Below are positions 1 to 32,282 of a stretch of 32,282 nucleotides of DNA, piece by piece; the stretch's first letter is position 1, and each line of letters begins with the position of its first letter. Location of the stretch: positions 1-32,282 of IMG/VR virus record IMGVR_UViG_3300040796_000047; one strand, given 5' to 3'. Origin of the DNA: a virus. The notes beneath the pieces were generated by a model. The model was not told where the DNA came from. It was given only the letters and a program-made list of their open reading frames with translations, and did not search any database. Made by a program: the position numbers and the translations under genes.

Positions 1-242
1 ACGGGACCGGTCACCGGTACCGAAACGGGACCGGACCCGAAACGGTACCGGTACCGAAACGGGACCGGGGGGTGGTACCGAAACGGGACCGGGGGTGGTA
101 CCGAAACGGGACCGGTCACCGGTACCGAAACGGGACCGGACCCGAAACGGTACCGGTACCGAAACGGGACCGGGGGGTGGTACCGAAACGGTACCGGGGG
201 TGGTACCGAAACGGGACCGGTCACCGGTACCGAAACGGGACC
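1..242. repeat. Higher-order tandem repeat, 105 bp period
   Basis: The core CCGAAACGG begins at 20, 37, 54, 78 and 101, then again 105 bp later at 125, 142, 159, 183 and 206, and once more at 230. Spacing is therefore 17-17-24-23-24 and repeats as a block. Each core is usually flanked by GGTACC or GGGACC, so the array is rich in the palindromes GGTACC, ACCGGT and GACCGGTC. About 2.3 blocks are visible, nearly identical, and the window starts inside the array, so the true copy number is unknown. 105 is a multiple of 3, which keeps reading frames open through the array, but the translation is simple repeats and I do not call a gene. It could be an iteron-like origin, a recombination or packaging site, or a plain satellite. 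Confidence 0.95.
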
Positions 243-313
243 ACAACCAGACCACCAGACCAACCAGACCAATCCAGACCACCCCCCCAACCCCCCCGAG
301 GGGGGCGGCGCGG
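243..313 (+). promoter_or_regulatory. Low-complexity leader with C-tract/G-tract hairpin over a ribosome binding site
   Basis: Between the array and the first gene there is a run of CCAGACCA-like units (about 243-283) and then two C7 tracts. The second C tract (292-297) can pair with G6 at 300-305 across a two-base turn. The same G-rich stretch (GAGGGGGG, 298-305) is the best Shine-Dalgarno for the GTG start at 314, so folding would hide it. No convincing -35/-10 pair is visible. Confidence 0.4.
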
Positions 314-697
314 GTGTCGAGTCTCTCCGGGCTGCCGGACCCACTCGGCGAGCTCGAGGCCGTGAGCAGCGAGGAGTTCGTGACCAGGGCGTTCGTCGCC
401 GCGGGTCACGAGCTCGGCATGGCGGCGCCGCCACGACGGCACCAGGACCGAGCCAGGGCTCAGGAGCTCGAGCAGTGGGCGCTGGAGCTGGCGCCCCGCG
501 TGGCGGAGAGCCGCGGGATGGACCTCGAGGAGGCGTTCTGCCAGCTGCTGCGCAGGGCGTACGCCCAGCACGCCGACGCCTACCGTGAGGCCGAGGACGC
601 CCGCCGAGCGGGCAGGCCGGCGCGAGCCATCGAGTGGCGCCTCGGCTGGGTGGCGAGCCGCTGGGAGCGCTACACACAGCGGGCGGTGGTGTCGTGA
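314..697 (+). CDS. Hypothetical helical protein (127 aa)
   Basis: First gene of the left block. The frame is open into the tandem array upstream, so the start was chosen by signal: GTG at 314 follows GAGGGGGG with an 8-base gap. GTG at 362 is an alternative. The product is mostly charged and helical, with no cysteine cluster, signal peptide or membrane segment, and ends in a Trp/Arg-rich helix. Its stop overlaps the next start in a GTGA junction, so the two genes are probably translationally coupled. I do not recognise a family. Dense coding and the overlap support a real gene, while the function is unknown. Confidence 0.6.
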   Translation: MSSLSGLPDPLGELEAVSSEEFVTRAFVAAGHELGMAAPPRRHQDRARAQELEQWALELAPRVAESRGMDLEEAFCQLLRRAYAQHADAYREAEDARRAGRPARAIEWRLGWVASRWERYTQRAVVS

Positions 698-945
698 GGG
701 TCCTCCGCTGCGACCGATGCGGCGCCGAGGCCGAGCACACACTGCCAGACGGGTGGTGGATGCACCACGACCCGTCGAGCGGTCACCCAGGCCATATGTG
801 CCCGAGTTGCCTAGCGTGGCGCGAGAGCGCCGAAAGCGGGCCCAGACGACCCGACCCCCATCCGGCGCCGAAAGAGCCGCGAGGCTGGCGCACGGCGCCG
901 GGAATCGGCATTGACGGCGACGATCGACAGGGCGGTTTGTGGTGA
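694..945 (+). CDS. Small zinc-ribbon protein (83 aa)
   Basis: Starts with GTG overlapping the previous stop (GTGA). The N-terminal half has a C-x2-C pair (CDRC, residues about 6-9) and a second C-x2-C pair (CPSC, about 36-39), separated by a Trp/His-rich loop. This is the spacing of a four-cysteine zinc ribbon. The C-terminal half is Pro/Arg-rich and looks disordered. Small zinc ribbons in phage early regions often bind nucleic acid or a host protein. Mu Com, the translational activator of mom, is also a small Cys-rich protein, but I see no specific similarity beyond the metal-binding pattern. Function is not assigned. Confidence 0.7.
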   Translation: MRVLRCDRCGAEAEHTLPDGWWMHHDPSSGHPGHMCPSCLAWRESAESGPRRPDPHPAPKEPRGWRTAPGIGIDGDDRQGGLW

Positions 946-974
946 CGGTGACGGTGGCGACCGTCAAATGGGCG

Positions 975-1016
975 CGACACGGTGGCGCAGCGCGAAGCGT
1001 TTTACGCACCGTGTCG
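975..1016. promoter_or_regulatory. 10 bp perfect inverted repeat before the 1116 gene
   Basis: CGACACGGTG at 975-984 is repeated in reverse complement (CACCGTGTCG) at 1007-1016, with 22 bases between. It lies in the gap 946-1115. The arms are long enough to be an operator, or the stem of an RNA hairpin with an internal loop. There is no T tract, so a rho-independent terminator is less likely. A relatively AT-rich stretch follows (about 1052-1076) and may hold the promoter of the next gene, but no good -35/-10 pair stands out. Confidence 0.5.
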
Positions 1017-1115
1017 TGACAAGATGGCGCGAAGACGTCGGGTGCGAGCACGTAATCATTGTTGTTTTTGGTTGGTACGCGAGCTGCATTGTGTATGGGC
1101 AAGGAGACGATGACA

Positions 1116-1802
1116 ATGACCACGACCCCGAACTCGACCCCGAACTCGACCCCGCTCGACCTCGCGCGCACCGTGCGGGAGCGGACGGCGGCGTCGGCGC
1201 TCGAGCAGGCTGCCGTCGCGCGCAGCCGGGTGCTCGACGGCCCCATTCGTGGATACGGGGCCGAGAGCGACGCCGCATTCCTCGGCGAGTGGTCGCGGCA
1301 CCTCACGCTCGCCCTGAAGGTGGCGGACGTGGAGCTGCGGCGCATTACACGTCTGTGGGACTGTGCCGACGGCGCCATCCCGTACGCGGTCGGCGGCCCG
1401 CACGTCGCGGCCGTGCACCGCGAGCGCTACGAGGAGCCGGCGGGCTCGCGCCCTGCGGTCCTGCGTGGGTACCGCCGCCAACTCCGCGTGCTCGCGGAGG
1501 TCGACGCCGCGGCGCTCCCCGCGGCCCCTTCGCTGCTGGCCGACCACATCGTCGAAATTGAGTCGCGGCACGGCGAGCCCATCTGCCTCGACCTCTTCTA
1601 CGTCCGCTGGTCGCTGGCCTCGCTGGGGATCTGGCCCAGCGAGCGCCGGACCGTGATCGTCCAGGCCGGCCGACAGGACCAGCCGGTCGTGCTCAGCCTG
1701 GCCGAGCGCGGTTCGTACGCGGTGATCATGCGCGCGCACGGGGAGGCAGCGGGCCGCGCCAGCACCCGGGTCGAGGTCCGCCCGGTCGAGGTGGCCTCGT
1801 GA
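1116..1802 (+). CDS. Hypothetical protein (228 aa)
   Basis: In-frame ATGs occur at 1095, 1110 and 1116. The sequence AAGGAG at 1101-1106 sits 9 bases before 1116, the best spacing, so 1116 is chosen. The N-terminus has a short Thr/Asn/Ser/Pro repeat encoded by a 12 bp direct repeat, then a mainly helical Arg- and Ala-rich body. No catalytic motif, membrane segment or cysteine cluster is visible, and I do not recognise the family. The stop (1800-1802) is inside a 20 bp tandem duplication that spans the junction with the next gene. It is probably the first gene of the overlapping run 1116-5344. Confidence 0.7.
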   Translation: MTTTPNSTPNSTPLDLARTVRERTAASALEQAAVARSRVLDGPIRGYGAESDAAFLGEWSRHLTLALKVADVELRRITRLWDCADGAIPYAVGGPHVAAVHRERYEEPAGSRPAVLRGYRRQLRVLAEVDAAALPAAPSLLADHIVEIESRHGEPICLDLFYVRWSLASLGIWPSERRTVIVQAGRQDQPVVLSLAERGSYAVIMRAHGEAAGRASTRVEVRPVEVAS

Positions 1803-1836
1803 CCCGGTGGGTGGCCTCGTGACCCGGTGGGTGGCC
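1791..1836 (+). repeat. 20 bp tandem duplication across a stop/start junction
   Basis: A 20 bp unit at 1791-1810 is repeated exactly at 1811-1830, and six further bases of a third copy follow. The unit contains the GTGA that couples the stop of the upstream gene to a start. The first-copy GTG (1799) now opens a 7-codon frame that ends at 1822, and the second-copy GTG (1819) overlaps that stop and opens the real downstream gene. Confidence 0.9.
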
Positions 1837-2295
1837 GGCGAGGCCGACGTGGTAGGGGCGCTGGCGTGGCGCGCGAGGCTGGGCTCGCTCCGGCTGCTCG
1901 TGGTGCGGGCCGAGCGCTCGCGGCGCGACAGCGAGGTGATCCACGCCTACCGCTGGGAGGTGGTTGGCGTCGCCTGCGGAGTGGTCGATGGGCGTAGCGA
2001 GGAGGCGCTGGCGACCGCCTGCTCGACGGCGGAGCACGTCGCGCTCCTCTACTCGGGCCGTGTCGAGGCCGAGGTGGAGCGCGGGATCGATGCTCTTGCC
2101 GACCGCGTCGAGGCCCTCGAGTGCACGCAGGCCGAGCTCGTCGCCGCGATCGGGCAGGCGGCTGAGGAGCCGGTGGTCGAGGAGCGCGACCAGGCGGTGG
2201 CCACGCTGCTGGCAGTCCGCGAGGCGCTCGAGGCCGGGCAGTGGGCGCGGGCGATGGAGGCCGCGGGATGCGGCGAGGAGGCAGACCGTGGCTGA
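1819..2295 (+). CDS. Hypothetical protein (158 aa)
   Basis: Start chosen at GTG 1819, in the second copy of the 20 bp duplication, where GTGA overlaps the stop of a 7-codon mini-frame. The N-terminal half, with alternating hydrophobic residues, looks like a small beta/alpha domain. The C-terminal half (residues about 75-150) is a Glu/Ala-rich amphipathic helix or coiled coil. There are no metal sites or signal peptide, and no family is recognised. The 3' end overlaps the next gene by 8 bases. The layout resembles the 2713-3180 gene (small N-terminal domain plus coiled coil), but I could not show homology. Confidence 0.65.
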   Translation: MTRWVAGEADVVGALAWRARLGSLRLLVVRAERSRRDSEVIHAYRWEVVGVACGVVDGRSEEALATACSTAEHVALLYSGRVEAEVERGIDALADRVEALECTQAELVAAIGQAAEEPVVEERDQAVATLLAVREALEAGQWARAMEAAGCGEEADRG

Positions 2296-2605
2296 GTGGG
2301 TCGTGTGGTCAGACGTGTACGACGGCGAGGAGGTCCTCATTGAGGCGGACTCGGCCGCGGAGGCCGCGGCGGAGTACGCGGATGCGACGGACAGCGAGGA
2401 CTGCACCTGGGCGTTCCTGGACGAGGCGGACTACGTGTGGGTCCGCCTCCGCGGTAACGACGCGCCGCCGATCGTCTATCTCGTGAGCGGCGAGGCTATC
2501 CCGACCTACTACGCCAGCTGTGCCGACGAGCTGCTCCTCGCCGCCTTCGTCGGGGCCGTGCTCCGGACGCTCGGGCTCGGCCCGGTGGAGGTCGACCGTG
2601 TCTGA
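2288..2605 (+). CDS. Hypothetical acidic protein (105 aa)
   Basis: Starts at GTG 2288 with GGAGG seven bases upstream, overlapping the previous stop by 8 bases. The product is strongly acidic (many Glu/Asp in the first 60 residues) with an alternating Tyr/Val/Trp pattern that suggests beta strands, followed by a hydrophobic helix. The last 11 residues (LGLGPVEVDRV) are nearly repeated at the end of the next small ORF. The nucleotides around its stop are part of a duplicated 49 bp segment. Function unknown. Confidence 0.65.
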   Translation: MAEWVVWSDVYDGEEVLIEADSAAEAAAEYADATDSEDCTWAFLDEADYVWVRLRGNDAPPIVYLVSGEAIPTYYASCADELLLAAFVGAVLRTLGLGPVEVDRV

Positions 2606-2721
2606 GGCGACCTTCACCGAGCTGTTCGGCCGCGGCCCCTACCACACCCCCTGGCCCGCCCTCGACGAGGTCGTGCTCCGGTCGCTCGGGCTCGGCCCGG
2701 TGGAGGCCGACCGTGGCTGAG
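2558..2721 (+). repeat. Duplicated 49 bp gene-end/junction module
   Basis: 2558-2606 and 2673-2721 match at 46 of 49 positions. Each copy carries the end of a coding region, GGAGG, and a GTG start overlapping TGA. A shorter 20 bp form of the same junction (GGAGG to CTGAG) is also present at 2277-2296. Three consecutive gene junctions therefore share the same ribosome-binding and overlap sequence. Confidence 0.85.
2598..2720 (+). CDS. Small ORF, 40 aa, with duplicated C-terminus
   Basis: GTG at 2598 with GGAGG seven bases upstream, overlapping the stop of the previous gene by 8 bases. Its own stop overlaps the next GTG at 2713 in the same way. The last 15 or so residues copy the end of the preceding protein (VLRSLGLGPVEADRG against VLRTLGLGPVEVDRV), so the ORF may have arisen by duplication of a gene end plus its junction. 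The first 25 residues are not similar to anything nearby. It may be a real small protein or just a translated spacer that keeps coupling. Confidence 0.45.
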   Translation: MSEATFTELFGRGPYHTPWPALDEVVLRSLGLGPVEADRG

Positions 2722-3180
2722 CTCGTCGACGACGCCGGCCGCCCGGCGCCCGCGTGGGCCCGCCCCGGGACGGTGGTCCGCTACCGCCCGCACGTCGGGC
2801 ACGACCCCTGGTACCTGGGCCAGATCACGAGCGAGCCCCGGCTGCTCGGCGGCACCTGGGTCGTGCGTGTCGGCCGGATGGAGGCGGCCTACCGCAACGT
2901 GGCAGCGGCGGCGCTCGACGCGCTCGAGCCGGTCGCCGAGCTGGCGGGGCGCGTCGCCGAGCTCGAGGCTCACGTCGCCCGGGTGGCGGGCCTCCCGTCG
3001 ATGGACGAGGCGCGCGCGTCGGCCGCCATCATGCAGGTCGCGGCCACGCTGGCGCGGCGCGGAGATACCGGGCTGGCACACACGCTGCGCGACGCGGTGG
3101 ACCGGTGGCGGGCGCACGCTGCGCAGGAGCGTCGAGCGGCGTGCATCGCGCTCGACGATGCGGCGGAGGTGGAGTCGTGA
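2713..3180 (+). CDS. Hypothetical protein (155 aa), beta domain plus coiled coil
   Basis: Starts at GTG 2713 within the repeated junction module. Residues about 15-60 form a compact domain rich in Trp, Tyr, Val and Gly (RPGTVVRYRPHVGH, then WYLGQI), like a small SH3-like barrel. Residues about 70-95 are Glu/Ala/Val-rich and likely coiled coil, and the remainder is helical. No enzymatic motif and no membrane segment. The stop overlaps the next GTG (GTGA). I do not recognise the family. A DNA- or protein-binding role is possible but not shown. Confidence 0.65.
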   Translation: MAELVDDAGRPAPAWARPGTVVRYRPHVGHDPWYLGQITSEPRLLGGTWVVRVGRMEAAYRNVAAAALDALEPVAELAGRVAELEAHVARVAGLPSMDEARASAAIMQVAATLARRGDTGLAHTLRDAVDRWRAHAAQERRAACIALDDAAEVES

Positions 3181-3707
3181 GGCGGTTTCGGCCGCCCGAG
3201 GTGTGCGTGGTCGATGGCCTGCGCTTCGTCGAGGTGCTCGGGGTCACCGCGACCCCGGCCGGCCTCGACGTCCTCGACGCGCTGCGCCATGCACGTGCCG
3301 ACGACGAGCGCTCGGCACGTGAGGGGCAGGCGGACCTGCGTGTCGCCGTGCTGGGCGCGCGGACGGTGCAGCGACTCGCCGAGGAGGCGGAGGTGAGTGA
3401 GTCGACGGCCCGCACGTGGGGCGAGGCGTGGACGCTGCACGGGATCGTGACCCGCGGCACCATCGCCGGCCGCGTCTACTACCGGGCCGTCACGACGCAG
3501 GACCGGGCAGACGAGCGGCGCCGTGACGAGCGGAGCGCGCGACGCGAGGCCGCCATCGAGCGCGCTCGCCAGGCCGGCTACCAGGCGACCCGTGGAGTGG
3601 CCGGTGCCGTGGAGCTCACCGTGCGCGATCTCGAGCGCCTCCTCAACCGGGCCTCGGCCCGCCCCGGCGTCGGGTGGCTCGCCGACGACGAGGAGCAGCA
3701 GACGTGA
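3177..3707 (+). CDS. Winged-helix DNA-binding protein (176 aa)
   Basis: Starts with GTG in a GTGA overlap. The central part (residues about 59-104) reads as a winged helix-turn-helix: a helix LGARTVQRLAEE, a turn, the recognition-type helix VSESTARTWGEAW, then a two-strand wing (GIVTRGTIAGRVYYR). A long Arg/Glu-rich helix follows (about 108-140), and a shorter helical tail. Placement just upstream of the RusA-like nuclease gene suggests a regulator or a replication/recombination accessory factor. It is too small and featureless to identify as a replication initiator. Confidence 0.65.
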   Translation: MRRFRPPEVCVVDGLRFVEVLGVTATPAGLDVLDALRHARADDERSAREGQADLRVAVLGARTVQRLAEEAEVSESTARTWGEAWTLHGIVTRGTIAGRVYYRAVTTQDRADERRRDERSARREAAIERARQAGYQATRGVAGAVELTVRDLERLLNRASARPGVGWLADDEEQQT

Positions 3708-4441
3708 GGACGCATGACGCAAGGCTGACCGTGGGTCTCACGACCGCGCTCAAGCGCGCGGTCGTGGACGCCGCGGAGCGGGACGGCGTGTCGGTCGCGT
3801 GCTGGGTGCGGCGCGTGCTGTACCGCGAGGCGGGGGAGGCCGTCGCCGGGTGGCGGCCGATGCGCACGGCGACGATGGACGAGACAGTGGCGCTAGCTGA
3901 TGAGCTGCGCCGGCACGCGCCGATGCTCGAGGAGCACGACGCCTGGCTGCTCGCCGGGCTGTCCCTGACGGGTGGCGAATGGGCGACGCATCTGCGCGAC
4001 CTGCAACGCGCTGAGGGCATCAGCGGCGCCGCTGCGCTGGCGTGTGCCGAGGCGCTGTCTGTGGCGGGCGTGACGCTGCGCATCAGCATACCGGGGCCGC
4101 CACAGCCGAAGCAGCGGCCGCGCCGCAATCGGCGCACGGGCCGGTGGTACACGCCACCGCGCACGGGGCGCTATGAGGCGCATGTAGCGAGCTGTGCCGC
4201 CGCGGCCGCAATGACGCAGGGGTGGGAGCGCACCGACGCTCCCGTGCGCATGGTGGTCGAGGTGCGGTGGCCCAACCGCCGGCGCCGCGACATCGACAAT
4301 TTGGCGAAGACCGTCATGGACGGGCTGACCAAGGCTGGCAGCGTTTGGGTCGACGACGCCCAGGTGTGCGAGCTGACGGTGCGGACGAGCGTGGACCGGG
4401 AGGACCCGGGCGCCGAGGTGACCGTGGAGGTGCTGTTATAA
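3704..4441 (+). CDS. RusA-family Holliday junction resolvase with N-terminal ribbon-helix-helix domain
   Basis: 245 aa from GTG 3704 (GTGA overlap with the gene before). Residues 125-245 match the RusA family: a GPPQPKQRPR start, a basic RYEAH helix, then RRDIDNLAK (Asp196, Asp198) and VDDAQV (Asp217/218), the acidic residues that bind Mg2+ in RusA. E. coli RusA is about 120 aa, so the domain is complete. Residues 5-45 look like a ribbon-helix-helix domain (a short ARLTVGL strand, then two helices with DGVS at the turn). The middle (50-120) is helical. RusA enzymes cut four-way DNA junctions, usually in phage recombination or before packaging. An N-terminal RHH domain is unusual and might target the nuclease to sites. 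An internal start near residue 120 could also make a free RusA. The stop is TAA, embedded in an ATAA overlap. Confidence 0.85.
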   Translation: MRTHDARLTVGLTTALKRAVVDAAERDGVSVACWVRRVLYREAGEAVAGWRPMRTATMDETVALADELRRHAPMLEEHDAWLLAGLSLTGGEWATHLRDLQRAEGISGAAALACAEALSVAGVTLRISIPGPPQPKQRPRRNRRTGRWYTPPRTGRYEAHVASCAAAAAMTQGWERTDAPVRMVVEVRWPNRRRRDIDNLAKTVMDGLTKAGSVWVDDAQVCELTVRTSVDREDPGAEVTVEVLL

Positions 4442-4713
4442 AGGTCCGCGGACGGCTCGAGGCGCTACAGGTCATCGACGCGCGCGACCGTGCGGCGGCG
4501 CTGCGGATGGGGCGAGAGCGGCGCAGGCTCGAGGGCGCGGTGTCCAGGCAGGTGCTCGCGTCGATGGAGCGGCGCGGGTGGATCGACCGCAGCCGCGAGG
4601 CGTGGCTGACGGACATGGGTCGCCGGGAGCTCCGCGCGTGGAGCGCAGAGCGCGTGCGGCCATACCAGCTGGCGGACGTCGTGGACGTGCCCGGCGTGGC
4701 GGAGGACGAGTGA
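4438..4713 (+). CDS. Small winged-helix-like protein (91 aa) with an apparent ATA start
   Basis: The frame runs on from inside the RusA-like gene with no ATG, GTG or TTG near the junction. GGAGG at 4426-4430 is followed after 7 bases by ATA (4438-4440), which overlaps the upstream stop as ATAA, where neighbours use ATGA or GTGA. The first ordinary start is ATG at 4507, which would remove the first 23 residues. The protein is basic, with a helix-turn-helix/wing pattern in the second half (VSRQVLASMERRGWIDR, then REAWLTDMGRREL). It is likely a DNA-binding regulator. The ATA start could be genuine, a recent mutation, or a sequencing error. Confidence 0.6.
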   Translation: MKVRGRLEALQVIDARDRAAALRMGRERRRLEGAVSRQVLASMERRGWIDRSREAWLTDMGRRELRAWSAERVRPYQLADVVDVPGVAEDE

Positions 4714-4761
4714 TGGCACGGGCGCTGGGGGGCCTGGGTCGAGCTCGAAAGGAAGGCACCC

Positions 4762-4788
4762 ATGGACGCTATAGCGCATACACCGTAA
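4762..4788 (+). other. Possible 8-codon leader ORF
   Basis: ATG at 4762 follows AAGGAAGG closely and encodes MDAIAHTP before TAA. It lies in the 129 bp between the 4438-4713 gene and the ATG at 4842. The alternative is that 4713-4841 is an N-terminal extension of the next gene, because ATG 4713 (TGATG overlap) is in frame with it. Confidence 0.3.
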
Positions 4789-4841
4789 GGGCTCGGACCG
4801 GCCCTCCACAAGCACCCCGGACCGGGGTAGGAGAAGGAAGC

Positions 4842-5072
4842 ATGAAGAAGGACGACGTGCGATCCATGCTGAGCGATGTGCTCGGCGACGGCGCCGCAAG
4901 CATCACCCAGGATCGAGCAGAGCGCCGCCGCGCTGTCTGCCACCTCTGCCATGGTAGTGGGAAGCGGCTATCCGACACCTCCTCGCACCACCGCGACGGG
5001 AAGACGTGCTGGTCGTTTACCTACGATGCCTGCACATGCCTCGCAGGGCTGGTGCGAGGGGGCGTCCGATGA
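4842..5072 (+). CDS. Small zinc-binding protein with a DnaJ-like CxxCxGxG motif (76 aa)
   Basis: Start chosen at ATG 4842 because of the strong upstream AGGAGAAGGAAG. ATG 4713 in the same frame overlaps the previous stop and would add 43 residues of Arg/Gly-rich sequence that do not look like folded protein. The body has CHLCHGSGK (residues about 37-45), the CxxCxGxG pattern of DnaJ-type zinc fingers, and a second cysteine pair CTC near residue 66, so one zinc site is likely. Many phages carry such small zinc proteins without known function. The gene overlaps the next by ATGA. Confidence 0.65.
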   Translation: MKKDDVRSMLSDVLGDGAASITQDRAERRRAVCHLCHGSGKRLSDTSSHHRDGKTCWSFTYDACTCLAGLVRGGVR

Positions 5073-5344
5073 CGGATGACGAAGCCCGCGACCTAGTCGC
5101 CAGCCGACGTACGTACCGGCTGCCATCGGCGCCGACGTGCGGCGCTCCGCTGACGGAGGGTGGTCGCCACTACGTGTGCGACGCGCCTCCGCAGTGGGGC
5201 CCGTGCTCGTCGGGCACCGGGGAGGACTGCGCGTGCTGTGCTGCATGCCGGCTCACGTGTGCTAGGAAACACTCGGCCTTGGTCTTTGAGGCATTCAGCG
5301 CAGACATGGTCATCGACGCATACGAACTGCCGGGACAGGCGTGA
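5069..5344 (+). CDS. Cysteine-rich hypothetical protein (91 aa)
   Basis: ATG at 5069 overlaps the preceding stop as ATGA. The product has about nine cysteines, including CACCAAC and single cysteines on either side, which suggests one or two metal sites. No signal peptide was seen, so it is probably cytoplasmic. Within the gene, 5244-5267 resembles 7103-7126 upstream of the terminase genes at 22 of 24 positions. It is the last gene of the overlapping left block, and a 151 bp control region follows. Confidence 0.6.
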   Translation: MTDDEARDLVASRRTYRLPSAPTCGAPLTEGGRHYVCDAPPQWGPCSSGTGEDCACCAACRLTCARKHSALVFEAFSADMVIDAYELPGQA

Positions 5345-5419
5345 CCCTGGGGCGCATCTGACCCGCCACACCTGGCGCACTCGCCGTCGCCTCGCCGACA
5401 TAACGTTCGCAAACGTCAC

Positions 5420-5461
5420 CGCAACGCTTGCGGACATTACACTGGAGACTAGATTGGTCTC
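5420..5461 (+). promoter_or_regulatory. Candidate promoter with inverted repeats at -35 and -10
   Basis: TTGCGG (5428-5433) and TAGATT (5450-5455) are separated by 16 bases. The -35 lies in an inverted repeat CGCAA-CGC-TTGCG (5420-5432). The -10 sits in the loop of GAGAC-N7-GTCTC (5445-5461). The first gene downstream starts at 5496 with GGAGGAGA as ribosome binding site. Two palindromes lying on the promoter elements are what one expects of a repressed promoter. Hexamer matches are modest (3/6 and 4/6), so this is a candidate only. Confidence 0.45.
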
Positions 5462-5495
5462 ATGACGCGGCGACGGAGCCGCGGAGGAGACAGCC

Positions 5496-5978
5496 ATGAA
5501 CGCCACCGACATCATCGCCAAGCTCAACGACGCCGACGCCAACGAGGACGAGGCCATCGCCATCATCGAGGCCGCCGGCTGGGACGTCGACCGCGACTTC
5601 GCCGAGGACGGCGCCCTCTGGGGCGTGCGCGACGCCGAGGGCACGCTGCACGTGCTCGAGTGGAGCGCCACGTACGGCTGGCACGAGGCGGGCGAGGAGT
5701 TCCTCTTCGCCCCGGACGTCGACGGCGAGCCGCTCACCGAGGCCGAGGCCGAGGCGCTCTGCGAGCGTGCGGAGGCGTGGCTCGACGAGCACGGCGGCGC
5801 CGGCATCAGCTGGCGCGTCCAACTCCCCGGCAAGCTCGTCGACGCGGTCGGGACCTACCAGCGCCGCACCGATGGCTCGTGGCAGATCCTCGGCTACACC
5901 GTCGCCGAGCCCGCCGCCATCCGCGAGTTGACGGACGCGGCGTGGCTCGCCGCCTGCGAGACGCTGGAGGCGGCGTGA
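5496..5978 (+). CDS. Acidic hypothetical protein (160 aa)
   Basis: ATG 5496 with GGAGGAGA seven bases upstream. The protein is markedly acidic, starting with a helix full of Asp/Glu/Asn, followed by a region with regularly spaced Trp and Tyr (GWDVDRD, WGVRDAEG, EWSATYGWHEA) that looks like beta strands, then more acidic helices. There are no cysteine pairs, signal peptide or membrane segments. It is the first gene behind the palindromic promoter and overlaps the HTH gene by GTGA, so the two form an operon. Acidic proteins in phage control regions can be DNA mimics or inhibitors, but nothing here shows that. Confidence 0.65.
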   Translation: MNATDIIAKLNDADANEDEAIAIIEAAGWDVDRDFAEDGALWGVRDAEGTLHVLEWSATYGWHEAGEEFLFAPDVDGEPLTEAEAEALCERAEAWLDEHGGAGISWRVQLPGKLVDAVGTYQRRTDGSWQILGYTVAEPAAIRELTDAAWLAACETLEAA

Positions 5979-6526
5979 AGCTCGCGGAGCTCGACCCGCG
6001 CGACGTCGGCGCCCGCGCCGCCCGGGCCCTCGTCGACCACGTCGGCCGCGCCGCCTCCCAGCTCGGCCCGTCCTACACGGTCCGCGTCGATGGGGGTGAC
6101 CCCGCCTCATCCGACGTGGCGCTGACCATGCGCGCTCTCACCGAGTACGCCCAGCGCGGCCTCCCGGTCTGGGACTGGACGGACACGGACATGGTCGCCG
6201 ACGCCCTGATCAGCGCCCTCTCCGCCCTCTACGGCAGCCCCTGCGGCGACCTCACGGGCACCGCCGCCGACCCAAGCGACGTGGACCTCGACCCGTCCGA
6301 GCCGCTCACCCTCGCCATCGCCGCCGCCGACGCGCGCCTGCGCATCGACACCGGCTTCCCGGTCACCGCGCGGGACGTGGGGGCGCTCGCTGGCATCAGC
6401 GGGCAGGGCGTGCGCCGCTACCTGCGGAGCGGCGAGCTCGAGGCCAGCAACGACCGGCCCCAGCGAATCGCGGCGGCGGACGCCGCGCGGTGGCTGGCCG
6501 CCCGGGGCGTGCCGGGCTTCCGATGA
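5975..6526 (+). CDS. MerR/excisionase-type helix-turn-helix protein (183 aa)
   Basis: GTG start in a GTGA overlap. Residues 1-125 are helical with a Trp/Asp-rich segment and no known motif. Residues about 129-178 form a MerR/Xis-like DNA-binding domain: VTARDVGALAGISGQGVRRYLRSG (shown here only by its start; it runs 130-153), then a wing and a final helix ending WLAARGV. The domain is at the C-terminus, opposite to classical MerR regulators. A tRNA gene follows 43 bp downstream. Candidate roles are a regulator of the palindromic promoter at 5420-5461 or an excisionase-like factor. No integrase was found, so excision is unsupported. Confidence 0.65.
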   Translation: MKLAELDPRDVGARAARALVDHVGRAASQLGPSYTVRVDGGDPASSDVALTMRALTEYAQRGLPVWDWTDTDMVADALISALSALYGSPCGDLTGTAADPSDVDLDPSEPLTLAIAAADARLRIDTGFPVTARDVGALAGISGQGVRRYLRSGELEASNDRPQRIAAADAARWLAARGVPGFR

Positions 6527-6550
6527 CCTACAATCAGTACACGTTCGACT

Positions 6551-6564
6551 CCCCGCGTGCGGGG
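6551..6564 (+). terminator. Short GC hairpin before the tRNA
   Basis: CCCCG-CGTG-CGGGG forms a 5 bp stem with a 4-base loop, 24 bases after the stop of the HTH gene and 5 bases before the tRNA. No T tract follows, so termination is uncertain. It may instead be a processing signal for the tRNA 5' end. Confidence 0.35.
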
Positions 6565-6569
6565 GACCA

Positions 6570-6642
6570 CGGGGCGAGGGCCAAGCGGACGGCCACCGAG
6601 CTTCTAACTCGGAGGATGCAGGTTCGAATCCTGCCGCCCCGG
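6570..6642 (+). tRNA. tRNA-Arg(TCT)
   Basis: A complete cloverleaf can be drawn by eye. Acceptor CGGGGCG (6570-6576) pairs with CGCCCCG (6635-6641) over 7 bp. D stem GGCC pairs with GGCC if read from 6579/6580 to 6594, with loop AAGCGGA. Anticodon stem CCGAG pairs with CTCGG, with loop CTTCTAA. T stem GCAGG pairs with CCTGC, with loop TTCGAAT. The anticodon is TCT at 6603-6605, so it reads AGA/AGG arginine codons. Position 8 is A rather than the usual T, the base before the second D-stem strand is C, and no CCA is encoded. It is 73 nt with the discriminator G. Phage tRNAs commonly supply codons rare in the host. AGA is rare in this GC-rich DNA. Confidence 0.85.
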
Positions 6643-6678
6643 CCGAGTGAGGCGCCCGACGGCGCAGAGAGGAACGAC

Positions 6679-6975
6679 ATGAGCGACACCCACGAGATCG
6701 CGCGCGCCTGGCGCATCCCCTCCTTCGTCGAGCTGGCCTTCGAGGCCAGCATGGATGAAGGTGTCACGGAGCTGCGGCCCCGCATCGACGCCTACCTCGG
6801 GCACGGCGCGATCGAGTCGCTCGAGCGCGCTCAGGGGCTCGTGCGCCGCGTCTGCCACTGGCTCGCCGATGCGGGCTTCGACTGGACCGACGCGCACGCT
6901 CCGCTGCACGACGAACTCGCGCGCATCGAGGACGCAATCCTCGCGTCGAAGGGGGTCGCTCGCGTGACTCGCTGA
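6679..6975 (+). CDS. Hypothetical protein (98 aa)
   Basis: ATG at 6679 has AGAGG seven bases upstream. The frame is open further 5' but there it crosses the tRNA, so the internal ATG is the real start. The product is a small all-helical acidic protein (helices around residues 10-25, 35-60, 65-90) with no cysteine cluster and no membrane segment. It is the only gene between the tRNA and the strong hairpin at 6994-7029. No family recognised. Confidence 0.6.
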   Translation: MSDTHEIARAWRIPSFVELAFEASMDEGVTELRPRIDAYLGHGAIESLERAQGLVRRVCHWLADAGFDWTDAHAPLHDELARIEDAILASKGVARVTR

Positions 6976-6993
6976 CCACCCCGGCTCGCAAAG

Positions 6994-7029
6994 CGACGCC
7001 CCCGCTCGGACCATCCGGCGGGGGCGTCG
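6994..7029 (+). terminator. Strong hairpin closing the left block
   Basis: CGACGCCCCCGC (6994-7005) pairs with GCGGGGGCGTCG (7018-7029), and the interior CGGA/TCCG adds 4 bp around a 3-base loop, leaving one bulged T. The total is 16 bp. It begins 18 bases after the stop of the 98 aa gene. There is no U tract after it (TGAAAGAG follows), so it may act with Rho, or as an RNA-stabilising end, or as a site of polymerase pausing. Confidence 0.65.
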
Positions 7030-7102
7030 TGAAAGAGTGACTCGCGTCTCTCGATCTAGGCAGCGCCCAGCTTACGACTCGCCGCCCGGCCGCGCCAGGT
7101 AT

Positions 7103-7141
7103 CATGTCGGCTCGCGTGTGCTAGGATAGGAGCGGAGGTGA
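7103..7141 (+). promoter_or_regulatory. Candidate extended -10 promoter and strong RBS for the late operon
   Basis: TGCTAGGAT (7119-7127) is an extended -10 type element, but no matching -35 is visible 17 bases upstream. GGAGGTGA (7134-7141) is the strongest Shine-Dalgarno seen so far. 7103-7126 matches 5244-5267 at 22 of 24 positions, the other copy being inside a coding region. A shared promoter-like element or a small duplicated fragment are both possible. The spacer from the hairpin at 7029 holds no gene. Confidence 0.4.
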
Positions 7142-7148
7142 GTGATGA

Positions 7149-7682
7149 GTGAGGACGAGAGAGGCCACCGTGGGTAAGGCAATCACCTCCCACCCAGCAC
7201 TATCAAGGCTCACCGAGAAGCAAAGGCGGTTCGTGCTGGCGTACCGCGCGCACGGTAACGCAACACGAGCCGCTCGAGAGGCCGGGTACGCAGGCAGCCC
7301 GAACACACTGAGCGCGGTTGGTTCGGAAAACCTGAGGAAGCCTAAGGTCTTAGGGGCGCTAGAGGCCATGGGCGAGCCAGAGGAGTCCGCCCGCATCCTC
7401 AGCACGGAGGAGCTCGACGAGTGGTGCTCCGCGGTCGTGCGCGGCGAGGTCGGCGAGCCGGAGACAGACCTGGCGGGGCAGGTAGTAGGTGAGGCTCCGC
7501 CGAAGCTGCGTGACCGCATCGCAGCGGCCAAGATGCTCTATCAGCGCAGGGGTGCGTTTGTGTCGCGCAGCGAGGTCCGGCACCTGCCGGACGACAGCAA
7601 GAGCCTGGATGAGCTGGCTCAGGAGGCGCGTGAGCGGGCCGAGCGGGTGCTGCGGCTCGTGGGCGGTGGCGAGGAGCAGTGA
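7149..7682 (+). CDS. terS: Terminase small subunit
   Basis: 177 aa. GTG 7149 is 7 bases after GGAGGTGA. GTG 7170, after AGAGAGG, is an alternative that loses 7 residues. The N-terminal region has the Terminase_2-type DNA-binding signature, LTEKQRRFVLAYRAHGNATRA then AREAGYAGSP, with the helix-turn-helix at residues about 20-60. The C-terminal part is Glu/Arg-rich and should form the oligomerisation and large-subunit contact. The small subunit recognises the packaging site and loads DNA onto the TerL motor. It heads the late operon, ends in a GTGA overlap with the acetyltransferase-like gene, and TerL follows two genes later, a normal order with two extra genes inserted. Confidence 0.9.
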   Translation: MRTREATVGKAITSHPALSRLTEKQRRFVLAYRAHGNATRAAREAGYAGSPNTLSAVGSENLRKPKVLGALEAMGEPEESARILSTEELDEWCSAVVRGEVGEPETDLAGQVVGEAPPKLRDRIAAAKMLYQRRGAFVSRSEVRHLPDDSKSLDELAQEARERAERVLRLVGGGEEQ

Positions 7683-8125
7683 GTTGGGAGCTGCGCCCGC
7701 CGCGTCCTGAGGAGGTCGCGCTCATCACGCAGACGTACGTGCGCGGTGCGCGGCGGGCGATGTGGGATGCGGAGCTCGAGGGCCGAGGCTGGCCTGCGCT
7801 CGCCGAGCGATTCGTGGCGGCCTCTCTCGAGGCGGGGCACTGCGTGGTGGCCGGCTGGCCGGGGAGCGATGTGGTCGGCGGCTACTGCCTGGGGCAGCGC
7901 GACGCCGACCGGGCCGTGTGTCACTGGGTGTACGTCAAGGGTTTGTACCGGAGGCGCGGTATTGCTACCATGCTCGTGGGAGCCCTGCGGGCGGGCCTAG
8001 ACGAGGTCATCGTGACGCACACCGCCTCACGGTGGCAGCGTGCGCGCGTGCGTCGCGAGGGGTGGAGGGCCGCCGATAGGCTGCCGTGGCTGTGGCTGTT
8101 GGAGTATGAGGGAGCACATGGGTGA
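7679..8125 (+). CDS. GNAT-like acetyltransferase domain protein (148 aa)
   Basis: GTG start in a GTGA overlap with terS. The pattern fits a small GNAT fold: an N-terminal RPPRPEEVALI strand-helix, a central strand pair (CVVAGW, VVGGYCLG), then WVYVKGLYRRRGIATMLV at residues 83-100. This contains the acetyl-CoA-binding motif A form R-x-x-G-x-A (residues 91-96), followed by a strand and a helix with a basic surface. GNAT proteins transfer acyl groups to amines, and the target here is unknown. A GNAT-like gene between the two terminase subunits is plausible as a modifier of a host or virion protein. Motif A is the main evidence. Confidence 0.7.
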   Translation: MSWELRPPRPEEVALITQTYVRGARRAMWDAELEGRGWPALAERFVAASLEAGHCVVAGWPGSDVVGGYCLGQRDADRAVCHWVYVKGLYRRRGIATMLVGALRAGLDEVIVTHTASRWQRARVRREGWRAADRLPWLWLLEYEGAHG

Positions 8126-8378
8126 GACTGACACGAAGCGTCGCGGGGGCCGGAGGGCGAAGCCGCCGCGCATCAAGAGCATCTCGCTCGTGAGCAAGAT
8201 GCGTGTGCCTGGCGTGGCGCGGACGGACCACGTGGTAGCATCGCCGGGCCGCGAGCTTGAGCTCGGGGAGCTGGGTGGTGCGCCAGGTGTGTGGGTGTCG
8301 ATGCGGGTCGACGGGCAGGAGCGGCGCATCTTCGTCCCGATGGCCGGCATCTGTGGGCTGGTGCTCGAGGGGCAGTGA
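8118..8378 (+). CDS. Hypothetical protein (86 aa)
   Basis: ATG 8118 overlaps the end of the GNAT gene by 8 bases, with GAGG six bases upstream. ATG 8106 is an in-frame alternative. The N-terminus is basic (TKRRGGRRAKPPRIK) and the rest is strand-rich with many Val/Gly, ending VDGQERRIFVPMAGICGLVL. It overlaps the TerL start by GTGA. Coupled position between the terminase subunits suggests a packaging accessory, but no family is recognised. Confidence 0.6.
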   Translation: MGETDTKRRGGRRAKPPRIKSISLVSKMRVPGVARTDHVVASPGRELELGELGGAPGVWVSMRVDGQERRIFVPMAGICGLVLEGQ

Positions 8379-9805
8379 CGCGACCTGTCGCCGACCAGGT
8401 CGCGGCGGACCTAGCGTGGCTGCGCGCATACGAGTCTCGCGTCGCGCCGCGCTGGTGTCCGCTCGACCCGCATGAGCGACAGGCGGAGTTCCTGGCGTGC
8501 GCCGAGACTGAGGCGCTCTATGGTGGCGCGACGGGAGGCGGCAAGACGGCGGCGCTGCTGATGGCGGCGCTCGAGCATGTCGACGTGCCAAAATACGCGG
8601 CGCTGGTGCTGCGGCGCACCTTCCCCGATTTGGCGCAGCCTGGCGGGCCCATGCACCTGGCCGGCGAGTGGCTGCACCCCAGCGCCGCGACCTGGAACGA
8701 CCGGGACAAGGCGTGGACGTTTCCCTCCGGGGCCGTCCTGAGATTCGGCTACATGCAGCATACCAAGGACATCTATCGGTATCAGGGTGGTGAGTACCAG
8801 CTGTTCTGCTTCGACGAGCTGACGCAGTTCCGCGAGCAGCAGTACACGTACCTGTTCTCCCGCGCCCGGAAGCGCACGGGCGAGGCGTGGGACCGTATAC
8901 CGCTGCGATTCCGCAGCGCGGCCAACCCCGGCGGGGTGGGGCACGAGTGGGTCAGGGCGCGCTTTGGCATCCGCGAGGACGGCACGCAGGACGCTTCGTC
9001 GGCGCGCAATGCGCGCGGCGAGCTCCGGCCATTCGTCCAGTCGTTCGCGAAGGACAACCCCGGCATCGACGTCGAGAGCTACATGGCGATGCTCGACGAG
9101 CTGGACGAGGTCACGCGTCGCCAGCTGCGCGACGGCCTGTGGCTACAGGACTCGACGGGTCTGGTGTTGCCGCTCACGCGGCGCAACGTCGTGGACGCGC
9201 CGCCCGAGCACGTGCCGCTGCTCCACGTGCTCGCGATGGACTTCGGCTCCTCGGAGGTGGAGGAGACTCTGGCGCTGGTGGTGCTGGCGTGGTCTCCACA
9301 TGTGCCACGCCAGGTGTGGGTCGTGAGGGCGGAGAAGCACTGCGCGATGATGCTCGACGAGCTGGCTGCGCGCATCCGCGAGCTGGATGCGAGGTACGAC
9401 TTCGGCCGGGTCGTGGCGGACGAGGGCGCGCTCGGCGTGCAGTTCGGTCGCGAGCTCCGGGCGCGCTTTGGCATCCCGGTGCGCCCGGCCAAGAAGGCCG
9501 ACCGCATCGGCTATATCAGGCTGCTGCGCGACGCGGCTCGACGCGGCGACCTCCTGCTGGTGCGCGACGACGCCAACGCTCTGCATGACGAGGCGTCGTC
9601 GCTGCTGTGGCACGAGGACGGGCGCCGCACGGTGGGCACGTGCCACGCATACGACGCCACGCTGTACGGGTGGCGCATGGCGCGCGCGTGGGCCGCAGAG
9701 GAGCCGCAGCCTGAGCCGGCCGAGGGGTCGCACGAATGGCTCGAGCGTCGCAAGCGCGCTCTAGCGCGACGGCGCGCTAAGGAGCGCAAGGAGTGGTGGC
9801 GATGA
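8375..9805 (+). CDS. terL: Terminase large subunit (packaging ATPase and nuclease)
   Basis: 476 aa from GTG 8375 in a GTGA overlap. The ATPase domain has Walker A GGATGGGKT (residues 50-58) and Walker B LFCFDEL (143-149) with the catalytic Glu after Asp. A C-terminal RNase H-like nuclease carries the expected acidic residues: Asp289 (LAMDFGSS), Asp349 (VVADEG) and Asp427 (AYDATLYGW). Length is normal for short-tailed phage TerL. It pumps DNA through the portal and cuts it. The C-terminal tail (450-476) is very basic. The next gene, portal, overlaps by ATGA, so translation is coupled. Confident call. Packaging type (headful, cos or terminal repeats) cannot be read from this alone. Confidence 0.97.
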   Translation: MTRPVADQVAADLAWLRAYESRVAPRWCPLDPHERQAEFLACAETEALYGGATGGGKTAALLMAALEHVDVPKYAALVLRRTFPDLAQPGGPMHLAGEWLHPSAATWNDRDKAWTFPSGAVLRFGYMQHTKDIYRYQGGEYQLFCFDELTQFREQQYTYLFSRARKRTGEAWDRIPLRFRSAANPGGVGHEWVRARFGIREDGTQDASSARNARGELRPFVQSFAKDNPGIDVESYMAMLDELDEVTRRQLRDGLWLQDSTGLVLPLTRRNVVDAPPEHVPLLHVLAMDFGSSEVEETLALVVLAWSPHVPRQVWVVRAEKHCAMMLDELAARIRELDARYDFGRVVADEGALGVQFGRELRARFGIPVRPAKKADRIGYIRLLRDAARRGDLLLVRDDANALHDEASSLLWHEDGRRTVGTCHAYDATLYGWRMARAWAAEEPQPEPAEGSHEWLERRKRALARRRAKERKEWWR

Positions 9806-11673
9806 ACAGGGACACGAGCCGCACGTGGTGGACGGGAGAGACGGCCCCCGTGGCCGAGGCGCTGGTCGCGACCGCGCGCTTCGCGCAGCAGGCTGACCGG
9901 GCGCGCCAGGAGGCGTTGAGGCGCTCGCTGAGCCTGTACCTCAACCGCCCCGTGCAGGAGCTGACGCCCAGCGGCTACGCGCGCGAGGCCGTGACCGACA
10001 CGCGCGTGCGGTTCCCCATCGCCAAGTCGGTGGTGGACACGGTGCATGCGAAGCTGACGAAGAGCCTGCCGCGCACGACGGTGCTGACCGAGGGCGCCAC
10101 GTTCACTTTGCGGATGCAGGCGGAGATGCTCGAGGACTTCATCGACGGCACCAAGGGCGCGAGGCGCAACGACTGGCGCGCGCTGTGCCCTCGCATCGTG
10201 CGCGACGCGATGGTGATGCGGACCGGGGCGGTAAAGGTGTACCCGAGCGTCATCATGCTGGACGGCGAGGAGCGGGGTCGCATCTGCATCGATCGGGTAT
10301 TCGCCCACGAGCTGCTCGTCGACCCGGCGGAGGCCGTGTACGGGCGACCTCGTAGCCTGTTCCAGCTCGCCGTCATGGACCGTCGCGCGGCGGCGGAGTC
10401 GTGGCCGGCCCATGCGGACGCCATCGAGCGCCACGCCCGGTCGCCGCAGCGGACTGACCACGGGGCGGAGCCGACCGCGGACCAGGTGTGTGTGTGGGAG
10501 GGGTGGCATCTGGCCTCTGGCCACGGCGCGGATGACGGGCGCCACATCATCGCGGTGGAGGGCGTCGACCAGCCGGTGGTGGATGAGGAGTACGAGCGCG
10601 ACGGGTTCCCCTTTGCGCTGCTGCACTGGACGGACCCGCTCATGGGCTATTGGGGCGGCTCGCTCATCGACGACATCGACGGCATCCATGTCGAGGCGAA
10701 CGAGGTGGCTCAGCGCAACCAGCGCAGGGCCGAGCAGCTCACGCCGAAGCTCCTGACGACGTCCGGCGAGGTAGAGCAGTCGCTGGACAACGACATCGAT
10801 ATCGCGGTGTACAAGGTCGGGCCGATGGAGGATGTCCGGCTGTGGGACCCGCCCGCGTTCGACCCGCGCCTGTTCGACGCATTCGATCGATACGTCAGCT
10901 ACGCTCAGCAGATGGCCGGCGTGTCGCGCATGTCTGTCGCGGGGCTCAAGCCCGCGGGGCTGGACTCAGGGGTCGCGCTGCGAGAGCACCAGGACATCGA
11001 GTCAGAGCGCTTTGCCTCGCAGCTGCGAGCTATCGAGGCGTTCGACATGGAGGTGTCGAGGCTCATCATCGACGCAGCGCGAGAGCTCAGCGAGAGCGGC
11101 GTGCCGCTGACGGCTCGCACGAACAGGCGTGACGCGATGGGTCAGCACTACGTCGAGTCCATCCGGTGGAGCGACATCGACCTCGACGACGACGCCTATG
11201 TGCTGCAGGTGTGGGCGACCAGCGCCCTGCCCAAGACGCCTGCGGGTCGCCTGGCGATGGTCGAGCAGATGGTCGCCGCCGGCTTCTTCGGCAAGGAGGA
11301 GGCGATGCGGCTGCTCGACTTCCCCGACCTCGACGCGGTGATGTCGGAGCAGCTGGCGCCGGTGCGGCTCGTGCTGCGCACCGTGGACGAGATCATGTAC
11401 CGCGGCCGCATCATCCCGCCGATTCCCGAGATGGACCTGGCTTTGACGCGGCGCATCGTCAACCTCGCCATCCAGCGGTTCACGATGGACGAGGCGCCGC
11501 CGGCGAGGATTGAGATGCTACGGCGGTACGCACAGCAGGTGGACGCGCTGATGCAGCGCGCAGAGGAGTCGGCCCAGAGCGCCGGTGGCGGCCAGTTCGT
11601 CCCAGGCGCTGCGGGGCAGATGCAGCCCGGGCTCCCGCAGGCGGCGGCGGCGGCGGGGCAGGCGGTCGTATGA
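9802..11673 (+). CDS. Portal protein
   Basis: 623 aa. ATG 9802 lies 8 bases after AAGGAG and overlaps the TerL stop. Size, position directly after terL, and features such as the N-terminal helical part (VTDTRVRFPIAKSVVDTV), the mixed alpha/beta wing (KVYPSVIMLDG, VFAHELLVDP) and a long C-terminal helical barrel region with Gln/Ala-rich tail match podovirus-type portals. The portal forms the dodecameric ring at one capsid vertex through which DNA enters and leaves, binding TerL and later the connector proteins. The Gly/Ala/Gln tail (after residue about 585) is low complexity. No frameshift or truncation seen. Confidence 0.92.
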   Translation: MNRDTSRTWWTGETAPVAEALVATARFAQQADRARQEALRRSLSLYLNRPVQELTPSGYAREAVTDTRVRFPIAKSVVDTVHAKLTKSLPRTTVLTEGATFTLRMQAEMLEDFIDGTKGARRNDWRALCPRIVRDAMVMRTGAVKVYPSVIMLDGEERGRICIDRVFAHELLVDPAEAVYGRPRSLFQLAVMDRRAAAESWPAHADAIERHARSPQRTDHGAEPTADQVCVWEGWHLASGHGADDGRHIIAVEGVDQPVVDEEYERDGFPFALLHWTDPLMGYWGGSLIDDIDGIHVEANEVAQRNQRRAEQLTPKLLTTSGEVEQSLDNDIDIAVYKVGPMEDVRLWDPPAFDPRLFDAFDRYVSYAQQMAGVSRMSVAGLKPAGLDSGVALREHQDIESERFASQLRAIEAFDMEVSRLIIDAARELSESGVPLTARTNRRDAMGQHYVESIRWSDIDLDDDAYVLQVWATSALPKTPAGRLAMVEQMVAAGFFGKEEAMRLLDFPDLDAVMSEQLAPVRLVLRTVDEIMYRGRIIPPIPEMDLALTRRIVNLAIQRFTMDEAPPARIEMLRRYAQQVDALMQRAEESAQSAGGGQFVPGAAGQMQPGLPQAAAAAGQAVV

Positions 11674-11698
11674 CCATGGGAACCATGGGAGGTGAGGC

Positions 11699-12850
11699 AT
11701 GAGCGAAGAGGCAGCTACGGCGGTCCCCGAGCAGGCGGCGGCAGACATGAGCAAGGGTGCGCGCATCGAGGCAGCGAAGGCGGCTCTCGCGCAGCGCGTG
11801 GAGCGGTCGGGCGGCCCGCCTCCGGCGGCGGATGCGGCAGAGCCGGCGAGTGAGCCGGCCACGGAAACGCCAGCGCCACCCGCGGCGGACCCCATCGCGG
11901 CGCGCGTCCTGGGCGGACAGGCAGACGCGCCGCGCACCGACGAGGGCGCCGGTGCGCTGGACGGCTCCGACCCTAGCCTGGCGCGGCTGGTGGAGATGGA
12001 CCAGCGCATGCGTGCGCAGGAGCAGGAGTTGCGCCGCCGCGAGGAGGAACTCCGGCAGCGAGAGGCGACGCTCAGCGGGCCGCACGCGGAGCGCATCCGC
12101 CAGCTAGTCGACCTGGTGGGCGAGGGCACGGAGCTCCAGGCGGAGCAGGCGCTCGCCGCGCTGGACGCGCTCGGCGTGCCGTACGAGTCGCTGACCCAGG
12201 CCGTCGTCGCTGGCAAGGCGCCGGTGCGCACCGAGCAGCGCCTCCGCGAGGAGTGGGAGGCGAAGCTCGAGGAGGCGGAAAAGCGGTTCCAGGCCGAGCT
12301 GGAGCGGCGCGACGAGGCGCTGCAGCAACAGGCGCTCGAGCGCTGGCGCATCCAGACCGAGGCCGAGCTGTCCGACGACGCCCGCTGGGGGCTCCTGAAC
12401 GACCCGCGCGTGCGCGGCAGTGCGTCGGTGTCGGACTTGGTGCGCGACTACATCGAGGCGGACTGGACCGCGAAGGTCTCCGACCTACAGCGCCGCCTTG
12501 GCCGCCCACCCACCGAGGCGGAGATGAGCCAGCACGCTCCGCTCTTGACAGCGGCGGACGCCGCCGATAGACTCGAGCAGGAGTACGAGCGCCGCGTGCG
12601 AGAGCACACGGTGAATGGCGGACCAGGCAAGCTGGCTCGCATCCTCGGACTCGCCAGCGCGACGCCGACCGCGTCCACTCCCGCAGAGCCCGCCACGACC
12701 ACGGGAGATGCGCCGCCGGATGGTCCGGCTGGCGTCAGGACGCTGACTAGCGAGCAGTCATCGAGCGCGCCATCGCGCGCCGCGCCCAAGCGGCGTGACG
12801 AGTACCGCGAGGCTGCTCTGCGATTGGCCGCGCAGGTGACCCGGGAGTAG
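11699..12850 (+). CDS. Scaffolding protein
   Basis: 383 aa with a strong GGAGGTGA four bases before ATG 11699. It sits between portal and major capsid genes, the canonical scaffold position. The sequence is Ala/Glu/Gln-rich: disordered Pro/Ala N-terminus (30-75), coiled coil at about 100-125 (MRAQEQELRRREEELRQREA) and again about 190-225, and a basic C-terminal tail rich in Ser/Pro/Arg that ends RLAAQVTRE. Scaffolds of this kind bind the capsid inner surface through a basic C-terminal helix and are removed on maturation. No protease motif was seen, so it is probably released rather than self-cleaved. Assignment rests on position and composition. Confidence 0.8.
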   Translation: MSEEAATAVPEQAAADMSKGARIEAAKAALAQRVERSGGPPPAADAAEPASEPATETPAPPAADPIAARVLGGQADAPRTDEGAGALDGSDPSLARLVEMDQRMRAQEQELRRREEELRQREATLSGPHAERIRQLVDLVGEGTELQAEQALAALDALGVPYESLTQAVVAGKAPVRTEQRLREEWEAKLEEAEKRFQAELERRDEALQQQALERWRIQTEAELSDDARWGLLNDPRVRGSASVSDLVRDYIEADWTAKVSDLQRRLGRPPTEAEMSQHAPLLTAADAADRLEQEYERRVREHTVNGGPGKLARILGLASATPTASTPAEPATTTGDAPPDGPAGVRTLTSEQSSSAPSRAAPKRRDEYREAALRLAAQVTRE

Positions 12851-12877
12851 GGCGCCGCGGCATAGGAGGGGGTCGAC

Positions 12878-14176
12878 ATGGCCGCCGCATCTCTGACTGA
12901 CTACGATCCCATCCACCGGCAGCTCTGGCCCGACCAGCGGGTCCTCGACGAATCCGTCCGCGGGGCGCCGTTCCTCGGGATGGTACGTCGTGCGACCGAC
13001 CTCGGCTACGACACCAAGCACATCGCGCTCCAGTACTCGCGTCCACAGGGTCGCTCGCGTGACTTCGCGACCGCTCAGTCGCGCGTGACTGGCTCCAAGT
13101 ACACCTCGTTCGGCATCCAGTCGGTCGACGACTACGGCGTCGGCCAGGTGGATGGCAAGCTGCTCCGCAGCTCGCGCAACCCGTCGCGGGCGATGATCGT
13201 CGATGTCTTCGAACGCGAGACGATGAGCGCCATGCGACAGATTCGCCGCTCGCTGCACATCGGCGCGTGGAACGATGGCAGCGGGTCGCGTGGCCGCATC
13301 GCGCAGAACGGCCTCGCCGAGGCCGGCGGCGACACCACGGTGACGCTGGACACGCCCGCCGACGCGAAGAATTTCGAGGTCGGCATGTACGTCACCGCGG
13401 CGGCGACCGCGACGGGCTCGCTCCGTGACTCCGGCGCGGCCTACGAGGTCATCGCGGTGGACCTCCAGGCGGGGACCATCACTCTCGATGGCACGGCCCA
13501 GACCACCTCGAGCTGGTCCGAGGCGTCGGACCCGTCCGACTTCCTTTTCGTCGATGGCGACGCGCAGGACGGCGGCAGCACCACGCTCCCCGGCGTAATG
13601 CTCTCGGGCGTCCCCGCGTGGATTCCCACCACGGCGCCGACGAGCGGCGACGACTTCTTTGGCGTGGACCGCTCGGTCGACGTCGTGCGCCACGCCGGCT
13701 GGCGATTCACGGCGTCGGGGCTGAGCACCACGACCATCTACGCCACCATCATGAAGGCGTGCTCGGGCATGTCGCGGGCGGGCGAGATCGACCTCCCCGA
13801 GACCGCCTTCCTCAACGGCGAGGACTTCGGCGAGCTCCTCGACGACCTCGACACGACGTCGGCCCAGGGTGAGACCATCCAGCGCGCCGCCAACGACGTG
13901 GCGGGCGTCTACTACAGCGGCGTGCGCATCCAGACCGCCATCGGTCCGGTGGAGGTCTTCCAGGACTTCCAGGTCCCCAAGGGCCGCTGCTACTTGCTCA
14001 ACATGGACAGCTGGACGCTCCACTCCATCGGCGAGGCCCCGCAGTTCATCGAGGAGGACGGCACGCGCCTCCTCCGCTCGGGCAGCGCGGACGCCTTTGA
14101 GTTCCGCCTCTGCTACCACGCGCAGCTCGCCTGCGACGCCCCCCTGTTCAACGCCGTGGTCACGCTCCCGAGCTGA
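12878..14176 (+). CDS. Major capsid protein
   Basis: 432 aa, ATG after AGGAGGGGG. It follows the scaffold gene and is followed by a strong hairpin, the usual context for the most abundant virion protein. The N-terminal arm and P-loop-like region (residues 1-110) are followed by a Gly/Ala/Thr-rich insertion (about 145-245) that looks like an added beta domain, then a helical A-domain-like region and an LPxxxFNAVV end. This is consistent with an HK97-type fold with an insertion domain, as in other podovirus coats. No delta domain or prohead protease is visible. Confidence comes mainly from synteny, size and codon quality. Confidence 0.85.
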   Translation: MAAASLTDYDPIHRQLWPDQRVLDESVRGAPFLGMVRRATDLGYDTKHIALQYSRPQGRSRDFATAQSRVTGSKYTSFGIQSVDDYGVGQVDGKLLRSSRNPSRAMIVDVFERETMSAMRQIRRSLHIGAWNDGSGSRGRIAQNGLAEAGGDTTVTLDTPADAKNFEVGMYVTAAATATGSLRDSGAAYEVIAVDLQAGTITLDGTAQTTSSWSEASDPSDFLFVDGDAQDGGSTTLPGVMLSGVPAWIPTTAPTSGDDFFGVDRSVDVVRHAGWRFTASGLSTTTIYATIMKACSGMSRAGEIDLPETAFLNGEDFGELLDDLDTTSAQGETIQRAANDVAGVYYSGVRIQTAIGPVEVFQDFQVPKGRCYLLNMDSWTLHSIGEAPQFIEEDGTRLLRSGSADAFEFRLCYHAQLACDAPLFNAVVTLPS

Positions 14177-14188
14177 CACACCTCCCTA

Positions 14189-14215
14189 GCCCCGGCCCTC
14201 ACTGAGGGCCGGGGC
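14189..14215 (+). terminator. 12 bp GC hairpin after the major capsid gene
   Basis: GCCCCGGCCCTC (14189-14200) and GAGGGCCGGGGC (14204-14215) pair perfectly around the loop ACT. It lies 12 bases after the capsid stop and there is no T tract. A stem here probably reduces downstream expression or protects the capsid mRNA 3' end, giving the coat a higher level than its neighbours. Confidence 0.75.
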
Positions 14216-14237
14216 GCCTCTACAGAAAGACGGGTCC

Positions 14238-14756
14238 ATGCCCTCACGCATCTTGAGCATCGCGCCGAATCAGGCGCTCGACGAGGTGACGACCGTCACC
14301 CGCGCCACCGACATGCTGCTCGTGCGGCAGTCGGACGGCGACATCGTGGGCATCGAGGTGGACGAGCTGCTGTCCGACCTGGGCGCGTACCGCCAGACGG
14401 TGGGCCCCGCCGAGGTCACGCTGGCCGCGGACCAGACGGACACGGATGTGCCACTATCTGCCGCTGGCGGATACGTCGTACCGCGCGACGGGCACCTGAC
14501 AGCCGTCAGCGGCATCATCAGCGCGGCGGTGACCGGCTCCGGCCAGGACGTCACCGTGCAGGTGCAGGTCGGCGGGTCCGACGCGACCGGGTTCACGCTC
14601 AGCTTCACGCAGGCCGGCGGCGAGACCGAGGCGTCTGCGACCCCGACGGCCGTCGCCGTCTCAGCTGGCGATGTCATCACGGTGCTCTATGACTCGGACA
14701 CCATCACCAACACCCCCGAGCTGGCGGTGTGGGTGCAGTTCGAGGAGAGCGCCTGA
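14238..14756 (+). CDS. Small virion protein, head decoration or fibre-like (172 aa)
   Basis: ATG 14238 follows AGAAAGACGGG. The first 55 residues form an Asp/Glu-rich helix-strand region (DEVTTVTRATDMLLVRQSDG) typical of small phage structural proteins that attach to the head. The rest (about 75-172) alternates Val/Thr/Gly as in a beta sandwich (TAVSGIISAAVTGSG, VTVQVQVGG, VITVLYDSD). It has no cysteines and no signal. Position between capsid and connector genes suggests a head-decoration or head-fibre protein. The next gene starts directly after its TGA stop, with no gap. Confidence 0.6.
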   Translation: MPSRILSIAPNQALDEVTTVTRATDMLLVRQSDGDIVGIEVDELLSDLGAYRQTVGPAEVTLAADQTDTDVPLSAAGGYVVPRDGHLTAVSGIISAAVTGSGQDVTVQVQVGGSDATGFTLSFTQAGGETEASATPTAVAVSAGDVITVLYDSDTITNTPELAVWVQFEESA

Positions 14757-15494
14757 GTGCCGACCTCGCGCACCAGAGTGCAGCTCCACCAGGCCGCACT
14801 CGAGCTAGCTGACATGGACCAGTCGGGCACCGGCCCGGCGTTCATTGACCTCACCGAGGCGTACGCTCGGGTCAATGAGTCCATCGCATCCCTGTGGGAC
14901 GTGCTCATCGCCGCCAAGGCGGATGAGCAGCTGGCTGTGCGCGAGGAGTTCTCCGCCGCGGGCCCCAGCGTCGACCTGTCCGCGTCGGCGCTGGGGCTGA
15001 CGTACGAGGTGCTCGACGTACTGGCGCTCGACGTGAGGTGGTCGGGCCGCTGGTGCGAGCTCACGCGGTTCGGTCGCGACCAGCGCAACGACTGGCAGCT
15101 CGTGGGTGTCCCGCGCCCGCACCACTTCCGCCTGACCGGCGGGACATATGACGACGGCCCGACGCTCCGGCTCCTGCCGGAGGTGACCGGCACCTACGAT
15201 TTCCGCCTCGAGTACATCCCTGAGCCGCCGACTCTGGACGACGATGCTGATGTCATATCGTTCCAGAATCGCTGGTGGCAGTGGGTGCAACTCGACCTGG
15301 CTATCAGCTATCTGGTCAAGCAAGAGTCTGACCCGTCGGCGCTCATGGCCAGGCGCGACCGCGTGGAGGCACGCATCACGTCGAACGCCGCGGTGTCGAT
15401 GGGGGAGCCGAGGCGCGTCAAGGACGTGCGTGCGCGGCGGGCGGGCGATCGGTATCAGCTCCGTGACTGGCTCACGTCTCGGGGGCGGCTGTGA
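14757..15494 (+). CDS. Head-tail connector/adaptor protein (245 aa)
   Basis: GTG 14757 directly follows the TGA of the previous gene. The protein begins with helices (LHQAALELADM, FIDLTEAYARVNESIASLWDVL), then a beta-rich middle (TYEVLDVLALDVRW, WQLVGVPRPHHFRL, TYDFRLEYIPEPP) and ends in helices with RWWQWVQLDLAISYLVKQE. This alternation and the FRLEYIPEPP stretch are common in podovirus adaptor (gp11/gp6-like) proteins that bind the portal and carry the tail nozzle. The position after the coat genes agrees. No membrane segment. It is 3 bases from the stop of a reverse-strand gene (convergent). Confidence 0.65.
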   Translation: MPTSRTRVQLHQAALELADMDQSGTGPAFIDLTEAYARVNESIASLWDVLIAAKADEQLAVREEFSAAGPSVDLSASALGLTYEVLDVLALDVRWSGRWCELTRFGRDQRNDWQLVGVPRPHHFRLTGGTYDDGPTLRLLPEVTGTYDFRLEYIPEPPTLDDDADVISFQNRWWQWVQLDLAISYLVKQESDPSALMARRDRVEARITSNAAVSMGEPRRVKDVRARRAGDRYQLRDWLTSRGRL

Positions 15495-15496
15495 CG

Positions 15497-15937
15497 CTAT
15501 CGCGCCGTGACGGTGACGTCGTAGACGCAGGCGGCCTCGACCTCCTCGCCGCAGAGGGGGAACGCGGCATCGCCGCACCACCACGTCGGGTCGTGGAGCA
15601 GGTAGGCTCGCCCCTCCAGCACATGGCCATCGAAGATGCCCGCGAAGACCATGCGGCGCCCCTCGCCGATGAGCACGGTGCGGCCCGGCTCCGGCACCAG
15701 TGCCTCGTCGGTCTGTCCGACGGCCAGGTCGACGTCGGTCGTGGCGTCGTCACCGAAGGCGACATCGTCCGACACGAGGAGCCATGGCCATCGGTCAAAT
15801 GCCTGGCGCGTCCGACCTGGCGCGCAGCTGCCGGACACGAGCGTCGCCTCGCTCCATATCGGCGCGCCGCGCTCGAGGGTCAGGTCAGCGGTGCCGCATG
15901 CGGCGAGCAGGGTGAGGGCGAGCGTGAGGCGTATCAT
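15497..15937 (-). CDS. Lipoprotein on the opposite strand (146 aa)
   Basis: The start is the ATG at 15937, followed by a signal peptide MIRLTLALTLLAACG with lipobox LAAC, so Cys14 would be lipidated. The mature part is a soluble domain of about 130 residues with four further cysteines (Cys38, 121, 129, 137), probably disulfide-bonded in the periplasm, and many Asp/Gly/Val strands. It lies alone, reversed, inside the virion operon, with its own candidate promoter at 15944-15972 and no Shine-Dalgarno. A reverse moron coding for an outer-membrane or periplasmic lipoprotein suggests superinfection exclusion or lysogenic conversion. A spanin is less likely at this location. No family recognised. 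Confidence 0.75.
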   Translation of the reverse strand: MIRLTLALTLLAACGTADLTLERGAPIWSEATLVSGSCAPGRTRQAFDRWPWLLVSDDVAFGDDATTDVDLAVGQTDEALVPEPGRTVLIGEGRRMVFAGIFDGHVLEGRAYLLHDPTWWCGDAAFPLCGEEVEAACVYDVTVTAR

Positions 15938-15943
15938 GGCCAC

Positions 15944-15972
15944 AGCGTAGGCCGTGGCCCGCGTGCTGTCCA
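15944..15972 (-). promoter_or_regulatory. Candidate promoter for the reverse lipoprotein gene, likely leaderless
   Basis: On the minus strand, TGGACA (15972-15967, 5/6 match to TTGACA) is followed by exactly 17 bases and TACGCT (15949-15944, 3/6). Only six bases separate TACGCT from the ATG, so transcription would start at the A of the ATG. No ribosome binding site precedes the gene, which fits a leaderless message. Confidence 0.5.
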
Positions 15973-15986
15973 GCGGGGGCGCCACG

Positions 15987-16304
15987 ATGCCGCGTGATAT
16001 CGAGCGCACCGGGCGCCCGGACCTGCGAGCCATCGAGAACCGTGTGGGCCTGCGCACGCGCCAGCTCGACGACGCCGTGTCCGCGCTCCAGGGCGGCGCC
16101 CTATCCGGCGCGGTGCGCCTCGCCGACGTGGCGCTGACGACGTCGGCTCAGGACATCCGGCATGGCCTGGGCCGTGCGTGGGTCGGCGCCATCGTCACCA
16201 AGAGCGACGGTCGCGCCCTGGCGGTCACGTCGACGCGCAACGACGAGGTGTTCATCGGCCTCGCGCTGGACAGTGCGGCGACGGTGGACGTGGTGGTGTT
16301 CTGA
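15987..16304 (+). CDS. Small tail-associated protein (105 aa)
   Basis: Start at ATG 15987 after GCGGGGGCGCC. GTG 15954 is an in-frame alternative but lies in the divergent promoter region. The N-terminal part is helical and basic (RPDLRAIENRVGLRTRQLDD), and the C-terminal half has strands ending VFIGLALDSAATVDVVVF. The motif IRHGLGRAWVGAIV resembles short phage proteins near tail genes in which a RHGLGRxP-type segment precedes beta strands. The stop overlaps the next start (TGATG). The role is probably in the tail, judging only from place and strand pattern. Confidence 0.6.
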   Translation: MPRDIERTGRPDLRAIENRVGLRTRQLDDAVSALQGGALSGAVRLADVALTTSAQDIRHGLGRAWVGAIVTKSDGRALAVTSTRNDEVFIGLALDSAATVDVVVF

Positions 16305-19300
16305 TGGCGCTGCGAACGCAGGTGATCGACCTGCCGTTCGGCGGCGGTGTCGACCAGGACGAGCACGCGCATCTCCTCGGCGGTGGTCCGCGCGTGGCCA
16401 CGCTGGCGAACCTGCGCTTCCAGGGCGGCGGGTACGTCGTGCGCCCGAGCTACGACGACGTCTCGAGCCCTGCACCGGACATCGAGGCCATCACCGAGTA
16501 CGACGACACGCTGCTGGCGTTCACCGACGAGGGCGCGTACCGGCTGGACAGCGTCGACGATGGCGCATGGCGCGCTGCGGCGACCACTGGACCGCGGGCC
16601 GTCGACCTGCGCTCGCGGAGCATCCGGCGCACGGACTACGGCGTCGATTGGGTCGGCACGGCAGCCAATGCCGGCTACGTGCTCGAGGCGTGGAGCAACT
16701 CCGAAGACGGCGCGCTGTACTATCGGGTGGTTCGCGCGGACACGGGGGCGCCGGTCAGGACCGACACGCAGCTGTCTACCATGGGCACGAGCGGCGGGGT
16801 CCGCCTGGCAAGGCCGCACGTCGTCGCCATCGGCTCCAGTGCATTCGTCATCGCGTGCCGCGAGGACGGTGGCACGGCGCACTACTACTGCGTTGTCACG
16901 GTGAGCGCCGGGGTCGTGAGCCAGGGCGCCGTGACGTCGCTGGGCATCACCAGCGCCGCGTATCAGGGGATGCACGCTCAGCAGGACGGTGCGGACCTGT
17001 ACGTCGTCACGTCGACGGACCTCGAGCGGTTCACTCGCAGCGGCACGACGCTGACCAACGAGAGCAGCGCGGCGCTGCCCGCGAACTTTGTGCCGCTTCG
17101 CGTGTACGACAACGCGGTGGGCGGTTATGTCGTCGCGGTAGGGCTCAACTCATCCAGCGGCGACGTGGTGAGCGCGAGCGCCGCGCGCGGAGCCACGCTC
17201 AGTGGGACGCTGAGTGAGACGACCATCGCGTCCGTCGGTGCCACAGACCCCGTGATCTCCGGCACGCCGGGCGGCATCTTTACCGTCGTGACGCGCGACG
17301 CCGTTGGCAACCTGCTGGTCGCGTACGATGGTCGCCTGACGCACGGCGCCACGGACTCCTACGGTATCCGCTGGTACGAGTGCGATGCTCAGGGTGCGCC
17401 GGACAACACGACCGCGCGCATCATCTGGGGTCACCGCCTGCACGCGCATGCGTTCGCGGACGAGGCCGACGGCGTCGCGTTTTTGCCTGCCATCCCGGTG
17501 ACCGGCGACGCGAGTGCTGACGCGGGGTGGCTCGAGTGGACTGAGGCGGCGGGCGTGCCGAGTCGCTCGGGTGGCGGCGTCGTGCGACGCTTGGCCGTCC
17601 TGTACCAGGTGGACGACCGCGCAGCGACCGTTGCGCGGTGCGTGCTGCGCTACGGGCTCGACACTGCCCGCCATCGGCTAGAGCTCGAGCTGAACCCGGA
17701 CCTCCAGATGTGCGAGGTGTACGAGACAACGGTCGGCGCGGGCGAGTGGGTGTTTGGCGTGACGTCGGACGAGGGCGTGACAGTGGACCGCCAGGCCGGC
17801 GTGTCTGCGCGCGCGCTCACCCTGTCTCTCGGCGGTCACGTCGCCACCGCACAGCACAACGGCACGGCCCTCGCCGCGACCGGCGCGCTCAGTGTGTACG
17901 ATGGCGCCGACCACGTAGAGCAGACGGTGCTCCCGCCTCAGGTGCTGGCTGCGGCCCGGGCTACCGGCGGCTTCGGCGGCTCTGCGGCGCCCACTGGTAC
18001 GGCGGGCACCGTGTGGTCTCACGCGCTGGTGTGGCGCTACCGTGACGCGCGGGGCAACCTGCGGCGCAGCGCGCCCACGTACGTGCCCATCGGGAACGGA
18101 GCGAGCACGAATATCTTCGCGCTGCAGTTCCGCGTCGCCGAGCCGGTGGGCGGGTATGCGTCGCTGGACGACGTCTATCTCGAGGTGTACCAGTCGCCTG
18201 CCGACCCGAGAGACGGCGGTGCGGATGGCGCATACTACCGCAATAGCATCTACGACGCGGGCGGCACCATCTACAGCTCCGTCACGCAGCTGGCGCGGTG
18301 GAGCGACATCCGGGACTCGGGCGCGCCCCATGAGTCCGTGTCGCTGCGGACCGACACGACGTTCGTGGACCTGGCGGACCGCCTGCAGCTGTACACGAAC
18401 GGCGGCGTGCTCGAGAACGACCCGGAGCCGCCTCCGGCCTACATCCTCGGCAGCCGTGACCGCATGTGGCTCGTCGACGCCGAGGACCGTCGGACCGCGT
18501 GGTTCTCGAAGCCGCTGACGGCGCTGAGGCCGGTGGAGTGGAGCTCCACACAGACGGTGCGCGTCCCGGCGGAGTCGGGCGACCTCGTGGCTCTGGGCAT
18601 CGCTGGCGACTACGTGGTGCTGCTGACGGAGGGCAGCATCTACTACATCGAGGATGTGGAGGGGCCGGACTCGACTGGTGCGGGGGCATTCCCCCCGGTG
18701 CGACGCGTCAGCCGCGAGGTCGGCTGCACAAACGCGGCGAGCGTGGTGACGAGCGACGTGGGGCTGTTCTTCGAGTCGCGTGCGGGCATCTACCTGCTGA
18801 CGCCGCAGCTACAGCTGGTCGACGTCGGCGAGCGGGTCGAGGACAGCGTGGCGGCCGCGACCATCGTGGGCGCCACGGCGTGCCCTGCGACACAGCAGGT
18901 CATCTTCGTCACGAGCAGTGGTGCTGGGCTGGCGTATGCATACGACCGCGGCGAGTGGAGCGTGTACTCGCTGCGACCTCCGCAGGGCAATCCTGCGGTC
19001 ACGGCGGCGTGCGCGCTGCGCGGCGAGCACGTGTTTGTCGACGGCGACGTGTATGTGGCCAACGATGATTCTCACGGTCAGATCAACTGCACGCTGACCA
19101 CAGGGTGGATCCGGCTGGCGGGGCTCCAGGGCTTCCAGCGCATCCTCCGCCTCGGAGTGCTGGGGCGCGTGGTCGCAGAGGAGTCCCCGCCGGGGAGCGG
19201 GCTGACTGACTACGGCACGATGAGCGTCACCATCGCATACGACTACGACGAGACAGACACCGTCGGTCCGTACACCATCGAGCTCGACGACGTGACACTG

Positions 19301-19525
19301 CGCGACCCGCTGCACTGGCGCCTCCACATGGCGCGCCAGTCGCCGCAGGCTGCGATCCAGATCACGATTGGCTTCACCGCTGGACAGAACGCGGAGACGT
19401 TCCCCGAGGCCACGACCGGCATCCCGGTGCGCCTGGAGCTCTCCGGGCTCGCGCTGGAGGTGGCGCGCAAGCGAGGCCTGCGCAAGACTGGTTACGGCGC
19501 GGGTGCCGATACTGGAGGCGCGTGA
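16304..19525 (+). CDS. Large tail nozzle-like protein (1073 aa)
   Basis: ATG 16304 overlaps the previous stop. The protein is almost entirely beta: repeated segments of Asp/Gly turns and alternating Val/Tyr/Arg strands. From about residue 715 a region reads DRMWLVDAED, WFSKPL, VVLLTEGSIYYI, GCTNAASVV, and GLFFESRAGIYLL. This order, with the phrases for a serum-like strand then a Gly-Ile-Tyr strand, is characteristic of T7 gp12-type tail tubular protein B, a beta-propeller nozzle. The N-terminal FGGGVDQDE motif is also frequent in this family. T7 gp12 has about 794 residues, so this is larger and has extra beta domains in the middle. It would form the distal tail tube. It overlaps the next gene by 1-4 bases. 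Confidence 0.75.
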   Translation: MALRTQVIDLPFGGGVDQDEHAHLLGGGPRVATLANLRFQGGGYVVRPSYDDVSSPAPDIEAITEYDDTLLAFTDEGAYRLDSVDDGAWRAAATTGPRAVDLRSRSIRRTDYGVDWVGTAANAGYVLEAWSNSEDGALYYRVVRADTGAPVRTDTQLSTMGTSGGVRLARPHVVAIGSSAFVIACREDGGTAHYYCVVTVSAGVVSQGAVTSLGITSAAYQGMHAQQDGADLYVVTSTDLERFTRSGTTLTNESSAALPANFVPLRVYDNAVGGYVVAVGLNSSSGDVVSASAARGATLSGTLSETTIASVGATDPVISGTPGGIFTVVTRDAVGNLLVAYDGRLTHGATDSYGIRWYECDAQGAPDNTTARIIWGHRLHAHAFADEADGVAFLPAIPVTGDASADAGWLEWTEAAGVPSRSGGGVVRRLAVLYQVDDRAATVARCVLRYGLDTARHRLELELNPDLQMCEVYETTVGAGEWVFGVTSDEGVTVDRQAGVSARALTLSLGGHVATAQHNGTALAATGALSVYDGADHVEQTVLPPQVLAAARATGGFGGSAAPTGTAGTVWSHALVWRYRDARGNLRRSAPTYVPIGNGASTNIFALQFRVAEPVGGYASLDDVYLEVYQSPADPRDGGADGAYYRNSIYDAGGTIYSSVTQLARWSDIRDSGAPHESVSLRTDTTFVDLADRLQLYTNGGVLENDPEPPPAYILGSRDRMWLVDAEDRRTAWFSKPLTALRPVEWSSTQTVRVPAESGDLVALGIAGDYVVLLTEGSIYYIEDVEGPDSTGAGAFPPVRRVSREVGCTNAASVVTSDVGLFFESRAGIYLLTPQLQLVDVGERVEDSVAAATIVGATACPATQQVIFVTSSGAGLAYAYDRGEWSVYSLRPPQGNPAVTAACALRGEHVFVDGDVYVANDDSHGQINCTLTTGWIRLAGLQGFQRILRLGVLGRVVAEESPPGSGLTDYGTMSVTIAYDYDETDTVGPYTIELDDVTLRDPLHWRLHMARQSPQAAIQITIGFTAGQNAETFPEATTGIPVRLELSGLALEVARKRGLRKTGYGAGADTGGA

Positions 19526-20274
19526 TGGCAGGATTCCTGGCGAGGCTACTCGGTCCGGGCAGCCCCGAGTTCGAGAGGCGGCTGCGCGACCGCGCGCAGG
19601 GGCGCGACCTGATCGCCTCTCAGGAGGGGCAGCGCGCACGCCGGCAGAACGCGGCGTCGGCGCGCTCCACCGCGGCCGTCGCCTCGGACGCTGGTCTGTC
19701 CACGGCGGCGGCGCAGCGACTGGCCGCCCAGCAGGAGGCTGCGACCAACGCAGCGGTCAGCGGTCAGCAGGCGTCTGCGGCGGCGCGTGAGCGCCAGGCT
19801 GCCGAGGAGGGGCTGGCGGCGATGGACGAGCAGCGCCGTGCTTTCGCTCGTCAGCTGGTCGGCGGACTGGTGGGGACCGCTGGCCAGATTGGCGGCATGT
19901 TTGCTGGGCAGGGTGGGCAGGGGGGCGCAGATGGCCAGGCGGCGCTACCCGGCGGTCAGCCGATGACCATGAGCGCGCCCGGTCAGCCTGCTGCGGGCGG
20001 CGGCTCGCCTCTCGGGGGCGTGATTGGGGCGGCGGCCCCCATCGCGGGCACCGCCATTGGCGGTCCGGTCGGCGGAATGGTCGGCGGCATGGTCGGTCAG
20101 GCGCTCCAGTCGCCCCGGCCGACCGTGCCTCCGTCGGCCGCCGGTGGCCCCGGCCCCATTGGCTCTCAGGTAGACGCGGCGCTGTCCAGCTTGGGTGCCG
20201 CGAATCCTGCCGCGGCGGTGACGCCAGAGCAGGAGGAATACTTTCGGCGCGCGCTGTTCGGGTACGGTCGCTGA
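19525..20274 (+). CDS. Putative internal virion (ejection) protein, 249 aa
   Basis: ATG 19525 overlaps the nozzle stop. The first 120 residues are Ala/Gln/Arg-rich helix (coiled-coil like, with RQAAEEGLAAMDEQRRAF), then a Gly-rich hydrophobic stretch (LVGGLVGTAGQIGGMFAG), a Pro/Gly/Gln linker and a second Gly-rich segment (VIGAAAPIAGTAIGGPVGG). Small proteins of this make-up between tail and large internal proteins of short-tailed phages resemble ejection proteins that cross the cell envelope, as in T7 gp14. A function in DNA ejection is inferred from composition and position. Confidence 0.6.
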   Translation: MAGFLARLLGPGSPEFERRLRDRAQGRDLIASQEGQRARRQNAASARSTAAVASDAGLSTAAAQRLAAQQEAATNAAVSGQQASAAARERQAAEEGLAAMDEQRRAFARQLVGGLVGTAGQIGGMFAGQGGQGGADGQAALPGGQPMTMSAPGQPAAGGGSPLGGVIGAAAPIAGTAIGGPVGGMVGGMVGQALQSPRPTVPPSAAGGPGPIGSQVDAALSSLGAANPAAAVTPEQEEYFRRALFGYGR

Positions 20275-22262
20275 TGCCCGATCCTCGCATCCTCGGCCCA
20301 TCGTCCGCGGCGCCCGGTCTGGTGGAGGTAGAGACGTTCGACGGTCGTCGCATGGACGTGCCGGAGGGCGTGGCGCAGCGCCTTGGGCTGACCATGGCCC
20401 AGGCAGACGCGGCGATGCAGCAGGCTGAGCAGGCGGCGCAGGGCCCGGTCGTCGCCGACGCGAGCGCGGCGGGCGGCGCGGCCGAGATGCTACGCGGCAT
20501 TGGCCAGATGGCGCAGCAGGATGCGGTGGACGCGGCGCTACCAGGCGGTTTTATCAGCCCAGGCAGGCTCGGGCGACAGGCGACAATACGCGACGTAGGC
20601 AGGCTCGGGCGACAGGCGACAATACGCGACGTTGGCCAGATGGCGCAGGCTCAACCGCCCGGCGACCCCACTGCGTCGCAGGCGCAGGCTCAACCGCCCG
20701 GCCCGCCCGGCGACCTGGACAGGCTGGCCGCACTAGCAGACGCTGGCGACCCTGGCGCCGCGAGGCTGCTGGCGGGCCGTGCGGCACGCGGCGACCAGGG
20801 TGCGGCTGACGTGCTGCGTGAGTTGGGTCGGCTCCAGTCCATGGGTGTGCTGAGCAGCCAGCTGCGAGGCGGCGGGGGCGGCCGTGGCGGGCCGCGTGTG
20901 CGCGAGACGACGACCGCGCAGCGGCGCGAGCTGACTCCGGAGCAGGAGGCCACGCTCGGGCAGTTGGGCGACCAGGCTGCCGCAGGGCAGGAGCGTGCGC
21001 TCGGTGGGCTGGAGCGCGGCATGCGAGCCCAGGCGCAGGGCGCGGAGGACATGGCGCGCCAGATTCTCGACGCTGACGCGCAGCTCCTTGAGTTGCGCGC
21101 GCGCCAGGCTGAGGCGGAGCAGGCACGTCAGGCACGCATGGAGCGCAGGACGCGCGAGTTGGACGACCTGGCGCGCTCGGTGCGCACTCGCGAGATCGAC
21201 TCGTCACGACTCTTCGGCCGCCGCAACACGAGTGCGCGCATTGCGGCGGGCATCGGCATGGCTCTGGCTGGGCTGGGTGACGCCATCCGAGGCGGCAGCG
21301 GCGGCGTGGAGTCGGTGCTAGCGATCATCGACCGCGCCATCGATCGCGACATCGACGAGCAGCGCGCCAATCTCGCCAATGCGTCGCGCGGCGTGGAGCA
21401 GCAGCGCGGCATCCTGGCCGACCTCCGCCGGTCGTTTGGTGACGAGCGAGGTGCAGAGGCAGCGGCGCGCTCGGCGATGATCCAGTCGACGATGCGTCAG
21501 CTCGAGGCGCTGCGCACGCAGGTGCAGTCTAACGTGCAGCGAGAGCGCATCGACCAGATGCTCGGCCAGCTCCAGCAGCAGGACGCGGCCGCGCGTCAGC
21601 AGGCCATCCTCTCCGGCGCGCCGCTGACGGAAACGGTCGTTGAGCGCCGCAGCGGTGGCGGTGGCGGCGGCGCTCGCCGTCCGCAGATTGACTTCGGCGC
21701 CGCGCTGCCCGAGAGCGACGACATCAGCCGCGAGGAGCGCGCGCAGCTGGCGCAGGGCATCAGCGAGGCCGAGGCGGGGCTGCGCGAGATCGACGAGACG
21801 ATCGCGGCCGTGCAGGCGGCCAGCGAGGCTATCGGGCCGCGCACCGAGCAGCGTTTGGCCCGCTACGCCTCGGACCCGGCAAGCGTCCTGCCATCGGTCC
21901 TAGGGACCAACACGAACGACGCTGCGGCGCGCATCAGCAATGCGGTGTCCGCCCTCGGACGACTGGCGTCTGCACAGGTGCGCGAGCTGGCCGGACCTGG
22001 CGCAGTCACGGACGCAGAGCGCGAGACCTTCGGCGCGCTCACGCAGATGAGCCCGGAGACGCCGCTCCCGCAGGTCATGGCCACCCTACGACGTGCGCGA
22101 CGCGCCGCGCAGGAGCGCATTGTGGCCGCTCGCCGAGGGGCGTCCACAGCCGCGGTGCGTGAGGATGAGGAGCGCGCGCCGGAGCTGCGCAGCGACGAGG
22201 CGCTAGCGCGCGGCGAAACGTCTGACGCGCTATCCGCTGCCATCGCGAGGGGTCGTCAGTGA
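20274..22262 (+). CDS. Putative internal virion protein (662 aa)
   Basis: ATG 20274 overlaps the previous stop. Residues about 90-150 include a 12-residue tandem repeat (GRLGRQATIRDV twice) and Pro/Gln-rich linkers. Residues about 215-440 are long coiled coils rich in Gln/Arg/Glu, interrupted by a hydrophobic turn (IAAGIGMALAGLGDAIRGG, about 320-340). The remainder is helical. This resembles T7 gp15-type ejection proteins in size and helical content. No lytic transglycosylase motif was seen. It overlaps the next gene by GTGA. The repeat may have expanded recently. Confidence 0.65.
   Translation: MPDPRILGPSSAAPGLVEVETFDGRRMDVPEGVAQRLGLTMAQADAAMQQAEQAAQGPVVADASAAGGAAEMLRGIGQMAQQDAVDAALPGGFISPGRLGRQATIRDVGRLGRQATIRDVGQMAQAQPPGDPTASQAQAQPPGPPGDLDRLAALADAGDPGAARLLAGRAARGDQGAADVLRELGRLQSMGVLSSQLRGGGGGRGGPRVRETTTAQRRELTPEQEATLGQLGDQAAAGQERALGGLERGMRAQAQGAEDMARQILDADAQLLELRARQAEAEQARQARMERRTRELDDLARSVRTREIDSSRLFGRRNTSARIAAGIGMALAGLGDAIRGGSGGVESVLAIIDRAIDRDIDEQRANLANASRGVEQQRGILADLRRSFGDERGAEAAARSAMIQSTMRQLEALRTQVQSNVQRERIDQMLGQLQQQDAAARQQAILSGAPLTETVVERRSGGGGGGARRPQIDFGAALPESDDISREERAQLAQGISEAEAGLREIDETIAAVQAASEAIGPRTEQRLARYASDPASVLPSVLGTNTNDAAARISNAVSALGRLASAQVRELAGPGAVTDAERETFGALTQMSPETPLPQVMATLRRARRAAQERIVAARRGASTAAVREDEERAPELRSDEALARGETSDALSAAIARGRQ
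20561..20632 (+). repeat. 36 bp perfect tandem repeat inside the 662 aa gene
   Basis: 20561-20596 and 20597-20632 are identical and encode GRLGRQATIRDV twice, in frame. The flanks carry partial echoes: a GQMAQ coding segment at about 20499 and again at 20632, and a QAQPPG segment twice. The region is a Pro/Gln/Gly linker that has grown by slippage or recombination in multiples of three. Confidence 0.95.
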
Positions 22263-25045
22263 GCCGCGATACATTCGCAGAGCCTCCTCAGCGCAGGCCT
22301 CGCGCCGAGGAGGCGCGCGCGGTGACGTCCGACGCTCGGATCCTGGAAGAGGATACGGGGACTGCGCGTGAGGGGGCGTTCCAGCTCGCGCGCACGGCGG
22401 AGGGCGAGCAGGTAGCAGCGGCCGGCGAGGAGCTGGAGCGCCTCATCCTCGATGGCGGCACGGTCGCGGGCGATGTGCTGCTGGTGGACCAGCAGACCGG
22501 CCAGCGCGTGCGCGTCAGTCCGGACGAGGCGCGCGCTGCCTTGCGCGGCGGCGAGGGGCGGTTTCGCGCGGCAGGCGCGACGGCGCGCCAGGACCAGCGG
22601 CTAGAGGACCTGTACGGCGGCGCCGAGGGCGAGGCGTTTGCGGAGTCGGCGCTGCGCACGCTGATGCTCGGCGGCCCGCGCGTGTCTGGGCTGGCGGCCC
22701 AGCGCGCGCGCGAGCTCGCCGAGCGCAACCGCGAGGCCGACCTCGCGGGCCGCATCGTGGGTGGAGCCGCGCAGGGCCTGGCGGTCGGCGCGGGTGCTGC
22801 CGCGATGGGCGCGCGCGGCATCGTCGGTGGGTTGGCCGAGGGCGCTGTCGAGGGCGCGCTACAGGGTGTCACCGACCTAGGCAGGGAGACTGCGCTAGAC
22901 GGCGACGCGGAGCTCAATGCCGAGCGCATCCTGGGCACCGTCGGGCTGAATACCGTCCTGGGGATGGGCGTCGGCGGGCTCTTTGGTGCAGGCGAGGACC
23001 TGGCCAGCGCCGCGCTGCGAGCCAACCGCAGCCGGCCTGCGACACGCGAGGCCGTCTCGCGGCTCATCGAGCGCACGACGGGGCAGGAGGCGCGCCCTGG
23101 TGTGGCAGACCTGGTGCTCGAGCGGCTCGGGCGCGTGGGCTCCGCGGGCCTCGGCGCCGACGACGCTGCGTTTGTGCGGCGCGCGCTGTCAACGACCGAG
23201 GAGGGTCGCCAGCTCCGCCAGGTGCTCGAGCAGGGCGACAGCATCGTGGGCGAGACGACGGCGACGCTGCGGCGTCAGCTAGACGACATGGCGCAGATCC
23301 AGGAGACCGCGTCGGACTTTGCGTCCGGCTCGCTGAAGCGCGGGCAGGTACGGAGGTCGGTGCGGAGTGACACGCTGGACGTGGCGAGCGGCGAGGCGAC
23401 GGCGCTGGCTGGCGAGGTGCGCCGCTTCGCGGACAGTCTCGAGGCGGATAGCGCGCTGGTCGGCGGCGCGATGCGGGCGCGCAGGCTCCGGGGGCAGGCG
23501 GATGAGCTCGAGCGCGAGTTGGCCGCGGCGCTCTCGCAGGACTCTGCCCAGGATGCTGCCGCAGACGTGTTCATCGCGCTCGACAGAGCGAAGCGTCGCC
23601 TGGGCCGCGAGTCGGCCAGCGCCTTCCGCTCTCGGTCTGGTCTACAGGACTACGCCGAGCAGTATGACGGTCTGTATGAGCGCTTTCGCCGACACCTTGA
23701 AGATCAGGCGGTGTACGGCGACGCTGCGGCGACGCAGCGTGAGATCAACGCCGCGTGGTCACCGAGCATCGCCAGCGGGCGAGATTTTGATCGCGCGTTC
23801 CGCACGTCGGCGGGCGAGCAAGACGGCTTTCGCCGCCTGATGACGGCGGACTCGGCAAAGCTCAACACGTGGCTACAGCAGACCGGAACGGCGCGCTCCG
23901 CCACGCGCGACGAACTGTTCGAGAAGCACATCGCCAACATGGATGCGTTTCACTCGGCCGTCGCGCGGCACTACGACCTACCGGACGAAACGCGCGCTGT
24001 GCTGGAGTCCTCGCGCCGCAACGTCGCGGAGCTCCGCGAGACGCTGGGTCGCGTGCGCACTACCGTGCAGGCCAAGAATCAGTTTGACGACATCGCGCGC
24101 CAGCTCGGCGACCGGGAGGGCGCGCTCGGGGGGCTGCTCGGCTCCGGCGCGGTCGCCGGAGGCATCGTGGGAGGCGCGCCCGGTGCTGCGCTGGGCGCCC
24201 TGGCCTCGGCGGCAGCACGACCGGACCGCGCCATCCGCATGATGGCGGCCCTCGAGCGCATGGGCGCGACATTCGACCGGCGGCTCGGCGGCTCCGTGCG
24301 TCGATTCGTCGACCAGCTGTCCGGCGCCAGCGTGCGCGTGGGCGACGCGGCGCGCGGAGGCCGCGCGGCGCGGAGCGCGGCGCAGGGGGCGACCATCGCG
24401 GCCGCATCGGACCGCTTTGACGAGGCGATCGAGCGCATGTCCGACATGACGCCGGACGCGCTGCATGAGCGCCTGTCGATGTCGACGCGGCGCTTCGCCG
24501 ACCAGGCCCCCGGGCTGACGGCGCGCATGACGGAGACGGCGGCCCGCGCGCTGGCCTACATGGAGGCGCAGATCCCACCGGGGGCGATGCTGCCGCCGTA
24601 TCCCGGCGCTCCTCAGTACCGGCCGAGCGAGAGCGTGTCACGCGACGAGATGATGTCGTTCCTGCGCGCGCTCGATGTCGTCGAGGATCCGCTCAGCGTG
24701 CTCGACGAGGCCGCGTCAGGCACGCTGACCATGGACCACACGCACGCCCTGCAGGCAGTGTGGCCCAGCCTCCACACGGCGATGGTGACGCAGGTCGTCG
24801 AGGAGGTCGCCGACCGAGAGGACCCGCTCCCGTATGAGGGTCGCGTCCGCCTGTCGCTCCTGCTGGGAGCGCCGACGGACCCGAGCATGGAGGGCGCATA
24901 CATCCGGCGCGCGCAGATGGCGTACGCCACGACACCACCCACTGATGTGGAGGGGGTGGTGTCGCCCAGCAACGCCTCGCCCCCCGAGGTGTCAGACTCC
25001 ATCTACTCGGCGCAGCAGCGGCTCGCGCAGGAGGGACCCGCATGA
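22259..25045 (+). CDS. Putative large internal virion/ejection protein (928 aa)
   Basis: GTG 22259 overlaps the previous stop. It has an acidic helical N-terminus, then Ala/Gly-rich amphipathic segments that could insert in a membrane (IVGGAAQGLAVGAGAAAMGA, about 165-185; TVGLNTVLGMGVGGLFGAG, about 230-245; AVAGGIVGGAPGAALGALAS, about 635-655), separated by long charged helices. This matches the third, largest ejection protein of podoviruses (position of T7 gp16 or P22 gp16/gp20). I looked for a Glu-containing lytic transglycosylase motif and did not find one. The C-terminal 120 residues are Pro/Ser-rich. The call is based on order, size and composition. Confidence 0.65.
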   Translation: MSRDTFAEPPQRRPRAEEARAVTSDARILEEDTGTAREGAFQLARTAEGEQVAAAGEELERLILDGGTVAGDVLLVDQQTGQRVRVSPDEARAALRGGEGRFRAAGATARQDQRLEDLYGGAEGEAFAESALRTLMLGGPRVSGLAAQRARELAERNREADLAGRIVGGAAQGLAVGAGAAAMGARGIVGGLAEGAVEGALQGVTDLGRETALDGDAELNAERILGTVGLNTVLGMGVGGLFGAGEDLASAALRANRSRPATREAVSRLIERTTGQEARPGVADLVLERLGRVGSAGLGADDAAFVRRALSTTEEGRQLRQVLEQGDSIVGETTATLRRQLDDMAQIQETASDFASGSLKRGQVRRSVRSDTLDVASGEATALAGEVRRFADSLEADSALVGGAMRARRLRGQADELERELAAALSQDSAQDAAADVFIALDRAKRRLGRESASAFRSRSGLQDYAEQYDGLYERFRRHLEDQAVYGDAAATQREINAAWSPSIASGRDFDRAFRTSAGEQDGFRRLMTADSAKLNTWLQQTGTARSATRDELFEKHIANMDAFHSAVARHYDLPDETRAVLESSRRNVAELRETLGRVRTTVQAKNQFDDIARQLGDREGALGGLLGSGAVAGGIVGGAPGAALGALASAAARPDRAIRMMAALERMGATFDRRLGGSVRRFVDQLSGASVRVGDAARGGRAARSAAQGATIAAASDRFDEAIERMSDMTPDALHERLSMSTRRFADQAPGLTARMTETAARALAYMEAQIPPGAMLPPYPGAPQYRPSESVSRDEMMSFLRALDVVEDPLSVLDEAASGTLTMDHTHALQAVWPSLHTAMVTQVVEEVADREDPLPYEGRVRLSLLLGAPTDPSMEGAYIRRAQMAYATTPPTDVEGVVSPSNASPPEVSDSIYSAQQRLAQEGPA

Positions 25046-25398
25046 GTACCGGACGCATGGCACGCAGCTTGTCCAAGCCCATCCCCAGGAGCGCAGACAT
25101 CCACATCGAGGAGGTGGGGACGTCGGCCGAGGAGGTCGACCTCTACAGCATCTTCGGCGTGGACCCGGGGACCACGGGTCGGGCACAGGATTTGACGTTC
25201 ATCGTCACGATCACGTCGCGCGGTGCGGCGAGCTACCTCTGGGCGCTCAGCGCGACGGGCGGCACCGCAGTCGCCACGACCACGGGCAAAAAGCTCGAGG
25301 CAGACACCGCGTACGTCTACGAGGTGTCCAGCGGTACGCGCTACATCAGCATCATCGCGGCAGAGGCTGCGACGAGCGTCGAGTTCGTCCGAGGCTGA
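25042..25398 (+). CDS. Small beta-rich virion protein (118 aa)
   Basis: ATG 25042 overlaps the previous stop as ATGA. After a basic 15-residue start the protein is made of regularly spaced strands with Thr/Val/Ala and Gly turns (FIVTITSRGAASYLWAL, TAYVYEVSSGTRYISIIA). It is likely a virion surface or fibre-adaptor protein. No cysteine and no family recognised. It sits just before the LamG-like tail protein, with one base between its stop and the next GTG. Confidence 0.6.
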   Translation: MSTGRMARSLSKPIPRSADIHIEEVGTSAEEVDLYSIFGVDPGTTGRAQDLTFIVTITSRGAASYLWALSATGGTAVATTTGKKLEADTAYVYEVSSGTRYISIIAAEAATSVEFVRG

Positions 25399-25399
25399 C

Positions 25400-26149
25400 G
25401 TGGTGGCGGCCCGTCCTCGCACGCGGAACCCTGCGCTTATCATGCGCGAGCCCGGCGCCCGCATGGGCGCCGGGGGCGGGGGCGGCGGCGCTCCGTCACT
25501 GCCGTCCAGCGGACTCATCCTCGACCTCGACGCCGCGGTCGGAGTCACGACCTCGGGCGGCCTGGTGACCTCGTGGGCGGACCAGTCGCCGAGCGGGCTG
25601 ACCGCGACGAGCGTCGTCGGCAGGGAACCGACCTACGACGTCACCGGCGGGCCGGCGTCGACACCCGCGGTCGTCGTGACGGGTGGGCAGATCATGGAGC
25701 TGTCTGGCGACCTGCGGCCCACGAGCGGCCCGGTCACCGTGCTCGTCGTGATGGACGACACCAGCCCCAGCAACGCTTTCCGCTACCTCATCGACTCTGA
25801 CAGCACGCGCCGGATCATCGAGCAGATCACGGGTTCCGGCGGCAGCACTGGCTATTTCGACGGCTCGCACCGAAGCATTGCGGCATCGGCCCGGGGCGAG
25901 CAGGTGCTGACCTGGACGCTTCAGAGCAGCGGCGGCGAGATGTTCCGCGGCCGCTCGTCCATCGGCACGGGCGTCTACACCGAGGCGGAGTGGGCCGGCC
26001 GCGTGGCGCTATTCGCCGACCGCTTGGGCGCTACTCAGTTTGCTCACGCCGAAGTCGCGCGCATCCTCGTGTGGGATCGCATCCTCTCCGCGTCCGAGCT
26101 GACTCAGGCGTGGGACTACATCGACAGTATCTACGGCGTCGCGCCGTAG
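25400..26149 (+). CDS. LamG/jelly-roll-like receptor-binding protein candidate (249 aa)
   Basis: Possible starts are GTG 25400 or 25403 just after the previous stop, or ATG 25442. Following a Gly-rich linker (residues about 25-35), the protein has the look of a concanavalin/LamG-type beta jelly roll: GLILDLDAAVGV, SWADQSPSG, VTVLVVMDD, EQVLTWTLQS, GRVALFADRLG and VARILVWDRILSASEL, the last being a typical closing phrase of LamG-like domains in tail proteins. Such domains often bind carbohydrates. As the last larger structural gene it is a candidate for receptor binding. No catalytic motif was seen. Confidence 0.7.
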   Translation: MVAARPRTRNPALIMREPGARMGAGGGGGGAPSLPSSGLILDLDAAVGVTTSGGLVTSWADQSPSGLTATSVVGREPTYDVTGGPASTPAVVVTGGQIMELSGDLRPTSGPVTVLVVMDDTSPSNAFRYLIDSDSTRRIIEQITGSGGSTGYFDGSHRSIAASARGEQVLTWTLQSSGGEMFRGRSSIGTGVYTEAEWAGRVALFADRLGATQFAHAEVARILVWDRILSASELTQAWDYIDSIYGVAP

Positions 26150-26159
26150 CGGAGACATC

Positions 26160-26540
26160 ATGGCACTCACCCTCTCTCAGGCAGCAGCTCTATCCGGCGC
26201 CCCGCAGTGGCGCCAGCGCGTCATCGCCGGAGCCATCCGGCATGCGTCGTGGGTCATGGCACAGGACGACGGCGAGCTGGAGCGCCTGCAGGTCACGGCG
26301 ACGGGCCTGCGCCAGGAGGCTCAGGCCATCCTCGGCCGCGCCAGCGAGGACTCCATGCAGCGCAGGCTCGCGCTCGTGGTGGCGTCGTGGGGGCCGCTGG
26401 TGGCCGAAACGGTCGACGGCAACGTCGACCAGTCCACGATCGGCGACGATCGCATCGAGGCGGCGCTCCAGGCGCTGCTACCGGCGCTCGTGAACGCTGG
26501 CGAGGTGCGCCGCCCGGCTCCCGGCGGCAGGGGCGCATGA
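26160..26540 (+). CDS. Hypothetical helical protein (126 aa)
   Basis: ATG 26160 is preceded by CGGAGACATC. The product is helical with no signal peptide, cysteine cluster or TM segment: SQAAALSGAPQWRQRVIAGAIRHASWVM, long amphipathic helices, then a Gly/Pro tail. The gene overlaps the HEXXH lipoprotein gene by ATGA. Similar small helical proteins near the end of tail modules occur in many phages, often unassigned. Function unknown. Confidence 0.6.
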   Translation: MALTLSQAAALSGAPQWRQRVIAGAIRHASWVMAQDDGELERLQVTATGLRQEAQAILGRASEDSMQRRLALVVASWGPLVAETVDGNVDQSTIGDDRIEAALQALLPALVNAGEVRRPAPGGRGA

Positions 26541-27052
26541 CCCGCCTCGTCCCGCTGCTCGCTCTCCTCGTCGCGTCGTGCCTCGACTACAAGGGCAGCA
26601 CCCCGGCCACCGAGCCGGACCGCGCTCTCGTGGGCGCGCTCGTCGAGGAGTGGCGCGCGGCGGGGCTGCCGTACGGCGACGCCTGCGAGGCGCAGCGCGC
26701 GCAGCTCCGTACCGTCTACTCAGGCGGCGCGGGCTTCCGCGCCGTGTGTGCCTACTGCCCGTCCGGCGGCTCGCTCGACTGCGACGACCGGGCCGAGTGC
26801 CCATGGGGGTGCGCGGCGGGGTGCGTAGGCGGCGCGAGCGGGCCCGGGACCAGCCTCGGAGGCGGACGCCGTCGGCACCCCATCCTCGCCGTGACTGCGG
26901 CCGTCCCCGCCGACCGCCGCCGCAGGCTCCTTATCCACGAGGCCGGCCACTGGCTCGACGCCTGCTCCGGGCTGCACGGATGGCGGTGGCACCAGGACGA
27001 GCGCGTGTGGGCAGTGGTCCGCGCCGCGCAGGAGGCGACCCGTGACCGGTGA
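26537..27052 (+). CDS. Cysteine-rich lipoprotein with HEXXH metalloprotease motif (171 aa)
   Basis: ATG 26537 overlaps the previous stop. Signal peptide MTRLVPLLALLVASC with lipobox VASC (Cys15). The mature domain has eight more cysteines (50, 71, 74, 82, 88, 92, 96, 143). HEAGH at 134-138, preceded by hydrophobic LLI, fits the zinc metallopeptidase consensus HEXXH, with His147 or His152 as possible third ligand. The motif is followed by WLDACSGLHGW. It is at the start of the lysis region, next to a coiled-coil gene and a TM protein. Roles to consider are peptidoglycan or outer-membrane processing during lysis, or an exclusion lipoprotein. Activity is inferred from the motif only. Confidence 0.75.
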   Translation: MTRLVPLLALLVASCLDYKGSTPATEPDRALVGALVEEWRAAGLPYGDACEAQRAQLRTVYSGGAGFRAVCAYCPSGGSLDCDDRAECPWGCAAGCVGGASGPGTSLGGGRRRHPILAVTAAVPADRRRRLLIHEAGHWLDACSGLHGWRWHQDERVWAVVRAAQEATRDR

Positions 27053-27359
27053 CGACGAGCCGACCCGCCCGGACACGCCCCGGGCGCGCCGCCGTAGCTC
27101 CACCACCATGACGCTCCTCAGCGTCCGCCACGAGCAGCTCTGCGCCCTCGTCGGCGTCCCGGACGACGCACGCGAGCTCCGCGCGCAGCTCCACGACCTG
27201 CTCGTCACCGTGAGCGACGACGGGATGGGCCGGGCGCTCCACGAGGCCCAGGTCGCTCAGCGCCGGTGCGCGGCGGAGCAGGCCCGGGCTGATGCCGCGG
27301 AGGCCCGTGTGGCGGAGCTCGAGCAGGAGCTCCGCGCGACCATCGGGAGGGTGCGATGA
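27042..27359 (+). CDS. Coiled-coil protein of the lysis region (105 aa)
   Basis: GTG 27042 overlaps the lipoprotein gene by 11 bases. After an Arg/Pro/Thr-rich start, residues about 30-50 are a small hydrophobic helix and 65-100 are Ala/Glu/Arg heptad-like coiled coil (RADAAEARVAELEQELRATI). No membrane segment was seen. It overlaps the next gene by ATGA. It may pair with the TM-coiled-coil protein that follows, but this is only a guess from place. Confidence 0.55.
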   Translation: MTGDDEPTRPDTPRARRRSSTTMTLLSVRHEQLCALVGVPDDARELRAQLHDLLVTVSDDGMGRALHEAQVAQRRCAAEQARADAAEARVAELEQELRATIGRVR

Positions 27360-27769
27360 CGACCGGACGACATGACGCGGTGCCCCCGCCTCCCCCGCCG
27401 CCGGACTACGGCACCGTCCCGCCGACCACGGCCTCCGAGGCCCGCTCGGGCGCGTCCGTGCCCTGGACCACGATCCTCGGCCTGGTCGTCGGCCTCCTCG
27501 GCGCGGGAACCGGCGGCGTCGTCCTCGTGCGCCAGGCCGAGCTCGACCGCATCGAGACGACCGCCGAGGAGCGCGCCGTCTCGATCGAGGCCCAGGTCGT
27601 CGAGCTCCGCAAGGAGGTCCAGCGCGTCGCGGACCGCCTCACCGAGGAGCGCGTGGCCACCGCGGCCGACCGCGCCGAGCGCCAGTCGCTCGCCGCCGCC
27701 CTCGAGGGGCTGCGGGTCGAGGTCCGCGAGCTCCGGAGCGACGTGCAGCGGAGCCTGCGCCGCAGATAG
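27356..27769 (+). CDS. TM plus coiled-coil protein, i-spanin or holin-like candidate (137 aa)
   Basis: ATG 27356 overlaps the previous stop. A proline-rich cytoplasmic stretch (seven prolines near residue 10) leads into a single TM helix (about residues 36-58, WTTILGLVVGLLGAGTGGVVLV) and then a long charged coiled coil (60-135). A type II protein with a periplasmic coiled coil next to a lipoprotein and holin fits an inner-membrane spanin (Rz-like). Rz proteins usually have the TM near residue 1, so the long N-terminal arm is atypical. It could also be a holin accessory. Confidence 0.6.
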   Translation: MTTGRHDAVPPPPPPPDYGTVPPTTASEARSGASVPWTTILGLVVGLLGAGTGGVVLVRQAELDRIETTAEERAVSIEAQVVELRKEVQRVADRLTEERVATAADRAERQSLAAALEGLRVEVRELRSDVQRSLRRR

Positions 27770-27774
27770 ACGCC

Positions 27775-27820
27775 GGGGGCGCCGGTAGCCCCCACCCCAC
27801 ATCACGCCGGGCCCCCGGCG
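27775..27820 (+). terminator. Two consecutive GC hairpins
   Basis: GGGGGC (27775-27780) pairs with GCCCCC (27788-27793) around 7 bases, and CGCCGGG (27805-27811) pairs with CCCGGCG (27814-27820). They lie between the TM-coiled-coil gene and the holin gene and may attenuate transcription or set mRNA ends. No T tract. The holin has its own GGAG at 27830. Confidence 0.5.
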
Positions 27821-27838
27821 ACCTCCTACGGAGACACC

Positions 27839-28267
27839 ATGGACTGGACCAAGCTCATCCTCGAATACCTGCTGCCGCCGCTCGCGCTGATCGCAACCGG
27901 CGTCCTCGCGGTGCTGGGCCGCGCGGCCATCCGGTGGCTCGGCGCCCGGCTCGGCGTCGAGCGCGCCGCGACGGTGGAGTACTACGCCCGCGCGTGGGCC
28001 GACCTCGCCGACGACGCCATCGGCTACGCCGAGCAGCGCGGCCTCGTCTGGGCGCGGGAGCGCGGCGAGCTGCCGCCGAGCGCCGAGAAGCTCGAGCTCG
28101 CCCTCCGATGGGCGACCGACGAGGCGGAGCGCCGGGGCCTCCCCGAGCGTGCTCGGCACGAGCTGGTCGCGCTGATCGAGGCGCGGCTCGGACGCCCCGA
28201 CACGCCCGGCGAGGCCGATGAGGCGCGCGACGTCGTCATGCGGCTCCGCTCCGGGAGCGCGTCGTGA
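27839..28267 (+). CDS. Holin, LL-H-like family
   Basis: 142 aa, ATG 27839 after CGGAGACACC. One N-terminal TM helix (about residues 10-28, YLLPPLALIATGVLAVLGRAA), then a helical soluble part. AIGYAEQRGL (60-69) and KLELALRWA (84-92) match the A-x-x-Y-A-E-Q and E-x-A-L-x-W pattern of phage holins of the LL-H superfamily. The protein would oligomerise in the inner membrane and time the release of the endolysin. Its neighbours are lysis-related and the next gene starts at 28264, overlapping by GTGA. Good but not certain, since it relies on two motif phrases. Confidence 0.7.
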   Translation: MDWTKLILEYLLPPLALIATGVLAVLGRAAIRWLGARLGVERAATVEYYARAWADLADDAIGYAEQRGLVWARERGELPPSAEKLELALRWATDEAERRGLPERARHELVALIEARLGRPDTPGEADEARDVVMRLRSGSAS

Positions 28268-28770
28268 GTCGCCGACGGCCGGGGCCCGGGGTCGGCATGC
28301 TGATCCTCAGCCTCCTCGCGCTCGCCCTCCTGCACTCGACCGGGTGCGGCGCCTCCCGCCTGGACACGACCGTCCGCGCCCTCGGCTCAGCGCGGGCGCT
28401 CCAGTCCGGCGTCGTGACGAGCGGCGAGGCTGCCTTCGACGCCCGCGCTCAGCAGGCAGTCGCCCCCTGCCGGGACGGCGACCGCCCGGCCGCCGAGTGC
28501 TCGGCGGAGGTGCTCGCCCTGACCGAGCGCTACGCGCCCCTCGAGCAGGCGACCGACGCCAGCGCCGCCGCCATCGACGCGGCGACCCGGGCGACCTCCC
28601 TCTGGGCCTGGCACGTCGACGACGGCGAGGGCGACGAGGACGAGGTGCCCGTGACCGTGACTCGCGCCGTCGAGGCGATGTGCGCCTCGCTGGGACGACT
28701 ACGCGGGGCCGCCGAGGCCTGGGGCGCGGCGTGGCTCCCGTCGCTGATGGAGGTGGCCTGTGGCCGATGA
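28264..28770 (+). CDS. Putative outer-membrane lipoprotein, o-spanin-like candidate (168 aa)
   Basis: GTG 28264 in a GTGA overlap with the holin gene. A basic start RRRPG and hydrophobic stretch (LILSLLALALL) lead to STGC, so Cys28 could be lipidated, although Ser at -3 is not the ideal lipobox residue. The rest is helical Ala/Glu-rich with an acidic loop (DDGEGDEDE, about 119-127) and cysteines 69, 79, 140 and 166. It sits between holin and endolysin, suited to an o-spanin or envelope-disrupting partner, but o-spanins are generally shorter and proline-rich. The role is uncertain. Confidence 0.6.
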   Translation: MSRRRPGPGVGMLILSLLALALLHSTGCGASRLDTTVRALGSARALQSGVVTSGEAAFDARAQQAVAPCRDGDRPAAECSAEVLALTERYAPLEQATDASAAAIDAATRATSLWAWHVDDGEGDEDEVPVTVTRAVEAMCASLGRLRGAAEAWGAAWLPSLMEVACGR

Positions 28771-29071
28771 GCACACCGAGGCGCAGGAGCGCCGCCAGCG
28801 CGTCGACGACGCCCTCCGCGTGGCCGACTCCGTCCTCCGCGTCGTGCCGTCCATCCCGGGGACCGCGGTGGACGACGTGGCGGTCGGGGCCGCGCGCACC
28901 GTGCTCGCCATCGTGCGCGAGTGGATCCGCGAGGGCCGCGGCGTCGACGAGCTCCGCGAAGTGCTCGACACCTACATCGCGGCACCGCCGGACACCATGG
29001 ACCTCCGGGCGCGGGCGCGGTCGCTGCTCGAGCGCGAGGGGCTCCCGGTCCCGCCGGAGCTCGAGGGGTGA
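28760..29071 (+). CDS. Hypothetical helical protein (103 aa)
   Basis: GTG 28760 overlaps the lipoprotein stop by 11 bases. The product is entirely helical and charged (RRQRVDDALRVADSVLRVVPSI, then VAVGAARTVLAIVREWIREG) with one moderately hydrophobic helix that is too charged for a stable TM segment. It ends just before the endolysin, overlapping by GTGA. No family recognised. It might be an antiholin or a pairing partner, but only by position. Confidence 0.55.
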   Translation: MADEHTEAQERRQRVDDALRVADSVLRVVPSIPGTAVDDVAVGAARTVLAIVREWIREGRGVDELREVLDTYIAAPPDTMDLRARARSLLEREGLPVPPELEG

Positions 29072-29688
29072 GGCTCACGCACGAGGAGCTCGACGCGCTG
29101 CGGTACGAGGGCCGGGTCGCCGGCGGCATCGCCCTCTACGACGCGAGCCACCTGATGCCCCGCGGGCGCCACCGGCGCCGCACCCGGCGGCCCGCCGGCC
29201 AGCGCATCGACCTCGTCGCCGTCCACCACTCGGGCGCGCTCGGGCGCCCTGGGCTCGCCGGGGCGATGGCGAGCGCCCGCTACGTGGTCAACCGGCGCGG
29301 CTTTCCCGGGCCGGGCTACCACCTGTGGCTCCCGCGCGAGCCGCTCCTCGACGACGTGGACCGCCTCGTCGTCCTCCGCCTCGTCCCGGACGCCACCCGG
29401 GCCTGGCACACGGGCGCGCGGGCCAACGACAGAGGCGTCGGCTGGTGCCTTCAAGGCCACACGGGACGCCGCCCCATCTCGCCCTTCCAGACCGAGCTGC
29501 TCGAGGGGCTGCTGCCGTGGGCGTCCGAGCGCTACGGGCTCCCCTGGGGGAGCATCCGGGAGTGGCTCGGCTGGCACTCCATCGGCCACCGCTGGGGCGG
29601 TCGGCGCAAGGCGGCGTGCCCGGGGCGCAGCGCCGAGGCGTGGCTCCGCGGCTACCTCGACCGGGCGTCGCCAGCCGCCGCGGCCTGA
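29068..29688 (+). CDS. Endolysin: N-acetylmuramoyl-L-alanine amidase (PGRP/Amidase_2)
   Basis: 206 aa, GTG 29068 in a GTGA overlap. The T7-lysozyme-like signature is present: LVAVHHSGA (His53/54) for zinc, PGPGYHLWL (Tyr84), RAWHTGARANDRGVGWCLQG (His114 region), and WHSIGHRWGGRRKAACPG (His170/174, Lys181, Cys184). This matches the H...H...C zinc site with K-x-x-C-P-G. It cuts the amide bond between MurNAc and the peptide. There is no signal peptide, so release depends on the holin. The basic N-terminal RGRHRRRTRRP may help binding to the cell wall. The final 37 bp overlap a convergent small gene. Strong call. Confidence 0.93.
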   Translation: MRLTHEELDALRYEGRVAGGIALYDASHLMPRGRHRRRTRRPAGQRIDLVAVHHSGALGRPGLAGAMASARYVVNRRGFPGPGYHLWLPREPLLDDVDRLVVLRLVPDATRAWHTGARANDRGVGWCLQGHTGRRPISPFQTELLEGLLPWASERYGLPWGSIREWLGWHSIGHRWGGRRKAACPGRSAEAWLRGYLDRASPAAAA

Positions 29689-29834
29689 GCGCCGAGGACG
29701 CGCGCCTCGTACTCCTCGAGCGCCCGCCGCACCGCCGAGGAGAGCGTGCGCCCGTCGGCTGCGGCGGCCCGCTCCAGGCGGGCCCGCTCCTCGGGGCTGA
29801 GCCGCACCTCGAGCCGCGCCGTCCGGTCGCTCAC
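29652..29834 (-). CDS. Ribbon-helix-helix (CopG/Arc-like) protein (60 aa)
   Basis: Minus strand, GTG at 29834 overlapping the upstream stop as GTGA. The sequence is ARLEVRLSPEERARLERAA then DGRTLSSAVRRALEEYEAR: one strand plus two helices of the RHH fold, and a short Ala-rich tail. RHH proteins dimerise and use the strand pair to contact palindromic DNA. The upstream gene shares its promoter, which contains a perfect 17 bp palindrome (30435-30451), so this protein is a candidate autorepressor. The RHH part of the RusA fusion (3704-4441) is similar in pattern (ARLxVxL...DG...VRRxL). The coding 3' end overlaps the endolysin end by 37 bp. Confidence 0.75.
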   Translation of the reverse strand: MSDRTARLEVRLSPEERARLERAAAADGRTLSSAVRRALEEYEARVLGAQAAAAGDARSR

Positions 29835-30406
29835 GCCTCCGCCCCGAGCACGTCGAGCGTGGTCTCCGAGCACCACTCGGAGTAGACGTCTCCGAGCACC
29901 TTCCCGGCCCGGAGCCTGCTGCCCAGGCGTCGGAGGTCTTCCTCGTCCGCCTCGACGACGCCAGCTGCATCGTCGCGCCACCGCCACCCGTCAGACGCCT
30001 TCTCCGCGCCGAGAGCCTCAGCGGCGGCCTCCACGTCGGCTTCGCGCACCCGGGCCACATAGGCCTCGACGGCGACCTCGAACACCTCTGCGCCACCCGT
30101 CGCCTCCAGCGGCTCGTCGTCCTCGTCGACCAGCACGACGCCGGCGTCGATGGATCGAGCGCGCTCGTCACCCCACGTGAGGGCTGCGAGTTCGTCGGCG
30201 TCGAGCGTCTCGCCATCGGCGAGCCAGTTCGCGACGGTCATCCGCCGCGCCTCCGAGACGCGGAAGGCGTCGGGGTCGCGGTGCTCCTCGGCAGCGCGCA
30301 CATCGTCCCAGTGGCGCGCGAGCGCGTCGTCCTCGTCGCGCGCGTCGACGAGGGCGGCGAGGACGTTGGTGGCGGCGAAGCGGATGGCGTAGGTCGTGGT
30401 GGTCAT
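29831..30406 (-). CDS. Strongly acidic protein, partner of the RHH gene (191 aa)
   Basis: ATG 30406 on the minus strand with AGGAG 9 bases upstream. By count about 24 Asp and 23 Glu against about 18 Arg and 2 Lys, so the net charge is near -27. The protein begins with TTTTYAIRFAATNVLAALVDARDEDDALA, is otherwise helical with Trp/Val spots, and has no signal or TM. It overlaps the RHH gene by GTGA, so they form an operon. Toxin-antitoxin pairing or a DNA-mimic inhibitor (anti-restriction, RNA polymerase or nuclease) are ideas consistent with charge and location. Nothing in the sequence fixes the function. Confidence 0.7.
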   Translation of the reverse strand: MTTTTYAIRFAATNVLAALVDARDEDDALARHWDDVRAAEEHRDPDAFRVSEARRMTVANWLADGETLDADELAALTWGDERARSIDAGVVLVDEDDEPLEATGGAEVFEVAVEAYVARVREADVEAAAEALGAEKASDGWRWRDDAAGVVEADEEDLRRLGSRLRAGKVLGDVYSEWCSETTLDVLGAEA

Positions 30407-30430
30407 GGTCGGTGTCTCCTCTCACTCACG

Positions 30431-30458
30431 AGTGTACGTACGTCGTACGTAAGAGCAA
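30431..30458 (-). promoter_or_regulatory. Reverse-strand promoter with palindromic operator in its spacer
   Basis: On the minus strand TTGCTC (30458-30453) and TACACT (30436-30431, 4/6 match) are separated by 16 bases. TACGTACG-T-CGTACGTA (30435-30451) is a perfect palindrome with 8 bp arms and occupies the spacer. The acidic/RHH operon follows, with ATG at 30406. This is a typical place for a small repressor, and the operon itself encodes an RHH protein. Confidence 0.6.
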
Positions 30459-30617
30459 GGGTTCGAGGGACGAATGCGACAGTATCGCCCACCAGGCCCT
30501 CGGCGCCGAGCCAGGTGTGGCGCAGAGCGCACGCGGAGGCGATGTCACAGCAGCCGCCGGACATGCGGAAAGGCGCCTCCGCGAGGCCCTGGATGAGGTT
30601 GCGCCACGCGGCGCGCC
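30459..30617. other. Gap with no convincing gene
   Basis: Between the operator and the end of the Mom-like gene (159 bp) the frames are open but hold only short, arginine-rich or overlapping translations. No hairpin with T tract, tRNA or repeat stands out. It may be transcribed as the 3' end of the Mom message. Confidence 0.5.
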
Positions 30618-31529
30618 TCAGCGGCCGCCTAGCGGCAGCGCGATCTGGCGACTCGGCTCGACGGGGGCCGCCGTCGCGAGCGTCGGATCTCTGTCCCATG
30701 TGGGAAGCCGCTGGCACGCCTCGCCCCATGTCAGCGGCACGCAGCGAGTCTGCGTCGCAACCGGAGCGTGCTGGTCGGGTCGAACGCCTCGACAAGGGGG
30801 GTCCTTGTCGCCCTCCAATAGGGAGCACGCATGAGTGCGAACCCCGCGCGACATGCGCGCGTCGGCGGGGATCGCATCGTAGCTCAGCACGTCGCTGGCC
30901 AGCCGTCGCCGGGCGTCGGCGTCCAGAAACGCGATGTACCTGATCTGGTATCCATGCAGTCGCACCAGACCAGCCTCGGCCATGGCTCGACGACCTACCA
31001 CGGCGTTGCGCCGGTCCGTGTGGCCGAGCCCGAGGCGGGCACGCAGGGCGGGCGACGTGGCGATGCCGACGTCGCTGACCACGTCGCCATCCGGCGTGCG
31101 ATAGAGCGTCGAGTTCGTGCGTACCTGAGTGAGCAGCATTCCGGCCGCACGGTAGATGGCGCCATCCCCGCATTGCGTGGCGTCCGCGTAGGACACCACC
31201 CACTGGATATGGGGCGCGTGCCGCCGCAGCATCCGGAGCGTGATGGCGAGGGCGCGCGACTCGGAGTTGCGCGGGAGGCCCGGGCCGAACGCCATGCGGT
31301 TGATCTCGAGATACCCGTTCCACGGCGTGCCAGGCACGACGTGCAGGAGTTTGCGCGTGTCGATGCCGGGCCCGAGCTGGATAGCGCCCCAGAGCTCGCC
31401 GTTCAGAAAGGCGCCGATGTGCAACCGGCTCTTGGAGTACGTGCGCCCGCTGTAGTGCCACCGGCGCACGCACTCGTCGGCCGCCGCACGCTCTATCGGA
31501 CGGAGCCGCATGTCCTTGGCGCTGGCCAT
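30618..31529 (-). CDS. Mom-family DNA modification protein (303 aa)
   Basis: ATG 31529 on the minus strand. GTG 31556 would add 9 residues. Residues about 1-210 match the Mom family (GNAT-related enzymes that add a carbamoylmethyl/acetamido group to adenine N6 in DNA): RWHYSG (23-28), FLNGELWGAIQLG, LEINRMAFGPGLPRNSESR (74-92), WVVSYADATQCGDGAIYRAAGM (begins 110, with Asp116 and Tyr126 ten residues apart), and YQIRYIAFL (194-202). Phage Mu Mom is about 231 aa, so this has an extra C-terminal 90 residues with Cys/Arg/Pro that might bind metal or DNA. Such modification protects phage DNA from restriction. It stands alone with a likely leaderless promoter. No Com-like gene is adjacent. Confidence 0.8.
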   Translation of the reverse strand: MASAKDMRLRPIERAAADECVRRWHYSGRTYSKSRLHIGAFLNGELWGAIQLGPGIDTRKLLHVVPGTPWNGYLEINRMAFGPGLPRNSESRALAITLRMLRRHAPHIQWVVSYADATQCGDGAIYRAAGMLLTQVRTNSTLYRTPDGDVVSDVGIATSPALRARLGLGHTDRRNAVVGRRAMAEAGLVRLHGYQIRYIAFLDADARRRLASDVLSYDAIPADARMSRGVRTHACSLLEGDKDPPCRGVRPDQHAPVATQTRCVPLTWGEACQRLPTWDRDPTLATAAPVEPSRQIALPLGGR

Positions 31530-31534
31530 GCCGC

Positions 31535-31606
31535 ATCGTAACAGACCAGCCGCCACGGCGCCCGTTGGGCGTCGCGCGTGCCCATGTCTGGGCAGCGTGC
31601 TACTCT
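31535..31606. promoter_or_regulatory. Divergent promoter region with two small inverted repeats
   Basis: Minus strand: TGTTACGAT, an extended -10 type element (TACGAT at 31540-31535), 5 bases before the Mom ATG at 31529. Plus strand: TGCTACTCT (TACTCT at 31601-31606), 6 bases before ATG 31613. Between them lie CGCCC-GTT-GGGCG (31559-31571) and GCCCA-TGTC-TGGGC (31580-31593). The distances imply leaderless transcripts in both directions, and the inverted repeats may be operators. No clear -35 was seen for either. Confidence 0.5.
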
Positions 31607-31612
31607 CGCCGC

Positions 31613-31726
31613 ATGCCGTCCTACAGCTCCGGCGATTGTGAATTCACCGTCAACGAGGTGCAGGCGAATGCGGACGCGCACCTCGAGGCGTCAGGGCCTC
31701 GACCGCGCGCGGCGTCAGCTCGGTGA
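31613..31726 (+). CDS. Possible 37 aa leaderless ORF, divergent from Mom
   Basis: ATG 31613 comes 6 bases after an extended -10 and has no Shine-Dalgarno. It encodes MPSYSSGDCEFTVNEVQANA, then an Arg/Ala/Pro-rich end, 37 residues. One cysteine only, no TM segment. It overlaps a reverse-strand small ORF (31650-31769), and at most one of the two is likely to be a gene. Its support is the promoter-like element alone. Confidence 0.35.
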   Translation: MPSYSSGDCEFTVNEVQANADAHLEASGPRPRAASAR

Positions 31727-31769
31727 AGGGGCGCGGCCCCGGAGTGTCGCTGCTGGGCATGAGCGTCAT
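31650..31769 (-). CDS. Possible 39 aa ORF coupled to SSB
   Basis: The ATG at 31769 overlaps the SSB stop as ATGA, the coupling used across this genome. It encodes 39 residues (MTLMPSSDTPGPRPFTELTP, then an Arg/Pro-rich end), too short to recognise. It overlaps the plus-strand ORF 31613-31726 in opposite orientation. Confidence 0.3.
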   Translation of the reverse strand: MTLMPSSDTPGPRPFTELTPRAVEALTPRGARPHSPAPR

Positions 31770-32209
31770 CGCCGGCCCTCCCACGGCATCCGCCGCCATG
31801 GACGACGCACGTCTGCTGCCGTCGCGAACGGGATCGCGTCGTCACCGAAGCCGTCGTCCGGGAAATCGGTCGGCGCCGAGCCGCCGAAGTCCTGCCGCGG
31901 GCCACGCCCGCCGCTGCGCCCACCGTCACCGCGCGGCTCGATGAGCGCGACGTCGCTGGCCCTGATCTCGACGGCCGTCCCCCGGCTGCCGTCGCGCGTC
32001 TCGTACTCGCGCACGCGGAGCTCGCCGGTGACGGCGACGCGCTTCCCGCGCGTCAGGTACTGCGCGACGGCTTCGCCGCGGCGCCCCCAGAGCGCCACGC
32101 GCAGCCACGTCGTCTCGTCGCCGCCGCGCGAGTAGTGCCCGACGGCCATGCGCCACTCCGTGACCGTCGTCTCCCCCACGCGCCTCACCTCTGCGTCGGC
32201 GCCGAGCCG
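31766..32209 (-). CDS. ssb: Single-stranded DNA-binding protein, 5' end missing
   Basis: Reads as an OB-fold SSB on the minus strand: RLGADAEVRRVGETTVTEWR (begins near 32209), MAVGHYSRG, TTWLRVALWGRRGEAVAQYL, TRGKRVAVTGELRVREYE, TRDGSRGTAVEIRASDVAL, then a Gly/Arg/Asp linker and an Asp-rich FPDDGFGDDAIPF tail of the type that binds partner proteins. The usual first strand (about 8-10 residues, start codon and SD) is missing because the sequence enters an 88 bp copy of 31869-31956. Translation initiation cannot be placed. GTG 32188 is in frame but cuts the fold. SSB protects single strands in replication and recombination. With the RusA-like nuclease it suggests phage-encoded recombination. 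Confidence 0.85.
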   Translation of the reverse strand, partial: RLGADAEVRRVGETTVTEWRMAVGHYSRGGDETTWLRVALWGRRGEAVAQYLTRGKRVAVTGELRVREYETRDGSRGTAVEIRASDVALIEPRGDGGRSGGRGPRQDFGGSAPTDFPDDGFGDDAIPFATAADVRRPWRRMPWEGRR

Positions 32210-32282
32210 CCGAAGTCCTGCCGCGGGCCACGCCCGCCGCTGCGCCCACCGTCACCGCGCGGCTCGATGAGCGCGACGTCGC
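32195..32282. repeat. 88 bp direct repeat of 31869-31956 at the window end
   Basis: 32195-32282 is identical to 31869-31956, with a 326 bp offset, and stops exactly at the end of the window. The source copy codes for the SSB linker (Gly/Arg-rich, then GGSAPTD). In the second copy the SSB frame differs by one base, and only the first 15 or so bases (coding LGAD) make sense as SSB. The pattern suggests an assembly jump between short similar sequences. Confidence 0.95.

Follow-up and report, generated by a model that had tools for sequence, protein, structure and literature searches.

The closest described counterpart of the system analysed here is Mom of phage Mu (PF25680, phrog_1384, PDB 8bv8), whose donor and chemistry have stayed open since its modified base was described in 1983. 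By the title of that paper (Swinton 1983, as cited in PMC4461284), the base is alpha-N-(purin-6-yl)glycinamide, and the modification has also been named N6-(1-acetamido)-adenine (PMC10286901). In work on jumbo-phage Mom proteins that carry REase domains as fusions, the proposed reaction moves an acyl group to N6 of adenine, with glycyl-CoA as a possible donor; that system differs from ours in its nuclease fusion, in having no described tRNA and in its assumed CoA-ester donor (PMC7824862). We analysed the window, a whole 32,282-nucleotide stretch of viral DNA, whose Mom resembles Mu Mom in its GNAT-like fold and conserved residues. Mu has Com, GATC sites and the motif ERCGRxG, whereas the window Mom has neither com nor upstream GATC and falls in a separate clade. 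Moreover, the window mom gene overlaps a tRNA-Gly-like gene, and the Mu Mom locus is without one.

A 2020 study of Mu Mom reportedly found that the protein binds acetyl-CoA and iron and put forward a different donor, which counts against Gly-tRNA in that role; to our knowledge, neither that study nor the authors of the jumbo-phage work considered a tRNA. Dedicated donor tRNAs operate elsewhere. The staphylococcal non-proteinogenic tRNA-Gly is chargeable by GlyRS, is barred from translation and serves as glycine donor to the GNAT-fold FemXAB peptidyl transferases. There the acceptor is a peptidoglycan precursor, whereas a DNA base is proposed here, and we know of neither a T-stem bulge nor a gene overlap in the staphylococcal tRNA-Gly. 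Mom and dedicated donor tRNAs are known already, and their combination is what would be new. We found no paper linking Mom with Gly-tRNA in the literature searched, whose coverage lacks many journals; tRNA-dependent DNA modification would be, as far as we know, without precedent.

The mom open reading frame runs on the minus strand from an ATG at 31529 to a TGA at 30618 and encodes 303 residues. Its product matches Pfam Mom (PF25680) over residues 7–217 with 146.4 bits (E=1.1e-42; cut-off 27.1) and phrog_1384 in PHROGs. An AlphaFold2 model built with 44 relatives has pLDDT >90 for most of residues 1–230, a confident GNAT-like core, and this core superimposes on the Mu Mom crystal structure 8bv8 with a VIA Z of 22.8 over 197 residues. 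Mu Mom aligns across nearly its full length, beyond the GNAT core. Across 44 diverse Moms, H25, Y26, E75, R78, D116 and Y126 are invariant, and S91 is invariant or nearly so. S91 aligns to Ser124 of the 241-residue Mu protein, where S124A is the inactive mutant according to the title of the 8bv8 entry; the equivalent serine is retained in the window Mom. The clade of the window Mom carries TQCGDG where the Mu type has ERCGRxG. Besides Mom, the fold neighbours among the 50 structural matches listed are acetyl-CoA enzymes, a point against Gly-tRNA as the donor; FemX- or Aat-type transferases are not among these 50, to which we attach no weight either way. The originally predicted membership in the Mom family is thus fully supported by sequence, fold and retained active-site residues, and the frame encodes a genuine Mom homologue, a GNAT-fold DNA modification enzyme. 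Elsewhere in the window, a frame between the terminase genes (7679–8122) weakly resembles acetyltransferases (GNAT; phrog_1249, E=0.0019).

The original prediction also gave this Mom a long C-terminal extension of an extra 90 residues. The reading frame is indeed open to 30618, as a genuine C-terminal domain would need, but everything else we examined speaks against a conserved domain. Nothing after residue ~217 has a Mom counterpart; nearly all of residues 231–303 have pLDDT <50 and are predicted to be disordered, and residues 234–256 are read-through of a 69-nt RNA gene. GC at codon position 2 is 0.67 in the read-through versus 0.53 in the mom core, and no counterpart of the tail beyond the RNA gene was found in relatives. 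After a common MYxG motif, the Mom proteins of relatives end in widely different ways (GGATPTRTLHS, RRCDTDPGAPS, EHHRPARSN), because these tails are different reading frames of one conserved DNA element. The start of the element falls within the mom frame in 63 of 68 distinct cases, in frames 0/1/2 for 7/18/38 of them; the mom frame traverses 54 of the 68, stops within nine and stops ahead of five, so that 14 Moms terminate inside or before the element. Tails found in all three frames, together with the low pLDDT, led us to reject a zinc-binding or other C-terminal domain, and we consider a protein-domain reading of the extra residues extremely improbable. The segment downstream of the RNA gene is probably not a functional protein.

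To search for the RNA, we used a covariance model, R1, built from 35 relatives of the 67–70-nt class with the window left out; the model was restricted to this class because the 5' acceptor strand came out misaligned when all lengths were put through MAFFT together. In the window, this held-out model scores 27.0 bits (E=1.2e-4; next best 0.51) at the mom 3' end, its sole real match in 32 kb. At minimum free energy the element folds into a full cloverleaf (z=-2.9; Table 1). The element has an A at position 33, yet its TTCGA T-loop is present. Its R1 score is among the lowest of the close set and its encoded end is CCG, so it could be decaying in this phage, although the cloverleaf is still intact; with this end, CCA would need completion by a host enzyme. 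Rfam tRNA (RF00005) and ARAGORN both miss the element, and an Rfam search with it gave no match. The window also holds a canonical tRNA-Arg (tct) gene at 6570–6644.

Table 1. Features of the mom locus in the window
Feature	Position	Strand	Evidence
Extended -10-like TGTTACGAT, 5 nt ahead of mom ATG	31535..31543	-	3/1954 ATG/GTG
mom core, residues 1-233	30831..31529	-	Pfam Mom, AF2, structure match, conserved residues
tRNA-Gly-like RNA gene, 69 nt, GCGTGCT...AGCACGC-T-CCG, mom codons 234-256	30762..30830	-	Covariance model R1, MFE fold
Acceptor stem 5' strand GCGTGCT (G1, C2, G3 = GlyRS identity positions)	30824..30830	-	7/7 paired with 30766-30772
D-arm CCCU-AUUGG-AGGG	30811..30823	-	MFE fold
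Anticodon arm, 8-bp stem, anticodon CCC (Gly) 30801-30799, A in place of U33	30790..30810	-	
T-arm GGCG-UUCGACC-CG[A]CC, bulged A at 30775	30773..30788	-	
Acceptor stem 3' strand AGCACGC and discriminator U73 (30765), then CCG	30765..30772	-	
mom ORF read-through beyond RNA gene, to TGA	30618..30761	-	Codon-position GC, pLDDT, relatives

In relatives, the element spans 67–76 nt and comprises a perfect 7-bp acceptor stem starting GC(G), a discriminator U, usually CCA, and an anticodon arm with NCC; the D-arm is missing or shortened in many. A bulged A in the T-stem recurs in 67/68 close, 46/47 distant-clade and 32/35 bacterial-genome elements (~97% of distinct elements). Pairing holds in 95.1% of pair cells across 72 distinct sequences, versus 33–43% in slid controls, and 306 cells carry double changes against a shuffled mean of 77.7, a value reached in 0 of 500 shuffles; the alignment was fitted to the model and somewhat favours its structure, with a margin that is very large. 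Compensatory changes occur at 15 of 17 pairs, while G1–C72 and C2–G71 never vary. These data establish a conserved tRNA-Gly-like RNA gene. They also bear on a possible origin as a phage attP, in which the element would carry the 3' end of a host tRNA-Gly. Integrases often use tRNA genes, and the Mom phage PAN70 has an integrase adjoining mom, but an attP site is contradicted by a whole cloverleaf with compensatory changes on both strands; the T-stem bulge is not host-like, the element is duplicated in tandem at two loci (L007, L268), and the window ORFs searched include no integrase. We regard this origin as vanishingly improbable.

Bacterial glycyl-tRNA synthetase recognises G1–C72, C2–G71, U73, C35 and C36. 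G1C2 is present in 68/68 close and 82/82 further elements, U73 in 68/68 and 81/82, and an NCC anticodon in 131 of 150 distinct elements when the arm is picked without regard to the anticodon. The GlyRS identity features are hence preserved. Like a canonical tRNA (RF00005), the element has acceptor, anticodon and T arms, NCC, U73 and, in most cases, an encoded CCA; unlike one, it often lacks the D-arm, bulges an A from the T-stem, varies from 67 to 76 nt and has mostly lost U33 and TTCRA. U33 appears in only 14 of 40 clear anticodon arms and a TTCRA T-loop in 13 of 68 close elements. Rfam tRNA recognises one of 20 mom loci scanned, that of phage Blett (L008), and ARAGORN detects few elements in relatives because the RNA is noncanonical; these programs and most annotations overlook it. 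Retention of GlyRS features together with loss of most decoding features fits an RNA that would be charged and kept out of translation, and the bulged T-stem suggests, on sequence grounds, that EF-Tu would bind it poorly.

The RNA and mom occur together with near-absolute regularity in both directions. Starting from mom, R1 finds the element at the 3' end in 84 of 86 close loci (L002–L007, L016–L095); one exception is cut by a contig end (L044) and the other lacks the element (L049). In the Microbacterium/Arthrobacter-phage Mom clade, where Mom shares ~21–28% identity with the window protein, it is found there at 70 of 80 loci, and six of the ten R1-negative loci have an ARAGORN tRNA-Gly near mom; for a further three (L127, L129 and L173), reading by eye shows a near-canonical tRNA-Gly at the mom end. 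The same holds for 37 of 43 loci in bacterial genomes, which span many phyla and include two bins of candidate phyla (CPR); an alignment-based scan yielded these loci, a single-protein contig scan none. Starting from the RNA, a mom-independent DNA pattern found 106 copies in IMG/VR, 105 of them with Mom directly upstream on the same strand; the 106th lies 63 nt from a contig start. Each of 12 longer viral records (12/12) holds exactly one element.

Cultured phages extend this picture. A tRNA-Gly lies at mom in Blett, Phonegingi, B2_17 and Wyborn, near-canonical in Wyborn and Blett and antisense to mom in Blett and Phonegingi. R1 gave no match on 13 further cultured-phage loci, among which ARAGORN calls a tRNA-Gly at mom in Phonegingi and Wyborn and a near-canonical one can be read in Sonny. 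The Mom loci of Mu, Enterococcus (Vaquero), JeffCo, Melnitz, PAN70 and pAEv1818 contain no such RNA, and Mom therefore does not strictly require a dedicated tRNA. Two JeffCo-like loci (L216/L217) have an ordinary tRNA-Gly(tcc) ~44 nt upstream of mom rather than downstream. Psychrobacter phage Y8A has two Moms (L007 7786–7926 and L231 1394–2158): one of the window clade, annotated hypothetical and with two tRNA-Gly-like elements in tandem behind it, and a Mu-type one annotated 'methylcarbamoylase mom'.

This distribution bears on two other readings of the RNA. Phages often carry tRNAs, and some mom-linked RNAs are near-canonical (Blett, which passes Rfam tRNA, and Wyborn), as expected if the RNA were an ordinary phage tRNA-Gly helping to translate glycine codons. 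Most elements, however, have neither U33 nor a canonical T-loop, often no D-arm, and a bulged T-stem; in the added viral and bacterial loci, ARAGORN calls no tRNA other than tRNA-Gly within 1 kb of mom, and the RNA tracks mom rather than codon use. Supplementation is therefore very unlikely. Alternatively, where a host defence cleaves tRNA or requires Gly-tRNA, the RNA might act as a decoy or as a replacement tRNA. There are phage tRNAs resistant to anticodon nucleases, such as T5 tRNA-Lys against PARIS AriB (PMC12707154), but exclusive linkage to Mom would go unexplained, and a replacement would need the decoding ability that has been lost; we give this function very little credence.

The surroundings of the gene were compared with the Mu arrangement. 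Mom had been described as standing alone on the reverse strand, which is not the case: the SSB gene (32188–31766), the acidic ORF (30406–29831) and the RHH ORF share the minus strand, and mom sits between SSB and the acidic ORF. The reported absence of an adjacent com held up, with no com-like Cys-rich minus-strand ORF between SSB and mom. There are no GATC (Dam) sites in the 300 nt upstream of mom (31530–31831) and no Shine-Dalgarno sequence before its ATG. An extended -10-like TGTTACGAT precedes the start codon at a distance found for only 3 of the 1954 ATG/GTG in the window and is a possible leaderless promoter for mom. With no com, no GATC and this element near the ATG, the suggested departure from Mu-type control is plausible. 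The notion of an anti-restriction region shared with the acidic protein found no support: that protein has no Pfam, PADLOC or weighty PHROGs match, and in relatives it is ParB that adjoins mom.

In several relatives (L016, L017, L047 and others), as well as in Arthrobacter, Microbacterium and Enterococcus phages, a gene with a ParB N-terminal domain lies directly upstream of mom or overlaps it; the window has no such gene. We considered ParB as the key partner of Mom and set it aside as less constant than the RNA. A mom gene that lacks the usual ParB and retains the RNA offers a natural test of their independence. Megablast of the first 25 kb of the window against phage genomes found no relative. 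At the contig right end, an exact 88-nt direct repeat (31869–31956 and 32195–32282) lies in the SSB gene, and the second, partial SSB copy there is probably an assembly end effect. The left end (1–242) consists of two-plus tandem copies of a 105-nt unit of GGTACCG-rich 32-nt repeats.

The overlap of RNA and reading frame raises the further idea that the element works as a structure within the mom mRNA, either as a cut site for RNase P/RNase Z or as a stabiliser of the 3' end; it would thereby limit expression of a toxic enzyme, and glycine acceptance would be irrelevant. Mu mom expression is under tight control, and wherever the element starts within the frame, RNA processing would sever the mRNA. 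A cut signal has no need of GlyRS identity positions or an NCC anticodon, though, and would not be expected antisense to mom, as in Blett and Phonegingi, or upstream of it, as in L216/L217. Overall, we judge a pure mRNA signal improbable.

We propose with good confidence that mom and the RNA form one modification module, in which a dedicated, non-decoding Gly-tRNA donates glycine to Mom. Since the Mu product is a glycinamide on adenine, a charged tRNA-Gly is the economical reading of the glycine donor. We infer that the RNA would be transcribed with mom, cut out of the transcript as a non-decoding tRNA and charged with glycine by the host glycyl-tRNA synthetase, while the bulge in its T-stem, the lack of U33 and an aberrant T-loop would exclude it from EF-Tu and the ribosome. 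Mom would then take Gly-tRNA in place of acyl-CoA and move the glycyl group to adenine N6 of phage DNA. The direct product would be N6-glycyl-adenine; by intramolecular rearrangement, the glycyl amine could attack C6 and release N6 as the amide, giving N6-glycinamide-adenine, which would block restriction enzymes. Mu-type Moms without the RNA may draw on host Gly-tRNA. With fair confidence, this would constitute the first aminoacyl-tRNA-dependent DNA base modification, with a translation-incompetent tRNA-Gly overlapping mom and Mu Mom using the Gly-tRNA of its host, and it would settle which donor Mom employs.

Taken together, the RNA is locked to mom in viruses and prophages, over several Mom clades and hosts from many phyla, and points to glycyl-tRNA as the likely donor. 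The element defines an RNA family that is absent from Rfam and mistranslated by gene finders as protein tails, and it provides a search handle for further anti-restriction loci. If true, the proposed mechanism would join DNA hypermodification with tRNA-dependent aminoacyl transfer.
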